DNA of 64,000 nucleotides, taken from assembly GCF_020179835.1 (NCBI RefSeq), contig NZ_JAIUDA010000007.1:186001-250000 (forward strand), read 5' to 3'. The notes below the pieces were generated by a model. That model did not search any database, was not told the DNA's origin, and saw nothing but the letters and a program-made list of their open reading frames with translations. The stretch's first letter is position 1; every line of letters begins with the position of its first letter. Positions 1 to 64,000 of this stretch are shown piece after piece. The stretch is from Pantoea sp. alder81 (GTDB lineage Bacteria > Pseudomonadota > Gammaproteobacteria > Enterobacterales > Enterobacteriaceae). The position numbers and the translations under genes were made by a program.

Positions 1-377
1 ACGCGATTGGCGGCAACATCGATGCCGCACGACTTTCCGGCATTAACGTGGCCCGCACCAAGCTGGCCGTTTTCGCCATTAACGGTGTGATGGTGGCGAT
101 TGCCGGGTTGATCCTTAGCTCGCGTCTCGGTGCCGGTTCGCCTTCTGCCGGGAATATCGCTGAGCTGGATGCGATTGCAGCCTGCGTGATTGGCGGCACC
201 AGCCTCGCGGGCGGTGTGGGCTCAGTGGCCGGCGCGGTGATGGGTGCCTTTATCATGGCTTCGCTGGATAACGGCATGAGCATGATGGATGTCCCTACCT
301 TCTGGCAGTACATCGTGAAAGGCGCCATCTTGCTGCTGGCAGTGTGGATGGATACCGCCACGCGTCGCCGGGTGTAA
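1..377 (+). CDS. xylH: XylH, xylose ABC transporter permease (3' end only)
   Basis: Inner-membrane permease of the high-affinity D-xylose ABC importer XylFGH. Only the last 124 codons lie in the window; the frame is open from base 3 to the TAA at 377, so this is truncation by the window edge and not a pseudogene. The visible part has the glycine- and alanine-rich helices of the ribose/xylose permease family and the [11 protein letters not shown] loop typical of that family. The next gene on the same strand is xylR, which supports XylH over other sugar permeases. The internal GTG at 48 is not a real start, since the reading frame continues upstream with residues matching XylH ([15 protein letters not shown]). 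Confidence 0.93.
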
Positions 378-470
378 TCGCGTGGGCGATCACACTGTGG
401 CGCAAACCATTTCTGCTCTCCTTACCGCCGTGCTATGCAATGCGCTGAGGGTTTAAAGGGACGCGCCACC

Positions 471-1649
471 ATGCATGAGAAACGTTACCGCATTACGTTA
501 CTGTTCAACGCCAACAAGGTGTATGACCGCCAGGTGGTCGAGGGCGTAGGCGAGTATTTGCAGGCTTCGCAAACCGACTGGGATATTTTCATTGAGGAGG
601 ATTTTCGCTGCCGTATCGATAACATCCGCGAGTGGCTGGGTGATGGCGTGATCGCGGATTACGACGACAGCTCGATTGAAACGCTGCTGGCGAATGTTCC
701 AGTGCCGATTGTCGGCGTTGGCGGCTCCTATCATCAGCCGCAGGACTATCCGCCGGTGCATTACATCGCCACCGACAACGCCGCGCTGGTGGAGAGTGCC
801 TTCCTGCATTTGAAAGAGAAAGGCATCAACCGCTTTGCGTTTTATGGTTTGCCGGCAGCCAGCGGCAAACGCTGGTCGCAGGAGCGCGAACAGGCGTTTC
901 GCCAGTTAGTGATGCGTGAACGTTATCAGGGCGTAGTGTATCAAGGCATGGAAACCGCTCCCGAGAACTGGCAACACGCGCAGAATCGCCTCGCCGACTG
1001 GCTGCAAACCCTGCCGCCGCAAACCGGCATTATCGCTGTCACCGATGCGCGTGCGCGTCACCTGCTGCAAGCCTGCGAGCATTTGAAAATTCCGGTGCCG
1101 GAGAAGCTCACGGTGATCGGGATCGATAATGAAGAACTGACACGCTATCTCTCCCGCGTGGCGCTCTCGTCTGTGGCGCAGGGCACGCGCCAGATGGGCT
1201 ATCAAGCCGCGAAGCTGCTGCATCGTTTGTTGAACAAGCAATCCTTACCGCTGCAGCGCATTCTGGTGCCGCCCGTCAAAGTCATTGCCCGTCGCTCCAC
1301 TGATTTCCGCTCACTGAACGACCCCGCAGTGATTCAGGCCATGCACTACATTCGTTTCAATGCCTGCAAAGGGATTAAGGTGGAACAGGTGCTGGATGCG
1401 ATCGGCATGTCACGATCCAATCTGGAAAAGCGTTTTCGGGATGAGACCGGCGATACCATTCACGCCATGATTCACCGTGAAAAGCTGGAGAAAGCGCGCG
1501 AGCTGTTGGCTTCTTCATCGCTGAACATCAATGAGATTTCGCAGATGTGTGGCTATCCGTCGCTGCAGTATTTCTATTCGGTGTTTAAGAAGAGCTACGC
1601 CAGCACACCCAAGGAGTATCGCCAACTTCACGGCGAGAACGTGCTGTAG
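471..1649 (+). CDS. xylR: XylR, xylose operon activator
   Basis: Transcription activator of the xyl genes that binds D-xylose. It is 392 residues, the same length as the E. coli protein, and very similar to it throughout. The N-terminal two thirds is a periplasmic-binding-protein-like (LacI type) ligand domain; the last ~100 residues are an AraC-type double helix-turn-helix ([19 protein letters not shown] near the end). An ATG at 435 is in frame but would add 12 residues absent from E. coli XylR. I chose the ATG at 471, where the protein reads [16 protein letters not shown], behind a purine-rich AAAGGGA. It follows xylH by about 90 bases. Confidence 0.95.
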
Positions 1650-1710
1650 CGCACGGGTAAGATCAAGATTTCGCGCTGGGTTATGGCTATAATTGCGCGG
1701 CATCTTCAAA

Positions 1711-1805
1711 GGAAGATCGTCGTCTCCGGTGAGGCGGCCGGATTTCAAATCCGGTTGGGGCCGCCAGCGGTCCCGGGCAGGTTCGACTCCTGTGATCTTC
1801 CGCCA
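1711..1805 (+). tRNA. selC: tRNA-Sec (UCA anticodon)
   Basis: Selenocysteine tRNA that reads UGA with SelB. It is 95 bases with the CCA encoded, nearly identical to E. coli selC. Visible hallmarks are the 8-bp acceptor stem (GGAAGATC pairing with GATCTTCC), the UCA anticodon at 1745-1747 in a TTTCAAA loop, the long variable arm, and the GGTTCGACTCC T arm. The anticodon stem carries a compensated change relative to E. coli (CCGGA/TCCGG). selC is a known integration site, but the 263 bases downstream to the next gene show no integrase gene or recognisable second attachment copy. Confidence 0.98.
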
Positions 1806-2068
1806 CCTTCATCTTACTGTTACTCATTTCTAAATGATTGGCTTAGGCAACCTGTCAGTCATCATTACAAGTTGGAAAATTTCAGCCTGAGGATGTAGAG
1901 CAAGGTTGGCAATTTACTTCTGCACTCTTCTCCGCCACTTGTTCCAATCTCTTTACCTCGCCTGCACAATGCAGTTATTCGTTAAAACCGAACAACTGAG
2001 CTCTGTTTAAAAATCAGCTTGTTCATGATTCTATACTGTCTTTCACGCTGGCTATTGCGGAATCACCC

Positions 2069-2920
2069 ATGCTCATCCATCCCACCGACAAACTCACCTT
2101 CTCCGGCGATCCGCGCGCGGATGAGCTGCGAAAGCGTCTGCTGCAACCCAATGCACCCAAAGTGATTGCGGCGGCGTTATCTAAGCAGTTAGATCGCGAA
2201 AGTCGCACCCATAGCCATGCCGCCGGACAGCTCTATTGCCTGAAGCAGGGAATGATGACGGTTAACACGCCATCGGGCATCTTCGCCAATCCGCCGCGCC
2301 TGGTGGGCTGGATTCCGCCGCACTTCGAACACGCGATAATCGGACCGGGTCGCGTGCTCGGCTGGACGGTGTTGGTGGATGAAGCACTGACGGCGCCGCT
2401 TCCGAAACATCCGGTGTTGCTCTCCTGCCCGTCAGTGCTGGAACCGCTGGCTGAGCGGCTGGCAAATTTGTCGCCGGATAGCTGGGGCAGCGATCGTTAC
2501 AATCGGTTATGCGACGTATTTCTCGATGAGTTGTATGAGTCCACCGAGCATGCGCTGACGCTGCCGCTCCCCGATGAGCCACGTCTGCGGCAAATCGCGC
2601 GCTTGTTGATGGACAATCCGGCGGATACGCGCACCGGCCCCGAACTGGCGCAGTGGGCGGGATTGAGTCCGCGCAGCCTGAGTCGACACTGGGCGAGCGC
2701 GGTGGGCATGAGCCTCTCGCGCTATCGCCAGGTATCGCGACTGTTGAAATCACTGGAAGGGCTGGCCGACGGCAAAAGTGTGCAGCAGGTAGCGTGGCAG
2801 GTCGGCTTTGACAGCGTGAGCAGTTACATCAGCGCCTTCCGCAGCGCGTTTGGTTCGACGCCCGGCAAATACTTTACGCCGCCTGACGCGTCTGCGGTTG
2901 CAGCATCAGAAGACTCGTAG
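2069..2920 (+). CDS. AraC-family transcriptional regulator
   Basis: Predicted DNA-binding regulator, 283 residues. The N-terminal half looks like a cupin-type sensor (HSHAAGQLYCLKQG, then PPRLVGWIPP) as in AraC proteins acting on efflux or detoxification genes. The C-terminal ~100 residues hold two helix-turn-helix motifs, ending with the AraC signature VAWQVGFDSVSSYISAFR...FGSTPGKYF. Ligand and targets cannot be read from the sequence. Its 3' end overlaps the oppositely oriented small AraC gene by 47 bases. The start follows a weak GCGGA site. Confidence 0.85.
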   Translation: MLIHPTDKLTFSGDPRADELRKRLLQPNAPKVIAAALSKQLDRESRTHSHAAGQLYCLKQGMMTVNTPSGIFANPPRLVGWIPPHFEHAIIGPGRVLGWTVLVDEALTAPLPKHPVLLSCPSVLEPLAERLANLSPDSWGSDRYNRLCDVFLDELYESTEHALTLPLPDEPRLRQIARLLMDNPADTRTGPELAQWAGLSPRSLSRHWASAVGMSLSRYRQVSRLLKSLEGLADGKSVQQVAWQVGFDSVSSYISAFRSAFGSTPGKYFTPPDASAVAASEDS

Positions 2921-3272
2921 GCCCATCAATGTCCGGCAGGCTGTACTGATATTTACGACGAAACGCACCGGGCGGCATATCGTACAGTCGGCGGAAGGTG
3001 CGGCACCATGTCTGCTGCGACTCAAAACCATATTTAATCGCAACCTCCATCAGCGGCATGTGACCGTTCATCAACGCAATCGCCGATGCCGTGAGTTTGC
3101 GTTCACGAATATAGCTGCCTAGCGCAATACCGGTATGGTGACGGAACATTCGTTGCAAATGCCACTGCGAATAGCCTGCACGACGCGCGACGGTCTCCAG
3201 CGTCAGTCGCTGTTCAATATTGTCTTCGATCCAGAGCATCAGTTGATGCATACAGGCTGCCTGAATATCCAT
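2874..3272 (-). CDS. Small AraC regulator of MarA/SoxS/RamA type
   Basis: A 132-residue protein that is only an AraC DNA-binding domain, like MarA, SoxS and RamA, with no ligand domain. Characteristic segments are AGYSQWHLQRMFRHHTG (first helix-turn-helix), YIRERKLTASA, and YGFESQQTWCRTFRR (second). RamA has the closely related YGFDSQQTFTRIFTR. Such proteins act as monomers whose level sets efflux, porin or stress gene expression. The C-terminal ~25 residues extend beyond the domain and are encoded where the gene overlaps its convergent AraC neighbour. The start is well supported by AGGAGG just upstream. Which member of the family it is remains open. Confidence 0.85.
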   Translation of the reverse strand: MDIQAACMHQLMLWIEDNIEQRLTLETVARRAGYSQWHLQRMFRHHTGIALGSYIRERKLTASAIALMNGHMPLMEVAIKYGFESQQTWCRTFRRLYDMPPGAFRRKYQYSLPDIDGPTSLLMLQPQTRQAA

Positions 3273-3416
3273 CTTTCCTCCTGATGGCGGATTAAAAAGT
3301 CAGCAGCATTATAAAAAAGCCTCAGCTGGCTATGTTTAGCGTTAAAGCCAATAAATAACGATATCTCGCCAAAATTACGCACGTGTCTTTCGGGCTCCAC
3401 GCTTGCAGCTTACACT

Positions 3417-3443
3417 ATCATGTAATATTGTAAGTTACATGAT
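3417..3443. promoter_or_regulatory. Candidate operator, 9-9-9 inverted repeat
   Basis: Perfect inverted repeat ATCATGTAA (3417-3425), 9-base spacer, TTACATGAT (3435-3443), ending 21 bases before the start of the small membrane protein gene at 3465. The size and symmetry fit a dimeric winged-helix repressor. The nearest candidate is the Rrf2-family gene at 3845-4309, convergent with and adjacent to the gene it would control. The assignment is inference. Confidence 0.6.
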
Positions 3444-3464
3444 AAATGCCTGACAGGAGAATGT

Positions 3465-3842
3465 ATGAATAGTTGGATGACTTCAGACGTGGGAATCTGT
3501 GTTGCGATAGCGTTGGCAGCGGCCAGTATCGCCATGACCCTCACCCAAACCGAGCTGTTTGCTGGCTTACGCGCATGGACCGCCAAAAAGCACGCGTTAC
3601 TCGGCCATCTGTTTCACTGTTTTTATTGCATGAGCCATTGGACGGTGCTCGCGGGCATGCTGATTTATCGCCCTGCGCTATTGCACAGTGACATGGCATT
3701 GGTGGATTGGGTGATGACGGCGTTCATTACCCTGACCCTTACCACATTTATCAACGGTCTGATGTTTAAGGTCTTTCAGGCCGCAGTGACCACGCATGTG
3801 ATGAAGCATAATGCGCAGATCACTTTGCAGAAGCAGGATTAA
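3465..3842 (+). CDS. Small membrane protein, DUF1360-like
   Basis: Predicted inner-membrane protein of 125 residues with about three hydrophobic helices (residues ~8-28, ~58-75, ~83-105). Between the first two is CFYCMSHW, resembling the Cys-x-x-Cys-...-Trp core of DUF1360 proteins, preceded by a segment like their ELF..LR.W region. No biochemical function is known for that family and none is claimed here. The gene starts behind AGGAGA and just downstream of a perfect inverted repeat. It converges with an Rrf2-family regulator, their stop codons 2 bases apart, so control by that regulator is plausible. Confidence 0.6.
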   Translation: MNSWMTSDVGICVAIALAAASIAMTLTQTELFAGLRAWTAKKHALLGHLFHCFYCMSHWTVLAGMLIYRPALLHSDMALVDWVMTAFITLTLTTFINGLMFKVFQAAVTTHVMKHNAQITLQKQD

Positions 3843-3844
3843 CG

Positions 3845-4309
3845 TTATTCGCGGCACAGCGGATGGGGCTCAGATTCCAGCCCCAGATTCGCCATTTTAT
3901 TGAGGTAATCACCGGCAATGTCCGCCACGGTGATTTGGCTAAAGCGATTAAGTAACACCATTTCCGCTTCATTGAGTGCCTGATCCAGCCGCTCATCAAC
4001 GGCATGTTCCACCAGACAAGGTGACGGATCGGCGGCGGGCCCGATGCTGAACAGCGCAGGCGAACCCATCGCCTGATACACATCCAGCAGCGTAATCGCG
4101 CTGAGTTCCACCTGCAGCTCCCAACCGCCGCCGTGCCCCTTCTCCGACACCACATAGCCTTTTTCGCGCAGGCCGGACATCATGCGGCGCACCACCACCG
4201 GATTGGTGCCCAACATTTTCGCCATCGCTTCCGAGGTGGCGCGTTTAACGTGCCGATCAAGATGAATCAAGGCGTGCAGGGAGCGGGACATTCGGTTGTC
4301 GCGGGGCAT
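3845..4309 (-). CDS. Rrf2-family transcriptional regulator without cluster cysteines
   Basis: Predicted repressor of 154 residues. An N-terminal winged helix (residues ~8-70, with NPVVVRRMMSGLREKGYV as the recognition region and the GHGGGWEL wing) is followed by a dimerisation helix. This matches the Rrf2 family. Iron-sulfur members such as NsrR and IscR have three clustered cysteines near residue 90-105; here I see only single cysteines in SPCLVEH and PLCRE, so it is more like the YwnA type that binds no cluster. An in-frame ATG six codons in (MSRSLHAL) is an alternative start. Confidence 0.85.
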   Translation of the reverse strand: MPRDNRMSRSLHALIHLDRHVKRATSEAMAKMLGTNPVVVRRMMSGLREKGYVVSEKGHGGGWELQVELSAITLLDVYQAMGSPALFSIGPAADPSPCLVEHAVDERLDQALNEAEMVLLNRFSQITVADIAGDYLNKMANLGLESEPHPLCRE

Positions 4310-4380
4310 GGGTCATTCCTCTAAAGTTCACGACACTCTAGCAAAGCCGCCCGGCTGCAACAATTTATCCCGCCTTTTCG

Positions 4381-5298
4381 CTATGGCTTCACCAGGCTCG
4401 CCTGCCAGTCACTGAACAGGGTCAGCCAGTTTTTGGCGGGGATATTCTTTTTCTCGCCGGTGCCAAAACCATGGCCGCCCTGCTGGAAAAGATGCATCTC
4501 GACCTTCACCTTATTTTTACGTAGCGCGTCGAACATCAGTAAGGTGTTTCTGGGCGAGGCGGTGCCATCATCCAGCGCCTGTGCCAGGAAGGTCGGGGGA
4601 GTTTTATCGCTTACCCGGTTTTCCTGTGAATTCTGATCAATCACCGACTCGCTGATATCCTTGCCGTACATCGCCGTTCGGGTGCCGACATGGGTTACGC
4701 CATCTTTTAACGACAGCACCGGATAGATCAGGGCGCTAAAATCCGGTCGCGCCGGAATCTGATCCAGCTTATCTACCGCTGAATAATTGCTGGCATCCGC
4801 ATTATTGCTAAGGTTGGCTGCGAGGAAAGCGCCCGCAGAAAAACCCATCACGCCAATCTGGTCGGCGGCGATGTGATAATTCGCTGCATTGCCGCGAATC
4901 ATGCGCATGGCTCGTTGTGCATCAGAAAAAGCATTATTACGGTTAACCTCTGAACCCCCGCGCGGCATACGATAAATTAAAACAAATGAGGAATAACCTT
5001 TCTGGCTCAATACTTTTGCGACATCCAGCCCTTCAGCGTCCTGCATGATATAAGAAAAACCCCCACCAGGAATGATTAGCACGGCAGAATGATTATTCTT
5101 TCCCGCGGGAGGAACATAAATCATTTCTGGAGAATCAACATTTGTGACAGCACGATTATTGATGGCCGGGTTTTTGCTGAAATTAATAAATTTATTATTT
5201 CCTGACACTTCATTTGGCCAGATAGGAATTTCCTTATTGGCAAACGCAGCCGGAAGATACAGTAGAAACAATAGCGCAGTTAAATGAGGAAACTTCAT
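4381..5298 (-). CDS. Exported alpha/beta-hydrolase, esterase/acetylxylan-esterase-like
   Basis: Predicted secreted carboxylic-ester hydrolase of 305 residues. From the ATG at 5298 the protein begins MKFPHLTALLFLLYLPAAFA, a clear signal peptide; the longer frame to 5451 adds a segment without family character, so I reject it. The body has the alpha/beta-hydrolase marks of the lipase/esterase subfamily: oxyanion loop IIPGGGFSY, nucleophile elbow GFSAG, an aspartate in LAQALDDGTAS, and the late histidine in GGHGFG. Similar proteins deacetylate polysaccharides. It is divergent from an EpsG-like polymerase gene and near an acyltransferase gene, so a role in trimming acylated extracellular polysaccharide is a reasonable inference. 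The upstream part is AT-rich compared with neighbours. Confidence 0.8.
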   Translation of the reverse strand: MKFPHLTALLFLLYLPAAFANKEIPIWPNEVSGNNKFINFSKNPAINNRAVTNVDSPEMIYVPPAGKNNHSAVLIIPGGGFSYIMQDAEGLDVAKVLSQKGYSSFVLIYRMPRGGSEVNRNNAFSDAQRAMRMIRGNAANYHIAADQIGVMGFSAGAFLAANLSNNADASNYSAVDKLDQIPARPDFSALIYPVLSLKDGVTHVGTRTAMYGKDISESVIDQNSQENRVSDKTPPTFLAQALDDGTASPRNTLLMFDALRKNKVKVEMHLFQQGGHGFGTGEKKNIPAKNWLTLFSDWQASLVKP

Positions 5299-5547
5299 CT
5301 CGATGGCTCCAAATCCTGAGTAAAAACAGTGACAAATGACAAAGCCTTGAGAAAAAACCAGGCTTTGCTGCGCAACACTTACCCCAGAGTGCATCAAATA
5401 AAAGGAATAGGCTGAGTAAAGTAACAAATAATATCTCTTACCTGCATTCACTATAATACCGGGCCAGAAAAAATTAGACTTTTCTCATGTTTACGTTAAC
5501 AAGGCCATATGTTATAAGTAAATTTTAAACTATAAGAATCTGTGACC

Positions 5548-6681
5548 ATGGGAATTTACTGGATCATAAGTCTTAGCCTGACTTTTGTCGCTATCGTCGA
5601 AGTCATGTTAAGTAAAAATGAAAACACAGCACAAATCAGATCATACGTTTATTTTGTTGCCGTTGTAGTGCTTTTTACTTTCGGCGGCATTCGTGGTCTG
5701 GGTACGGGACTCGATGATTTCCAGTATCGTGATTTCTTTGTTCATTTCGTCGATAAAATCACTATTGAAGGATTCTGGCGTACAGCAGACGAATTCCGTT
5801 ACGAACCGGCGATATATGCTATTGCAGGCTTAACACGTATATTTACCGCTAACCCCGATATCTTTATGTTTGTCTTTACGGTCATTGCCGTGTGCGTTAA
5901 CGCATGGTATTTCCGTAAACTGACACCGTTGCCGATTGTCGCATTAGCTGTCTACTCCGCGCACTTATTTATCAACAAAGACATGAACCAGATTCGATTT
6001 GGCTTATGTTCCGCCTTCTTAATGGGCTTTGTTTATCACATGTCCCGGCGCAGTAAATCCGGGATGATAACCACCTTTATTCTTTCCTTCATCAGCCACG
6101 CCACAGGGATTGTTGCTCTCCTGATTCCAATGGCGATGATTGTGAGGAAAAACAAATACATTCCTATTATCATTGTCGTCGCCAGTTTACCTCTCGCCTT
6201 TATGGGGAGTTCAGCGCTGATCGCGCTGCTTTCCAGTCATCTGGGCGGATTAGGTGACAGGGCCATGGGCTATGCTAATCAGGAGTCAACGCAGGATCAG
6301 GGGATTTTTACCCTGTCAAACCTGAAGAATATTGGCTTTGTGTTTATCTTCAGCTTTATGCTGCTGAGTGACAGAATCAAAAACTTCGATCCGGTGAAGT
6401 TTAATACTTATTACATCATGGTCATTACCTTCGCGCTTGGTGCGGGATTGAGGATGGCGCTGCAGGATTATGCATCAGGCGGACGTTTAGCGAACTTCCT
6501 GCTGCAAGTTGAACCGGTGCTTATTTCCCTGTGTATCTGGGAAACCAAAAAATTGAAAAAGTTGATCGCTGTAGGTGTGACAGTGTTAATGGTGCTCTAT
6601 TATCTTTATTACAATACCATTTCAAGCAAACAGTCGATTACCGGTTATGAAGTTTCACAAACCTTCAAGATATTCCGCTAA
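5548..6681 (+). CDS. EpsG/Wzy-like polysaccharide polymerase
   Basis: Multi-pass inner-membrane protein of 377 residues with about ten hydrophobic helices. The FTFGGIRGLGTGLDDFQYRDFF segment, and the loop around FINKDMNQIRFGLCSAF, match the EpsG family of exopolysaccharide polymerases (R.G...D...Y near the first periplasmic loop). Such proteins join undecaprenyl-linked repeat units. No other glycosyltransferase gene is adjacent, so this may be an auxiliary or moved gene. A GTG at 5542 is possible; I chose the ATG at 5548. The gene is AT-richer than the window average and ends in a strong terminator. Confidence 0.75.
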   Translation: MGIYWIISLSLTFVAIVEVMLSKNENTAQIRSYVYFVAVVVLFTFGGIRGLGTGLDDFQYRDFFVHFVDKITIEGFWRTADEFRYEPAIYAIAGLTRIFTANPDIFMFVFTVIAVCVNAWYFRKLTPLPIVALAVYSAHLFINKDMNQIRFGLCSAFLMGFVYHMSRRSKSGMITTFILSFISHATGIVALLIPMAMIVRKNKYIPIIIVVASLPLAFMGSSALIALLSSHLGGLGDRAMGYANQESTQDQGIFTLSNLKNIGFVFIFSFMLLSDRIKNFDPVKFNTYYIMVITFALGAGLRMALQDYASGGRLANFLLQVEPVLISLCIWETKKLKKLIAVGVTVLMVLYYLYYNTISSKQSITGYEVSQTFKIFR

Positions 6682-6689
6682 GCCGCGAA

Positions 6690-6722
6690 AACGCTAACCT
6701 CTGGTTAGCGTTTTTTGTTTTA
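6690..6722 (+). terminator. Rho-independent terminator after the EpsG-like gene
   Basis: A 10-bp perfect stem AACGCTAACC / GGTTAGCGTT (6690-6699 and 6703-6712) with a 3-base loop, followed by a T-rich tract. It lies 8 bases after the stop codon. Confidence 0.93.
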
Positions 6723-6919
6723 ATCTCAGATAAAACTGATGGACGCATAAGGAAAGTCTGAATGTTTTTATGGTCCTGGTCATTGCTTGCTTTTTGATTT
6801 ATTTAAACCTCTAATAGGCTCATATCTGCGCCAGCAGAGTTCGGAGTTTTCTTATTAGAGCGACACTCGTTTATTCCTGATTTTACTGGCGCGACGTCAC
6901 TCATTGAAAGAACGCAAAT

Positions 6920-7960
6920 ATGAACGAAAAAAACAATTTTGACATCGTCCGATTCTCCCTTGCCTTTATCGTGATGCTGGTGCATAGCGCAGAAGTGACG
7001 AGAAACGTCGATATTCGTTTTCTCGGGCACTTTCTAAATAGTGACTTTGCAGTAAAAGGATTTTTCGCAATAAGTGGTTTTCTTATTGCAAAAAGTTACT
7101 TAAGAAGTAAATCACTCACGTCCTATTTTATTAAGCGTGCGCAACGTATCTTGCCTGCTTATATATTTGTCATCATTCTGTGCTTCGTGATCGGGATGTG
7201 TCTGACGACGCTACCGCTGATGGATTTCCTGAAAAATAAAGAAACCATCAAGTATCTCGTCGCAAACTTCTCTTTCCTGAACTTCATTCAGGCGTCGTTG
7301 CCCGGCGTGTTCACCAACAACCCGAATCAGCCGATGGATGGCTCGCTGTGGACCATCAAAGCTGAACTGACGCTGTATGTGCTGCTGCCGCTGGTTGTTC
7401 CGATGATGAAGAAAAACCCGCTTAAAGTGTGGGGCGCGATCTTCGTTATCTCATGCGCCTGGTTCTTCTACTTCACGTCGGTGTACACCGGGCCGAAAGC
7501 CGATACCCTGGCGAAGCAGTTTGTCGCGCTATCGTCTTACTTCTTCTTTGGTAGTCTGCTGGCGGTTTATCAACCAGCTTTTGATCGCCTGAAAGAGATT
7601 ACGATTGTTTCTCTGGTGGTGTTCCTGCTGTTTAAATCGACCGACTATGCCTTTCTTATCGAGCCGGTGGCGTTCTCATCGGTGGTGATTCTGTTCTGCA
7701 CCAACCTGTGCAAAGAGGTCAAAATCAGTCAGTACGGCGACCTCTCGTATGGCATGTACCTGTATCACTGGCCGATCATTCAGGTTCTGCAACACTTCGG
7801 CGTGTTCGATGCCAATGCTTTCCTGGGGTTGGGATTGACCATCGTGATTACGCTTGCGCTGGCTTACACCTCATGGAATGTGCTGGAGAGTCGTTTCCTG
7901 AAACGTGCGCACCATACGCAGCCACCTATTACTCCGCCGACCACCACTGCACGTGATTGA
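6920..7960 (+). CDS. Acyltransferase-3 family membrane protein
   Basis: Predicted inner-membrane O-acyltransferase of 346 residues related to OafA and other acyltransferase-3 enzymes, which put acetyl or succinyl groups on surface glycans. It opens with the family hallmark NNFDIVRFSLAFIVMLVHS (the histidine is the presumed catalytic residue), then GFFAISGFLIAKSY and a basic YFIKRAQRILPAY segment. About ten membrane helices follow, including GDLSYGMYLYHWPI near the C terminus. It has a 200-base AT-rich leader and its own terminator, so it is probably transcribed alone. With the polymerase and esterase beside it, a surface-polysaccharide decoration role is inferred. Confidence 0.88.
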   Translation: MNEKNNFDIVRFSLAFIVMLVHSAEVTRNVDIRFLGHFLNSDFAVKGFFAISGFLIAKSYLRSKSLTSYFIKRAQRILPAYIFVIILCFVIGMCLTTLPLMDFLKNKETIKYLVANFSFLNFIQASLPGVFTNNPNQPMDGSLWTIKAELTLYVLLPLVVPMMKKNPLKVWGAIFVISCAWFFYFTSVYTGPKADTLAKQFVALSSYFFFGSLLAVYQPAFDRLKEITIVSLVVFLLFKSTDYAFLIEPVAFSSVVILFCTNLCKEVKISQYGDLSYGMYLYHWPIIQVLQHFGVFDANAFLGLGLTIVITLALAYTSWNVLESRFLKRAHHTQPPITPPTTTARD

Positions 7961-7987
7961 CCCGTGTGATTGATAAGTAGGGTGATG

Positions 7988-8026
7988 AAAAAACCCCCCT
8001 TCAGGTTATCCGGAAGGGGGGTTTTT
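7988..8026. terminator. Bidirectional terminator between acyltransferase and LacI genes
   Basis: Long stem: an A-run, CCCCCC and TTC on the left pair with GAAGGGGGG and a T-run on the right. A-tracts and T-tracts flank both sides, so it can stop transcripts of both convergent genes. Confidence 0.92.
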
Positions 8027-8031
8027 CGTAC

Positions 8032-9024
8032 TTAGATAGTGGCGCCCATTGAGAGCCGGTAATGCAGGTTAACCTGTTCGATAGTCGGCTGCTGGTTGAT
8101 CTTCTTCAGCACAATCTCAGTGGCGACTTTTCCCATTTCAAAGCGTGGCGTGATGACGCTGGCTAAGCGCGGCGTGGTGGCCTGGCCAATCTCCAGCCCA
8201 TGAAAACCGGCAATCGCCATGGTCTGCGGCACCGCAATCCCCGCCGCCTGACACTCCTGTAATACGCCGACGGCCAGGTCATCATTGGTGCAGAGAATCG
8301 CATCCATCTCAGGATAGAGCTGACGTGCCAGCGTCATCATGCCAGTACCAATCGATACTGAAGAAACCTTGTTTGGCACAATACGCCCCGCCGGGAAGCC
8401 CGCCGCTTCCACCGCATCACGATAACCGGCATAGCGCTGCTCATCGCGGCGGTCGGACATCGAACCAAAATAGATCACGCGCTGTTTGCCGCTGGCCAGC
8501 AGCATCGAGGTCATATCGTAACCAGCACGATAGTTGTCAAAACCGACGTTAATACGCCCGCTGGCTTCCGTCAGCCCCATCACTTCCGCCACCGGAATAT
8601 TGGCTGCATTGAGGTATTTCTCGGCGCGCACGGTGTGCACTGATTCGGTGAGGATCAGCCCTTTGATGTTAAACGCCAGCACGGTGGCGATCTGTTCTTC
8701 TTCACGCTGGGCGTTGTAGTCGTAATTGACCACCAGCGTCTGATAGCCGTGTGCACTGGTGACCGACTCAATGCCCGCCAGCAGATCGGCAAAGATTTGG
8801 TTGTTAAATGAGGGAACCAGCACGCCGATGCGCGGCTGGCTTTGATTGGTTGTGGTGGTGTTGTCGCTATCGGGGACGTAGCCGATCTCAGCAATGACGC
8901 TGGCGATTTTCTCCGCCGTTTCCGTTTTAACCTTTTCCGGGGTACGTAAATAACGGCTCACCGTCATTTTGGTGACGCCCGCCAGGGTAGCAATATCGTC
9001 CAGAGTGATGCGCTGCGTTTTCAT
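8032..9024 (-). CDS. LacI-family repressor, IdnR/GntR-like
   Basis: Predicted repressor of 330 residues, closest in my recall to E. coli IdnR and GntR (gluconate and idonate control). The LacI helix-turn-helix is at residues ~6-30 (TLDDIATLAGVTKMTVSRYLR). The sugar-binding core has IGVLVPSFNNQIFADLLAGIESVT, CTNDDLAVGVLQEC and IAGFHGLEIG, all shared with IdnR. It is divergent from a sugar-porter gene 402 bases away, its likely target. The ligand could be gluconate-like, but the neighbouring transporter is of the sugar-porter and not the GntP type, so the substrate remains open. Confidence 0.85.
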   Translation of the reverse strand: MKTQRITLDDIATLAGVTKMTVSRYLRTPEKVKTETAEKIASVIAEIGYVPDSDNTTTTNQSQPRIGVLVPSFNNQIFADLLAGIESVTSAHGYQTLVVNYDYNAQREEEQIATVLAFNIKGLILTESVHTVRAEKYLNAANIPVAEVMGLTEASGRINVGFDNYRAGYDMTSMLLASGKQRVIYFGSMSDRRDEQRYAGYRDAVEAAGFPAGRIVPNKVSSVSIGTGMMTLARQLYPEMDAILCTNDDLAVGVLQECQAAGIAVPQTMAIAGFHGLEIGQATTPRLASVITPRFEMGKVATEIVLKKINQQPTIEQVNLHYRLSMGATI

Positions 9025-9426
9025 TGCGACGTCCGCAAAGAGGGCCTTTCAATCAACGTATTATGCCCGTTGCCCGGCAAAAAATGAAACGGACGTGCAA
9101 CAGCGGTCAGGCAGAGAAATGTTGACCGTTTGACAGAATAAAAATTTCACAATACTGCAAGAAAAAACAAGAATCGTCATGCCATGCCAACCACACCTGA
9201 TAAAAAACCTATCATTTCAGCCAAATATGGCCCTGCCGTTAATATTGCCATCAGCAATTTTCGCAACGTCCTTCACACTTTCTGGAAAAAATGATCCAAA
9301 AACCATCATTTAGAACATATATTCCATGATGATGACCTCGAGTGACAACGCTGAACATCGATAACCTACACCACTCCTCTTTCTGAACACGTAACGTTCA
9401 GGCCGTAGAGACAAGGGGCTATAACA
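9025..9426. other. Long divergent intergenic region
   Basis: A 402-base region between the IdnR-like repressor and the sugar porter. It should hold both promoters. I find no convincing palindrome with a CG centre of the LacI type and no repeat or small gene. It contains several A-rich stretches near 9140-9310. The porter gene start is preceded by an AAGGGGC-type ribosome site. Confidence 0.5.
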
Positions 9427-10890
9427 ATGGATACCAGGCAAAAACGCTACAACATGAAGTATGTCATTCTCTGCTGTACCGTCGCGGCATTTGGCGGACT
9501 GCTGATGGGCTATGACTCTTCAATTATCTCCGGTGCAATCGAACCTCTTAGTGAATATTTCCAGTTAACCCCCGCCGAAACCGGCTGGGCCGTTTCCAAT
9601 ATTCTGCTGGGTAGCTTAGTGGGCTGCTTTATCGCTCCCCGCCTGAGCGATAAACTCGGGCGCAAAAAATCACTCGCCATTACCGCACTGCTTTTCACTG
9701 TTTCGGTGATCGGAACGGCGATCGCCCACAACTTCACCGTGTTTGTGCTGTTCCGCATCATTGGCGGACTGGCGATTGGCCTCGCCTCGGTGATTTCGCC
9801 GATTTATCTGGCGGAGCTGTCGCCTTCGAAGTTTCGCGGTCGCACCACTGCTCTCTATGCAGTCTGCTGCGTCGGTGGACAATCGGTGGTGCTGCTGACC
9901 AACTACTTCATCACCAAATCGACGCTGCCCGAGGTGATGGTTAACATGGGCTGGCGTTACATTCTGGCCACCGCGCTGGTGCCTTGTGCGCTGTTCATCT
10001 TCTTCATCGCCTTTATCCCAGAATCTCCGCGCTGGAACGTGCTTAAGGGCAAATACGATGAAGCGCTGGATACGCTGACTAAAATTTCTAATCGCGAACA
10101 TGCCGAAAGCGTGTTCAATGAAATCAAACACTCCTTCTCAGACAAAGCCGCGCATCAACATAAATCGCGCCTGCGCCTGGATAAAACCACCATTCCACTG
10201 CTGGTGATCGGTATCGGCCTGGCGGTCGGTAACCAAATCAGCGGCATTAACGTGATTCAATATTTTGGGCCGACGCTGTTGAAGAACGTGGCAGGCAGCA
10301 CCGATTCGGCGTTGCTGCAGACTTTCTGGCTGTCGATTTGTCAGTTTATTGGTGTGCTGGCGGGGATGATGCTGATTGATAAAATCGGCCGCCGTAAGCT
10401 GCTGTTGCTGGGTGCCATCACCTCCTGCATCTGCCTCGCTTACTCGTTCATCGCTTTCTATTATCACCTGCCGGGTATGCTGGCGGTGGTGGGTCTGTTT
10501 GCCTATATGATTTTCTTTGGCATGACCTGGGGTCAGATTGTCTGGACCGTGCTGGGCGAAATCTTCCCTACTGAGATTCGTTCAATCTGTGTCGGGATTT
10601 CCATCTGTGCCATGTCGATGGCGAACTTTGTCATCAGCAGTACCTTCCCGATCATGAACAGCAGCCCAATGCTGCTGGATATGTTCCACGGTGGCTTCCC
10701 ACTGCTGCTGTTCGCGATTTTCTCGCTGGGTATGTACTTCTTTACCTTCCGCTATCTGCCAGAAACCGCGGGCGTGTCGCTGGAGAAAATTCATGGGCTG
10801 GTGCTGGAGAAGTTTAACGTTGAAGCGGATTTGCCGCAGAGCACCTCAACGACCAAATCCAGCGAGTCATTTGATATTCCACGGCATTAA
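9427..10890 (+). CDS. Sugar porter (MFS), XylE/AraE/GalP-like
   Basis: Proton-coupled sugar or polyol importer of the inner membrane, 487 residues with 12 predicted helices in two halves. Sugar-porter signatures are present: GGLLMGYDSSIISGA in helix 1, RLSDKLGRKK in loop 2-3, PESPRW after helix 6, QISGINVIQYFGP in helix 7, DKIGRRKLLLLG in loop 8-9, and PETAGVSLE after helix 12. These place it with GalP, AraE, XylE and inositol porters; the exact substrate cannot be chosen by eye. The divergent LacI regulator probably controls it. It stands alone, with no catabolic enzymes next to it. Confidence 0.88.
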   Translation: MDTRQKRYNMKYVILCCTVAAFGGLLMGYDSSIISGAIEPLSEYFQLTPAETGWAVSNILLGSLVGCFIAPRLSDKLGRKKSLAITALLFTVSVIGTAIAHNFTVFVLFRIIGGLAIGLASVISPIYLAELSPSKFRGRTTALYAVCCVGGQSVVLLTNYFITKSTLPEVMVNMGWRYILATALVPCALFIFFIAFIPESPRWNVLKGKYDEALDTLTKISNREHAESVFNEIKHSFSDKAAHQHKSRLRLDKTTIPLLVIGIGLAVGNQISGINVIQYFGPTLLKNVAGSTDSALLQTFWLSICQFIGVLAGMMLIDKIGRRKLLLLGAITSCICLAYSFIAFYYHLPGMLAVVGLFAYMIFFGMTWGQIVWTVLGEIFPTEIRSICVGISICAMSMANFVISSTFPIMNSSPMLLDMFHGGFPLLLFAIFSLGMYFFTFRYLPETAGVSLEKIHGLVLEKFNVEADLPQSTSTTKSSESFDIPRH

Positions 10891-10905
10891 TGTGATGAAG
10901 CGCGC

Positions 10906-12039
10906 CTACGAAATGGCGCGCTCATATTGTTCAATTACCGCCAGCGCTAAACCGTTGGCGGGATCGATACGCTGCGGCAGGAAGTGCAGCTGCGTATGAG
11001 AGAAGGTAAAGGCCAGCGTGCTGGCCTGTGCCGTTTCTGCAACCGCCTGGATAAATGCCGGATGCGCATTCCACGGCCCATCAATAATAATGCTCGCCGG
11101 ATTCACCAGTTGCATCACATGGCTTAGAGCGTGGCCGAGATGCTGACCCGTTAACGCCATCACCTCACTGACGATCTGCGGTTCACTGGCAGCGTTCTGC
11201 CAGCGCAATCCTGTTTTACGCTGTCCCAGCTGCTGTTGAATCGCGGGCTGACTGATCAGGGTTTCCAGGCAGCCTGAACGACCACAACTGCATCGCAACC
11301 CTTTAGGTTGCACCTGTAAATGACCAATCTCCCCGGCGGTCCAGCTGCTGCCGACAAACACTTCGCCCTGCTCCACCAGCGCTCCGCCGACCCCTTCACC
11401 AATGCGCAGATAAAAATGACTTTGTGATTTATCCAGATTGAGTTGCTGCACCGAGAGCAGCGCGGCAGCCTTGACGTTATGCATGATACGCAGCGGTAAG
11501 CGGCAGGCGCTGATCAGCGGCGTCAGGACATCAACATCCTGCCAGCCAAGATGGGCGGAAAAGTGCACCCTGCCGCGCTGTGGATCGATAATGCCGGGAA
11601 AGCCCACGGCGATGCCCAGCAATTCAGGATGCGCGGCGTGCAACGTCTGGCACACTTCCACCAGCTCATGCAGCAGTTGCTCAGGTTCGGCGGTCGGCGT
11701 TTGCCAGGTCTGCTCCGCAATCACCTGCGAGAAGTAATCACAGACGCGCCAGTGGATGGCATTACGCTCCACCATGATGCCGGCGCTTTTCAGCTTTTCC
11801 GCGCGCAGCGAAATTTCGATTTTAGGCCGTCCGGCCGCTGCCACGCTAACCGGGCCGAGTTCATTGATCAGCCCCTGCGCCAGCAAATCATCGACAATCA
11901 GGGAAACGGTGTTTTTACTCAGCTGCAGCGCCAGTGCTAAATCCTGGCGGGACGTGATGCGCGTGCTGCGCAGTTGCGTCATCACGCGCTTAAGGTTGTT
12001 CAAACGGAGTAATGCGGGACCTTTACCGGCTGCTTTCAT
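10906..12039 (-). CDS. ROK-family transcriptional regulator (NagC/Mlc/XylR-like)
   Basis: Predicted sugar-responsive repressor of 377 residues. An N-terminal winged helix (residues ~20-60, TSRQDLALALQLSKNTVSLIVDDL) precedes a ROK domain with the glycine-rich GIAVGFPGIIDP segment, GEIGHLQV, and the zinc-binding CSCGRSGCLE motif. The start is the ATG at 12039 behind AGGTGG; an upstream start at 12078 would overlap dnaC. It lies 16 bases after dnaC on the same strand, so readthrough from dnaTC is possible. It converges with the sugar porter, 15 bases between stops, so it is not clearly linked with it. Confidence 0.88.
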   Translation of the reverse strand: MKAAGKGPALLRLNNLKRVMTQLRSTRITSRQDLALALQLSKNTVSLIVDDLLAQGLINELGPVSVAAAGRPKIEISLRAEKLKSAGIMVERNAIHWRVCDYFSQVIAEQTWQTPTAEPEQLLHELVEVCQTLHAAHPELLGIAVGFPGIIDPQRGRVHFSAHLGWQDVDVLTPLISACRLPLRIMHNVKAAALLSVQQLNLDKSQSHFYLRIGEGVGGALVEQGEVFVGSSWTAGEIGHLQVQPKGLRCSCGRSGCLETLISQPAIQQQLGQRKTGLRWQNAASEPQIVSEVMALTGQHLGHALSHVMQLVNPASIIIDGPWNAHPAFIQAVAETAQASTLAFTFSHTQLHFLPQRIDPANGLALAVIEQYERAIS

Positions 12040-12055
12040 CGCGCACCCACCTGAC

Positions 12056-12796
12056 TCAATACTCATCACCGCGTACACGGCTGCGATAGCTATCCCAATC
12101 GAAGCGCACCCACAAACTGGTGCCGAGACGCATACGATCCATCACGCGCTCGCCTAATAAGCCATTCATTCCTGCCGGGTCAAGATTCGACAGCATACCG
12201 GTCGGGCGTTTTGACGATGAGCGACGATCGACAATCTGATTGATGATCACTTTTTCGTAGCGGGATTCACTCTGCATGCCGATCTCATCGATCACCAGCA
12301 GATCCACATGGCTGAGATCCTGCAATAAACGCTCTTCGGTGAGATCGCTGCCGCCGCTGAAGGTGCCTTTCATGCTCGACATCAAATCCGCCACGGTGAC
12401 AATCAGCACGCTTTTGCCGCGCAGAATAAGGTCATTACCGATGGCGGCGGCCAGGTGGTTTTTCCCGGTGCCAGGGCGACCGGAAAACACAAAACTGGCG
12501 ATGCTGTTGTCAAACCCGGCGGCATATTCCCGCGCCAGCGCCAGTGCTTTGCGCTGACCGTCATTCTCGACACGATAGTTATCAAACGAGCAGTTCATGT
12601 GCAGCTCACGGATACCGGAACGCCCCATGATACGCTGCATTTTCATGGCGCGGTTTTCCCGCACGATGGCTTCAGAGCGCAGGCGGCCCTGTTCCTGATT
12701 CCACGCCAGCAGCTCTTCACCGTTTTTGAATTTCGGTTGCACATCCGCAGGCATAAATTTTTTCAGGCGACTGAAAAGATCATTCGGCGTTTTCAT
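12056..12796 (-). CDS. dnaC: DnaC, replicative helicase loader
   Basis: AAA+ ATPase that loads DnaB helicase on DNA at initiation and replication restart. It is 246 residues and highly similar to E. coli DnaC. The N-terminal DnaB-binding region (residues ~1-75) is followed by Walker A GRPGTGKNH, Walker B DLLVIDEIG, and the VDRRSSSKRPTGMLSN sensor region with the arginine-finger segment near LGERVMDRMR. The start ATG overlaps the dnaT stop by one base (TGATG), behind GAGGTGAG; a GTG one codon upstream is an alternative. In E. coli dnaTC has other neighbours. Confidence 0.97.
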   Translation of the reverse strand: MKTPNDLFSRLKKFMPADVQPKFKNGEELLAWNQEQGRLRSEAIVRENRAMKMQRIMGRSGIRELHMNCSFDNYRVENDGQRKALALAREYAAGFDNSIASFVFSGRPGTGKNHLAAAIGNDLILRGKSVLIVTVADLMSSMKGTFSGGSDLTEERLLQDLSHVDLLVIDEIGMQSESRYEKVIINQIVDRRSSSKRPTGMLSNLDPAGMNGLLGERVMDRMRLGTSLWVRFDWDSYRSRVRGDEY

Positions 12797-13332
12797 CACT
12801 CACCTCGGAATCCATCGGGGATATCATATTGAGTATTGCTGATCTGGGTGACATCGCGCTTCGGCTGACCGCCATTGGCGGCACGGTTCATTTGCACGCT
12901 GCGCGCCAGTTTCTGCTGCCACTGCACATGGTGGAACAGTCGGCCTTCGGCCTGCCAGTAAGCCACAAAGGTGGCCAGTTCGGCCGCGGTCACCGGTTCA
13001 CTCAGCGTCACGCCCCAGATAGCGGCCTGACGTTGAAAGTCCTGATCAGGCTGCCAACCCTGATACATGGCAAATTTGCCCACCGGTGTAGCGATCGGTG
13101 CCGCATCGGTATGGAACAGGCTGTCATCCAGCGTGACATCATTTGGCTGCTGCGCTGCGGCTTCCAGCGCCAGCAACTGTGCCAGACGCTGCGGTGTCAG
13201 CGCATAAAAAGCGGGCGCATTATTGTGCAGCACCGCCAGCACGCCGTTATCGGCCTGCTGCAACACGGCAAGCGGATCCTGGCAAAAGCCATCCAGCCCC
13301 ACCAGCGTTGAAGATAAGATTTTAACTGACAT
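12796..13332 (-). CDS. dnaT: DnaT, primosomal protein I
   Basis: Component of the PriA-dependent replication-restart primosome, which passes single-stranded DNA to DnaBC. It is 178 residues against 179 in E. coli, with the expected [20 protein letters not shown] start. It is translationally coupled to dnaC (one-base overlap). The helicase-loader pair is conserved while the surroundings (a ROK regulator and an outer-membrane protein) are not those of E. coli. Confidence 0.95.
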
Positions 13333-13424
13333 GAAGAAACCTGACGTTGACCAACCCGGAGCGCCGATAGGTTCAGCGCTAAGCGGTCAGTGTACCTGTT
13401 TTAACGCGTTGGATCGCGCAGGAA

Positions 13425-14117
13425 TTAGAAGCTGGCGCTGACGCCAAGGCTGTAAATAAACTGTTCACCGCTGACCACCGCCCCGGTTTGTGAGAAGGAG
13501 GCGAAAGCCGCCATATTTTGCCCAAACGGCACATTGGCTCCCACGCTGACATCCATCCAGTTGCTTTCATGACCGATCTCTTCGGGGCGATCGCGCAGAG
13601 CTGATACGTTGTCTTCGTTTAATTGATGGCTGTAGCTAACCTGTGCCCAGGGTGAAATCCAGTCAAGGGTGGAATCAAGGCGCCAGCCCACCGAGGCAAT
13701 ATGCCCGGCGTGATTGCCATCAACAAATTCACACTTCGGGCAGCTCAAGCGGGAATCATCCACCGCAAATTGCGCCACCGGACCGGTACGCAGCGTGGAA
13801 TTCATCGGCATCTGCCAGCCTGCTGAGTAGCGGTTGGCAAACGGGGCATTCCCCACACTGGCTTTTTCACTGTGCAGCACCATCGCGCTCTCATCCGGAG
13901 AATTAAGCGCGGCATCCATCAGACTGACATCACTGCTTTCTGTAAACTTCAGGTGATTACTGGAAATTTTTTCAGCAAGTATCGCATTGTAATCCGGCAC
14001 ATAATCGGCGCCGGACTCATCCCAGGCGTAAGCCGGCAGCGCCGTAAATAACAGCCACACACTGCCAAAAGCCAGCATCAGATTGTGCTGGCCTGTCCGC
14101 TGACTTTTCTGCAACAT
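13425..14117 (-). CDS. Outer-membrane beta-barrel protein, autotransporter-domain-like
   Basis: Predicted outer-membrane protein of 230 residues. A signal peptide (hydrophobic core LMLAFGSVWLLFTALPAYA, cleavage before WDESG) is followed by alternating hydrophobic strands rich in serine, glycine and aromatic residues. It ends in phenylalanine (SLGVSASF), as outer-membrane barrels do. The last ~140 residues (WRLDSTLDWISPWAQVSYSHQ, VSVGANVPFG) resemble the barrel end of esterase-type autotransporters, but there is no large passenger and no GDSL motif. Two cysteines in CPKC could form a disulfide. Function unknown. It lies upstream of dnaTC on the same strand with a 92-base gap. Confidence 0.65.
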   Translation of the reverse strand: MLQKSQRTGQHNLMLAFGSVWLLFTALPAYAWDESGADYVPDYNAILAEKISSNHLKFTESSDVSLMDAALNSPDESAMVLHSEKASVGNAPFANRYSAGWQMPMNSTLRTGPVAQFAVDDSRLSCPKCEFVDGNHAGHIASVGWRLDSTLDWISPWAQVSYSHQLNEDNVSALRDRPEEIGHESNWMDVSVGANVPFGQNMAAFASFSQTGAVVSGEQFIYSLGVSASF

Positions 14118-14259
14118 GAAAGACTCCTGACGAGCCAGAAAGGGAACGGGCGTTAAGATTCAGGTTTTTTGATTATCGGCACCCATTGATTAACTATTAA
14201 TCGATTCTGCAATACGTCAAGGGATTAACAGTATTTTCCTCATGCTTAGGGAGAGTAAT

Positions 14260-14820
14260 ATGCAACGTTGTGGCTGGGTAACACAGGATCCGCTCTATCT
14301 GGCGTACCACGATAATGAGTGGGGCGTACCACAAACTGATAAGCAAGCCTTATTTGAAATGATCTGTCTTGAGGGACAACAAGCGGGTTTATCGTGGATT
14401 ACCGTGCTGAAAAAACGTGAAAACTATCGTCGTGCGTTCCACGAGTTTGATCCTCACGCCGTGGCGTTGATGGATGAAGCCGACATGCTGCGCTTGCTGC
14501 AAAACAGCGGAATAATTCGTCATCGCGGCAAGCTGGAGGCGATCATCCATAACGCCAAAGCCATGCTGGCACTGGAAGCCGAAGGCGAAGACTTTTCACG
14601 CTTTGTCTGGTCATTTGTCGATAATCAGCCGATTTTGCACCGTTACGCTGATTACACGCTGGCGCCCACCACCTCCGAGCCTGCGATTGCGCTCTCTAAG
14701 GCGTTAAAGAAGCGTGGTTTTAAATTCGTCGGTCCGACAACCTGCCATTCATTTTTACAGGCGTGCGGGCTGATTAACGATCATCAAACCAGCTGTTTCT
14801 GCCATCCCGATAATCTTTAA
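14260..14820 (+). CDS. tag: Tag, 3-methyladenine DNA glycosylase I
   Basis: Base-excision repair enzyme that removes 3-methyladenine. 186 residues from the ATG at 14260 (MQRCGWVTQDPLYLAYHD), matching E. coli Tag; a GTG/ATG farther upstream would add six unconserved residues. The zinc site is visible: Cys4 and His17 at the N terminus, and a histidine and cysteine near the end (SCFCHPD). The helix-hairpin-helix region with NSGIIRHRGKLEAII and the conserved GLSWITVLKKRE segment are intact. In E. coli tag also lies close to yiaD and ghrB, so this neighbourhood is partly ancestral. Confidence 0.96.
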   Translation: MQRCGWVTQDPLYLAYHDNEWGVPQTDKQALFEMICLEGQQAGLSWITVLKKRENYRRAFHEFDPHAVALMDEADMLRLLQNSGIIRHRGKLEAIIHNAKAMLALEAEGEDFSRFVWSFVDNQPILHRYADYTLAPTTSEPAIALSKALKKRGFKFVGPTTCHSFLQACGLINDHQTSCFCHPDNL

Positions 14821-14870
14821 AGCAAATCTTTACACTTTAAGACTGACCCTCACGCATTTCCCCATTATTG

Positions 14871-14893
14871 AACGGCATAATAGTGCCGTTTTG
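14871..14893 (+). terminator. Weak terminator after tag
   Basis: 7-bp stem AACGGCA / TGCCGTT with a 6-base loop followed by TT, 50 bases after tag. Short, so only moderately supported. Confidence 0.5.
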
Positions 14894-14930
14894 GGGCATT
14901 TTCCCCGTGTGATTTTGTGAGGGATTTTCA

Positions 14931-15593
14931 ATGAAAAAGCGTAGTTTGACGCTGGCCTTGTTACTCAGCGGCAGCGTAGTGCTGTCAGGTTGTACCACCA
15001 ATCCTTATACCGGTGAATCGCAGGCCGGGAAATCCGGTATCGGCGCGGGCTTAGGTGCCGTGCTGGGCGCGGGCGTTGGCGTGTTGTCATCATCGAAGAA
15101 AGATCGCGGCAAAGGTGCGTTGATTGGTGCCGCGTCAGGGGCTGCCGTTGGCGGTGGCGTCGGGTATTACATGGACGTTCAGGAAGCGAAGCTGCGCGAT
15201 AAAATGCGCGGTACCGGCGTCAGCGTGACGCGTCAGGGCGACAACATCGTGCTGAATATGCCGAATAACGTCACCTTTGACTCTAATAGCAGCAACCTGA
15301 AACCAGCAGGCGCCAATACGTTAACAGGTGTCGCGATGGTGCTGAAAGAGTATCCTAAAACCGCCGTCAATGTGGTGGGTTACACCGACAGCACCGGTAC
15401 ACGTGCGCTGAATATGCGCCTGTCGCAACAGCGTGCGGAGAGTGTGGCCAGTGGCCTGATTCTGCAAGGCGTAGCGCAGAACCGTCTGCGTACGCAGGGC
15501 ATGGGCCCGGATAATCCGGTGGCCAGCAACAGCACCGAAGCGGGTAAAGCACAAAACCGCCGTGTCGAGATCACGCTGAGCCCACTAGGTTAA
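14931..15593 (+). CDS. yiaD: YiaD, OmpA-family outer-membrane lipoprotein
   Basis: Lipoprotein of 220 residues anchored in the outer membrane and binding peptidoglycan. The signal peptide ends in the lipobox LSGC with the lipidated cysteine at residue 21. A glycine-zipper region (AGLGAVLGAGVGV, AASGAAVGGGVGYYM) is followed by an OmpA C-terminal domain, residues ~110-215, with the peptidoglycan-contact sequence NVVGYTDSTGTRALNMRLSQQRAESV. E. coli YiaD can suppress loss of the BamD assembly factor. Next to tag as in E. coli (with bisC and yiaC missing between). Confidence 0.95.
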   Translation: MKKRSLTLALLLSGSVVLSGCTTNPYTGESQAGKSGIGAGLGAVLGAGVGVLSSSKKDRGKGALIGAASGAAVGGGVGYYMDVQEAKLRDKMRGTGVSVTRQGDNIVLNMPNNVTFDSNSSNLKPAGANTLTGVAMVLKEYPKTAVNVVGYTDSTGTRALNMRLSQQRAESVASGLILQGVAQNRLRTQGMGPDNPVASNSTEAGKAQNRRVEITLSPLG

Positions 15594-15600
15594 TCCCCAT

Positions 15601-15626
15601 CGCCGGTCTGCTTCTGCAGATCGGCG
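15601..15626 (+). terminator. Hairpin after yiaD
   Basis: 11-bp stem CGCCGGTCTGC / GCAGATCGGCG with one G-T pair and a 4-base loop, 8 bases after the yiaD stop, followed only by GTTTCC. A probable weak terminator. Confidence 0.6.
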
Positions 15627-15722
15627 TTTCCACACGTTTTTACACCGCATTAGACGCTTTTTGTATCAGATAACGCTCTATAATCGTCAACCAATAGAGC
15701 CGTAAAATACTTTATGCTAGCG

Positions 15723-15739
15723 TGATCAAAATTTGATCA
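15723..15739. promoter_or_regulatory. Perfect 17-bp palindrome, likely LacI-type operator
   Basis: TGATCAAAATTTGATCA, symmetric about a single central base, ending 15 bases before the ATG of the LacI-family gene at 15755. Its position in the leader suits autoregulation. LacI-family sites usually have a CG centre, but odd-length sites are known. It also includes two GATC (Dam) sites. Confidence 0.65.
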
Positions 15740-15754
15740 GTGGAAAACGTCATT

Positions 15755-16759
15755 ATGTCGCTCAAAGCCATTGCCGCTGCCCTCGGCCTCTCTGTTACCA
15801 CTGTGAGTCGTGCGCTAAATGGCTATGACGACGTCGCGGCCGCCACGCGTAAACGTATTGAAGAAGAAGCCACCTCGCGCGGCTATCGTCCTAATGATGC
15901 CGCGCGCCGTCTGAAGACCGGCCGCGCCAATGCTGTCGGGCTGGTTTTCCCGGTCAGCACAGCCTCGCTGAATGACAGTTATTACAGTGAAATGCTGCTA
16001 ACGCTGGATCAGCGCCTCGCTCAGCATGACATTGATTTGATGATTCTGCCGGACAAGCCGCAAGACAAGCACCGCACGCTGATGCGTTTATTACGCGGTG
16101 GCGCGCTGGATGCGCTGATTCTCACCCATACTCAACCACACGATATCCGTCTGCAGCGTTTGCAGCAGAAAGGCTATCGCTTCCTCACGCTGGGCCGCAG
16201 TCAGCTGCCGGAACCTTATGCCTGGTTTGATTACGACAATCATGCTGGCACCCTGCTGGCCGCTGAACACTGTTTGCAACAAGGGCTGACGCGGCTTGCC
16301 TATCTGGGCGGCAACGAGCCTTGCACGTATATCCTCGATCGCCGCCATGGTTTTATTGATGCCCTCACGCAGCATCAACCGCCGATCGCGCCCACCATGT
16401 TGGCTGCGCTGCCGATGACGCGCCGTGCCGGTTATCAGCAAACACAGCGCTGGCTGGCGCAGGATATCGCGCCTCAAGCCATCATCACCGATTGTGCCCC
16501 GCTGGGGGAAGGTGCGGCCATTGCGTTGCAGCAAGCCGATCGTCTCAGCGGCACGCGGGCGATCCCTCTCTACGTCTACGATGGCTTGCCACATGACTCC
16601 ATTGTCGATCATCCGGTGAACGCGATTCTGCAACTGTCGCAGCAGCGCATTGGCGAACGCGTGGCCGAAATGGTGCTGCAACTGCTGGAAGGCGCACCGC
16701 TTGAGGAGCTTCAGACGCTGTGGCAACCGATGCTGCGCCTCACTTCTGATGCACAATGA
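15755..16759 (+). CDS. LacI-family repressor, RafR/AscG-like, target unknown
   Basis: Predicted repressor of 334 residues. Helix-turn-helix at residues 2-22 (SLKAIAAALGLSVTTVSRALNG) and hinge near RRLKTGRANAVGLVFP, then a sugar-binding core (YLGGNEPCTYILDRRHGF, the conserved effector loop). The start at 15755 puts the LacI domain at the very N terminus; an upstream GTG at 15740 lies in the operator region. No sugar gene fits it except the kgu operon downstream, which has its own regulator 58 bases away, so its target may be remote. Confidence 0.85.
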   Translation: MSLKAIAAALGLSVTTVSRALNGYDDVAAATRKRIEEEATSRGYRPNDAARRLKTGRANAVGLVFPVSTASLNDSYYSEMLLTLDQRLAQHDIDLMILPDKPQDKHRTLMRLLRGGALDALILTHTQPHDIRLQRLQQKGYRFLTLGRSQLPEPYAWFDYDNHAGTLLAAEHCLQQGLTRLAYLGGNEPCTYILDRRHGFIDALTQHQPPIAPTMLAALPMTRRAGYQQTQRWLAQDIAPQAIITDCAPLGEGAAIALQQADRLSGTRAIPLYVYDGLPHDSIVDHPVNAILQLSQQRIGERVAEMVLQLLEGAPLEELQTLWQPMLRLTSDAQ

Positions 16760-16817
16760 TTGCGTGTGCGCCGTGCTGTGATAGTCTTCGCCTGATTTTA
16801 TTATTCAGGTGTATGCA

Positions 16818-17843
16818 ATGAAAACCAGGCCGCCACGAGCCACAATCAGTGACGTTGCCCGCACGGCAAAAACCGGTAAAACCAGCGTTTCCCGCTATCT
16901 CAATGGCGAATTGAACCTGCTCTCGCCCGATCTCAAAGCCCGTATTGAACAGGCCATCGCCGATCTCGATTATCGCCCCAGCCAGATGGCGCGCGGCCTG
17001 AAGCGTGGCCGCACACGACTGATTGGCCTGATCATCGCGGATATTACCAATCCCTACTCGGTAGATGTGCTGAGCGGCATTGAAGCGGCCTGTCGTGCGC
17101 AGGGTTTTACGCTGCTGATGTGTAACACCAATAACGAAGTCGATCGTGAGCAGTATTATCTGCAACTGCTGAGCAGTTACCAGGTCGAGGGCATCGTGGT
17201 GAACGCGGTCGGGATGCACGAAGAAGTGCTAAAACGCCTGCAGCAGTCAATGCTGCCCATGGTACTGATTGACCGTAAAATTCCTGACTTCGCCTGTGAT
17301 GTGGTCGGCCTGAACAATCCCGAAGCCGCGCAAATCGCTACCCAGCATCTGCTGGACAATGGTTACGATGCCCTGATGTTCCTCAGCGAGCCGCTGGGCA
17401 GCGTTAACACCCGCCGTGAACGCCTTGGCGCGTTCTATGACACCAGCAAAGCCCACACCGGAGTGATGGCAGAAAACGCCGAAGTCCCCTTGCACCAGCC
17501 AGATCAGCTGGAGCAGGTGCTGCGGGAATTTCAGCAACGCCACCCTGGCAAACGCTGTGCGGTGATGGCCGCCAACGGTGCGCTGACCTTGCAAGTGGCG
17601 CGCGCCTTGCAGCGCCTCGAACAACGCTGGGGTGAAACCATCGGCCTGCTTGGCTTTGATGAGCTGGAGTGGGCTGCATTGGCGGGCGTGGGCATCACCA
17701 CCCTGAAACAGCCCACCTGGCAGATTGGCTATGCGGCGCTGGAACAGGTGATTGCGCGCATTGACGGCAATGAACAGCCAATCAGCGAGCAGGTTTTCCC
17801 CGGCGAGTTGATTGTGCGCGGCTCCAGCCAGCCGCTGCGTTAA
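16818..17843 (+). CDS. ptxS: PtxS-like LacI repressor of the 2-ketogluconate operon
   Basis: LacI-family regulator of 341 residues, the expected partner of kgu genes: in Pseudomonas PtxS represses kguEKTD and releases DNA on binding 2-ketogluconate. Helix-turn-helix at residues ~9-32 (TISDVARTAKTGKTSVSRYLNGE), hinge MARGLKRGRTRLIGLI, then the core domain. It is directly upstream of kguE, separated by 122 bases that hold a LacI-type palindrome. Start: the ATG at 16818, 6 bases after AGGTG; a GTG at 16809 overlaps that ribosome site and was rejected. Confidence 0.87.
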   Translation: MKTRPPRATISDVARTAKTGKTSVSRYLNGELNLLSPDLKARIEQAIADLDYRPSQMARGLKRGRTRLIGLIIADITNPYSVDVLSGIEAACRAQGFTLLMCNTNNEVDREQYYLQLLSSYQVEGIVVNAVGMHEEVLKRLQQSMLPMVLIDRKIPDFACDVVGLNNPEAAQIATQHLLDNGYDALMFLSEPLGSVNTRRERLGAFYDTSKAHTGVMAENAEVPLHQPDQLEQVLREFQQRHPGKRCAVMAANGALTLQVARALQRLEQRWGETIGLLGFDELEWAALAGVGITTLKQPTWQIGYAALEQVIARIDGNEQPISEQVFPGELIVRGSSQPLR

Positions 17844-17905
17844 TCCCCCTTTCTCCGGCTCACTTCGTGAGCAGGATCATAATTCCACACTCTCTGCCTT
17901 TCATT

Positions 17906-17919
17906 TGGAACCGGTTCCA
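17906..17919. promoter_or_regulatory. PtxS operator
   Basis: Perfect palindrome TGGAACCGGTTCCA between ptxS and kguE, 46 bases before the kguE start. It differs from the Pseudomonas PtxS site (TGAAACCGGTTTCA) at one symmetric position per half. Probably the repressor site for kguE and the genes downstream. Confidence 0.85.
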
Positions 17920-17965
17920 TTTAGGTTTTTTATAACACCCTTACCGAGTTCAATGGAGAGACAAC

Positions 17966-18715
17966 ATGGCACATCCGGAAATCATCGTGGTCACCGCCGC
18001 CTATGGCACGCAGAAAGTCGCCGAGTCAGGTGGCCAAAGCGCACTGCTGCCGCTGATTAAAGCCGCTGGCGCCGATGGCGTTGAAATTCGCCGTGAGCTG
18101 TTCAGTGAAGATGATCTGCTACGGTTAAACTCATTGAACAAAGCGATTGCTCAACAGCAGCTCAGCGCCAGCTATTCGGTGCCAGAAGCGTTGTGGCTGG
18201 AAGACGGCTCGCTCAACCCTCGCCTGGGGCAATTCCTGCTGGAAGCCGAACAGATTGGCGCTAAACGGTTGAAAATCGCCCTCGGTCATTTTGTCGATCT
18301 TTCTGACGCTTCGCTGGCTGAGGTGCTGGCCGCATCGCCGGTGACCGTGGTGGTGGAAAACGATCAAACGCCAGACAGCAAGCTGGCCCCGATGCAGAAC
18401 TTCTTCCATCGTGCCTGCGATGCCGCCTTGCCGCTGGATATGACCTTTGACATGGGCAACTGGCAGTGGACCGGTGAAGACGCCATGCAGGCCGCAGCTC
18501 AGCTCAGCCGCTACGTCAGCTACATTCACGTTAAGGCCGCCGTGCCGCATGGCGAGAGCTTCCGTGCCGTGGCGCTGGACGAAACTGACGGCAGCTGGCG
18601 TGCATTGCTCAAGGCACTCCCTGCCGATGCGCCGCGCGGCATCGAGTTCCCGCTTGAAGGCGAAGATCTGCTGGCCGTGACGCGCCATTACGTCGATCTG
18701 CTGCGTGCGCTGTAA
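17966..18715 (+). CDS. kguE: KguE, sugar epimerase/isomerase-like TIM barrel
   Basis: Predicted TIM-barrel protein of 249 residues in the xylose-isomerase-like fold. Acidic metal-ligand positions are visible in GADGVEIRRELF, VVVENDQT, MTFDMGNWQW and GIEFPLEG. In Pseudomonas KguE is the first product of the 2-ketogluconate operon and its reaction is not settled. It follows the PtxS operator and a good GGAGAG site. Its stop codon TAA is followed at once by the AGGAG of the kinase gene, so the two are coupled. Confidence 0.88.
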   Translation: MAHPEIIVVTAAYGTQKVAESGGQSALLPLIKAAGADGVEIRRELFSEDDLLRLNSLNKAIAQQQLSASYSVPEALWLEDGSLNPRLGQFLLEAEQIGAKRLKIALGHFVDLSDASLAEVLAASPVTVVVENDQTPDSKLAPMQNFFHRACDAALPLDMTFDMGNWQWTGEDAMQAAAQLSRYVSYIHVKAAVPHGESFRAVALDETDGSWRALLKALPADAPRGIEFPLEGEDLLAVTRHYVDLLRAL

Positions 18716-18725
18716 GGAGTTGATG

Positions 18726-19664
18726 ATGAAGCAACTGGATGTGGTCACCATTGGCGAAGCGATGGCGATGTTTATCGCCCAGCAAAGCGGGGATCTCGCC
18801 GCCGCAGAAGGCTTCGTCAAACGTATTGCCGGTGCCGAACTGAATGTGGCGATCGGCCTGGCGCGCCTCGGTTTGCAGGTGGGTTGGGTCAGCCGCGTTG
18901 GCGATGACAGTTTTGGTCGTTTCACGCTGCAACAGCTGGCGAAAGAGAACGTCGATCACCACTGCGTGACCACTGATTCCCGCTATCGCACCGGATTTCA
19001 GCTCAAGTCGCGCGTCGATGACGGTTCCGATCCGGAAGTGGAATATTTCCGCGCCGGCTCCGCCGCCAGCCATCTCTCGCCAGACGATTTCGACGCCGAT
19101 TACTTCGGCAATGCGCGCCATCTGCATTTGAGTGGCGTGGCTGCCGCCCTCTCCGACAGCTCGCTGGAATTGACCAAGCACGCCGCGAAAGAGATGCGTT
19201 CACGCGGCAAAACCATCTCCTTCGATCCCAACCTGCGCCCGGTTCTGTGGCGCAGCGAGGCGGAGATGCGTAAGCAGCTGAATCTGCTGGCAGAGTACGC
19301 AGATTGGGTGCTGCCGGGTGAGAAAGAGGGTTTGATTCTCACCGGTTATCGCCAGCCGGAAGCCATCGCTGATTTCTATCTGGATAAAGGCGTGCGAGCG
19401 GTGGTGATCAAAACCGGCTGCGACGAAGCCTGGTATAAAACCGCCGACGGTGAAAAGGGCAATGTCGCCCCGATTCTTGTCGACAACGTGGTGGATACCG
19501 TGGGCGCGGGGGATGGTTTTGCCGTGGGCCTGATCAGCGCACTGCTGGAAGGCAAATCGCTGCCGCAGGCGATTTTGCGCGGTAACAAAATTGGTTCGCT
19601 GGCGATTCAGGTCGCGGGCGACAGTGAAGGGTTGCCGACGCGCGCAGCGCTGGGCGATTTTTAA
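18726..19664 (+). CDS. kguK: KguK, 2-ketogluconate kinase (PfkB family)
   Basis: Cytoplasmic sugar-acid kinase of 312 residues that phosphorylates 2-ketogluconate. The PfkB signatures are intact: the N-terminal TIGEAMAMF glycine segment, and DTVGAGDGFAVGLIS with the catalytic aspartate near residue 255. It is also similar to 2-keto-3-deoxygluconate kinase KdgK; the operon context decides for KguK. Two adjacent ATGs occur; the second, at 18726, lies 6 bases after AGGAG and is preferred. Confidence 0.87.
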   Translation: MKQLDVVTIGEAMAMFIAQQSGDLAAAEGFVKRIAGAELNVAIGLARLGLQVGWVSRVGDDSFGRFTLQQLAKENVDHHCVTTDSRYRTGFQLKSRVDDGSDPEVEYFRAGSAASHLSPDDFDADYFGNARHLHLSGVAAALSDSSLELTKHAAKEMRSRGKTISFDPNLRPVLWRSEAEMRKQLNLLAEYADWVLPGEKEGLILTGYRQPEAIADFYLDKGVRAVVIKTGCDEAWYKTADGEKGNVAPILVDNVVDTVGAGDGFAVGLISALLEGKSLPQAILRGNKIGSLAIQVAGDSEGLPTRAALGDF

Positions 19665-19692
19665 TTAAGCGGTTGCCTTCATTGGCGATGCT

Positions 19693-19722
19693 GCAGGAAG
19701 GGTCCGCATTTATGCGTTCCTG
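19693..19722. repeat. REP-like hairpin between kguK and kguT
   Basis: Imperfect hairpin with core CCGCATTTATGCG and flanks AGGAA / TTCCT. The NATTTATN centre matches hairpins at 33713-33782, 53509-53533 and 59443-59467, so it looks like a member of a small palindromic repeat family. It sits inside the operon and could form an mRNA stabiliser or attenuator. Confidence 0.5.
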
Positions 19723-19805
19723 ATTAACAGGTCTGTCTCTACACAACCCGATTATTTCGAGGCGCATCCATTGAATGTGCCCGCCTCAAAACAGAGGAGT
19801 CACCC

Positions 19806-21086
19806 ATGAAATCGCAGACAATCGCGCCAAAACGCTGGTGGTTTATCATGCCCATCGTGTTTATCACCTACAGTCTGGCGTATCTGGACCGGGCGAACTT
19901 TAGCTTCGCCTCTGCCGCAGGGATTAATGACGATCTCGGCATCACCAAAGGCATGTCATCGCTGCTGGGTGCCCTGTTCTTCCTTGGCTATTTCTTCTTC
20001 CAGATCCCGGGCGCGGTGTATGCCGAACGCCGCAGCGTGAAGAAGCTGATCTTCTGGTGTCTGATTTTGTGGGGCGGCTGCGCCTCGTTAACCGGCGTGG
20101 TGAGCAATATCCCGATGCTGGCGGCGATTCGTTTTGTGCTCGGTGTGGTAGAAGCGGCGGTCATGCCCGCGATGCTGATTTACATCAGCAACTGGTTCAC
20201 TAAGTCGGAGCGTTCGCGCGCCAACACCTTCCTGATCCTCGGTAATCCGGTCACGGTACTGTGGATGTCGGTGGTTTCCGGCTATCTGATTAACGCCTTC
20301 GGCTGGCGTGAAATGTTTATCTTCGAAGGCATCCCGGCGGTGATCTGGGCCGTGGCCTGGTGGTTCCTGGTGCAGGATAAACCGGCACAGGCCAAATGGA
20401 TGAGTGACGAAGAGAAAGCCGCTCTGCAGGCACAGTTGCAGAAAGAGCAGGAAGGCATCAAAGCGGTACGCAACTATGGCGAAGCTTTCCGCAATCGCAA
20501 CGTGATCATTCTCTGTATGCAATATTTCGCCTGGAGTATTGGCGTGTACGGTTTCGTGCTGTGGCTGCCTTCAATTTTGCGTAACGGCACGCAGATGGGC
20601 ATGGTGGAAGCGGGTTGGCTGTCTGCGGTGCCTTATCTGGTGGCGACCATTGCGATGATCGTGGTGTCGTGGGCATCTGACAAAAAGCAAAACCGTAAGC
20701 TGTTTGTTTGGCCGCTGCTGCTGATTGGGGCGCTGGCGTTCATCGGTTCATATTTGGTCGGCTCCAGCCACTTCTGGCTGTCGTATGCCCTGCTGGTGAT
20801 TGCCGGTGGCGCGATGTACGCCCCCTACGGCCCGTTCTTCGCCCTGATTACTGAAATGCTGCCACGCAATGTTGCCGGCGGTGCCATGGCGCTGATTAAC
20901 AGCATGGGCGCACTCGGTTCCTTCATCGGATCGTGGATTGTAGGCTATCTTAATGGCGCAACCGGCAGTCCTGCCGCCTCTTACATCTTTATGGGTGCCG
21001 CGCTGCTGGTGTCGGTGTGGCTGACGTTAATCGTCAAGCCTGCAGAGAATAAGACATCACCGATTCATGGGGCGAGGCACGCCTGA
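19806..21086 (+). CDS. kguT: KguT, 2-ketogluconate transporter (MFS)
   Basis: Inner-membrane importer of 426 residues in the anion:cation symporter group of the major facilitator superfamily, with 12 predicted helices. The family opening [19 protein letters not shown], the [20 protein letters not shown] helix 2, and [15 protein letters not shown] after helix 4 are visible. The central loop is charged ([17 protein letters not shown]). Position in a kguE-K-T-D operon identifies the substrate as 2-ketogluconate. It has an excellent GAGGAG site and a 141-base gap to kguK containing a hairpin. Confidence 0.9.
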
Positions 21087-21153
21087 AAGCGTAAAAAATG
21101 ACTTTTTCGGGGCGGCTCAGGTCGCCCGTCACACGTTCTACAGGGAGCAAATG

Positions 21154-22128
21154 ATGAAACCTGCTGTGATTCTTTATAAGAGCCTGCCAGACGATCTGCG
21201 CGCTAAACTTGATGCCCATTTTACCGTGACCGAAGTGCATGACGTCTCCCCCGAAACCGTGCAACAACATGCCGCACAGTTTGCAGAAGCACAGGGTTTG
21301 CTGGGGTCAGGCGGCAAGGTAAATGGTGATCTGCTGGCAAAGATGCCTGCACTGCGCGCCTGCTCCACCGTTTCCGTGGGCTATGACAATTTCGATGTTG
21401 AAGCACTGAATCAGCGCAACGTATTGCTGATGCACACCCCAACCGTTCTGACCGAAACCGTGGCCGATACCATGATGTCTCTGGTGCTGAGCACTGCACG
21501 TCGCGTCACCGAGTTGGATAAATGGGTTAAAGCCGGTGAATGGAAGAAGAGCATCGGGCCAGAGCGGTATGGCGTGGATGTGCATCACAAAACATTGGGT
21601 ATTCTCGGGATGGGCCGTATTGGTCTGGCGCTGGCACAGCGTGCGCACTTTGGCTTCGGCATGAATATTCTCTACAACGCACGCCGTCAGCATGAAGAGG
21701 CGGAAACCCGCTTCGGTGCGCGTGCCTGTGACCTTGAAACGCTGCTGAAAGAGAGTGATTTTGTCTGTATCAGCCTGCCATTGACTGAGCAGACGCATCA
21801 TATGATTGGCGCAGCACAGCTCAAGATGATGAAGCCTAGCGCCATCCTGATTAATGCGGGTCGTGGTCCGGTGGTCGATGAGCAAGCGCTGACCGCGGCT
21901 TTGAAGGACGGCACGATTCACGCTGCCGGTCTGGACGTGTTTGAAGTTGAACCGGTGCCCGCCGATGCGGAGTTGCTCAAGCTGCCGAACGTGGTGGCGC
22001 TGCCGCACATCGGTTCTGCCACCCATGAAACGCGCTACGGCATGGCGCGTGATGCGGTGGATAATCTGATTGCTGCGCTGAGCGGCAAAGTTGAGAAAAA
22101 CTGCGTTAACCCGCAAATCCAGGTCTAA
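21154..22128 (+). CDS. ghrB: KguD/GhrB, 2-ketogluconate (6-phosphate) reductase
   Basis: NADPH-dependent D-isomer-specific 2-hydroxyacid dehydrogenase, 324 residues. It is strikingly close to E. coli GhrB ([36 protein letters not shown]). Nucleotide loop [20 protein letters not shown]; catalytic Arg in [10 protein letters not shown], Glu in FEVEPV, His in [11 protein letters not shown]. As KguD it reduces phosphorylated 2-ketogluconate to 6-phosphogluconate; E. coli GhrB also reduces glyoxylate, hydroxypyruvate and 2-ketogluconate. Start at 21154, 6 bases from AGGGAG; the frame extends to 21067 but without conservation. The symbol kguD would be equally justified by context. Confidence 0.9.
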
Positions 22129-22210
22129 GCTTGCTGCTTTAGCCATTGCGCCTGCCCGTGGCGGGCGCTATGGTGGTTGCCCATTCCCGATTACAATGTT
22201 TTAACTTCCT

Positions 22211-23452
22211 ATGTCCTTTTCTCAGTTCGGCGACAAATTTACTCAACATTCCGGCATCTCACGTCTGATGGAAGACATGGGTGAAGGCCTGCGCACGCCT
22301 GGCACCATTATGCTCGGCGGCGGTAATCCGGCGCAGATCCCGGCCATCAATGACTATTTCAATCAGCTGCTGCTGCAGATGCATCAGGACGGCAAACTGA
22401 GCGAAGCGCTGTGCAACTACGATGGTCCGCGTGGCAAAACGCTGCTGCTGGATGCGCTGGCGAAAATGCTGCGTGAAGAGCTGGGCTGGCCGATTACCGC
22501 GCAAAATATTGCGCTGACCAACGGCAGCCAGAGCGCGTTTTTCTATTTGTTCAACCTGTTTGCTGGCCGTCGTGCCGACGGCAGTAAAAAGCGCGTGTTG
22601 TTCCCGCTGGCGCCGGAATATCTCGGTTATGCCGATGCCGGACTGGAAGAAGATCTGTTTGTTTCCGCCAGGCCGAATATTGAGCTGCTGCCAGAGGGCC
22701 AGTTCAAATATCACGTCGATTTTGACCATCTGCCGCTGAATGAGGACGTGGGCCTGATTTGCGTGTCGCGCCCGACCAACCCAACCGGAAACGTGATCAC
22801 CGATGACGAGCTGATGCAGCTGGATGCGCTGGCACAGCAGCACGGCGTGCCATTACTGATCGACAACGCCTACGGTGTGCCCTTCCCCGGCATTATCTTC
22901 AGCGAAGCCCGCCCATTGTGGAACCCAAATACCATTCTGTGCATGAGTCTGTCGAAACTCGGCCTGCCGGGTGCACGTTGCGGCATTATCGTCGCCGATG
23001 AGAGCACAATTAGCGCGATTGGTAACATGAACGGGATTATCAGTTTAGCGCCAGGCAGCATCGGCCCGGCGATTGCCACAGAGATGATTGTGCGCGGCGA
23101 TTTGCTGCGTCTGTCGGAAGAGGTGATTAAGCCTTTCTATCAGGCCAAAGTGAGCGAGACGATTGCCATTCTGCGCCGTTATCTGCCGGAAGATCGCTGC
23201 CTGATCCACAAACCCGAAGGGGCAATTTTCCTCTGGCTGTGGTTCCGCGATCTGCCGATCAGCACCGAAGCGTTGTATCAGCGCCTGAAAGCGCGCGGCG
23301 TGCTGATGGTGCCGGGCCACTTCTTCTTCCCAGGTCTGGAACAGGAATGGCCGCATACGCATCAGTGCATGCGCATGAACTATGTGCCGGATGCGGAAAA
23401 GATTGAACGCGCGGTACAGATTCTGGCGGAAGAGTTGGAGAAGATTGGCTAA
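22211..23452 (+). CDS. avtA: AvtA, valine-pyruvate aminotransferase
   Basis: PLP-dependent transaminase (transaminase C) making valine or alanine from the keto acids. 413 residues, closely matching E. coli AvtA (TQHSGISRLMEDMGEGLRTPG; LGGGNPAQIP; SRPTNPTGNVITDDEL). The PLP-binding lysine lies in MSLSKLGLPGARCG. It starts 82 bases after kguD; that gap has a GC-rich hairpin around 22146-22169 but no T-run, so it may be a separate unit. In E. coli avtA follows malS and xylR, which are distant here. Confidence 0.95.
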   Translation: MSFSQFGDKFTQHSGISRLMEDMGEGLRTPGTIMLGGGNPAQIPAINDYFNQLLLQMHQDGKLSEALCNYDGPRGKTLLLDALAKMLREELGWPITAQNIALTNGSQSAFFYLFNLFAGRRADGSKKRVLFPLAPEYLGYADAGLEEDLFVSARPNIELLPEGQFKYHVDFDHLPLNEDVGLICVSRPTNPTGNVITDDELMQLDALAQQHGVPLLIDNAYGVPFPGIIFSEARPLWNPNTILCMSLSKLGLPGARCGIIVADESTISAIGNMNGIISLAPGSIGPAIATEMIVRGDLLRLSEEVIKPFYQAKVSETIAILRRYLPEDRCLIHKPEGAIFLWLWFRDLPISTEALYQRLKARGVLMVPGHFFFPGLEQEWPHTHQCMRMNYVPDAEKIERAVQILAEELEKIG

Positions 23453-23466
23453 ACCGATCTTTTAAT

Positions 23467-23494
23467 ACGCCTCTCGAATAAGATCGAGAGGCGT
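23467..23494 (+). terminator. Hairpin after avtA
   Basis: Perfect 11-bp stem ACGCCTCTCGA / TCGAGAGGCGT with a 6-base loop, 14 bases after the avtA stop and 7 bases before the stop of the opposing small gene. Only a short T-tail, but position and stability fit a terminator serving both strands. Confidence 0.75.
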
Positions 23495-23501
23495 TGATGC
23501 A

Positions 23502-23717
23502 TTATTTATTATTGTACCAGTCGTAAAATCGGAACAGATTTGAATAAAAACTGTAAATCCCCATCAACATAAATATCCAGGTTATCATCCCCAGAAAACC
23601 CGGCGTATTTATTGGGCTAAAAGGTAAAGACTCTCCAGAAAGCAGAACAAAAGTAATGCACCACAATATATCTATAACGAGTTTGCGCTTAGGATAATCC
23701 CACCCCAAAACTTTCAT
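23502..23717 (-). CDS. Small AT-rich membrane protein, unknown
   Basis: Predicted two-helix membrane protein of 71 residues (hydrophobic stretches LVIDILWCITFVLLS and FLGMITWIFMLMGIYSFYSN), rich in aromatic residues near the C terminus (FRFYDWYNNK). I do not recognise a family. The ATG at 23717 follows AAGGA. Base composition is clearly lower in GC than neighbouring genes, hinting at recent acquisition. Upstream, 23718-23860 is AT-rich and without genes. Confidence 0.5.
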   Translation of the reverse strand: MKVLGWDYPKRKLVIDILWCITFVLLSGESLPFSPINTPGFLGMITWIFMLMGIYSFYSNLFRFYDWYNNK

Positions 23718-23860
23718 CACTAATCCTTGTCATCTATACGTTGGCCTGAAATATAAACCATGTGAAACAAGAATAAATTAGTGATTCCATTAACTGGTAG
23801 AGAATAATAAACACAGCAGCCGATGTTTATTTAAATTTGTGAACTACTTCCAAATAATCT

Positions 23861-25312
23861 CTATTTATCCGCCACCAGCGATAATTGGCACCACTCTGCC
23901 AGCTGTTTGATCGCCTCCTCCACTTCGGCATTCCAGCCAAAACCGGCGTTCAGTCGGAAACAGTGATCGTAGCGATGATCGGTGGCGAAGATGTGGCCGG
24001 GCGCGATGCCGATGCCCGCGTTGCGTGCTTTAAGAAAAAGCGCACGCACGTTCAACGCCTGCATCGGCATTTCCACCCACAACACGTAACCACCTTCCGG
24101 ATCTGACACGCGCGTGCCCGCAGGGAAATAACGCAGCACCGCCTGGCGCATATGGTGGATCTGATTCTTCAACTCACGGCGCAGTTTGCGCAGGTGCGCA
24201 TCGTAGCCGCCGCTGCGCAGCAGTTCGGCAATTGCTGCCTGTGACAGCACCGAGGTGCCCATGCTGGTGGTGTATTTCAGTGAGGCGATTTTGCGCATGT
24301 AGTTGCTGCTGTGTACCCAGCCAATGCGGATACCGGGTGCCACCGTTTTTGAGAAGCCGCTGCACAAAATGGCATTCGGGCTAAAGGCGCGCATCGGGAA
24401 TGGGCGGCGATCGCCAAACGCCGTATCACCAAAGATGTCGTCCTCAATGATCACCACATCATTCTCATCGGCCTGGCGCGCAATATAAGCCTTCTGTTCG
24501 TTGGGAATGCTTTTCCCGAGCGGATTATTGATGTTGTTGATGGTGAGATACGCCTGCACCGCTTTGCGCTGAAATAGCGCGGTGAGTTTGCTGACGTTAA
24601 CGTAACCTTCCGGCCCGGCTTCCACTTCAATCACGCGCAGATTGAGATTGTGCAGCATCTGTAACAGTACGAAATAGCACGGCGACTCTACGGCCACAAT
24701 ATCGCCAGGGCGCGTGGTGGCGCGCAGCGCAAGTGAAATGGCCTCGATGCAGCCGTTAGTGATCAGGATGTCATCAGCGTTGATATTGCAGCCATAATCC
24801 ACCGCGCGGCGCGCAATTTCGGCTTTGAGCGGCGCATAGCCGGTGCCTTTCACCGTGTTACCGAGCAGCGCGGGTTTGCTGTACCCCATCTGCCGCATCA
24901 GCAATCCAATTTTCTTGACCGGATAGAGCGAGATGTCGCCATTGGCCAGGTCCAGCCGCACACGACAATCAGATCCCAGCATCGCCAGATGCAGCTCGGT
25001 TTGCTCATCCAGTGGTGCCACGTCGCGCGGCTGCTCGCTGTTAATGGCTGCAGGCAGCACTTTGGGAATCTGACGTGGTGCGACAAAAAAGCCGGACTTG
25101 GGACGCGCCACCGCATAGTGCTCATCCTCCAGCGTGCGTAATGTTTTCAGCGCGGTGGTCATGCTGACACTGTACTGCGTTGCCAGTGTACGCACCGACG
25201 GCAAACGGCTATCGGGCGGCAGCGATCCGCTGTGAATCGCCTGCTTTATCTGCTCTGCAATCTGACGGTAACGACTACTCTGACTCTCCTGTTCACCCGT
25301 TCCATCCGTCAT
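23861..25312 (-). CDS. MocR-type (GntR-aminotransferase fusion) regulator
   Basis: Regulator of 483 residues of the MocR/PdxR type: an N-terminal GntR winged helix (YRQIAEQIKQAIHSGSLPPDSRLPSVRTLA, residues ~15-80) joined to a fold-type I aminotransferase domain. That domain keeps the PLP-site marks GCIEAISLAL, ESPCYF, NNPLG, IIEDDIFGD and the Schiff-base lysine in SGFSKTVAPGIRIGW. Such proteins sense PLP, amino compounds or an amino-acid-PLP adduct. It is divergent from the six-gene biosynthetic-looking unit and separated by 182 bases, so it is the likely pathway regulator. An ATG 13 codons upstream (25351) is an alternative start with no visible ribosome site. Confidence 0.85.
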   Translation of the reverse strand: MTDGTGEQESQSSRYRQIAEQIKQAIHSGSLPPDSRLPSVRTLATQYSVSMTTALKTLRTLEDEHYAVARPKSGFFVAPRQIPKVLPAAINSEQPRDVAPLDEQTELHLAMLGSDCRVRLDLANGDISLYPVKKIGLLMRQMGYSKPALLGNTVKGTGYAPLKAEIARRAVDYGCNINADDILITNGCIEAISLALRATTRPGDIVAVESPCYFVLLQMLHNLNLRVIEVEAGPEGYVNVSKLTALFQRKAVQAYLTINNINNPLGKSIPNEQKAYIARQADENDVVIIEDDIFGDTAFGDRRPFPMRAFSPNAILCSGFSKTVAPGIRIGWVHSSNYMRKIASLKYTTSMGTSVLSQAAIAELLRSGGYDAHLRKLRRELKNQIHHMRQAVLRYFPAGTRVSDPEGGYVLWVEMPMQALNVRALFLKARNAGIGIAPGHIFATDHRYDHCFRLNAGFGWNAEVEEAIKQLAEWCQLSLVADK

Positions 25313-25373
25313 CTGTTCCACCCTATATCGTGCTGATCTGTGCGTATCCATCAGATTACATTCAAAGTACTTT

Positions 25374-25397
25374 AGGCTGCATCTGTTAATTCAGCCT
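25374..25397. promoter_or_regulatory. Divergent promoter region with a weak inverted repeat
   Basis: AGGCTG (25374-25379) and CAGCCT (25392-25397) form a 6-bp inverted repeat midway between the MocR gene and the PP-loop gene. It is short and MocR proteins often use direct repeats, so this is only a candidate. Confidence 0.25.
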
Positions 25398-25494
25398 CAG
25401 ACATTCATTCCGTTGCAACTTCGTGGCCCCTTTTCCTGCCCGTTGCCGCCAGCACGGTAACGGCGATTTTATTAGCCAAAGGATGAAGTGAAAA

Positions 25495-26961
25495 ATGAAT
25501 AATCTGTCCACCATGATGAGAGAAATTGAAGGTTATCTGACGCCCGCGATTATCGATTCTGCTCAACGCTGTTCTCAACGCTTACTTGCCGCCCTGCCCG
25601 ATAGCGAAAACCCCGCTAACAATCGCGTGCTGCTCGCCTATGGCGGCGGGAAAGACAGCAGCTATATGGTGGCGTATGTGCGCTACATTCAGGGGCTGAT
25701 TTGGCAGCAGCAGGGCAGCACCTTTCAGCTACGCATCAGCACCAACCGTCATGCGGCGATGAACGACAGCGTGATGGAGAATATTGATCGCGTGTACCGC
25801 GCGTTGCAGATCCACGATGATGATTTTACCGAATGCCTGGTGACCGATGGCCTGCAAATTCGCCACTTTGCGCGCCATCTGCCGATGCCCGACAGCGTGC
25901 GTCAGCAGAATCGCAACGATGTGCTGATGAATGGCCATCGCTTCCGTGCCGATGCGCGATCCACTTTCTGTAACGCCTGCAATCTCAGCATGGTGAACTC
26001 GTTTGGCCTTGCCGCGCACTACGAAGGCGGCGTGGATGTGATCATCACCGGTGATTCCCCTCAGGAGCAAACCGCTTACCTGGCCTGGGCGCGCCATCTT
26101 TCACGCCTGTTTGATGCGCCGATCGCCGACAAATCACGCGGCTTTAGCGGCTTTCTGCAAACCCTTGATGGCGTGGCAGAACGCTATTTCGCTGATATTT
26201 ATGGTGCCGATCAAGTCACTCAAGCGCACCGCATCACCTGGCAGCTTGAGCGCGACCCGCTGTTCTTCAACATTTATCAGGACACCGCCTATGAAGCCGG
26301 TGCGCACTGGTCGCTACTCACCGAGTTCATGCACTTCCGCTTCGATGAGCTGATGTTCAGCTTCTCTGAATCGGACTGCGGTAACCCGACGTTAATGGCA
26401 CATATTCGCGGTCTGCGAGCGGAGACGCTGATGCAGCGTAGCTACGCCGAAGGCATTCGCGAGTATGTGCGCTTTGCGCTCGGCCTGATGGAGAAGAAAG
26501 ATTTCCCACCGCAGCTGATTGCGGAAATGGCGGCGCGTTATCAGGACGATGCGGCGATTGAACGTGCTCGCCAGCGCGCAGCGCAGTTTGCCGAACAGGC
26601 GTTTGGCCTCAACGAAACCCAGCTGGTGTGCATGATCTACTCGCCGTTTATTGCTGAAGGCCACCAGCTCAATGTCTGGCTGCGGCAGCTCAATCAGGCG
26701 CCCGATGAACAGGCGGTTCGGGCGCTGCTGCGCGGCGATAGCGATGACCTGCTGCTGGCACAGCAGCTGGAGCAACTCTCCGGCCTGACGATTGCGCAGA
26801 TGCGGCAATGCTGGCGCAGCGCTCAGGTCAATTCACTGCTGGACGGCACGCGCGGCGATGCGCTCTCACGCGTGCTGCGTTTCGATCCGCACAAAGCAGT
26901 GATTCAGGTCAACAACGGTGCCTTGCAAGACATCGTCACTGAAGTGATCTCCGGGCGATAA
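25495..26961 (+). CDS. PP-loop ATP pyrophosphatase-type enzyme of unknown substrate
   Basis: Predicted adenylating enzyme of 488 residues. The PP-loop signature is LLAYGGGKDSS at residues 47-56, and a second nucleotide-site motif TGDSPQEQ is at 185-192. A Cys-x-x-Cys pair (FCNAC, Cys159 and Cys162) could bind zinc or an iron-sulfur cluster. PP-loop enzymes adenylate a carboxylate, amide or carbonyl so that ammonia or sulfur can attack; examples are asparagine synthetase, TilS, QueC and N-acetyl sugar amidotransferases. The long C-terminal region (residues ~230-488) is not familiar. First gene of a compact six-gene unit and opposite a MocR regulator. A class II glutaminase two genes on could provide ammonia. 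Exact reaction unknown. Confidence 0.72.
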   Translation: MNNLSTMMREIEGYLTPAIIDSAQRCSQRLLAALPDSENPANNRVLLAYGGGKDSSYMVAYVRYIQGLIWQQQGSTFQLRISTNRHAAMNDSVMENIDRVYRALQIHDDDFTECLVTDGLQIRHFARHLPMPDSVRQQNRNDVLMNGHRFRADARSTFCNACNLSMVNSFGLAAHYEGGVDVIITGDSPQEQTAYLAWARHLSRLFDAPIADKSRGFSGFLQTLDGVAERYFADIYGADQVTQAHRITWQLERDPLFFNIYQDTAYEAGAHWSLLTEFMHFRFDELMFSFSESDCGNPTLMAHIRGLRAETLMQRSYAEGIREYVRFALGLMEKKDFPPQLIAEMAARYQDDAAIERARQRAAQFAEQAFGLNETQLVCMIYSPFIAEGHQLNVWLRQLNQAPDEQAVRALLRGDSDDLLLAQQLEQLSGLTIAQMRQCWRSAQVNSLLDGTRGDALSRVLRFDPHKAVIQVNNGALQDIVTEVISGR

Positions 26962-26978
26962 CCCGGTAAGGCAACGCG

Positions 26979-28256
26979 ATGAGAAAGATTTTCCTGCAGA
27001 TTGGCGCCACGCGTGACGGACAAAACCCGTACTGCGCGGTGGCAAAACGCGAAGGCTATTTTACCGTGCTGGCGGAGATGGGCGACTTTGTCGACTATCA
27101 AAGCTTGAGCATTCAGCTGCCGTTCGATCTGATTGTGCGTCTCGATCGCCCGGAAAATCCGTGGGATGTGTTACAAGCCTGCCTGCGCGCGGGGCTGTTG
27201 GAACATCCTCAGGTGGTGCTGGCGGGCTTTGAAGCCTACAACGCCAGCGCCGGTCGCGTGCGCGAACTGCTGGCGGGGCCGGATGCCGGCCCGAGCTTTA
27301 TTCCGCCGGATAAGTACGCACAGCGCATGGCCCTGCGTAAAGCCTGGCCACGCTTCCCACAGCCGGAGTTTCGCTTCTTCGCCTCACCGCTGAGTATTCG
27401 TGACGCACGAGATGCCTTGCTGTATCCCTGCGTGATCAAACCGGTGGATGGCGGTGGCGGATTGGGCATCTGGCTGGTGGAAGAAGCCAGCCAGCTGGAT
27501 GCGGTCATCGCTAAGCTGGTCGAGACCATGAACTACGGCGGACGCGGCTTCAGCGGCTTTATCGTTGAAAGCTGGTTGCCGGGCGACGAATATTCACTGC
27601 AAGGCGTAGTGGATAACGGTCACGCGGTGGCGCTCACCTGCTGTCAGAAGGTGATCGAACACCACATTGATGAAGAAGGCTGTATCAGCTTTTACGAATC
27701 CGGCCATGTGGCGATGGCCGCGCAACAGCTGCCTGCTGCCTTTGCCAGCTTGATGAGCTTTTGCTGCGAGACTTTTGGCTATCGCCAGGGCGCCTTCCAT
27801 ATCGATTTCATTATGGTGAACGGCGAACCCCACTTCCTTGAAATGGGCTTCCGCTTATCGGGCATGGGCGTGGTGAACCTGGTCGAGGAAGTCACCAGCA
27901 TTAACTGGGCGGACGTAGCGTTTCAGATTGAAGCCGGGCGGGGTTTGCCTGCACTGCGCTTTCCGGATCAACCCCTGGCCATTGGCCGTCTGCGTCTGCG
28001 TCAGCGTCTGCAATATGACGCGGCGGAACGCTGGATTGCCCAACATCAGCGCGGCCAGCTATTGCCACCGCTTAATCTGCCCGCGCTGGCCGTTTCGCCA
28101 CGATCCTCGCTCTACGCCGATCTCACCCGCCATGCCGGTATTCTCGCTACCTTCCGTCTTGCCGCAGACAGCCGTGACGATGTGCTGGCGGTGTTCCAGC
28201 AGATTCTCGACGTTCCGTCTTTAGCCACCCGGAGAGATCTTCTATGTGCAGAATGA
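26979..28256 (+). CDS. ATP-grasp ligase
   Basis: Predicted ATP-dependent carboxylate-amine ligase of 425 residues. The ATP-grasp core is evident: lysine and glycine-rich loop YPCVIKPVDGGGGLGIWLV (residues ~147-166), then ESWLPGDEYSLQGVV, and metal-binding HIDFIMVNGEPHFLEMGFRLSG (~270-290). Overall shape is that of BacD-like amino acid or dipeptide ligases and other biosynthetic ATP-grasp enzymes. It begins 17 bases after the PP-loop gene and its end overlaps the next gene by 13 bases, so translation is coupled. Likely joins two carboxylate/amine building blocks; substrates unknown. Confidence 0.82.
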   Translation: MRKIFLQIGATRDGQNPYCAVAKREGYFTVLAEMGDFVDYQSLSIQLPFDLIVRLDRPENPWDVLQACLRAGLLEHPQVVLAGFEAYNASAGRVRELLAGPDAGPSFIPPDKYAQRMALRKAWPRFPQPEFRFFASPLSIRDARDALLYPCVIKPVDGGGGLGIWLVEEASQLDAVIAKLVETMNYGGRGFSGFIVESWLPGDEYSLQGVVDNGHAVALTCCQKVIEHHIDEEGCISFYESGHVAMAAQQLPAAFASLMSFCCETFGYRQGAFHIDFIMVNGEPHFLEMGFRLSGMGVVNLVEEVTSINWADVAFQIEAGRGLPALRFPDQPLAIGRLRLRQRLQYDAAERWIAQHQRGQLLPPLNLPALAVSPRSSLYADLTRHAGILATFRLAADSRDDVLAVFQQILDVPSLATRRDLLCAE

Positions 28257-28954
28257 TTCTGGCATATGGCCAGTTTGATGCGGCAGCGGTACTGGACGCC
28301 GCACGCGCCATGAGCTGCGGCGAAACCGCGACGCATGACGGCCCGATCAAACAGCACCCGAATGGCTGGGGCTGTTTGTGGCTGGATCAGGGAAAGATTC
28401 GCACCCTGCATGGCACCGGCACCTTTGCTGATGCGCTGCCCGGCATTGATGTTGATGCACTGCGTCATAGCCGTTTTCTGGCGGTACATGTGCGCCACGC
28501 CACGCTGAGCAAAAATCATGGCATTGAGTTTTCTCATCCGCTGTGGCGCACCAGCGGCGCGACGCAGTGGTACATGATGCACAACGGCTTTTTACCTACG
28601 GTTTATGCCCAACTGGGCATGGCGGAATCGCGCTTTGACTCCGCCGAATACCTGGAATACATCGTTGATCAGGCGACGCCTGCCGATTTTACCCGTGACT
28701 ACCTGCGCAGCAAGATGGCGCGGGTGGCACCCGGCGGCAGCGCGGCCAATGCCATTTTCGTCACGCGCGATAAGGCCTGGGCGTGGCAGTGGCATCCCGA
28801 TGACACCCCTTATCCTGACTATTTTACGCTGCACCATTATCAAAACAGCCACACCACTTTTATCTCTTCTGAACCTATTACTGCATTGGGCACGGCGTCT
28901 GACTGGCGTCGCATGAGCAACCATGAACTTTATGAATTTCCATTGGGGGAGTGA
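28244..28954 (+). CDS. Class II glutamine amidotransferase (EgtC/YafJ-like)
   Basis: Ntn-hydrolase of 236 residues. Removal of the initiator methionine would expose Cys2 (MCRMILAYG), the nucleophile. Other motifs are HPNGWGCLWL, HVRHATLSKN, FSHPLW and MMHNGFLP, as in the stand-alone glutaminase-like group with EgtC and YafJ. Family members free ammonia from glutamine or hydrolyse gamma-glutamyl amides. Here it could feed ammonia to the PP-loop enzyme or remove a gamma-glutamyl protecting group. It overlaps the ATP-grasp gene by 13 bases and has a GGAGAG ribosome site inside that gene. Confidence 0.85.
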   Translation: MCRMILAYGQFDAAAVLDAARAMSCGETATHDGPIKQHPNGWGCLWLDQGKIRTLHGTGTFADALPGIDVDALRHSRFLAVHVRHATLSKNHGIEFSHPLWRTSGATQWYMMHNGFLPTVYAQLGMAESRFDSAEYLEYIVDQATPADFTRDYLRSKMARVAPGGSAANAIFVTRDKAWAWQWHPDDTPYPDYFTLHHYQNSHTTFISSEPITALGTASDWRRMSNHELYEFPLGE

Positions 28955-28959
28955 TCAAC

Positions 28960-29760
28960 ATGGCCATTTTCAATCAGATACGCGTTATCCATCCAAAGAT
29001 GTTTGTTGAAAGCACCTGGCTGGATGACATCGTGACAGCGCGCGTACCGTTGCTGGTACTGCGCAACTTCCTCACGCCACAAGTCCGCGAAGCGGTGGTG
29101 GACGATCTGCAACAGTGTCGCGAACAAGTGCGTGTATCGCGTTATCCGAATGGTGCGCTGACCACGCTGGGCCCCTATCTGGCTAAACACACCGCCGCAC
29201 CAGAAAACTACTTCACCGAGCTGCGCGACATTCAGCCTGCGCTGCCGCCGTCACTGCACTGTCTGCGTGACCAGGTTTACAACTGGGTGAAGCACTCATT
29301 ACGTCTGGAGAGTCTGCAAACCGCCAGCGAGCCTGCGCTGGGTGATTACGCCGGTTCGATAGTCCGCTTCCATGCCAATGGCGTGGCCAACCCACTGCAT
29401 AACGACAACATCATGCGCGATGCAGCGGGCAGTGGTTTGGCCGTCACCAACATTCTGCATCAGCTGAGCTGTGTGGTCTGTCTGCAGGAGTGTAATGCGG
29501 GTGGCGAGCTGCGCATTTTCAATAAGAAGTGGCATCCGGTGGATGAACGCTTCAAAACGCCGGGTGAACTCGGCTATCAGACCGGTGTGATTGAGCAAAG
29601 CGAGGCGTGTGAGTTCTCTCCTCGCAGCGGCGATATCTATCTGTTTAATCCTGCTTTTTATCACGAGATTGATCGCGTGGAAGGCGACACGCGCATCACC
29701 ATGGGCTTTTTCTTTGGCCTGACCGACAAAAAAATGAAGCACGCCATAGCCTGGAGTTAA
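28960..29760 (+). CDS. 2-oxoglutarate/Fe(II)-dependent oxygenase
   Basis: Predicted non-haem iron oxygenase of 266 residues. The jelly-roll metal triad is visible as HND (His147, Asp149) in NPLHNDN and His235 in NPAFYHEID, with Arg245 in DTRITMG for the 2-oxoglutarate carboxylate. The pattern resembles prolyl-4-hydroxylase-like 2OG oxygenases; hydroxylation, desaturation or ring formation are all possible. The ATG at 28960 is preferred: it follows GGGGGAG by 7 bases. A GTG at 28951 overlaps the glutaminase stop. Position inside the unit implies it tailors the product. Confidence 0.82.
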   Translation: MAIFNQIRVIHPKMFVESTWLDDIVTARVPLLVLRNFLTPQVREAVVDDLQQCREQVRVSRYPNGALTTLGPYLAKHTAAPENYFTELRDIQPALPPSLHCLRDQVYNWVKHSLRLESLQTASEPALGDYAGSIVRFHANGVANPLHNDNIMRDAAGSGLAVTNILHQLSCVVCLQECNAGGELRIFNKKWHPVDERFKTPGELGYQTGVIEQSEACEFSPRSGDIYLFNPAFYHEIDRVEGDTRITMGFFFGLTDKKMKHAIAWS

Positions 29761-29787
29761 CGCCGGGCCTTCGACGAGGAGATGGAC

Positions 29788-30288
29788 ATGAATACCTACG
29801 AAAAAATCACCGCCCTGCTGGATCAACACCACGCAGACTATCGCGTGGTGGAGCATGAGGCCATCGGTCAGACCGATGTGATCAGTGGCATTCGCGGCAA
29901 CGATCTTAATCAGGCGGCCAAAGCGATGGTGCTGGAAGTGACCATGCCGGACGGTGCCGACGCGCGTTACCTGCTGGCGATTGTGCCGGGCGACTGCAAG
30001 ATCAACTTCAAAAGCGCCGCGCGCGCCATTGGTGGCAAGAAGTCGAGCTTTGCCGCGCCAGAGAAAGCACAGGAGCTGACGCAGTGTGTGATGGGCGCGG
30101 TGCCGCCCTTTAGTTTTGATGACCGACTGGCGCTGCGCGTCGATACGCGCCTGCGTGATGTCGGCACATTATGGTTTAACGCCGGTGCGCTGGAGCGTTC
30201 CGTGGCGCTGAATGTGGATGATTTCTTTGGTGTTGTCGGCGATGACTGTTGTGCAGATATTGCCACTCCGATGACGGCGACTGCCTGA
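29788..30288 (+). CDS. YbaK/ProX-type aminoacyl-tRNA deacylase domain protein
   Basis: Single-domain editing-type protein of 166 residues. It has the YbaK-fold marks: QAAKAMVLEV, the lysine-containing INFKSAARAIGGKKSSFA region, and GAVPPFSFDDRL. YbaK, ProXp-ala and relatives hydrolyse amino acids wrongly attached to tRNA, for example Cys or Ala on tRNA-Pro. Within a pathway that seems to make an amino-acid-like compound, it may protect the producer by clearing tRNAs charged with the product. It starts at the ATG at 29788, 6 bases after AGGAG (an ATG at 29782 is too close). Confidence 0.82.
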   Translation: MNTYEKITALLDQHHADYRVVEHEAIGQTDVISGIRGNDLNQAAKAMVLEVTMPDGADARYLLAIVPGDCKINFKSAARAIGGKKSSFAAPEKAQELTQCVMGAVPPFSFDDRLALRVDTRLRDVGTLWFNAGALERSVALNVDDFFGVVGDDCCADIATPMTATA

Positions 30289-30311
30289 AACGGCTGCAGT
30301 AAGGAACGAGT

Positions 30312-31217
30312 ATGTCAGTAAAAGATATGATGTTAGCCCTGTGCGTGGTGGTGGCGTGGGGCGTGAATTTCGTGGTGATCAAACTGGGCCTGCACGATAT
30401 GCCGCCGTTTCTGCTGGCGGGATTGCGTTTTGCGTTAGTGGCGTTCCCGGCGATCTTCTTTGTGAAGCGGCCGCAGATCCCCCTGCGCTGGCTGATCGTG
30501 TACGGCATGACCATCAGCTTTGGCCAGTTCGCCTTTCTGTTTCTGGCGATTAAACTCGGCATGCCTGCGGGGCTGGCCTCACTGGTGTTGCAGGCACAGG
30601 CATTCTTTACGCTGCTGTTGGGTGCACTGTTACTGGCGGAGAAATTGCGCTGGAACCACATCGCCGGGATTTTAGTGGCGACACTGGGCATGTTTATGCT
30701 GGCAACCGCCGGCATGGAGGGGCAAACCACGGCAGGGATTACGCTGACCACCATGATGCTGACGCTGGCGGCCGCGCTGTCCTGGGGACTGGGCAATATC
30801 ACCAACAAAATCATTTTGCGTAATCGTAAGGTGCCGGTGATGTCGCTGGTGGTGTGGAGTGCGCTGGTGCCGGTGGTGCCCTTTTTTGCCTGCTCGTGGT
30901 GGTTTGATGGCGAAGCGGCAATCGTCACCAGCCTGCTGAATATCTCGTTGCAGACCATACTTGCACTGATTTATCTCGCGTTTGTTGCCACCATTGTCGG
31001 CTACGCCATTTGGGGCAATCTTCTCGGTCGTTATGAGACCTGGCGTGTGGCGCCTCTTTCACTGCTGGTGCCGGTGGTGGGTATTCTCAGTGCCGCGCTG
31101 GTGTTGGGAGAAACCTTGTCATCACAGGAGATCCTCGGTGCGTCAGTGATTATTCTTGGCCTGCTGGTGAACGTGTTTGGTGGGATGGTGAGCCAGCGAT
31201 TATGGGTGCGCACTTGA
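30312..31217 (+). CDS. eamA: EamA-type exporter (cysteine/O-acetylserine family)
   Basis: Inner-membrane exporter of 301 residues with ten predicted helices in two EamA repeats. It is very close to E. coli EamA (YdeD): WGVNFVVIKLGLHDMPPFLLAGLRF, GMPAGLASLVLQAQAFFT and GRYETWRVAPLSLLVPVVG are shared. EamA exports cysteine and O-acetylserine. As last gene of the MocR-linked unit, 23 bases after the deacylase gene and followed by a strong terminator, it may here export the pathway product, possibly a cysteine- or serine-like compound. It could also be the ancestral eamA drawn into the unit. Confidence 0.9.
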   Translation: MSVKDMMLALCVVVAWGVNFVVIKLGLHDMPPFLLAGLRFALVAFPAIFFVKRPQIPLRWLIVYGMTISFGQFAFLFLAIKLGMPAGLASLVLQAQAFFTLLLGALLLAEKLRWNHIAGILVATLGMFMLATAGMEGQTTAGITLTTMMLTLAAALSWGLGNITNKIILRNRKVPVMSLVVWSALVPVVPFFACSWWFDGEAAIVTSLLNISLQTILALIYLAFVATIVGYAIWGNLLGRYETWRVAPLSLLVPVVGILSAALVLGETLSSQEILGASVIILGLLVNVFGGMVSQRLWVRT

Positions 31218-31229
31218 TCTGCAGAAACA

Positions 31230-31255
31230 AAAACGCCGCATTTCTGCGGCGTTTT
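31230..31255. terminator. Bidirectional terminator between eamA and ibpA
   Basis: 11-bp stem AAAACGCCGCA / TGCGGCGTTTT with a 4-base loop, flanked by an A-tract and a T-tract. It stops both the six-gene unit and ibpA. Confidence 0.93.
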
Positions 31256-31273
31256 CTTCTCTACACAACATCC

Positions 31274-31690
31274 TTAATTCAGGATTTCAATCCGGCGCGG
31301 TTTCGCCTCTTCTGGAACGATACGTTCCAGATCGATGCTCAGCAGGCCCAGTTCGAGACGCGCATCGCGCACCACGATATGATCCGCCAGCTGGAATTTG
31401 CGCTCAAAATTACGCTCGGCGATACCCTGATACAGGTATTTGCGCTCCGGTTGCTCTTCCGGATGCGCGCCGCGAATAACCAGCACGTTGTCGTGTGAGG
31501 TGATATCTAACTCGCTCTGGGCAAAGCCCGCCACGGCAATGGTGATGCGATAGTGGTTTTCATCCACCAGCTCGACATTGTAAGGAGGATAGCCACCATT
31601 GGCCTGGTTCTGATTGGACTCAAGCAAGCTAAACAGACGGTCGAAACCAATAGCAGAACGATAAAGCGGAGTGAGATCAAAGTTACGCAT
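31274..31690 (-). CDS. ibpA: IbpA, small heat-shock protein
   Basis: Aggregase-type chaperone that coats misfolded proteins for release by DnaK and ClpB. 138 residues from the ATG at 31690 ([20 protein letters not shown]), nearly the same as E. coli IbpA. The alpha-crystallin domain covers residues ~35-125 ([35 protein letters not shown]), and the C-terminal PRRIEILN carries the I-x-I/L anchoring motif. The frame continues upstream to 32047 but that part is promoter and leader DNA. No ibpB follows; downstream is a terminator and eamA. Confidence 0.97.
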
Positions 31691-31697
31691 AAAAAGA

Positions 31698-31714
31698 CTC
31701 CTGAAAATCAGCAA
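31698..31714 (-). promoter_or_regulatory. ROSE-like RNA thermometer hairpin of ibpA
   Basis: In the ibpA leader, TTGCT (minus strand, 31710-31714) can pair imperfectly with the AGGAG ribosome site (31698-31702), the short ROSE arrangement known from ibpA mRNAs. Heat would open it. The full leader runs roughly 31691-31790; a longer upstream stem is likely but not resolved by eye. Confidence 0.72.
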
Positions 31715-31795
31715 GTTTTGGCAACCTTCCACCATGGACAGGTTGTGTGGCCCGCTGCTGTCCCTGTCGGCAACAGCAACGCTACCCAGAGGTAA

Positions 31796-31823
31796 AAGTG
31801 GGTGCGCTTTGATCGCTTTCAAG
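31796..31823 (-). promoter_or_regulatory. Heat-shock (sigma-32) promoter of ibpA
   Basis: On the minus strand CTTGAAA (31817-31823) and CCCACTT (31796-31802) are separated by 14 bases, matching the sigma-32 pattern CTTGAA...CCCCAT. It gives a leader of about 100 bases, like E. coli ibpA. Confidence 0.85.
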
Positions 31824-31967
31824 GGCAGTACGTATTTTTTTGCAGCAATTTTGACGAAATAGCATACACTCAGGAATTCTTCGCCTGCATAGCACGACAT
31901 CGCCACAGAGCTTTGCTGCTGCAGGAGACACACTCCAGCCAGAGGTGATGGCTGTAGGGATGATGAA

Positions 31968-32315
31968 ATGAAAATGATGAAAAGCTTTCCGCTCACCGGC
32001 CTGCTGGTCTGTGGCGTCTTGACTACTTCGGGTTGCTCCAGCGTCATGACTCACACCGGCGCCAGCCAGGGTTATTATCCCGGCACACGCGCCAGCGCGG
32101 ATATGATTGCCGACGATAATACCAGTTGGGCGATCAAGCCACTGGCGGCCATCGATCTGCCGTTTTCTGCGGTGTTAGATACGATTCTGTTGCCGTGGGA
32201 TTACTTTCGTTCTGACAATAATTCGGCGCATGACCGTGTGCTGCAGAGTGAAAAAATGGCTGGCACCGATGCCAGCCTGGCGACTGCCGCTGCTATGCCT
32301 TCGACGTCGCACTGA
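31968..32315 (+). CDS. yidQ: YidQ, YceK/YidQ-family lipoprotein
   Basis: Small lipoprotein of 115 residues. Lipobox TSGC with the lipidated cysteine near residue 23 after a hydrophobic signal. The body has [12 protein letters not shown] and the family segment [22 protein letters not shown] (DUF1375). Function not established. Divergent from ibpA as in E. coli, and its 3' end overlaps the convergent yidR by 23 bases. Starts 7 bases after AGGGA. Confidence 0.9.
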
Positions 32316-33555
32316 CGCAGAACAGCTGACGCCAGCCCTCAATTTCCCGCATATATGCGATCTGTTTGCCGTCCGGTGACCACACTACCGCATCACCGGA
32401 AGGCGGCTGGCCGCTGCGTTTGGTTAAGCGTGTGCAGTGCCTGGTCGCTACCTCACAGCGCATCACGCTGTTATCGCAAATAAACGCGATTGCCTCGCCT
32501 GACGGCTGCCAGCTGAATGCAGACTGAATGCTGCTACTGAGCTGCGTGATTTGACGCGCTTCACCACCGTTGGGCGAGACACTCCACAGCTGTACGACAT
32601 CATCATCGTCCTTCATCAGGAAGGCGATGGCACTGCCGTCCGGCGATGCGCGCAACCAGTGACGTGGCTGCAAAGCTAGTCCTTTGCTGTGGGTGATGCG
32701 GCGCTGCTGCACACCGGCAGGCGGCGCAGGCAGTTTATCCACCGTGCCCTGCAAGGGAGTTGCGCCAGGTTTGGCGTAATCGCTTAGCGCCTCGGGCAAA
32801 TCCACCACAAACACTTCCGGTACTTTATCGCCGTTGGCAGTACGCGTATCGCCGATAAACGCCAGCGCCCAACGTTGCCAGCTGCCATCGGGTTTTCGAT
32901 ACCCACGCTCGCCAACCCAGCCCTCTTCATAAGCGCGGTCAATCTGATCGCTGCCCGGCTGCGGATCGCGCGTGGTCTGACTCACCAGCACGCAGTAATG
33001 GCTGCCATCATATTCCCGTGGATGCTGTTTCGGCGGACACACCGGGTGCAGCGGCACGGCCACGCCGACATTGCGCAGATCCTCACACGCATCTTTTTCA
33101 TGCATCACATGGTCGTTATAGGTAAAGCTGAGGCGCGATCCGTCTGGGCTGAACACATGGACATGCGAGCCGCCGCGCAATGCACCGGGCGTATAAGGTG
33201 CAGTGATGTCGCAGGCGTCGAGGTTTTCCGCATTGCCCTGTTGCACGATGACGCCACGACGATGATGAAAATCGTAATGCCAGTGCGCATCCGGATGCTC
33301 CGGGCCATGGATACACACATAGCGCGGCGGCATGTCCGGGCTCACCGTCACCACGCCGACATGTGCACCCTCGCGAGCCTGATATAACACCTCGACTGCA
33401 CCGCTCGCCACGTTGACGCGTTCGATGGTCAAGCTGGTAAATGACGCGCCGGAGGGACGCACATCAAACGCCAGCCACTGGCTGTCTGCGGTCCAGACGT
33501 TGATATTGGTGAGCTGATGCTGACGCTCTGCAAAGGTGAGTTGTTTTTCTGACAT
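32293..33555 (-). CDS. yidR: YidR, DUF3748 beta-propeller-like protein
   Basis: Protein of 420 residues matching E. coli YidR: LTNINVWTADSQWLAFDVRPSGASFT, HVGVVTVSPD, HYDFHHRRGVIV and LRGGSHVHVFSPDG. Several WSPDGKQIAYM / SPDGSAIAFLM-type repeats point to a TolB-like propeller. Molecular role unknown. No signal peptide is evident. Next to yidQ and ibpA as in E. coli. Confidence 0.92.
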   Translation of the reverse strand: MSEKQLTFAERQHQLTNINVWTADSQWLAFDVRPSGASFTSLTIERVNVASGAVEVLYQAREGAHVGVVTVSPDMPPRYVCIHGPEHPDAHWHYDFHHRRGVIVQQGNAENLDACDITAPYTPGALRGGSHVHVFSPDGSRLSFTYNDHVMHEKDACEDLRNVGVAVPLHPVCPPKQHPREYDGSHYCVLVSQTTRDPQPGSDQIDRAYEEGWVGERGYRKPDGSWQRWALAFIGDTRTANGDKVPEVFVVDLPEALSDYAKPGATPLQGTVDKLPAPPAGVQQRRITHSKGLALQPRHWLRASPDGSAIAFLMKDDDDVVQLWSVSPNGGEARQITQLSSSIQSAFSWQPSGEAIAFICDNSVMRCEVATRHCTRLTKRSGQPPSGDAVVWSPDGKQIAYMREIEGWRQLFCVSATSKA

Positions 33556-33615
33556 GGGGCAACCTTACATCCAACAGTTGCCGAACAAACTACGCGATTA
33601 TGGAGGGAGGTGCAG

Positions 33616-33782
33616 CATGCGTGGCGCAATAAATTGCGAACGGTTGGCGCAATTCAATATGAATCGATGACGTAACGCATAGATGGCAGATTGCGCGATA
33701 AATCGTGAACAGATCGCGCAATAAATGGCGCCGCTACGCATCGTAGAGCGTTGTAGCGGCGCGATTTATCGCGCGTTATCGA
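33616..33782. repeat. Cluster of REP-like palindromes between yidR and dgoT
   Basis: Four related palindromic units built around GCGCxATAAATxGCGC: 33623-33641, 33690-33710, 33713-33737 and 33753-33782. The last two are inverted copies whose 22-base arms (33716-33737 and 33753-33774) match at 20 positions and end in CGCTAC / GTAGCG, with a 15-base loop. The arrangement resembles the paired palindromes of BIME elements. The last unit touches the dgoT stop codon. Confidence 0.7.
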
Positions 33783-35075
33783 TCAACCAACCCGCTTCAC
33801 ATCCCCGACCAGCAGGATATAGGAGAGCGCGCCGACCAACGCCACTGCGGAGATATACACCAGCGCGGGGGCGAAGCCGTAATCCTGCGCCAGATAGCCC
33901 ACCACCAGCGGTACTGTGATGCCGCCTAATCCCCCAATAAAGTTGAACATCCCACCGGTTAAACCGATCAGGCGAACCGGAGCCAGCGACGACACCAGCG
34001 ACCAGGTAATCGAGGCGAAGCCGTTGCCGAAGAACGCGATGGCCATCAGCGTCATAATCCACACCGGATCGTTGGTGTAGTTAGCGCCCATAATGCAGGT
34101 GGAGATCAGCAATCCGCAGATAATCGGAGTTTTACGGGCAAACCCCAGTGAGCGACCGCTGCGCACCAGACGGTCCGCTACAATGCCGGAAAGGATCACC
34201 CCGACAAAGGCGGCGAGGAACGGCACGGTGGTCATAAAGCCCGCCGTCAACGCAGAGATGTGTTTTTCCTGCGTCAGATAGTTAGGGAACCAGGTCAGGA
34301 AGAACCACAGCGTAGATGTCACCGCGAACTGACCGAGATACACGCCGCACAGCTTGCGATGGAACACCAGTTTCCAGTCGGCAGCGGTGAGTTTGGTGCG
34401 CGTTTTTTTCGCGGCGGGTGCATCACCCTCCACCATCGCGCCACCTTCACGGATGTAGTCCAGCTCAGCCTGGTTAATGCCTTTGCTCTGATTCGGCGCC
34501 TGATAGAACTTGATCCACACCAGCGACCAGACAATACCGATAGCGCCGGTGATGATGAATACCCAGTGCCAGCTCAACAACTCCTGAATCCAGATCAGCA
34601 GCGGCGTCAGGAATGCGAGCCCCACAAACTGACCGGAAGTGTAAAACCCAACCGCAGAGGCGCGTTCACTTTCCGGGAACCAGCTGGTCACCAGACGATT
34701 GTTGGTTGGGAACGCGGGCGCTTCAAATATGCCGGTGATGGCACGCAGACCAATCAGCGAGAGTAATCCTGTGGCAAAGCCCTGGAATAAGGTGGCGACC
34801 GACCAGCCGAAGATGGCAATAAAATAGGTCAGGCGGGAACCAACGCGGTCAAGGAACCAACCGCCCGGGATCTGGCACAGCGTATATAACCAGGCAAAAG
34901 CGGAGAAGACATATCCCATTTCCGCTTTGCTGATACCAAACTCTTCCTGAATATGGGCAGATGCCACCGCTAAATTGGCGCGATCGACGTAGCAAATCAC
35001 CACCGTAATAAAGATCATCAGCAGCGTGATATAACGACGCCGTGTTGGTTTGGCCTGAACAGCAGAGAGATCCAT
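33783..35075 (-). CDS. dgoT: DgoT, D-galactonate transporter (MFS)
   Basis: Proton-coupled D-galactonate importer, 430 residues, 12 predicted helices, anion:cation symporter group. Typical segments: [77 protein letters not shown]. It is the last gene of a dgoRKADT array in the same order as E. coli. A 344-base gap with an ERIC element separates it from dgoD, so it may be transcribed less or from its own promoter. Good GGAG site before the ATG. Confidence 0.93.
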
Positions 35076-35223
35076 GGTGTTTCTCCGTAAAAGTCGTGTA
35101 GGGATAACGTTTTCGAATATAAAAACCGCGCAGGCGGTAAAGTTTGCGTGCCGGAAAAAGGCTGAGCGAGGCCCTATGCCTTATTTCACCGGCATACCTT
35201 TATCTAAAAGATTTTATAAATTC

Positions 35224-35420
35224 TTATACCTTCAATAATTCGTAGTGCAGGACAACAGCGTCAGATGACGCTTTTGAACAGCGCTTGCGCTGACCCAAAG
35301 GGTGAGGTCACAGGCCGAACCACCCGGCAAGGGTATGAATCCCTCAGGCGCTTACTCAAATAAGTGACTGGGGTGACTGAGCGCAGCCCACGCATCTGCA
35401 ATTTGAAGTATGACGGGTAT
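35224..35420. repeat. ERIC element with ~70-bp insertion
   Basis: The right part has AATAAGTGACTGGGGTGA followed by CTGAGCGCAGCC, then CGCATCTGCAATTTGAAGTATGACGGGTAT, and left of it GAATCCCTCAGGCGCTTACT: these are the conserved ERIC core (the classical ERIC primer sites). The left end ATACCTTCAATAATTC mirrors the right end. Total ~197 bases against the canonical ~127, so it carries roughly 70 extra bases (about 35245-35330), as described for long ERIC variants. The right end abuts the dgoD stop codon. Confidence 0.88.
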
Positions 35421-36568
35421 TACCATTCAGCGACCGATCCGTCTGGGAAACGCCATAATGGATTGCGCCAGTCCGGTGCATTTTTACTTCTTTCAATCAC
35501 CAGCTCTTCGTTAATTTCCACGCCGAGTCCCGGTTTATTCAGCGGATAGAAGTGACCATCATCCATTTTGAAATCATCTTTATTGATGACGTAATCCAGC
35601 AGTTCAGCGCCCTGATTATAGTGAATCCCCATGCTCTGCTCCTGGAACACGGCATTGCGAGAGACGAAATCGACGTGGAGACAGGCAGCCAAAGCAATCG
35701 GGCCGAGCGGACAGTGCGGTGCCAGCGCCACATCGTAAGACTCTGCCATAGCGGCAATTTTGTAGCACTCGGTGATACCACCCGCATGCGAAAGATCCGG
35801 TTGCAGTATCGCCAGGCCACCCGCTTCCAGCACGCGTTTGAACTCAAAACGTGAGAACATGCGTTCGCCTGCCGCGATAGGGATATGGGTTTGAGCTGCC
35901 AGACGCGGATAGTATTCCGCCTGCTCCGCCAGCACTGGCTCTTCAATGAACAGCGGGCGATACGGCTCCAGCTCTTTAATCAGCACTTTCGCCATTGGCG
36001 CACTGACGCGGCCGTGGAAATCGAGGCCGAACTCAATCTCTTTGCCAAACGCTTCGCGAATCTGTGCCACGGTGTTCACTGCCGCATCCACTTTGCGTGC
36101 ATTATCAATGATGCCCATCTCTTCGCAGCCATTCAGCTTGAAGGTGTCGAAGCCAATCTTGCGCAGTTTCTTGATGCCGTCGACGACTTCTTCCGGACGA
36201 TCGCCGCCCACCCAGCTGTAAGCCTTGATGCTGTCACGCACCAGACCGCCAAGCAGTTGATACACCGGCACGCCCAGCGCTTTGCCTTTGATATCCCACA
36301 GTGCCTGATCGATACCCGCGATGGCGCTCATCAGAATCGGACCACCGCGATAGAATCCACCGCGATACATCACCTGCCACAGGTCGTTGATGCGTGCCGG
36401 GTCCTGACCAATCAGGTATTCCGACAGCTCATGCACGGCCGCTTCGACGCTGCGCGCACGCCCTTCTATCACCGGTTCGCCCCAGCCGACAATACCTTCG
36501 TCGGTTTCGATTTTCAGGAACATCCAGCGCGGCGGCAGGCGATAAGTGGTCAGTTTGGTAATTTTCAT
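35420..36568 (-). CDS. dgoD: DgoD, D-galactonate dehydratase
   Basis: Enolase-superfamily enzyme of 382 residues that dehydrates D-galactonate to 2-keto-3-deoxygalactonate. The Mg ligands and general bases are visible in [17 protein letters not shown], and [15 protein letters not shown]; the late histidine lies in [15 protein letters not shown]. Near identical to E. coli DgoD ([33 protein letters not shown]). The start ATG overlaps the dgoA stop by 4 bases. Its TAA stop is shared with the edge of an ERIC element. Confidence 0.97.
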
Positions 36569-37182
36569 CGTACAGCGTCCTTATAAGCAGCAATAAATGC
36601 GCGAGCTTTCTCCACAGTGCGCGACAGCGGCTGGCCGGCGCGATAGAGATCGCTGCCCAAGCCCGCGCCAATGCAGCCTGCGGCCATAAATTCATGCAGG
36701 TTTTCCGGCGTCACGCCGCCCACCGCAAATACCGGCACGTCGGGTGGCAACACAGCTTTCAATGCTTTGATGTAGCCGGGGCCAAATGCCGAGGATGGGA
36801 AGATTTTCAGCGCCTGAGCGCCTGCCTGCAGGGCGGTGAACGCTTCGGTGGCGGTGGCACAACCGGCCGCAACCGTCATGCCTTTAGCCACAGCCTGGCG
36901 AATCACTGCTGCATCGGTGTTCGGCGTCACCACCAGCTTGCTGTTCAGCGTGGCCAGTTCATCGACCTGCGCCGGATTCAGCACGGTACCCGCTCCAATT
37001 AGCGCTTTATCGCCGAAAGTCTGCACCATTGCACCAATGCTTTTGGCCCATTCAGGAGAATTCAGCGGGATCTCAATGGCGTCAAAACCCGCTTCGATCA
37101 GTGCACCAACGTGCGCTTCCGCTTCGTCTGGCGTGATGCCACGCAGGATGGCGATCAACGGTAATTTAGTTTGCCAGGTCAT
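36565..37182 (-). CDS. dgoA: DgoA, 2-keto-3-deoxy-6-phosphogalactonate aldolase
   Basis: Class I aldolase of 205 residues that splits the phosphorylated intermediate to pyruvate and glyceraldehyde 3-phosphate. KDPG-aldolase-family marks: [43 protein letters not shown] and the Schiff-base lysine in [19 protein letters not shown]. Start is the ATG at 37182 after AAGGAG; a TTG two codons upstream is unlikely. It overlaps dgoK by 17 bases, so the genes are coupled. Confidence 0.96.
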
Positions 37183-38041
37183 CTGCAATACTCCTTATTC
37201 CATGCTGGAACGCGCGATCGCCTTCCAATGTGACTGAATCCACACCGATAAATTGCAGTGCCTGCTGATAACGCTGCGCCAGCGCGTTCCCGGCAATAAT
37301 GATGATCGGTTGGCTGCGATTCGTGTGTTGCGTCATTAGCGCCACTTCATGACCAATCAACAGGCCAGATAAAAAATCGCTGATATGGCGGCGATCGCGT
37401 GCACCCAGGACGTGGGAAGCACGCACTTCGAACAGCCGGGAAAGGATCGATGCATCCTGACTGCCGACCGCTAAGCCTTCATGGAAAGCGGCGGAATGCT
37501 CTTCCTGCTCTGGCAAACCGGCACCAATCAATGACTGTTTCAGCAGCAGATGATGCAATTCGCCCGTCATCACCGTGCGGAAATCCTGCACACGCTGCTG
37601 CTCTACCTGCACCCACTTAGCATGCGTGCCGGGCATTACATACTGCGTTGCAGGTTGCAGTGCTAAGGCACCCAGCAACTGTGTCTCTTCACCGCGCATT
37701 ACGTTGTAATTGTCAGCACGTTCGACGCTTAATCCCGGCACGATCCATGCTTTATCGTCGACGCGCGTTAGACGGCTGCTGAGTTGGTTTAGCGCCACCG
37801 GACAGGCCAGATAAGGCACCGAAAGCCAGCCTGCATTGCTGCCGACCATACCCGCCATCACCACCGGCACGTCATTTACCGGCCAGCCGTCGGTGATACT
37901 GGCAAATACCTCTGCGGGCGTACGTCCGCCAAGACGCGTGACGCCCGCTTCTGACCGGCGCTCATCAACGCAGTTGCCCTGCTGATAATGCCAGGCACGC
38001 AGATTGGTTGAACCCCAATCAATCGCGATATAGCTGGTCAC
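37166..38041 (-). CDS. dgoK: DgoK, 2-keto-3-deoxygalactonate kinase
   Basis: Sugar-acid kinase of 291 residues phosphorylating 2-keto-3-deoxygalactonate. N-terminal phosphate loop YIAIDWGSTNLRAW, then PVVMAGMVGSNAGW, RGEETQLLGAL, and PGTHAKWVQV as in E. coli DgoK. Start overlaps the dgoR stop by 4 bases. Confidence 0.95.
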   Translation of the reverse strand: MTSYIAIDWGSTNLRAWHYQQGNCVDERRSEAGVTRLGGRTPAEVFASITDGWPVNDVPVVMAGMVGSNAGWLSVPYLACPVALNQLSSRLTRVDDKAWIVPGLSVERADNYNVMRGEETQLLGALALQPATQYVMPGTHAKWVQVEQQRVQDFRTVMTGELHHLLLKQSLIGAGLPEQEEHSAAFHEGLAVGSQDASILSRLFEVRASHVLGARDRRHISDFLSGLLIGHEVALMTQHTNRSQPIIIIAGNALAQRYQQALQFIGVDSVTLEGDRAFQHGIRSIADDLAN

Positions 38042-38736
38042 ATAATCTCCTTAAGTCGGGCGGTGGAACTGGCGATCATCGCTTTAGCCGCCTGCTCCGC
38101 TGCATCGCCATCCTGATGACGAATGGCATCAAATAGCGCTTTGTGTTCGGCTAAGGTGCGCGGCATGTTGCCGGAATCCGCCATATAGGTTTTCGCAAAC
38201 ACCGCTTTCTGTAACTGGCTGATTGCCACATTAAGCTGCTGCAATACCGGATTGTGCACCGAGGCCAGCACCGCTTCGTGGTAGCGGATATCTGCCTCGT
38301 TAAAGGCCTCACGATCCAGCTGATGAGCAACCATGTCGTTATAGGCTTGCTCAATCGTCGCCAAATCGTTTGAGGTCGCACGTTCCGCCGACCAGCGTGC
38401 AATCTGTGGTTCCACCAGCACGCGTACTTCACTCATGGCGGCAATCAACCTGGGGTCCTGATCGTGCGCCAGTGCCCACTGCAATACGTCGCTATCGAGG
38501 TAATTCCACTGATTGCGCGGGGTGACAAAGGCGCCACGATAGCGCTTCATCTCCATCAGCCGCTTTGCCATTAGCGAGCGAAACACTTCGCGGATGATGT
38601 TGCGCGAGGTGCTAAAACGCTCACACAACTCCGCTTCGGCTGGCAACGCGGCGCCCGGCACATACTTCCCTGCGACAATTTCTTCACCCAGCGTCAGAAT
38701 GATGCGCTCGGTTTTACTTAATTGTTCTTGCGTCAT
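38038..38736 (-). CDS. dgoR: DgoR, galactonate operon repressor
   Basis: GntR/FadR-type repressor of 232 residues. Winged helix at residues ~10-75 (PAEAELCERFSTSRNIIREVFRSLMAKRLMEMKR) and an all-helical effector domain with the FCD metal-site histidines (IRYHEAVL, LAEHKALFDAIRHQD). In E. coli galactonate releases it from DNA. First gene of the operon; two DgoR-like sites lie about 90 bases upstream. Confidence 0.94.
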   Translation of the reverse strand: MTQEQLSKTERIILTLGEEIVAGKYVPGAALPAEAELCERFSTSRNIIREVFRSLMAKRLMEMKRYRGAFVTPRNQWNYLDSDVLQWALAHDQDPRLIAAMSEVRVLVEPQIARWSAERATSNDLATIEQAYNDMVAHQLDREAFNEADIRYHEAVLASVHNPVLQQLNVAISQLQKAVFAKTYMADSGNMPRTLAEHKALFDAIRHQDGDAAEQAAKAMIASSTARLKEIM

Positions 38737-38824
38737 GATGTTCCATTCAGTGAAAGACGGTAGCCCATCAGATTACTGCTTTCGACGCGTGAAAACTAAC
38801 AGACACCTCACGTCATGACGCCGA

Positions 38825-38856
38825 TTGTAGTACTAATGATATAAGTTGTACTACAA
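38825..38856. promoter_or_regulatory. Two DgoR-type operators upstream of dgoR
   Basis: TTGTAGTACTA (38825-38835) and TTGTACTACAA (38846-38856) lie with centres 21 bases apart, two helical turns. Both match the TTGTA(G/C)TACA(A/T) type of site reported for E. coli DgoR; the second is symmetric. The whole stretch also forms the inverted repeat GATTGTAGTAC / GTACTACAATC. Confidence 0.75.
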
Positions 38857-38862
38857 TCTGGA

Positions 38863-39094
38863 TCACATAATAGACAATCCAGATGCGCGGGAATGCGCAC
38901 CAGACGAAATCGAACGGGTCATGGGTTGGGGCAGGATGTGTGACGTATCAGTGCGCATCCGGCAGAAACTGGGGGGCCGTTCGTTGGGTCATTATTTGCG
39001 TTGGATCAGCGCGCAACCGACGGAACTGGATTGATCGTTCGGTGGGCCATCATTTAGGGTGTATCAATGCACAGCTAACGGAAACTGGAACGCT
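38863..39094. repeat. 58-bp degenerate tandem repeat, about 4 units
   Basis: Units at 38921-38978, 38979-39036 and 39037-39094 align at an exact 58-base period; a more diverged unit is visible at 38863-38920. Shared blocks include GTTCGNTGGGNCAT, TATCA or GATCA, and GGAACTGG or GAAACTGG. Units 2 and 3 are about 70 percent identical by eye, unit 1 less. The period is not a multiple of three, so it is not a coding repeat. It fills the gap between the dgoR operators and yidA; I see no gene there. Confidence 0.72.
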
Positions 39095-39187
39095 CATGGG
39101 TAGTGTCGCCATTGATAACAACCAATCGGCATTTGCAGGATGAATTCAGAGAGGCGGACAGCAGCGCGCTGCCCGCAGAGAAGAGGA

Positions 39188-39997
39188 TTACAGCACTAAC
39201 TCTTCAATGGCATGCGCAACGCCATCTTCCATATTGGTTTTCGTCACAAACTGCGCGATGTGTTTAACCGAATCAATGGCATTGCCCATCGCCACACCGG
39301 TTCCGGCATACTCAATCATCGCCAAATCGTTTTCCTGATCGCCAATCGCCATCACTTCCGACTGCTGCAGACCCAATTTGTCCGCCAGCATTTTCACGCC
39401 GTAGCCTTTGTTGACCAATGGGTTGAGGATTTCGAGATAATACGGCGCGCTTTTCAGGATGGTGTAGCTTTCACGGGCACGCGCAGGCAGGCCAGCAATC
39501 GCCTTATCCAGCAGATGTGGCTTGTCGATCATCATCAGTTTCGGGAAGCGCGTGGCGGGGTCCATCTCCTCCACCGCACGGTAACGTACCGGAATACCGG
39601 TCAAACTGGCTTCATGGATGGTGTATTCGCTGATGTCTTTGTTAGGCGTATAGAGGAAGGATTTGTCGAACGCCTGGAAATGTACCCCGAGGTCACGCGC
39701 CAGCTGTTCAATGTAGAGATAGTCATCAAAGCTCAGCGTCTGTTCAGCCACGACATCACCGTTAACCGCGCTATGCACCAAAGCGCCGTTGTTGCTGATG
39801 CAATATTGGCCAGGCTGCTGCATATCGAGTTCCATCAGATAGCGCTCGATGCCGACCAGCGGACGGCCGGTTGCCAGCACAATGGAAACCCCTTTATCAC
39901 GCGCACGACCAATCGCTGATTTCACTGCCGCCGTCACCTCGTGCTGCGGGTTGAGCAGCGTGCCGTCCATATCGATCGCAATCAATTTTATCGCCAT
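39188..39997 (-). CDS. yidA: YidA, HAD-family sugar phosphatase
   Basis: Cof-type HAD phosphatase of 269 residues active on small phosphorylated metabolites in E. coli. Motif I IAIDMDGTLL (nucleophile aspartate), motif II VLATGRP, motif III lysine in LVNKGYGVKML, motif IV IGDQENDLAMIEYAGTGVAMGNA. E. coli yidA is also next to dgoR, so this order is conserved. It is on the same strand as dgo but upstream of dgoR across the tandem repeat. Confidence 0.95.
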   Translation of the reverse strand: MAIKLIAIDMDGTLLNPQHEVTAAVKSAIGRARDKGVSIVLATGRPLVGIERYLMELDMQQPGQYCISNNGALVHSAVNGDVVAEQTLSFDDYLYIEQLARDLGVHFQAFDKSFLYTPNKDISEYTIHEASLTGIPVRYRAVEEMDPATRFPKLMMIDKPHLLDKAIAGLPARARESYTILKSAPYYLEILNPLVNKGYGVKMLADKLGLQQSEVMAIGDQENDLAMIEYAGTGVAMGNAIDSVKHIAQFVTKTNMEDGVAHAIEELVL

Positions 39998-40085
39998 AAC
40001 ATCCTCGGTTAAGTCAGAGTTTGTTTAATGCTAGCGCGATTCAGCTCACATTGACCAGTTAATCGACAACGGACGGCACTTCAGG

Positions 40086-41375
40086 TTATTTTGCGGTCAG
40101 CGGCTTGCGGACAAACAAACCATAGCTCAGCGCCCCCAGCATCAACAATCCCGCCCCCAGCAAGAATACGTTGGTAAATTTGCCGGTAGTATCCAGGATG
40201 ATGCCCGTGACGATGGGTGCCATTGCTGCGCCGAGGAAGCCGCCAAAGTTCTGAATAGCACCCAGTGAAGCAACCTGAGATTTTGGTGCAATATCACTGG
40301 CCAGCGTCCAAAGTGCTCCTTGTGGCATCTGCGAACAGAAGTACCCCATGGCGAGGAGCGCGATTGCCAGCGGCGTACTATCCACGAAGGGGATCGGTGC
40401 CACGAAGCAGGCGGCCAGTGCTGCGCCAGTCACAATCGGAACTTTACGCGCGGTGATGGCCCGTACGCCACGACGTACCAATCGATCGGACAGCATACCG
40501 CCCACCAGCACGCCTAAAATGCCGGCGAAGAACGGAATCGAGGCGATCCAACCAGTGGCTTTGAGACTGAAACCCAGGGATTTTTCCAAATAGCCTGGTA
40601 GCCAGGTGAGATAGACCCAAATAGTGAACATGATGGAGAAGTTGCCGATCACCATAAACCACGTTGTGCTGTGACGGAACAGTGCACCCCAACTGGCCTG
40701 CGCCTTCTCTTCTGGTGCAGCCACACTGCGCTGCCCGGCATGCAGCAAGGCATCTTCACGCGCTTCGGGATCACGATAAAACTTCCACCACGCCAGCAGC
40801 AATGGAATACCCATCAGTCCAATGGCGACGAACATGCCACGCCAGCCCAGGGTCAGCAGCAGTACGGTCAAAATCGGTGGCGCGATAGCGTTGGCGATTT
40901 GCGAACCGGTATTGATGATCGCCGTGGGTAAACCGCGTTCGTTATCGCCAAACCAGCGATGGGTGATCTTGATACCCGAGGTGAAAAACGGCGATTCGGC
41001 GATCCCTAACATCATGCGTAAGCCATAGAAGAAGCTATAGCTGTTTACAAACGCCGCCAGCACAGTAAACGTGGACCATAAGCCGAGCGCCCATGAGAAC
41101 ATTTTCCTTGGACCAAACTTATCCACCAGCCAGCCTGCAGGCAGGTTTGCTAGCGCATAAGGCCAGAGAAATGCGGAGAGTAACAAGCCCATTTCGGTTT
41201 GCGAGAAGCCAAATTCAGCAGCAATAGTGGTGTTAGCGATGCTGAGATTCGCGCGGTCAAGATAGTTAACCACCGCCGCCAACAGCAGAAGGAGGACAAT
41301 GCCCCAGCGCAGTTTGCCTATGGTTGTTGGCTGGGTAATGGTCGCATCAGATAAGGTATGCGAAGAGGGTTTCAT
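40086..41375 (-). CDS. MFS transporter for a sugar acid (ACS family)
   Basis: Predicted importer of 429 residues with 12 helices, related to DgoT, GudP and NanT-like carriers of sugar acids: VVNYLDRANLSIANTTIAAEFG, FLWPYALANLPAGWLVDKFGPRK, and RWFGDNERGLPTAIINTGSQIANA. The substrate is inferred to be that of the adjacent cluster (an aldolase-like enzyme, an YhcH protein, a kinase fusion). Its ATG overlaps the stop of the YhcH gene by 4 bases. Confidence 0.85.
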   Translation of the reverse strand: MKPSSHTLSDATITQPTTIGKLRWGIVLLLLLAAVVNYLDRANLSIANTTIAAEFGFSQTEMGLLLSAFLWPYALANLPAGWLVDKFGPRKMFSWALGLWSTFTVLAAFVNSYSFFYGLRMMLGIAESPFFTSGIKITHRWFGDNERGLPTAIINTGSQIANAIAPPILTVLLLTLGWRGMFVAIGLMGIPLLLAWWKFYRDPEAREDALLHAGQRSVAAPEEKAQASWGALFRHSTTWFMVIGNFSIMFTIWVYLTWLPGYLEKSLGFSLKATGWIASIPFFAGILGVLVGGMLSDRLVRRGVRAITARKVPIVTGAALAACFVAPIPFVDSTPLAIALLAMGYFCSQMPQGALWTLASDIAPKSQVASLGAIQNFGGFLGAAMAPIVTGIILDTTGKFTNVFLLGAGLLMLGALSYGLFVRKPLTAK

Positions 41376-41866
41376 GACGCCTCCTGCGGGGAAGAAAACA
41401 GGTCGAGATGGATTTTAATCACCGCTTTGCGAATCCGTTGTACTTCCGGCGCGGCACAGCACGGACGATGGACATCGTGTGGGAAAAACAGCGCGAACTG
41501 GCCCGGCGTTAGGGTGATCATCGATTCATTGATAGTGTCCTGATAAAACACCACATCTCGTTCGGTGCGCAAATCTTCGGTAATGACATGTTGCGGATGG
41601 GCGCGCGCCACGCCGATATTCTCACGTCCCTTCAGTAAATATTGGATATCAACATAGTTAAAGTGCGACTCCGCGCGACGATCGCTCGCTGGTTCGGTAT
41701 CCATTTCCTGCACCAGACAGAACATCTGGTTGTTGGGCAGTAAATCGTATTTCCCTGCGTCCAGCTGGCTGAAATCGGTATCTGCAATCCAGCGAATAGC
41801 CTGGTCAATTATGGGATGAAAAGCATGGCGCTCACGCGTCCAGTCCAGTCGATCGCATACAATCAT
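41372..41866 (-). CDS. YhcH/YiaL-family (NanQ-like) sugar-processing protein
   Basis: Cupin-like protein of 164 residues of the YhcH/YjgK/YiaL family; E. coli NanQ (YhcH) opens the ring of sialic acid. Visible family parts: the metal-site histidine and glutamate region SHFNYVDIQYLLKGRENIGVA, and LTPGQFALFFPHDVHRPCC with its histidines. The start at 41866 (MIVCDRLDW) gives a usual length; the frame extends to 41923 with an unlikely N terminus. Between the MFS gene and the aldolase-like gene, it probably acts on the transported sugar. Confidence 0.83.
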   Translation of the reverse strand: MIVCDRLDWTRERHAFHPIIDQAIRWIADTDFSQLDAGKYDLLPNNQMFCLVQEMDTEPASDRRAESHFNYVDIQYLLKGRENIGVARAHPQHVITEDLRTERDVVFYQDTINESMITLTPGQFALFFPHDVHRPCCAAPEVQRIRKAVIKIHLDLFSSPQEAS

Positions 41867-41938
41867 GATGTTTTCCCGTGTCGTTATCGTTAGAGGGTTC
41901 AGGTACAGCGGGAGGATAAACATCCTCCCTGAGAGGTT

Positions 41939-42862
41939 TTATTTGGTTACACGTGGCTGCCATAACGCGCTGCCATCACGGATTTGATCGAGCAGAACGC
42001 TCAATCCCCAGAATTTTTCCAGCACATTGTCTTTGTTCACCCGGCAGTGCTCACTGGCAAACGTGCCCAGTCGCTGGTGATAAATCTTGGCGTTTTTCGG
42101 ATAGCCAAGCGTTTCCGTCACGGCGCTGAGCGACAGGAACAGCGACAGCTCATGAGCTTTTTCCGGCTGCTGTGCGCCGTGGTGATAAAGCCAGTGGTAC
42201 AGACCCGGATGGAAGTTAGTGAACACACCGCTGAAACCTTTGGATCCCGCTTGCATCGCCGGCCAGGCAATTGCTGCATTGGCATTGATAATGGCCAGTG
42301 GCGTGCCCTGAGCCAGTTTGACGCGGCGCTCAACGGTGGGCAGATCGCAGCTCACATCTTTCAACACCACAAAACGGCCACTGTTGGCGCAGAAGCTGAA
42401 CTCCTCATCACTCAACAGGCGACGATACGGCGCCGGGCACTCATAAAGCCCCAATGGCATGTCCGCGGGTAATGATTCCAACAGATGGTTGAGATGGGCA
42501 TAGAATGTTTCACTGCCCTGATTTTGTGGGTCGAGGTGGTTGGTCACCAGTACCAAAGCATCAATCCCGGTACTGGCCATGGCTTGCAGCTCTTTAGTTT
42601 GCTCTGCCAGATCATCACTGATATGTCCTGAGGCGATGACGGGCACACGGCCTTCTACTTTCTGCACCACAAAGCGTGCCAGATCTACCCGCTCGTCGAG
42701 GCTGAGATATTGCATCTCGCTGGACTGACATACTGCAAACAGCGCATCCACGCCCTCTTTTAAGTACCAACCAATCAACTTTTCCAGTCCCGGATAATCA
42801 ATCTGGTTATCCGGGGTAAACGGGGTCAGCATGACCGGTACAATGCCTTCAATCTTTTTCAT
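41939..42862 (-). CDS. DHDPS/NanA-family aldolase
   Basis: Class I lyase-type TIM barrel of 307 residues. The Schiff-base lysine is in FVVLKDVSCD and the partner tyrosine in LGLYECPAPY. The usual G-x-T/S-G-E loop reads CQSSE, as in members acting on sugar-derived 2-keto acids and not on aspartate semialdehyde. Likely cleaves a 2-keto-3-deoxy or sialic-like acid to pyruvate or related product. Start at the second of two ATGs (42862) behind AGGAGAG. Confidence 0.83.
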   Translation of the reverse strand: MKKIEGIVPVMLTPFTPDNQIDYPGLEKLIGWYLKEGVDALFAVCQSSEMQYLSLDERVDLARFVVQKVEGRVPVIASGHISDDLAEQTKELQAMASTGIDALVLVTNHLDPQNQGSETFYAHLNHLLESLPADMPLGLYECPAPYRRLLSDEEFSFCANSGRFVVLKDVSCDLPTVERRVKLAQGTPLAIINANAAIAWPAMQAGSKGFSGVFTNFHPGLYHWLYHHGAQQPEKAHELSLFLSLSAVTETLGYPKNAKIYHQRLGTFASEHCRVNKDNVLEKFWGLSVLLDQIRDGSALWQPRVTK

Positions 42863-42905
42863 CATCTCTCCTGTCAGCGAAGGACCGCTGTGATTAATTT
42901 TCTGA

Positions 42906-44102
42906 TTAACGTTGTTGAAGTCGGGTTAGCACCTGCTGACGATCGGGCATGTTGCTTGCCCCTTCTCGCTCAACAGCCAGCGAAGCAAAAGCAGATGCCC
43001 AGGTCGCTGCTTGCAGCAAGCTTTGGCCCTGAGCGAGTGCCGCCGCCAGTGCGCCGTTGAAGGCATCACCCGCGCCTGTGGTATCCACACTGAGCGCAGG
43101 AAATGCCGGAATATGGTGAAATTGTTGGTTATCAAACAGCAGCGCACCGCACGATCCCATGGTGATGATCACTCTCCGCGCGCCCAACGCGACAATGGCC
43201 AGAGCAGCCGCGCGCGCGCTGGCGACATCATGGATTTCAATACCAGACAGACGCGAAGCTTCCGTTTCATTGGGCGTGAGCACATCAATCATCGGCAGAC
43301 AGCTCACCACGTCAGGGGAAAATGGCGCTGGATTCATAATGACGCGGACGCCCATGGTGTGTGCGAGACGGATGGCGCTGCGGGTGGCTTCAAAGTTGTT
43401 TTCCAATTGCAGCAGCATCACGTTCGCATCGGTTAATTCATGCGTGAGTTCGGCAATCTCTTCGTCGGTTATGGTTTTATTGGCGCCCGAATAGATGGCA
43501 ATCATGTTCTCGCCATTTTCTTGCGAGACATAAATGATGGCGCTGCCCGTTGGTTCGGCATCCGTCTGGTAAAGACGGAAGGAGTGAATGTCGGAGGAAG
43601 AGAGATGATCGAACGCGAATTGGCTGAATTGATCGGTGCCGACCTTGGCCACAAAATGGACGCGCGTGCCCGCACAGCTGGCTGCCATCGCCTGATTTGC
43701 GCCTTTACCGCCCGGCCCCAGCGTACTGCCTAACGCCATCAGTGATTCGCCACTTTGTGGAAATTGCGCCACTTTAGCCACGATATCGACGTTAAAAGCA
43801 CCGAGAATGCAGACTTTACCCTGCTTACCGGATGATTTTACCTGGCCTTTACGGGACTGCAGGCGTTGCAGTAACACCTCAAAGTTGCCACTTTCACTAA
43901 TGAGCTTCTCCTGCAAATTCCGGCGTAACGCAATCGCGCCACCATAGCAGCGCTGCACTAAGCCCTGCTGTGCCAATGCACTGAGATCGGTACGAATCGT
44001 TTCTCGTGTTACGCCGAGCTGGCTTGCCAGGCCATTAACCGTGACGCGCTCGTATTCATCAAGCCACAGCAAAATCTGGCTACGTCGTTCTTCCAAAAAC
44101 AT
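42906..44102 (-). CDS. DeoR-type regulator fused to PfkB sugar kinase
   Basis: A 398-residue fusion. Residues 1-60 are a DeoR helix-turn-helix (VNGLASQLGVTRETIRTDLSALAQQGLVQRCYGGA); residues ~95-398 are a ribokinase-type kinase with ILGAFNVDIVAKV, LGPGGKGANQAMAA, and DTTGAGDAFNGALAAAL carrying the catalytic aspartate. E. coli YeiI is a similar HTH-kinase fusion. It heads a four-gene array and may both phosphorylate the pathway sugar and control the genes. The DeoR effector domain is absent. Strong GGAGGA site. Confidence 0.87.
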   Translation of the reverse strand: MFLEERRSQILLWLDEYERVTVNGLASQLGVTRETIRTDLSALAQQGLVQRCYGGAIALRRNLQEKLISESGNFEVLLQRLQSRKGQVKSSGKQGKVCILGAFNVDIVAKVAQFPQSGESLMALGSTLGPGGKGANQAMAASCAGTRVHFVAKVGTDQFSQFAFDHLSSSDIHSFRLYQTDAEPTGSAIIYVSQENGENMIAIYSGANKTITDEEIAELTHELTDANVMLLQLENNFEATRSAIRLAHTMGVRVIMNPAPFSPDVVSCLPMIDVLTPNETEASRLSGIEIHDVASARAAALAIVALGARRVIITMGSCGALLFDNQQFHHIPAFPALSVDTTGAGDAFNGALAAALAQGQSLLQAATWASAFASLAVEREGASNMPDRQQVLTRLQQR

Positions 44103-44150
44103 GCACTTTCCTCCGTTTCGCTCGCAAGCGTAAGGGAGACGGCTGTTAAT

Positions 44151-44211
44151 GAAAGTGATGCGGATCTCAGCACTCGGGAAAAAACGGAAGTAAACAAAAG
44201 TGAATGCAGAT
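44151..44211 (-). promoter_or_regulatory. Candidate operator repeats upstream of the DeoR-PfkB gene
   Basis: GAAAGTGATGCGGAT (44151-44165) and AAAAGTGAATGCAGAT (44196-44211) are near-direct repeats 45 bases apart; GGAAAGTGCATG occurs inverted over the start codon (44100-44111). DeoR-type proteins often bind such repeats. Inference only. Confidence 0.35.
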
Positions 44212-44261
44212 GTTTTTCAAGGGAAAAGAAGATTGTCAGGCGGATAACAAAATAAGGGGAA

Positions 44262-44289
44262 TAAAAACCCTTCCCGGTTGGGAAGGGTT
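44262..44289 (-). terminator. gyrB terminator
   Basis: 10-bp stem AACCCTTCCC / GGGAAGGGTT with a 4-base loop, 12 bases after the gyrB stop and followed on the minus strand by TTTTTAT. Confidence 0.93.
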
Positions 44290-44300
44290 GAGGTGACAAA

Positions 44301-47812
<3,512 letters not shown>

Positions 47813-47850
47813 GAATCATTCCAGCCAGAAGGGGGTTGCCTAACATTAAC

Positions 47851-47975
47851 AATCCAGGCCGTCGGCGGCGCAGGCAGTCTGGTCACGGCCAGCGCGCAGG
47901 CCCTGGGAGCATACTGAAGTATGTGACCAGGGACGAGCACTGCCCGGACCCAGAATGGCAAGCAAGCCAGGCCGA
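47851..47975. repeat. ERIC-like palindromic element between dnaN and recF
   Basis: About 125 bases with a centre CATACTGAAGTATG flanked by CCCTGGGAG and GTGACCAGGGACGAGC, and ends CCAGGCCG... / ...CCAGGCCGAT. The architecture and the CTGG/CCAG flanks parallel the ERIC core (TTACT..AGTAA flanked by CAGG and GTGACTGGGG), but the sequence differs, so it is ERIC-like and not a standard ERIC. Confidence 0.6.
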
Positions 47976-47984
47976 TATTTTCTA

Positions 47985-49085
47985 CTACAAGCGCATAGGC
48001 ATAACGACGTAGGCCGCTGCTGGGCTGGCGACATCTTCAATCTGCACACTGGAAACCGAATCGGTCAGCAGCAAACGCACGTTCTCACACTTCAGCGCAT
48101 TCAGCACATCCAGCACGTAACTGACGTTAAAACCAATTTCCAGTTCGGTGCCGCTGTACGACACATCCAGCATCTCTTCCGCTTCTTCCTGTTCAGGGTT
48201 ATTAGCGGTGATCTTGAGCTGATTTTCAGTGATATAGATGCGAACGCCGCGGAACTTCTCATTAGAGAGGATTGCTGCGCGGGCAAATGCCTGCTTCAGC
48301 AGATCGCAACCCGCTTCCAGCGCTTTATCTGGGTTCTTCGGCAGTACGCGGCGATAATCCGGGAAACGGCCATCAACCAGCTTAGAAGTGAAGATAAAGT
48401 CACCGACGTGCGCGCGAATGTTGCTGCTGCCGATCTGCACCTGCAGTGGGGTTTCGCCACCGTCGAGCAAACGCACCAGCTCAATCACACCTTTGCGCGG
48501 CACGATCACCGAATGGTTAGGCAACGCCTGACCAATCGGCATGGAGCATACCGCCAGACGGTGACCATCGGTGGCGACGGTGCGTAACTCCTCACCTTCT
48601 GTCTCAAACAGCATGCCGTTAAGGTAGTAACGTACATCCTGATGTGCCATCGAGAACTGCGTTGCTTCGATCAGTCGTTTCAGCGTGGCCTGCGGCAAGG
48701 TGAACTCCACCTCGCTCTGCCAGTCATCCAGATTAGGGAAGTCAGTCGCGGGCAGCGTCGATAATGAGAAACGGCTGCGGCCAGAACGCACCAGCATTCT
48801 GTCACCTTCCAGCGTCAGGCTGATTTCAGCCCCCTCTGGCAAACCGCGGCAAATATCGAGGAATTTACGCGCGGGCACGGTGGTTGCGCCCGGTTCGTGG
48901 GGCTGCGTTAGCGCAACGCGGGCCACCATCTCCATTTCCAAATCAGTGCCGGTCAGACGCAGTACGCCTTCACTGACCTGCAACAGTAAATTTCCGAGGA
49001 TCGGTAAGGTCGGGCGTCCACCAAGCGGGCCGCTAACCTGTTGCAGTGGTTTCAGCAACTGCTCACGTTCTACAATAAATTTCAT
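47985..49085 (-). CDS. dnaN: DnaN, DNA polymerase III sliding clamp
   Basis: Beta clamp of 366 residues, the same length as E. coli. It forms a ring dimer that tethers polymerases. Three clamp folds are visible with MKFIVEREQLLKPLQQVSGPLGGRPTLPILGN at the N terminus and SPAAAYVVMPMRL at the C terminus. Five bases after dnaA, so the dnaAN operon is intact; the downstream junction with recF is interrupted. Confidence 0.98.
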   Translation of the reverse strand: MKFIVEREQLLKPLQQVSGPLGGRPTLPILGNLLLQVSEGVLRLTGTDLEMEMVARVALTQPHEPGATTVPARKFLDICRGLPEGAEISLTLEGDRMLVRSGRSRFSLSTLPATDFPNLDDWQSEVEFTLPQATLKRLIEATQFSMAHQDVRYYLNGMLFETEGEELRTVATDGHRLAVCSMPIGQALPNHSVIVPRKGVIELVRLLDGGETPLQVQIGSSNIRAHVGDFIFTSKLVDGRFPDYRRVLPKNPDKALEAGCDLLKQAFARAAILSNEKFRGVRIYITENQLKITANNPEQEEAEEMLDVSYSGTELEIGFNVSYVLDVLNALKCENVRLLLTDSVSSVQIEDVASPAAAYVVMPMRL

Positions 49086-49090
49086 ATGCG

Positions 49091-50491
49091 TCAGGAAGAT
49101 AATGTTCGAATGAGGTTAGAGAAATCTTCTTTGATGTCGTGGCTCTCTTCACGCAACTGCTCAATCTTACGGCAGGCATGGAGCACGGTGGTATGGTCAC
49201 GGCCACCAAACGCATCGCCAATTTCCGGCAGGCTATGGTTGGTCAGCTCTTTCGCCATCGCCATCGCCATCTGACGCGGACGAGCCACCGAACGCGAACG
49301 GCGCTTCGACAGCAAATCCGCTACTTTGATTTTGTAGTACTCGGCCACCGTTTTCTGGATGTTATCGATGGTGACCAGCTTTTCCTGCAACGCCAGCAGA
49401 TCGCGCAGCGCTTCGCGCACGAAATCGATGGTAATGGCGCGACCGGTGAAGTTGGCATTCGCGATAACGCGATTCAGCGCCCCTTCCAGCTCACGCACAT
49501 TAGAGCGCAGGCGTTTAGCAATAAAGAAGGCGACTTCACCCGGCAGACGAATATCATTCTCGTCGGCTTTCTTCATCAGGATCGCCACGCGTGTTTCCAG
49601 CTCAGGCGGCTCGATCGCGACAGTTAATCCCCAGCCAAAACGCGATTTCAGGCGATCTTCTACGCCGTTGATCTCTTTTGGATAACGATCCGAGGTCAAA
49701 ATGATCTGCTGATTACCTTCCAACAATGCATTGAAGGTATGGAAAAACTCTTCCTGCGAGCGCTCTTTATTAGCAAAGAACTGAATGTCATCGATCAACA
49801 GTGCATCGACGGAACGGTAATAACGCTTAAATTCTTCAATGGCGTTGTTTTGCAGCGCTTTTACCATGTCCTGCACAAAACGTTCGGAGTGCATGTAAAC
49901 CACTTTGGCATTTGGCTTACGCGCAATAATGCCATTCCCCACCGCATGCAACAGGTGAGTTTTACCTAAACCGGTGCCGCCATAAAGGAAGAGAGGGTTA
50001 TAGGCGCCGCCAGGATTATCCGCCACCTGACGTGCCGCCGCGCGCGCCAGTTGGTTAGATTTACCTTCAACGAAGTTATCGAAGTTATGGCGGTTATTCA
50101 CATTTGAACGATAGGTCACGTCTGCAGGTGCTGGCACCGAATCCCAGCTTGGACGCAAAATTTGCGCCGGAGCAGGACGATTTTCAACGGGAGCACGTGT
50201 GCTGTAAGCCGCCATTGCAGGCTGGCTGGTCGTTACTTGCGCAGCCGGGCGCGTGCCCACTTCGAAACGCAGCAAAGGCACGTTCGGGCCGCAGAATTCA
50301 TTCAGCAGCCCATTAATACTATTGAGGTATTTATCCCGAACCCAGTCGAGTACAAACCGATTTGGTGCATACAAGGTCAGCGTATTGTCGTTTAATTCAG
50401 CCTGCAGCGGACGAATCCACATGCTGAATTCGGTGGCAGGAAGCTCATCCTGCAAACGGGCAAGACACTGTTGCCAAAGCGTAAGTGACAC
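49091..50491 (-). CDS. dnaA: DnaA, replication initiator
   Basis: AAA+ initiator of 466 residues (E. coli 467). Domain [29 protein letters not shown]; variable linker ~85-130; Walker [17 protein letters not shown], Walker [10 protein letters not shown], arginine finger in SRFGWGLT; C-terminal domain IV with [36 protein letters not shown] binding DnaA boxes. The start is GTG at 50491, as in E. coli; the frame runs on to 50620 but that part is leader. Confidence 0.98.
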
Positions 50492-50644
50492 GGCGGACTC
50501 CACTCGTACAAAATCGATAAGAATTTCAGGCGCTAATAATAGAAACTGTCTTTTTTGACACAGGCGGTCAGAAAGCGCCTGCGACCGCTGTTCGCGGTAG
50601 TCATCCCCCGGCGATCTCATTGAGGATCGTCAGCGGAAGGGCGG

Positions 50645-50708
50645 ATCATAGCGCAAAGCGGCACAGAGATCTTCCCTTTCTACACAGTTTTGATCCAATT
50701 TATCCACA
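50645..50708 (-). promoter_or_regulatory. dnaA promoter region with DnaA box
   Basis: A perfect DnaA box TTATCCACA at 50700-50708 and a near match TTCTACACA about 20 bases away indicate autoregulation. On the minus strand TATGAT (50645-50650) is a plausible -10 giving a leader near 150 bases, but its -35 is poor. Confidence 0.65.
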
Positions 50709-50965
50709 GGCTGATGAAGCGCTAATGAGTTTACGCTTTCTGCGGAAAAAGCGAGCGGTGATCTCGCTGAAAGAGGCAATTTTTCTGGTCGCCTCTCGTT
50801 TCCGCGCAATAAATCTGCAAATTGATCGCAAGAAGATCCTGCGCGATCCTTGCGCTTTACCCTATAGCCCGTATAATTCCCCACCCGGCATTATTGCGTG
50901 AAGCCTTGATGTACGGAATCAGCGGGCTGTATCTGGTTTCCAGGTGCCGCGAACTGCGAAGTAAA
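50709..50965. other. Rest of the dnaA-rpmH intergenic region
   Basis: Between the DnaA box and the rpmH promoter. It has several GATC sites (for example near 50822 and 50842) but no further convincing DnaA box, gene or repeat. This is not oriC: the 13-mer array and box cluster are absent. Confidence 0.55.
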
Positions 50966-50994
50966 TTGACTCTGGACTGTACAATTATTACAAT
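50966..50994 (+). promoter_or_regulatory. rpmH promoter (sigma-70)
   Basis: TTGACT (50966-50971), 17-base spacer, TACAAT (50989-50994), about 100 bases before rpmH. An excellent vegetative promoter for the rpmH-rnpA-yidD-yidC block. Confidence 0.87.
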
Positions 50995-51080
50995 CCCGCC
51001 TCTTTATTAAAGACACATTGAGGCGTCGGTCGATTTACTGGCCCGAAAACGCGTCACCCAGTGAAAATTTTCAAGTTTAG

Positions 51081-51233
<153 letters not shown>

Positions 51234-51247
51234 TAAAGCTAACCCTA

Positions 51248-51607
51248 GTGGTTAAGCTCGCATTTCCCAGGGAGTTACGTTTGTTAACTCCCACTCATTT
51301 CACTTTCGTCTTCCAGCAGCCACAAAGAGCCGGTACGCCGCAAATCACCATCCTCGGCCGACTTAATTCGCTGGGGCATCCCCGCATCGGTCTTACCGTC
51401 GCTAAAAAGCATGTGAAACGCGCCCATGAACGCAACCGGATCAAGCGATTGACCCGCGAAAGCTTTCGTCTGCGCCAACATGAGCTGCCTGCGATGGATT
51501 TTGTCATCGTGGCGAAAAAAGGGATTGCTGACCTCGATAACCGTGCGTTAACGGAAGCGTTGGAGAAACTATGGCGTCGTCACTGTCGCCTGGCTCGCGG
51601 CTCCTGA
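51248..51607 (+). CDS. rnpA: RnpA, RNase P protein
   Basis: Protein subunit of RNase P, 119 residues, for tRNA 5' maturation. GTG start as in E. coli ([14 protein letters not shown]). The RNA-binding RNR motif is in [15 protein letters not shown]. Its 3' end overlaps yidD by 37 bases. Confidence 0.98.
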
Positions 51608-51828
51608 TTGCCCTGATACGCGTTTATCAACGCGCCATCAGCCCACTGCTTGGACCTCATTGTCGGTTCCATCCCACCTGCTCGCAGTATGGGATTGAGG
51701 CCTTACGTCGCTTCGGCGTCGTAAAAGGTAGTTGGTTGACGATTAAACGCGTATTAAAATGCCACCCTTTGAACCCGGGTGGTGACGATCCTGTGCCGCC
51801 AAAAACCTTTGATACCAGAGAACATTAA
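51571..51828 (+). CDS. yidD: YidD, membrane insertion efficiency factor
   Basis: Small membrane-associated protein of 85 residues that aids YidC-dependent insertion. Amphipathic N-terminal region [18 protein letters not shown], then the conserved [17 protein letters not shown] and [13 protein letters not shown] with three cysteines. Overlaps rnpA; yidC starts 2 bases later. Confidence 0.97.
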
Positions 51829-51830
51829 CG

Positions 51831-53477
51831 ATGGATTCGCAACGCAATCTCTTTCTCATCGCTTTTCTGTTCGTGTCTTTTATGATCTGGCAAGCCTGGC
51901 AGACGGACCACGCTCCGCAGCCACAGCAGACTCAGACCACGCAAAACACAAGCAGCGCAGCGGGTGATGCCGCCACTACCGGCGTCCCGGCTAGCGGTCA
52001 GGGCCAAACGATCACCGTTAAGACTGATGTCCTGTCACTCAGCATCAATACTCGCGGTGGCGATATTGAGCAGGCACTGCTGCTGACTTACCCTGATAAA
52101 CTGGGTTCAGACGCACCGTTCCAGCTGCTGGAAACCACTCCTGCTTTCGTTTATCAGGCACAAAGTGGCTTAACCGGTCGTAATGGTCCGGACAACCCGA
52201 ACAATGGCGCACGTCCACTGTTCACCACCTCACAAGGTCACTTCGAGATGGCCGATGGCCAGACCGAGCTGCGTGTGCCACTGACCTGGACCGACGAAAA
52301 AGGTGTGGTTTACACCAAAACCTTCGTGTTCAAGCGTGGCGACTTCGCGGTTAACGTTGACTACAACATTAATAACGCCTCACAGCAGCCGCTGGAAGTG
52401 TCGATGTTTGGTCAGCTGAAGCAGACGATTGATCTGCCGAAGCATCGTGATACCGGCAGCAACAACTTTGCCCTGCACACCTTCCGTGGCGCAGCGTACT
52501 CGACCAGCGAAGCGAAATACGAAAAATACAAATTCGATACTATCGCGGATAACGAGAACCTGAATGCGACCACCAGCAATGGTTGGGTGGCGATGCTGCA
52601 GCAGTACTTTGCCACCGCTTGGGTGCCACGTACTCAGGGTAACAACACCCTGTATACCAGCAACCTCGGTAACGGCATTGCGGCAATCGGTTATAAATCT
52701 TCACCGGTGACCGTGGCTGCAGGCGCACAGCAAGACCTGGGCGCAACTTTGTGGTTAGGCCCGGAAATTCAGGACAAGATGGCCGCTATCGCGCCTCACC
52801 TGGATCTGACCGTAGATTACGGTTGGTTGTGGTTCATCTCTCAGCCACTGTTTAAGCTGCTGAAATTCCTGCACAGCTTTATCGGTAACTGGGGCTTCTC
52901 GATTATTGTTATCACCTTCATCGTTCGTGGCATCATGTACCCGCTGACCAAAGCGCAGTACACCTCCATGGCGAAGATGCGTATGCTGCAGCCGAAGATT
53001 CAGGCGATGCGTGAGCGTCTGGGCGATGACAAGCAGAAGCAGAGCCAGGAAATGATGGCGCTGTATAAAGCAGAGAAAGTGAACCCGTTGGGTGGCTGCT
53101 TGCCTCTGGTTATCCAGATGCCTATCTTCCTGGCCTTGTACTACATGCTGTCAGGTTCGATTGAGCTGCGTCATGCACCGTTCATTCTGTGGATTCATGA
53201 CCTGTCCGCACAGGACCCGTATTACATTCTGCCGGTTATCATGGGTATCACCATGTTCTTCATCCAGAAGATGTCACCGACCACCGTGACCGATCCGATG
53301 CAGCAGAAGATCATGACCTACATGCCGGTTATCTTTACCGTGTTCTTCCTGTGGTTCCCTGCGGGTCTGGTGCTGTACTACATCGTCAGCAACCTCGTGA
53401 CCATTCTCCAGCAGCAGCTGATCTATCGCGGCCTGGAAAAACGTGGTCTGCATAGCCGCGACAAGAAGAAAGCGTAA
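51831..53477 (+). CDS. yidC: YidC, membrane protein insertase
   Basis: 548 residues. N-terminal signal-anchor ([18 protein letters not shown]), large periplasmic domain ~60-340 with a low-complexity Gln/Thr stretch near residues 25-50, then five helices of the insertase core with the hydrophilic-groove arginine in [14 protein letters not shown], and a basic C-terminal tail. Works alone or with SecYEG. Ends with a hairpin terminator. Confidence 0.98.
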
Positions 53478-53508
53478 CGTCTGACTGCAACAGCAGCAGC
53501 GTATACTC

Positions 53509-53540
53509 AAGGGGCGGCATTTATGTCGCCCTGTTTTTTT
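53509..53540 (+). terminator. yidC terminator, REP-like core
   Basis: GGGCGGCAT / ATGTCGCCC hairpin with a TT loop and a long T-tract (53534-53540). The core CGGCATTTATG-CG resembles the repeat family at 59443-59467. Confidence 0.88.
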
Positions 53541-53560
53541 ATGTGAAAAGTGAGAAAGAC

Positions 53561-54925
53561 ATGAGCCACAGCGACACTATTGTTGCCCAGGCGACGCCTC
53601 CCGGCCGTGGCGGCGTCGGCATTCTGCGTATTTCCGGTGCCAAAGCCGCTGACGTCGCGCAAGCCGTGCTCGGCAAGTTGCCGAAACCGCGCTATGCCGA
53701 CTATTTGCCGTTCAACGATGCGGATGGCAGCGTGCTGGATCAGGGCATTGCGCTGTGGTTTCCTGGACCAAATTCTTTCACCGGCGAAGATGTACTGGAG
53801 CTGCAAGGGCACGGCGGCCCGGTCATTCTGGATCTGTTGCTGAAACGCATCGTCGCGCTGTCGGGTGTGCGTATCGCCCAGCCGGGTGAATTCTCCGAAC
53901 GCGCCTTCCTCAATGACAAACTCGATCTGGCGCAGGCGGAAGCCATTGCCGACCTGATCGACGCCAGCTCAGAGCAGGCCGCACGCTCCGCCGTGAACTC
54001 ATTGCAGGGCGCGTTTTCACTGCGCATCAATACCCTTGTGGAAGCACTCACTCACCTGCGTATCTATGTGGAGGCTGCTATCGACTTCCCGGATGAGGAG
54101 ATCGATTTTCTGTCTGACGGCAAAATCGAAGGTCAACTCAATGTGGTGATCGGCGACCTTGATAACGTGCGCGCCGAAGCGCGTCAGGGCAGCCTGCTGC
54201 GTGAAGGGATGAAAGTGGTGATTGCCGGTCGCCCTAATGCCGGTAAATCCAGCCTGTTGAATGCCCTCGCCGGCCGCGAAGCCGCGATTGTCACCGATAT
54301 CGCCGGTACCACGCGTGACGTGCTGCGTGAGCATATTCATATTGACGGTATGCCGCTGCACATCATCGATACTGCAGGATTGCGTGAAGCCAGCGATGAA
54401 GTTGAGCGCATCGGGATTGAACGCGCCTGGCAGGAAATCGAGCAAGCCGATCGCGTGCTGTTTATGGTAGATGGCACCACCACCGATGCCACTGAAGCCG
54501 CTGCTATCTGGCCTGATTTCGTCGCACGTTTACCGGCACAACTGCCGATCACCGTGGTGCGTAACAAAGCCGATATGACCGGTGAAGTGCTGGGCCTGAC
54601 AGAAGTGAACGATCACTCACTGATTCGCCTCTCTGCGCGCACTGGCGAAGGCGTGGATGCACTGCGCGATCATTTGAAACAAAGCATGGGCTTCTCCGGC
54701 AATATGGAAGGCGGATTCCTGGCGCGTCGACGCCATCTGCAGGCATTGGAGTTGGCGGCTACTCACTTACAGCAGGGCAAAGACCAGCTGCTGGGTGCAT
54801 GGGCGGGTGAACTGCTGGCGGAAGAACTGCGTCTGGCACAGCAGGCACTGAGCGAAATCACCGGTGAGTTTACCTCCGACGATCTGCTTGGCCGGATTTT
54901 CTCCAGCTTCTGTATTGGTAAGTAG
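53561..54925 (+). CDS. mnmE: MnmE, tRNA modification GTPase
   Basis: 454 residues, works with MnmG on wobble uridine 34. Tetrahydrofolate-binding N domain ([25 protein letters not shown]), helical domain, G domain with [12 protein letters not shown] (P-loop), [14 protein letters not shown] and NKAD, and the C-terminal CIGK with the catalytic cysteine. Start ATG at 53561; the frame extends to 53543 with six extra residues not conserved. Confidence 0.98.
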
Positions 54926-54935
54926 TCTTTCCCCT

Positions 54936-54967
54936 GTTTCCCCCATCACTGTTTGGTTGGGGGAAAC
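54936..54967. terminator. Hairpin after mnmE
   Basis: Perfect 10-bp stem GTTTCCCCCA / TGGGGGAAAC with a 12-base loop, 10 bases after mnmE. No strong T-tract on the plus strand. Confidence 0.65.
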
Positions 54968-55100
54968 ATGCGTCTTTGTTATTTGGCTCACTCTCTCCTT
55001 TACAGTATAACGATCGCTGGCCTGTGCTAAAGCGCACCGGCCGCATTCACTATTCATGCTAAAAATCAGGCGCTGATGGCGGCCTGAACAGGAGAGAAAC

Positions 55101-55691
55101 ATGAGTACACCGCTCGACAGCGTGGCGCTGAACGCGCTGTTCAATGACGCTCGCACCCACAGCTACTGGCAGGACAAACCGATTTCTCATGATGTATTGC
55201 AGCAGCTCTACAACCTGACCGCGCTCGGCCCGACTTCAGCTAACTGTTCACCAGGACGCTTCGTGTTTGTCACCTCACAGGAAGGCAAAGAGAAGCTGAA
55301 ACCTGCGCTCTCCTCCGGCAATGTGGATAAAACCATGGCGGCACCGGCAACGGTGATTGTGGCGTGGGATCCGGAATTTTATGAAGCACTGCCAAAACTG
55401 TTCCCGCATGGCGATGCACGTAGCTGGTTCACCAGCAGTCCGGATCTGGCGAAAGAGACGGCCTTCCGCAACAGCAGCCTGCAGGCGGGTTATTTGATTC
55501 TGGCGGCACGTTCGCTGGGGCTGGATGCCGGCCCGATGTCCGGTTTTGACCCGTCGAAAGTCAATGAAGCCTTCTTCAGCGAAAGCAAATGGCAGGTGAA
55601 CTTACTGATTAATCTGGGCTACGGCGAAGCCAGCAAACTGCATGCGCGCTTGCCGCGCCTCGGCTTTGATGAAGCGAGCAAATTTGCCTGA
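55101..55691 (+). CDS. rutE: RutE-like nitroreductase-family reductase
   Basis: FMN-dependent reductase of 196 residues, close to E. coli RutE, which reduces malonic semialdehyde to 3-hydroxypropionate in uracil breakdown: [53 protein letters not shown], and [19 protein letters not shown]. No rutA-D or rutG is nearby, so it may have another aldehyde substrate or be a scattered member. Follows GGAGAG. Confidence 0.88.
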
Positions 55692-55697
55692 TTGAGC

Positions 55698-55726
55698 GTA
55701 GGCGTCGCAATCAATGCGACGCCCAC
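55698..55726. repeat. REP-like hairpin / bidirectional terminator
   Basis: GGCGTCGCA (55701-55709) pairs with TGCGACGCC (55715-55723), flanked by GTA and CAC, then TTTT. It lies between the convergent rutE and flavin reductase genes and has the GTAGG opening of the repeat family seen at 33753-33782. Confidence 0.7.
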
Positions 55727-55735
55727 TTTTCATAT

Positions 55736-56245
55736 TTAGCCCAGCGAGTGAAAACCGCTGTTGAAGTAGACCATCGGTTCAGCCGCTTCACCTGGCAGTG
55801 AAATGCCGACAATACGCGCCAGCAGCACGCTGTGCGTATTCCACTCCACCACCTTCTCCAGCTGGCAGTCAAAACTCACCAATGCATCAGCCAGCACCGG
55901 CGCACCGGTGTTCAGCGTTTGCCACTCACCGCTCTGGAAGCGTTCTGCACGACGTGCAGACTGACTGAACTGCGCACACAAATCGTCATGCTGTTCACGC
56001 AGGACGTTGACGGCAAAGTGGCCTGCATTTACAAATGCATCATGGCTGGATGCGCTACGATTCACACACACCAGCAGACTTGGCGGCTCGGCAGCCAGTG
56101 AGCTAACGGAAGTCGCAATCAATCCCAGCTTTTCGCCCTGAAACTCGGTGGTCACTAAAGAAACGCCTGCGGTCAGGCGGCGCATACCATGACGAAATTC
56201 ATCAAGTGAGATTGATTCCTGGCGAGTAAGTGAGGTTACTGACAT
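55736..56245 (-). CDS. Flavin reductase-like protein (RutF/HpaC type)
   Basis: Predicted NADH:flavin reductase of 169 residues with the family segments FRHGMRRLTAGVSLVTTE, GLIATSVSSLAAEPPSLLVCVNRSASSHD and FAVNVLREQHDDL. It would supply reduced flavin to a two-component monooxygenase, but none is adjacent. Start at 56245 after CGGAG; a longer frame to 56335 adds an unlikely N terminus. Convergent with rutE, which might suggest a shared origin with the rut system. Confidence 0.85.
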   Translation of the reverse strand: MSVTSLTRQESISLDEFRHGMRRLTAGVSLVTTEFQGEKLGLIATSVSSLAAEPPSLLVCVNRSASSHDAFVNAGHFAVNVLREQHDDLCAQFSQSARRAERFQSGEWQTLNTGAPVLADALVSFDCQLEKVVEWNTHSVLLARIVGISLPGEAAEPMVYFNSGFHSLG

Positions 56246-56536
56246 AAAAAAACTCCGACGTGCCTCTGTTTGCGATGAGCACGATGACTTGAGGTGGATT
56301 GTTTGCGCACTTCGATGTGCTGTTTTGCTGCCCAAATCCTACACCACATCACGCTTTGCATCACCCTATCTGAGCGAATTCAGCAAAAGCGTTATATGCA
56401 AAGTCGCAGAATGGGAATGTCCGCCGCTTCGGTCTTATCTGATTTTTGGTCATTAGATGTTATGCCGGATGCAAACCACTGAGAAAATTCCTACAATAGC
56501 CCTGATGATTATCTGACCATTTTCACGGAGCGACAG

Positions 56537-57289
56537 ATGGCTAGTCATTTTGTACGTTGGATGGGTAACTCGCCGCTCTCTTCAGAGCTGTTGCGGGTTC
56601 CACAGGATGTGATTAACAGCGCCGAGCGCTTCCCTGACAAGCGCCGTAGCCGTTTTCTTGCCGCACGCGAATTGCTGGCTCAGCTGATGCTGCGCGTCTA
56701 CGGCATTCGTGAACTGCCACCGCTCGTCACCACCAGCAGCGGGCGCCCTTGCTTTGCCGATCCTAACCTCCCTGACTTCAGCATTGCGTATGCCGGTAAT
56801 ATGGTCGGTGTGCTGCTTGCCGAAGAAGGTGGACGTGCAGGGTTGGATATGGAGATTGTACGCGCCCACAGCCGGCAGACGCAGGACACGCTCACGCAGG
56901 ATCTCTCATCAGGTGAGAAGGCGTGGATCAACGCGCAGCAGGATTTCATGGAAGCGGTGACGCAAATCTGGACGCTGCGCCAGAGCATCCTCAAATTAAC
57001 CGGTGAAAGTGAGAACGGTGCCGGTTCGCTGCAGCTGCATCCTGCTGCCGGTCGTCTGCGCTCTAGCGTATTTCCGGATATTCAGGCGGTGTGTGATGCC
57101 GAGCCGATGCTGGTGTGGTCGTGCGCGCTCTCTCCCGGCACTGAGCGCTTATGCCTGTGGGAGATTGATGCGCAACAGCAGTGGCAGCCGCTGCGCGATG
57201 TTGAAATGAGCAAACCGAATATTGGCCCGCGCTCGCTGCGCCTCACCAGCCTCACTCCCACGCTGCAAGAAATTGGACACCTGTCATAA
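56537..57289 (+). CDS. Diverged 4'-phosphopantetheinyl transferase-superfamily protein
   Basis: 250 residues. The Sfp/AcpT fold is suggested by RFPDKRRSRFLAARELLAQLML, SGRPCFADPNLPDFSIAYAGN, the metal-site GLDMEIVR (Asp and Glu kept) and WTLRQSILKLTGE. The usual signature W-x-x-K-E-A/S-x-x-K reads W-T-L-R-Q-S-I-L-K, so the catalytic Lys-Glu pair is Arg-Gln, and the histidine of the LSHS motif is replaced (SIAYAG). It may be weakly active, inactive or changed in role. No synthase genes are close. Ends at a strong terminator. Confidence 0.72.
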   Translation: MASHFVRWMGNSPLSSELLRVPQDVINSAERFPDKRRSRFLAARELLAQLMLRVYGIRELPPLVTTSSGRPCFADPNLPDFSIAYAGNMVGVLLAEEGGRAGLDMEIVRAHSRQTQDTLTQDLSSGEKAWINAQQDFMEAVTQIWTLRQSILKLTGESENGAGSLQLHPAAGRLRSSVFPDIQAVCDAEPMLVWSCALSPGTERLCLWEIDAQQQWQPLRDVEMSKPNIGPRSLRLTSLTPTLQEIGHLS

Positions 57290-57317
57290 AACAGGCCGCA
57301 ATTGCGGCCTGTTTTTT
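57288..57317. terminator. Terminator between the PPTase-like gene and adeP
   Basis: A perfect 26-base palindrome (57288-57313, AAACAGGCCGCAA and its complement) followed by TTTT. It overlaps the TAA of the upstream gene and serves both strands. Confidence 0.93.
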
Positions 57318-58630
57318 TAGTGCGCGTCGATAAACGCGATTTTCAGTACAAACAGTAGCGCCACCACCACCACGCACGGGCTGATTTCACGCCAGCGGCC
57401 GGTCCCAAGTTTCATCACGCAGTAAGAGATAAAGCCCAGCGCGATACCTTCGGTGATCGAGAAGCTAAATGGCATCATCGCGGCGGTTACAAACGCGGGC
57501 ACCGCTTCAGTGAGATCGTCCCAGCGCACGCGTGACAGCGACGCCGTCATCAACACGCCAACATAAATCAACGCACCTGCCGCCGCATAGGATGGCACCA
57601 TCGCGGCCAGCGGTGACAGGAACATCACCAGCAGGAACAGAATCCCGGTGACGACCGCCATCAAGCCGGTACGGCCACCAATCGCCACGCCGGAAGAGCT
57701 TTCGATATACGCCGTCACCGAAGAGGTGCCGATTAGCGAACCGGTTACCGAGCTGATGCTGTCGACATACAGCGCCTGCTTCATACGCGGGAATGTGCCT
57801 TTCTCATCGGTCAGTCCGGCTTTATCGGTGACACCGATCAGCGTGCCGGAGGAGTCGAACAGATTGACCAGCATAAAGGAGAAGATCACCCCTGCCATGC
57901 CGATGTTAAAGGCACCTTTGATATCGACCTGACCCACGACCGAAGTCACCGCTGGCGGCGCTGCAAACACGCCGCTGAACTGCACATCGCCAATCGCCAG
58001 GCCGATCGCGGTGGTCACCACAATCGACACCAGCACTGCCGCATGAATATTGCGTGAGGCCAAAATCGCGATGATAAAGAAGCCCAGCGCACCCAGCAGC
58101 ACGCTGTGTGAGGTAAGATTACCCACCGTCACGATGGTATCGGCATTTGGCACGATAATACCGGCGTTCTTCAGGCCCATCATGGCGATAAACAGGCCGA
58201 TCCCGGCGGTGATGCCGACACGCAGGCTCATTGGGATATTCGCAATCATCCAGTAGCGCACACGCAGCAGCGTCAGGATCAATAGACCCAGTGCGCCCCA
58301 GAAGATAGCACCCATGCCAACCTGCCACGAATAACCCATGGCGCCTACCACCACAAACGCGAAGAAGGCGTTTAATCCCATCGCCGGTGCCAGCGCGACC
58401 GGCAAATTCGCCACCAGCCCCATCAGGATGCTGCCAAAGGCGGCGATCAAACAGGTGGTGACAAAGACGGCCTGGGTATCCATGCCCGCAACACCCAAAA
58501 TCTGCGGGTTAACAAAGACGATGTACACCATCGTCAGGAAAGTCGTGAAACCGGCGATCACTTCGGTGCGCGCGGTTGTGCCGTGTTCCTGCAGCTTAAA
58601 GATGCGCTGCAACAAGCCCTGATTGTTCAT
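57317..58630 (-). CDS. adeP: AdeP-like adenine permease (NCS2/AzgA)
   Basis: Proton-coupled purine importer of 437 residues, about 12-14 helices. Very similar to E. coli AdeP (YieG): FKLQEHGTTARTEVIAGFTTFLTMVYIVFVNPQILGVAGMD, LAPAMGLNAFFAFVVV, FDSSGTLIGVTDKAGL and SSVTAYIESSSGVAIGGRTGL. AdeQ is a close relative, but adjacency to yieH favours AdeP. A PurR-type box lies upstream. Confidence 0.92.
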   Translation of the reverse strand: MNNQGLLQRIFKLQEHGTTARTEVIAGFTTFLTMVYIVFVNPQILGVAGMDTQAVFVTTCLIAAFGSILMGLVANLPVALAPAMGLNAFFAFVVVGAMGYSWQVGMGAIFWGALGLLILTLLRVRYWMIANIPMSLRVGITAGIGLFIAMMGLKNAGIIVPNADTIVTVGNLTSHSVLLGALGFFIIAILASRNIHAAVLVSIVVTTAIGLAIGDVQFSGVFAAPPAVTSVVGQVDIKGAFNIGMAGVIFSFMLVNLFDSSGTLIGVTDKAGLTDEKGTFPRMKQALYVDSISSVTGSLIGTSSVTAYIESSSGVAIGGRTGLMAVVTGILFLLVMFLSPLAAMVPSYAAAGALIYVGVLMTASLSRVRWDDLTEAVPAFVTAAMMPFSFSITEGIALGFISYCVMKLGTGRWREISPCVVVVALLFVLKIAFIDAH

Positions 58631-58699
58631 TCAACTGTCCCGAAAAAAAATTTATCGCCGCGTATCCTATAGAGTTTAGCTATGCAAAACACTGATTAT

Positions 58700-58715
58700 T
58701 CGCAAACGGTTGCCG
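58700..58715 (-). promoter_or_regulatory. PurR-type operator of adeP
   Basis: CGCAAACGGTTGCCG matches the PurR consensus ACGCAAACGTTTGCGT with the central CGCAAACG and TTGC halves kept. It lies 70 bases upstream of the adeP start, fitting purine repression. Confidence 0.7.
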
Positions 58716-58780
58716 GGGTCGCTTTCTGCGCTCAGTGCGCTAGAGTGTCAGCTGGTTGTTTAATAAAAGGATGATGTGCG

Positions 58781-59440
58781 ATGTCAGTTGAATGTGTGTT
58801 TTTCGATTGCGACGGTACGCTGGTCGACAGTGAAGTGATCTGTACGCAATCTTACGTCAACACCTTTGCCCAATACGGTATTGAGCTCTCTTTGCAGCAG
58901 ATGTTTGAGCAGTACAAAGGGGTGAAGCTCTATGACATCGTGCGGGATGTACTGGCGCAGCATCAAAAAGCAGTGCCCATCGAAGAATTTGAAACTGCCT
59001 ATCGCGCTGACGTCGCCCGCCTGTTTGACCTCGACCTGAAACCCATTGCCGGAGCTAAGGCGCTGGTGGAGAGCGTCAAAGTACCGATGTGTGTGGTCTC
59101 CAACGGTACAGTGAAAAAGATGCAGCACTCGCTGGGCTTAACCGGCATGCTGCCGTACCTCGAAGGCCGCCTGTACAGCGGATACGACATCAACCACTGG
59201 AAGCCCGATCCGGAATTGATGTATCACGCGGCGGAACAGATGCAGGTGCCGATTGAGAAGTGCATTCTGGTGGATGATTCAGAGGCCGGTGCGCGTGCGG
59301 GGATCGCTGCGGGGATTCCGGTATTTTATTACTGTGCCGATGCGCATAATCCGGAGTTGGATCATCCACTGGTGACACGCTTCGACGATATGGCGCAGCT
59401 GCCGGCGTTGTGGCGCGCAAGAGGCTGGGATTTGGTGTAA
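58781..59440 (+). CDS. yieH: YieH, HAD-family phosphatase (6-phosphogluconate phosphatase)
   Basis: 219 residues with HAD motifs: FFDCDGTLVDSE (nucleophile aspartate), VVSNGT, lysine in HWKPDPE and VDDSEAGARAG. E. coli YieH hydrolyses 6-phosphogluconate and phosphoenolpyruvate. Divergent from adeP as in E. coli. Confidence 0.95.
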   Translation: MSVECVFFDCDGTLVDSEVICTQSYVNTFAQYGIELSLQQMFEQYKGVKLYDIVRDVLAQHQKAVPIEEFETAYRADVARLFDLDLKPIAGAKALVESVKVPMCVVSNGTVKKMQHSLGLTGMLPYLEGRLYSGYDINHWKPDPELMYHAAEQMQVPIEKCILVDDSEAGARAGIAAGIPVFYYCADAHNPELDHPLVTRFDDMAQLPALWRARGWDLV

Positions 59441-59442
59441 GC

Positions 59443-59467
59443 CAGGGCGGCATAAATGCCGCCCCTG
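59443..59467. repeat. REP-like hairpin after yieH
   Basis: GGGCGGCAT AA ATGCCGCCC perfect 20-base palindrome (59445-59464) with CAG / CTG flanks, 4 bases after yieH. No T-tract. Same type as the hairpins at 53509-53540 and 33753-33782. Confidence 0.7.
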
Positions 59468-59515
59468 CAGAGACCTGCGCATTATGCGCCGGGTAGTAAA
59501 GATAATACCCGCATC

Positions 59516-59605
59516 GACTGACCACAAAAGTGTTACCCATGTGGTCAGTCGTATCTGATACCTGTGTGGTCAGACTGAACGGTTACCTACGTGCCCGGTT
59601 GTACC
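59516..59605. repeat. Three 25-bp direct repeats with an inverted repeat, possible IS-end remnant
   Basis: Units start at 59531, 59556 and 59581 with an exact 25-base period and the shared pattern G(T/A)TACC-x-x-x-GTG-x-x-C. An 11-bp inverted repeat GACTGACCACA (59516-59526) / TGTGGTCAGTC (59540-59550) overlaps the first. Ends of some IS481- or IS21-type elements look like this; no transposase is present. Confidence 0.65.
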
Positions 59606-59633
59606 TTTCTGTGCATCCGGCAACCGATACGCC

Positions 59634-60872
59634 TTAACCAATCGCGCCCAGCGAATCCTCGTTGCTCTGCTGCTTCGGCAGCAGGAACAGCGTGGCAACG
59701 ATATCCAGCAGATAAATCAGCGCCAGCAGGGTGATCGCCGCCGTGAATGAGATTTTCGCGGCCAGCAGGCCGATCACCAGCGGACCAAAGCCGCCTACAC
59801 CACGCCCAAGGTTAAACAATACGTTTTGCGCGGTGGCACGCGCCTGTGGCGGGAAGGTGTCCGAGATCAGCGCGCCATAGCCGCCAATCATGCCATTCAC
59901 AAACATCCCCATGATCGCGCCAGTGAACAGCATCACAGTAGGATCACGCAGCTGCGCATACACCACCACCATCACCACCGCACCAAACTGGTACAGCAGG
60001 AAAATCTTCCAGCGCGCGAAGCGATCGGCCAATACGCCGAACAGCCAGATACCAAAGGTCATGCCGACCACGGTGACAGCTGTCCACAAGCCGGACTTAG
60101 TGAGACTGAAGCCAAAATTCGATGACAGATAGCTCGGCATCCAGATCATCAGTCCGTAGTAACCGAAGTTCTGCACTGAGCAGAGGATGAAAATCCCGAG
60201 GCTGGCTTTGCTGGTGGCACGGTCGGCGAACAGCAATTTGATGCGCGCGGCAAATGACAATTGCGGTGTTTTTTCCACATGCTGAGTAAAGCCTTCAGGC
60301 TCGCCCATGCTACGACGGATCACAAACGACACCAGCGCCGGCAGCAGTCCCACCAGGAACATGCCGCGCCAGCCAATCACGCTTAACAGCGGTGGAGTAA
60401 TAAACGCCGCCAGCAATACACCCAGCTGCCAGCCAATGCCAACCCACGCCGAGGCACGATTACGCTTCTCTTTTGGCCAGGCTTCCGCAATCAGCGCCAT
60501 GCCGATACCAAACTCACCGCCTAAGCCGACGCCCGCTAGCGTGCGATAGGCCAGCAGATCCCAGTAACCCTGCGCCACGGCGCACAGTCCGGTGAACACC
60601 GAAAACATCAAAATAGTGACGGTGAGAATGCGGATACGACCATAGCGATCGCTGAGATGGCCAAACACGATGCCACCGATCACCGCGCCAATCAGCGTCC
60701 AGGTGACCAGCGAACCCGCCTGAGAAGGATCGAGCGCCAGCGACACGCTGATAGCGGGTAACATAAAGCCCAGAATTAATAGATCGAAGCCGTCCATCGC
60801 GTAGCCACTAATGGCGGCGAGCATGGCTTTCGCCGGAGTAACGGCGTTCTTTTTCGTTATTGGGGAAGACAT
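59634..60872 (-). CDS. MFS transporter, AAHS/metabolite:proton symporter type
   Basis: 412 residues, 12 predicted helices. Signatures: SGYAMDGFDLLILGFMLP in helix 1 (D-x-F-D/M typical of aromatic-acid and sialic/lactate porters), GHLSDRYGRIR in loop 2-3, RTLAGVGLGGEFGIGMALIAEAWPKEKRNRASAW. Likely imports a carboxylate. No enzyme gene is adjacent; the substrate is unknown. It faces yieH across a repeat-filled gap. Confidence 0.83.
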   Translation of the reverse strand: MSSPITKKNAVTPAKAMLAAISGYAMDGFDLLILGFMLPAISVSLALDPSQAGSLVTWTLIGAVIGGIVFGHLSDRYGRIRILTVTILMFSVFTGLCAVAQGYWDLLAYRTLAGVGLGGEFGIGMALIAEAWPKEKRNRASAWVGIGWQLGVLLAAFITPPLLSVIGWRGMFLVGLLPALVSFVIRRSMGEPEGFTQHVEKTPQLSFAARIKLLFADRATSKASLGIFILCSVQNFGYYGLMIWMPSYLSSNFGFSLTKSGLWTAVTVVGMTFGIWLFGVLADRFARWKIFLLYQFGAVVMVVVYAQLRDPTVMLFTGAIMGMFVNGMIGGYGALISDTFPPQARATAQNVLFNLGRGVGGFGPLVIGLLAAKISFTAAITLLALIYLLDIVATLFLLPKQQSNEDSLGAIG

Positions 60873-60947
60873 TTAACAGCACCTGGCAGAAAAAAGTGCG
60901 CCAAGTATAAAGAGAGGGGTTCGCGGAGACCAATCAGAAATGAAGAT

Positions 60948-60981
60948 GGCTGCCTGTCAGCCACAGTGGCAACAGGCAGCC
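60948..60981 (-). terminator. Hairpin after phoU
   Basis: 10-bp stem GGCTGCCTGT / ACAGGCAGCC with an inner GCCAC / GTGGC stem, 10 bases after the phoU stop, followed on the minus strand by ATCTTCATTT. A terminator of the pst operon. Confidence 0.78.
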
Positions 60982-60991
60982 GAAACGGCAA

Positions 60992-61726
60992 TTAAGAGGG
61001 TTTATTGCTGCCGTCGTCGCCTGACAGCAGTTCATCCAGCTTGTCGCCGCCAACGTGACGGAAATCCTGACCTTTGACGAAATAGAAAATAATTTCGCAG
61101 ATGTTCTGGCAACGGTCACCGATACGCTCGATGGCGCGGGCACAGAACAGGGCCGTCAGTACGCTTGGGATGGTGCGTGGATCTTCCATCATGTAGGTCA
61201 TCAGCTGACGCACAATGCCTTCGTACTCTTTATCGACTTTCTTGTCTTCACGATAGATCTTAATGGCTTCATTAAGGTCCATGCGCGCGAAGGCATCCAG
61301 CACGTCGTGCAGCATCTGCACGGTGTGGCGGCCAAGAGACTCCAGGCTCACCAGCAGAGGCAGGTGCTGCTGGCTGAACTTCTCCAGCGCCGTGCGGCTG
61401 ATTTTCTCTGCAACATCACCGATACGTTCCAGCTCAGAGATGGTCTTGATGATCGCCATGACCAGACGCAAATCAATCGCGGTAGGCTGACGTTTGGCGA
61501 TGATGCGCACGCAGGCTTCATCAATCTCCACTTCCATCATGTTGACCTTCTGGTCACCGTCGATGACGCGACGTGCCAGCTCGCCATCCTGGTTGTGCAT
61601 CGCGGTAATGGCGTCGGTGAGCTGCTGCTCAACCATGCCACCCATGATCATCACCTGAGTGCGAATGTGCTCCAGCTCCGCGTTGAACTGACCGGAGATG
61701 TGTTTATTCAGATTCAAATTATCCAT
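60992..61726 (-). CDS. phoU: PhoU, phosphate signalling and transport modulator
   Basis: 244 residues, all helical, with two PhoU repeats carrying the E-x-x-x-D metal-binding patterns ([34 protein letters not shown] and [17 protein letters not shown]). It links PstSCAB to PhoR and curbs phosphate uptake. Last gene of pstSCAB-phoU; 14 bases after pstB. Confidence 0.97.
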
Positions 61727-61740
61727 GTGCGTCTCCTGAA

Positions 61741-62517
<777 letters not shown>

Positions 62518-62558
62518 TCATCTCTCTTGTGCAGCGCCGCCGAAGCCGCGCCGGGAAA

Positions 62559-64000
<1,442 letters not shown>

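What the first reader, a model, noticed from the sequence alone, without database searches (positions are those of the whole stretch)
23861..31217. Undescribed MocR-controlled small-molecule biosynthesis and export unit
Seen directly: six tightly packed genes on one strand (gaps of 5-27 bases, or a 13-base overlap) encode a PP-loop enzyme, an ATP-grasp ligase, a class II glutaminase, a 2OG/Fe(II) oxygenase, a YbaK-type deacylase and an EamA exporter. A divergent MocR regulator is on the other side and a strong terminator closes the unit. Established: these families adenylate, ligate, supply ammonia, hydroxylate, edit tRNA and export cysteine-like compounds. Inference: the unit makes and secretes a modified amino acid or short peptide, perhaps an antimetabolite. 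I do not recognise the combination.
Basis: partly seen in the sequence, partly recalled or inferred. Interest (0 to 1): 0.88.

Follow-up and report, generated by a model that had tools for sequence, protein, structure and literature searches.

The report
Amino-acid antimetabolite operon with new enzyme
Most Pantoea bacteria carry an ancient, undescribed six-gene operon, also found in soil bacteria of other phyla, that probably makes, exports and protects against an unusual toxic amino acid using a previously unclassified enzyme family.

Summary
In detail: six packed genes (25495-31217), a divergent MocR gene and a closing hairpin. Within the genus the PP-loop, glutaminase and oxygenase genes are found together in the same 30 of 36 genomes (one eroded, one with a broken PP-loop gene) and are missing from the same six. 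All six genes recur in Hafnia, Streptomyces, Streptantibioticus, Micromonospora and Myxococcus. The first enzyme has no Pfam, NCBIfam or PDB sequence match but relatives in five phyla; 42 of 47 distant loci hold exactly one of three amide- or peptide-forming ligase families. Its fold is PP-loop; three invariant cysteines are laid out as in iron-sulphur tRNA thiolases. My reading: the unit makes a small non-protein amino acid whose side-chain amide is converted, most likely to a thioamide (nitrile and amidine stay open); EamA exports it and a dedicated YbaK-type deacylase clears mischarged tRNA. Product, chemistry and MocR control are inferred. Literature searches, limited to openly licensed papers, gave no described pathway of this kind.

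The parts
23861..25351 (-). MocR-type regulator (GntR DNA-binding + class I/II aminotransferase domain), divergent
   Evidence: Pfam GntR 58.8 bits, Aminotran_1_2 102.6 bits; kept beside the unit in Erwiniaceae and Hafnia loci
25352..25494 (.). Divergent promoter region; block conserved in many Pantoea, with palindrome AAAGTACTTT at 25364-25373 and ATCTGT-like repeats; operator role not tested
   Evidence: alignment of 18 upstream regions, several of which do not reach across the block
25495..26961 (+). PP-loop enzyme of an unnamed family (488 aa), proposed amide-activating enzyme
   Evidence: no Pfam/NCBIfam/PDB sequence hit; GGGKDS and C159, C162, C295 invariant in 46/46; AF2 pLDDT 89.8, PP-loop fold
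26979..28256 (+). ATP-grasp ligase of the L-amino acid ligase kind
   Evidence: Pfam ATP-grasp_3/4; best PDB sequence hit 3vot; AF2 pLDDT 89.9, Z 28.9 to 3vot and 28.2 to RizA
28244..28954 (+). Class II (Ntn) glutaminase-like protein with Cys2
   Evidence: GATase_4 28 bits; MCR start and MHNG kept in the 16 relatives aligned
28960..29760 (+). Fe(II)/2OG oxygenase, WelO5/HilA relative, HxD...H kept (alternative GTG start 28951)
   Evidence: WelO5 Pfam 74.1 bits, HilA 33 bits; NPLHND in the 18 relatives aligned
29788..30288 (+). YbaK/INS-type aminoacyl-tRNA deacylase, proposed self-protection (alternative ATG start 29782)
   Evidence: tRNA_edit 73.9 bits; Lys in QAAK and GxxxP kept in the 13 relatives aligned; no BLAST similarity to the genome's other three copies
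30312..31217 (+). EamA-type exporter, nearest to the O-acetylserine/cysteine exporter family
   Evidence: PRK11453 405 bits, cut-off 472; next-best member in the genome scores 95 bits
31230..31255 (+). Terminator hairpin followed by a T-rich run
   Evidence: -18.4 kcal/mol, z -6.1, 0 of 200 shuffles as stable

Best explanation
The unit makes, exports and guards against a small non-protein amino acid (my probability for this general reading: 0.7). The PP-loop enzyme adenylates a side-chain amide of an amino-acid substrate and replaces its oxygen; I commit to sulphur, giving a thioamide (about 0.4 given the general reading; nitrile about 0.25, amidine about 0.15). The ATP-grasp enzyme, with or without ammonia from the class II glutaminase, supplies the amide or peptide bond; the Fe/2OG enzyme hydroxylates the carbon skeleton. 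EamA exports the amino acid. The YbaK-type deacylase strips it from tRNA when it is mischarged, so the producer does not build it into protein. MocR may adjust expression to the product or to an amine or PLP signal. Shown: gene content, catalytic motifs, predicted folds, conservation and the recurring partner genes. Inferred: every chemical step, the product, its toxicity and its regulation.
For: Same six genes in Erwiniaceae, Hafnia, Streptomyces, Streptantibioticus, Micromonospora and Myxococcus; joint presence and absence in 36 genomes; dN/dS 0.06-0.15. Exactly one of AsnA (17), AsnB (13) or the core ATP-grasp subfamily (12) in 42 of 47 distant PP-loop loci, 5 with none: the family sits beside an ATP-dependent amide or peptide former. 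Cys159-x2-Cys162 and Cys295 invariant in 46 of 46; 23 residues from CxxC to the TGDS glycine in 45 of 46, against 22 to the GHxxDD glycine in 13 of 13 TtcA measured; NcsA ([4Fe-4S]) is the second-best structural match, Z 10.9 over 194 residues, model 15-297 to chain 26-235. TtuA holds its cluster by three conserved cysteines, and a PP-loop ATPase, YcfA, is needed for 6-thioguanine formation in Erwinia amylovora (passages of PMC6225789). YbaK and/or a nitrilase in 11 of 12 loci with the core ATP-grasp and detected in none of the 35 others. A standalone deacylase is a known protection against canavanine (passages of PMC10018355).
Against: The best structural match is an N-acetyl sugar amidotransferase (8wex, Z 12.3 over 286 residues), not a thiolase. 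Profile comparison finds no sequence relation to TtcA or to WbuX. I saw no sulphur-carrier or cysteine-desulphurase family among the neighbour families that I annotated, though not every neighbour was annotated. A nitrilase beside 7 of 12 core-ATP-grasp loci speaks for a nitrile. Glutaminase and oxygenase travel as a pair (8 of 8 distant loci that have either), also where the core ATP-grasp was not found (L087), so the glutaminase need not serve the ATP-grasp. Many AsnA loci and some AsnB loci hold other ATP-grasp subfamilies, so the one-of-three pattern is about subfamilies. Export by EamA is not clear-cut: L056, without a close EamA, has a distant EamA-family transporter beside its extra ligase. 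The coordinates of the cysteines could not be inspected.
Confidence: 0.4

Rival explanations
1. Same general reading, but the PP-loop enzyme dehydrates the side-chain amide to a nitrile, giving a cyano amino acid (a beta-cyanoalanine-like compound in the types with AsnA). The nitrilase next to many relatives would then be a second self-protection gene that hydrolyses the nitrile.
For: Nitrilase with PEAFLGGYP-, HRKLMPT- and CWENYMPL-like motifs in 7 of 12 core-ATP-grasp loci, from Streptomycetaceae, Micromonosporaceae and Chloroflexota, next to YbaK in L082; not detected in the 35 other distant loci; amide formers AsnA/AsnB beside the enzyme. Nitrile-forming PP-loop enzymes (QueC) are recalled, not tested.
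Against: None found in the L068 locus and none among the window's six genes; in the genus a close one (61-62%) occurs elsewhere in only 4 of 36 genomes, with weaker matches in 8 more. The nitrilases score 190-193 bits against a family cut-off of 503. A nitrile does not call for the three invariant thiolase-like cysteines.
Confidence: 0.25
2. Same general reading, but the PP-loop enzyme is an ammonia-dependent amidine (or amide) synthase fed by the class II glutaminase, as N-acetyl sugar amidotransferases make acetamidino groups (that activity is recalled).
For: Best structural match 8wex, Z 12.3, 286 residues, model 17-482; glutaminase in the same operon, and kept in P. fragi L087 where the core ATP-grasp was not found.
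Against: The 14 WbuX relatives used have an N-terminal CxxC...CxxC that the PP-loop family lacks; glutaminase not detected in 39 of 47 distant loci.
Confidence: 0.15
3. The ATP-grasp enzyme makes the final dipeptide, so the exported compound is a dipeptide prodrug like the dapdiamides.
For: Fold and sequence nearest to dipeptide ligases; other loci of the family carry DdaF-like ligases.
Against: L055 and L056 carry the core ATP-grasp plus a second, DdaF-like one, so the core ATP-grasp looks like an earlier step.
Confidence: 0.18
4. The unit is not for a toxin: it detoxifies or repairs a damaged amino acid or peptide, or makes a compatible solute, with YbaK and EamA as quality control.
For: Found in 30 of 36 genomes of the genus at a site about 18 kb from dnaA, unlike the patchily distributed known Pantoea antibiotics (passages of PMC11350110).
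Against: Relatives of the enzyme lie beside an NRPS adenylation-carrier protein, lysine N-oxygenase + MetRS-like pairs and glutamate mutase, typical of specialised metabolites; the unit is eroded in reduced and symbiont genomes.
Confidence: 0.2

Closest known systems
6-thioguanine cluster ycfABCD of Erwinia amylovora
   Same: PP-loop ATPase central to a small-molecule antimetabolite in the same bacterial family (passages of PMC6225789 and PMC7994395)
   Different: There the named partners are a PLP-dependent protein (YcfC) and a NUDIX protein (YcfB); the two papers differ on which pair is needed. Here ATP-grasp, class II glutaminase, Fe/2OG oxygenase and YbaK. YcfA itself was not compared by sequence.
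[4Fe-4S] tRNA thiolases TtcA / TtuA / NcsA
   Same: PP-loop, CxxC 22-23 residues before a TG/GH motif, third conserved cysteine further on; structural match
   Different: No profile-level sequence relation to TtcA; 488 aa with an extra C-terminal part; beside biosynthetic genes; no Fe-S cluster shown
N-acetyl sugar amidotransferase (WbuX/WbpG/PseA, PDB 8wex)
   Same: Best structural match, spans most of the model
   Different: No N-terminal double CxxC, no profile match, no glycan gene among the six
Dapdiamide cluster (DdaF) of Pantoea agglomerans
   Same: Amino-acid ligase logic; DdaF-like ligases next to some relatives
   Different: The window ATP-grasp scores 34 bits against a DdaF cut-off of 840; the other genes of that cluster were not compared
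Twelve surveyed Pantoea antibiotic clusters, including PNP-2 (six genes, 5,784 bases)
   Same: PNP-2 has a similar size and gene number
   Different: PNP-2 is 41.9% GC, holds a predicted ferredoxin reductase and is patchy (passages); this unit is 57.3% GC, has no such gene and is in 30 of 36 genomes of the genus
WelO5 halogenases / HilA isoleucine dioxygenase
   Same: Nearest named families of the oxygenase
   Different: HxD metal ligand kept in the 18 relatives aligned, as in hydroxylases; halogenases lack that carboxylate (recalled)

Membership tests
PP-loop ATP pyrophosphatases | GGGKDS-type P-loop and fold | tested here: met
   GGGKDS in 46/46; AF2 model matches PP-loop enzymes, best Z 12.3
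[4Fe-4S] PP-loop thiolases (TtcA/TtuA/NcsA) | CxxC plus a third conserved cysteine | tested here: met
   C159, C162, C295 in 46/46; CxxC spacing 23 vs 22 in TtcA
[4Fe-4S] PP-loop thiolases (TtcA/TtuA/NcsA) | sequence-profile relation | tested here: inconclusive
   hhalign against a TtcA alignment: no match; the PP-loop profile is shallow (Neff 2.9); TtuA/NcsA profiles not made
[4Fe-4S] PP-loop thiolases (TtcA/TtuA/NcsA) | bound Fe-S cluster and sulphur transfer | not testable with these tools
   needs purified protein
N-acetyl sugar amidotransferase (TIGR03573) | family HMM match | tested here: not met
   no NCBIfam hit at E 0.1; no hhalign match to 14 members
N-acetyl sugar amidotransferase (TIGR03573) | N-terminal CxxC...CxxC | tested here: not met
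   present in the 14 members read; the PP-loop family has only one common N-terminal Cys (C26, 33/46)
L-amino acid ligase (ATP-grasp) | fold over the whole length | tested here: met
   Z 28.9 over 358 residues to 3vot; PurT is close behind at 27.6
L-amino acid ligase (ATP-grasp) | dipeptide formation | not testable with these tools
   needs purified protein
Class II glutaminase / Ntn amidohydrolase | N-terminal Cys after Met and NG oxyanion motif | tested here: met
   MCR and MHNG in 16/16 aligned
WelO5-type halogenase | loss of the HxD carboxylate (recalled) | tested here: not met
   LHND kept in 18/18 aligned
YbaK Cys-tRNA deacylase | catalytic Lys and GxxxP loop (named in passages of PMC9425024) | tested here: met
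   13/13 aligned
YbaK Cys-tRNA deacylase | NCBIfam equivalog cut-off | tested here: not met
   54.1 bits vs 153.25; 37.5 vs 243
EamA O-acetylserine/cysteine exporter (PRK11453) | NCBIfam equivalog cut-off | tested here: not met
   405.1 bits vs 472
MocR/GabR regulators | GntR DNA-binding domain fused to an aminotransferase-like domain | tested here: met
6-thioguanine cluster | YcfB (NUDIX) and YcfC (PLP-dependent) partners | tested here: not met
   no such gene among the six; partners named in passages of PMC7994395 and PMC6225789
12 surveyed Pantoea antibiotic clusters | sequence identity to a listed cluster | tested here: inconclusive
   compared by gene number, GC and distribution from passages only; their sequences were not aligned

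The most novel reading that the evidence does not exclude
The PP-loop protein is the founding member of a new, large family of amide-activating enzymes that install a thioamide, nitrile or amidine on free amino acids. It recurs in at least four kinds of biosynthetic cluster in five phyla, mostly with an amide or peptide former at its side, and in Pantoea it drives a near-core secreted antimetabolite whose producer is protected by a dedicated tRNA-editing enzyme.
Probability: 0.45. Interest if true: 0.87.

Novelty: new variant of a known kind. Interest (0 to 1): 0.72.

Why it matters
If right, it adds an enzyme family for an uncommon functional-group change on free amino acids, a cross-phylum class of small antimetabolite clusters that standard mining tools may miss (antiSMASH did not identify PNP-1, PNP-2 and one PNP-3 cluster, passages of PMC7744662), and a clear case of tRNA editing as producer self-immunity. 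In Pantoea, common on plants and in clinics, it would be a near-universal secreted compound that the searches made here did not find described.

Tried and rejected
Halogenase: rejected, HxD kept. 6-thioguanine cluster: partners differ. PNP-2: similar size, but GC, gene content and distribution differ. Cyclic amidine of glutamine as a proline analogue (noformycin/anthelvencin type): considered because INS-type deacylases act on tRNA-Pro; the literature search gave nothing usable, so it stays an idea. ATP-grasp + glutaminase as one glutamine-dependent amide synthetase: weakened, since the glutaminase pairs with the oxygenase, not with the ATP-grasp. It holds for L055 (MFS confirmed), but L056 has a distant EamA-family transporter beside its extra ligase that tblastn had not shown, and AsnB-type L076 and L079 have both genes. 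For that reason I raised the dipeptide rival from 0.15 to 0.18.

Led nowhere: PP-loop protein against PDB sequences by phmmer and profile; profile comparison with TtcA and WbuX. QueC does not appear among the 50 structural rows listed; no conclusion drawn. Literature searches without a match to the combination: (openly licensed PMC papers only). The consensus terminator scan missed the hairpin.

Rows dropped: one search left out 20 loci, mostly near-identical Pantoea but also some eroded ones, and lacks rows that my gene picking missed (for example the glutaminase of L057, L063 and L068), leaving 16, 18 and 13 rows. One search used 14 of 24 WbuX loci (weak hits, L103 with stops left out) and 17 of 20 TtcA loci (L132 partial; L138 and L143 with a stop). 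One search measured 13 of those 17 TtcA rows (those with both motifs as typed). One search used 46 PP-loop proteins. One search kept 80 of 114 relatives. Gene picking was my own script; partner counts are therefore taken from tblastn with one query per family (at E 1e-5; at E 1e-10 and 40% coverage), so 'not detected' means below that. Some loci are cut by contig ends (for example L060, L082, L086, L094, L096).
Full report
What is there. Families: GntR + aminotransferase, ATP-grasp, GATase_4, WelO5/2OG, tRNA_edit and EamA. The first of the six has no Pfam or NCBIfam match and no PDB relative by sequence, alone or as a profile. The window also holds the antisense RNA of dnaA at 49904-49984 and the selenocysteine tRNA at 1711, so the site is chromosomal, about 18 kb from dnaA.

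Is it a unit? Within the genus the PP-loop gene is found in 30 of 36 genomes, the oxygenase in 31 of 36 and the glutaminase in 30 of 36. The 31st oxygenase hit (G011) is a 29% match over half the protein; otherwise the same 30 have all three and the same six (G002, G010, G011, G012, G019, G029) have none. One of the 30, the 2.4-Mb genome G014, holds only remnants, and in G003 the PP-loop gene is in three pieces. It is rare outside the genus: 3 of 198 genomes drawn from the family, the window's own included, and none of 24 genomes from 24 other families of the order. Against three other species dN/dS is 0.06-0.14 for five of the genes and 0.13-0.15 for the YbaK gene, with one frameshifted YbaK copy (P. 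wallisii) at 0.21. Two loci of symbionts (L048, named as from Euschistus servus, and L053, Candidatus Pantoea persica) show eroded copies.

Beyond the family. A scan of one genome for each of 84,980 species found 114 relatives of the PP-loop protein, 80 kept. Searching the seven window proteins against 81 loci shows all six genes in Hafnia (L050), Streptomyces (L054, L063), Streptantibioticus (L057), Micromonospora (L058) and Myxococcus (L068). L055 has five (no EamA detected), Azospirillum L056 has four (no YbaK and no close EamA detected), Pseudomonas fragi L087 has a frameshifted PP-loop gene, glutaminase, oxygenase and EamA. In L055, L057, L058 and L063 a LysR gene lies beside the unit and no MocR was detected.

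Other homes of the PP-loop family. In the 47 distant loci (L021 and L054-L101 without the two Pantoea loci L059 and L095) I searched for partner genes with one representative each. Seventeen have an asparagine synthetase A-like gene, all of these with both subunits of methylaspartate (glutamate) mutase; thirteen have asparagine synthetase B beside an adenylation-carrier protein (weak in L078); twelve have the core ATP-grasp subfamily; no locus has two of these; five (L070, L072, L081, L083, L087) have none. Other ATP-grasp subfamilies occur in many AsnA and some AsnB loci. Some AsnA loci also hold a lysine N-oxygenase and a MetRS-like protein (L067, L084), a pairing known from hydrazine-forming pathways (recalled). 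The tree of 46 PP-loop proteins groups them by partner, with AsnA in at least two places. I infer that the family works next to an ATP-dependent amide- or peptide-forming step, probably on an amide. In Methylobacter (L021, L096) the set is as small as AsnA, mutase, PP-loop, EamA and a MocR-like gene, of which Pfam matched only the aminotransferase part in L021; that points to an amino acid as the product.

Export and protection. Of the seven distant loci with core ATP-grasp, glutaminase and oxygenase, five have a close EamA and no DdaF-like ligase detected; the other two carry a DdaF-like ligase (PRK07206 family, 334 and 386 bits), L055 with an MFS gene and L056 with a distant EamA-family gene. 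Ten other AsnA loci (L080, L088, L089, L091-L093, L098-L101) have the ligase and no EamA detected, whereas the two Methylobacter loci have EamA and no ligase detected; in the AsnB type L076 and L079 have both. YbaK is detected in 7 of the 12 core-ATP-grasp loci and a nitrilase in 7 of 12; 11 of 12 have at least one, and neither is detected in the 35 other distant loci. The nitrilases have the PEA, HRK and CWE motifs and lie in the CN_hydrolase family, nearest to Nit6803 nitrilases but far below that family's cut-off. The window's YbaK keeps the catalytic lysine and GxxxP (motif as named in passages of PMC9425024), falls far below the housekeeping cut-offs and shows no BLAST similarity to the three other editing domains of its genome. 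A standalone deacylase that protects from an antimetabolite is known for canavanine (passages of PMC10018355).

What does the PP-loop enzyme do? AlphaFold2 gives a confident model (pLDDT 89.8). The best structural match is an N-acetyl sugar amidotransferase (Z 12.3, 286 residues), followed by the [4Fe-4S] thiolase NcsA (Z 10.9, 194 residues), with TilS, FAD synthase, GMP synthetase, NAD synthetase, TtuA and LarE behind. Three cysteines are invariant in 46 of 46 proteins. The CxxC lies 23 residues before the TGDS glycine in 45 of 46; in TtcA the CxxC lies 22 residues before the GHxxDD glycine in the 13 measured. The third cysteine falls near the end of the structural alignment with NcsA (model 297 to chain 235) and with 5mkq and 3vrh (297 to 221, 296 to 221); that these ends coincide with the third cluster ligand there, and that 3vrh is a TtuA, is recalled, not checked. 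TtuA's cluster is held by three conserved cysteines (passages of PMC6225789). Profile comparison with TtcA and with WbuX found nothing, so membership in either family is not shown. I rank thioamide first, nitrile second and amidine third; the rival sections give the reasons.

The other enzymes. The ATP-grasp model (pLDDT 89.9) is nearest to L-amino acid ligases (Z 28.9 and 28.2), with PurT at 27.6. The oxygenase keeps HxD, so hydroxylation is likelier than halogenation. The glutaminase keeps Cys2 and MHNG; in distant loci it was detected only with the oxygenase (8 of 8), so its partner may be the oxygenase step.

What is known. Searches for the combination and for the separate ideas gave no description; only openly licensed papers are held. 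The survey of twelve Pantoea antibiotic clusters (PMC11350110, passages) lists PNP-2 with six genes and 5,784 bases, close to the 5,723 bases here, but with 41.9% GC, a ferredoxin reductase and a patchy distribution; this unit has 57.3% GC. The cluster sequences themselves were not aligned.

Verdict. The product, its toxicity, the chemistry and MocR control remain inference.

Noticed in passing
window 31684-31755 (-): ROSE_2 RNA thermometer (at the gathering score: 65.2 vs 65 bits) upstream of the small heat-shock (HSP20) gene that converges on the unit.
   Followed up: no
window 49904-49984 (+) and 1711-1801 (+): AsdA antisense RNA of dnaA and the selenocysteine tRNA gene: the unit lies about 18 kb from dnaA, so probably near the replication origin.
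   Followed up: no
L097:12627-14285, also L061, L069, L071, L076: 552-aa protein with a partial leucyl-tRNA synthetase editing-domain match in AsnB-type clusters; possibly another self-protection factor.
   Followed up: partly
L067, L070, L072, L075, L084: Clusters that combine the PP-loop family with a MetRS-like protein, and mostly a lysine N-oxygenase, a family-5 solute-binding protein and a P450: possible uncharacterised N-N bond (hydrazine) clusters.
   Followed up: partly
L088 and relatives L080, L089, L091-L094, L101: Pseudomonas clusters with AsnA, glutamate mutase, ATP-grasps, MFS and mostly a PanB-like protein and a MocR-like gene around the PP-loop gene.
   Followed up: partly
window 25364-25373: Palindrome AAAGTACTTT in a block between MocR and the unit that is conserved in many Pantoea but not in Hafnia; operator candidate.
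   Followed up: no
L118, match at 1501-2463: WbuX-like protein with CYLC at a place similar to the CxxC of TtcA; perhaps an intermediate between amidotransferases and thiolases.
   Followed up: no
G014, L048, L053: The unit is eroded in a reduced genome and in symbiont Pantoea genomes.
   Followed up: partly
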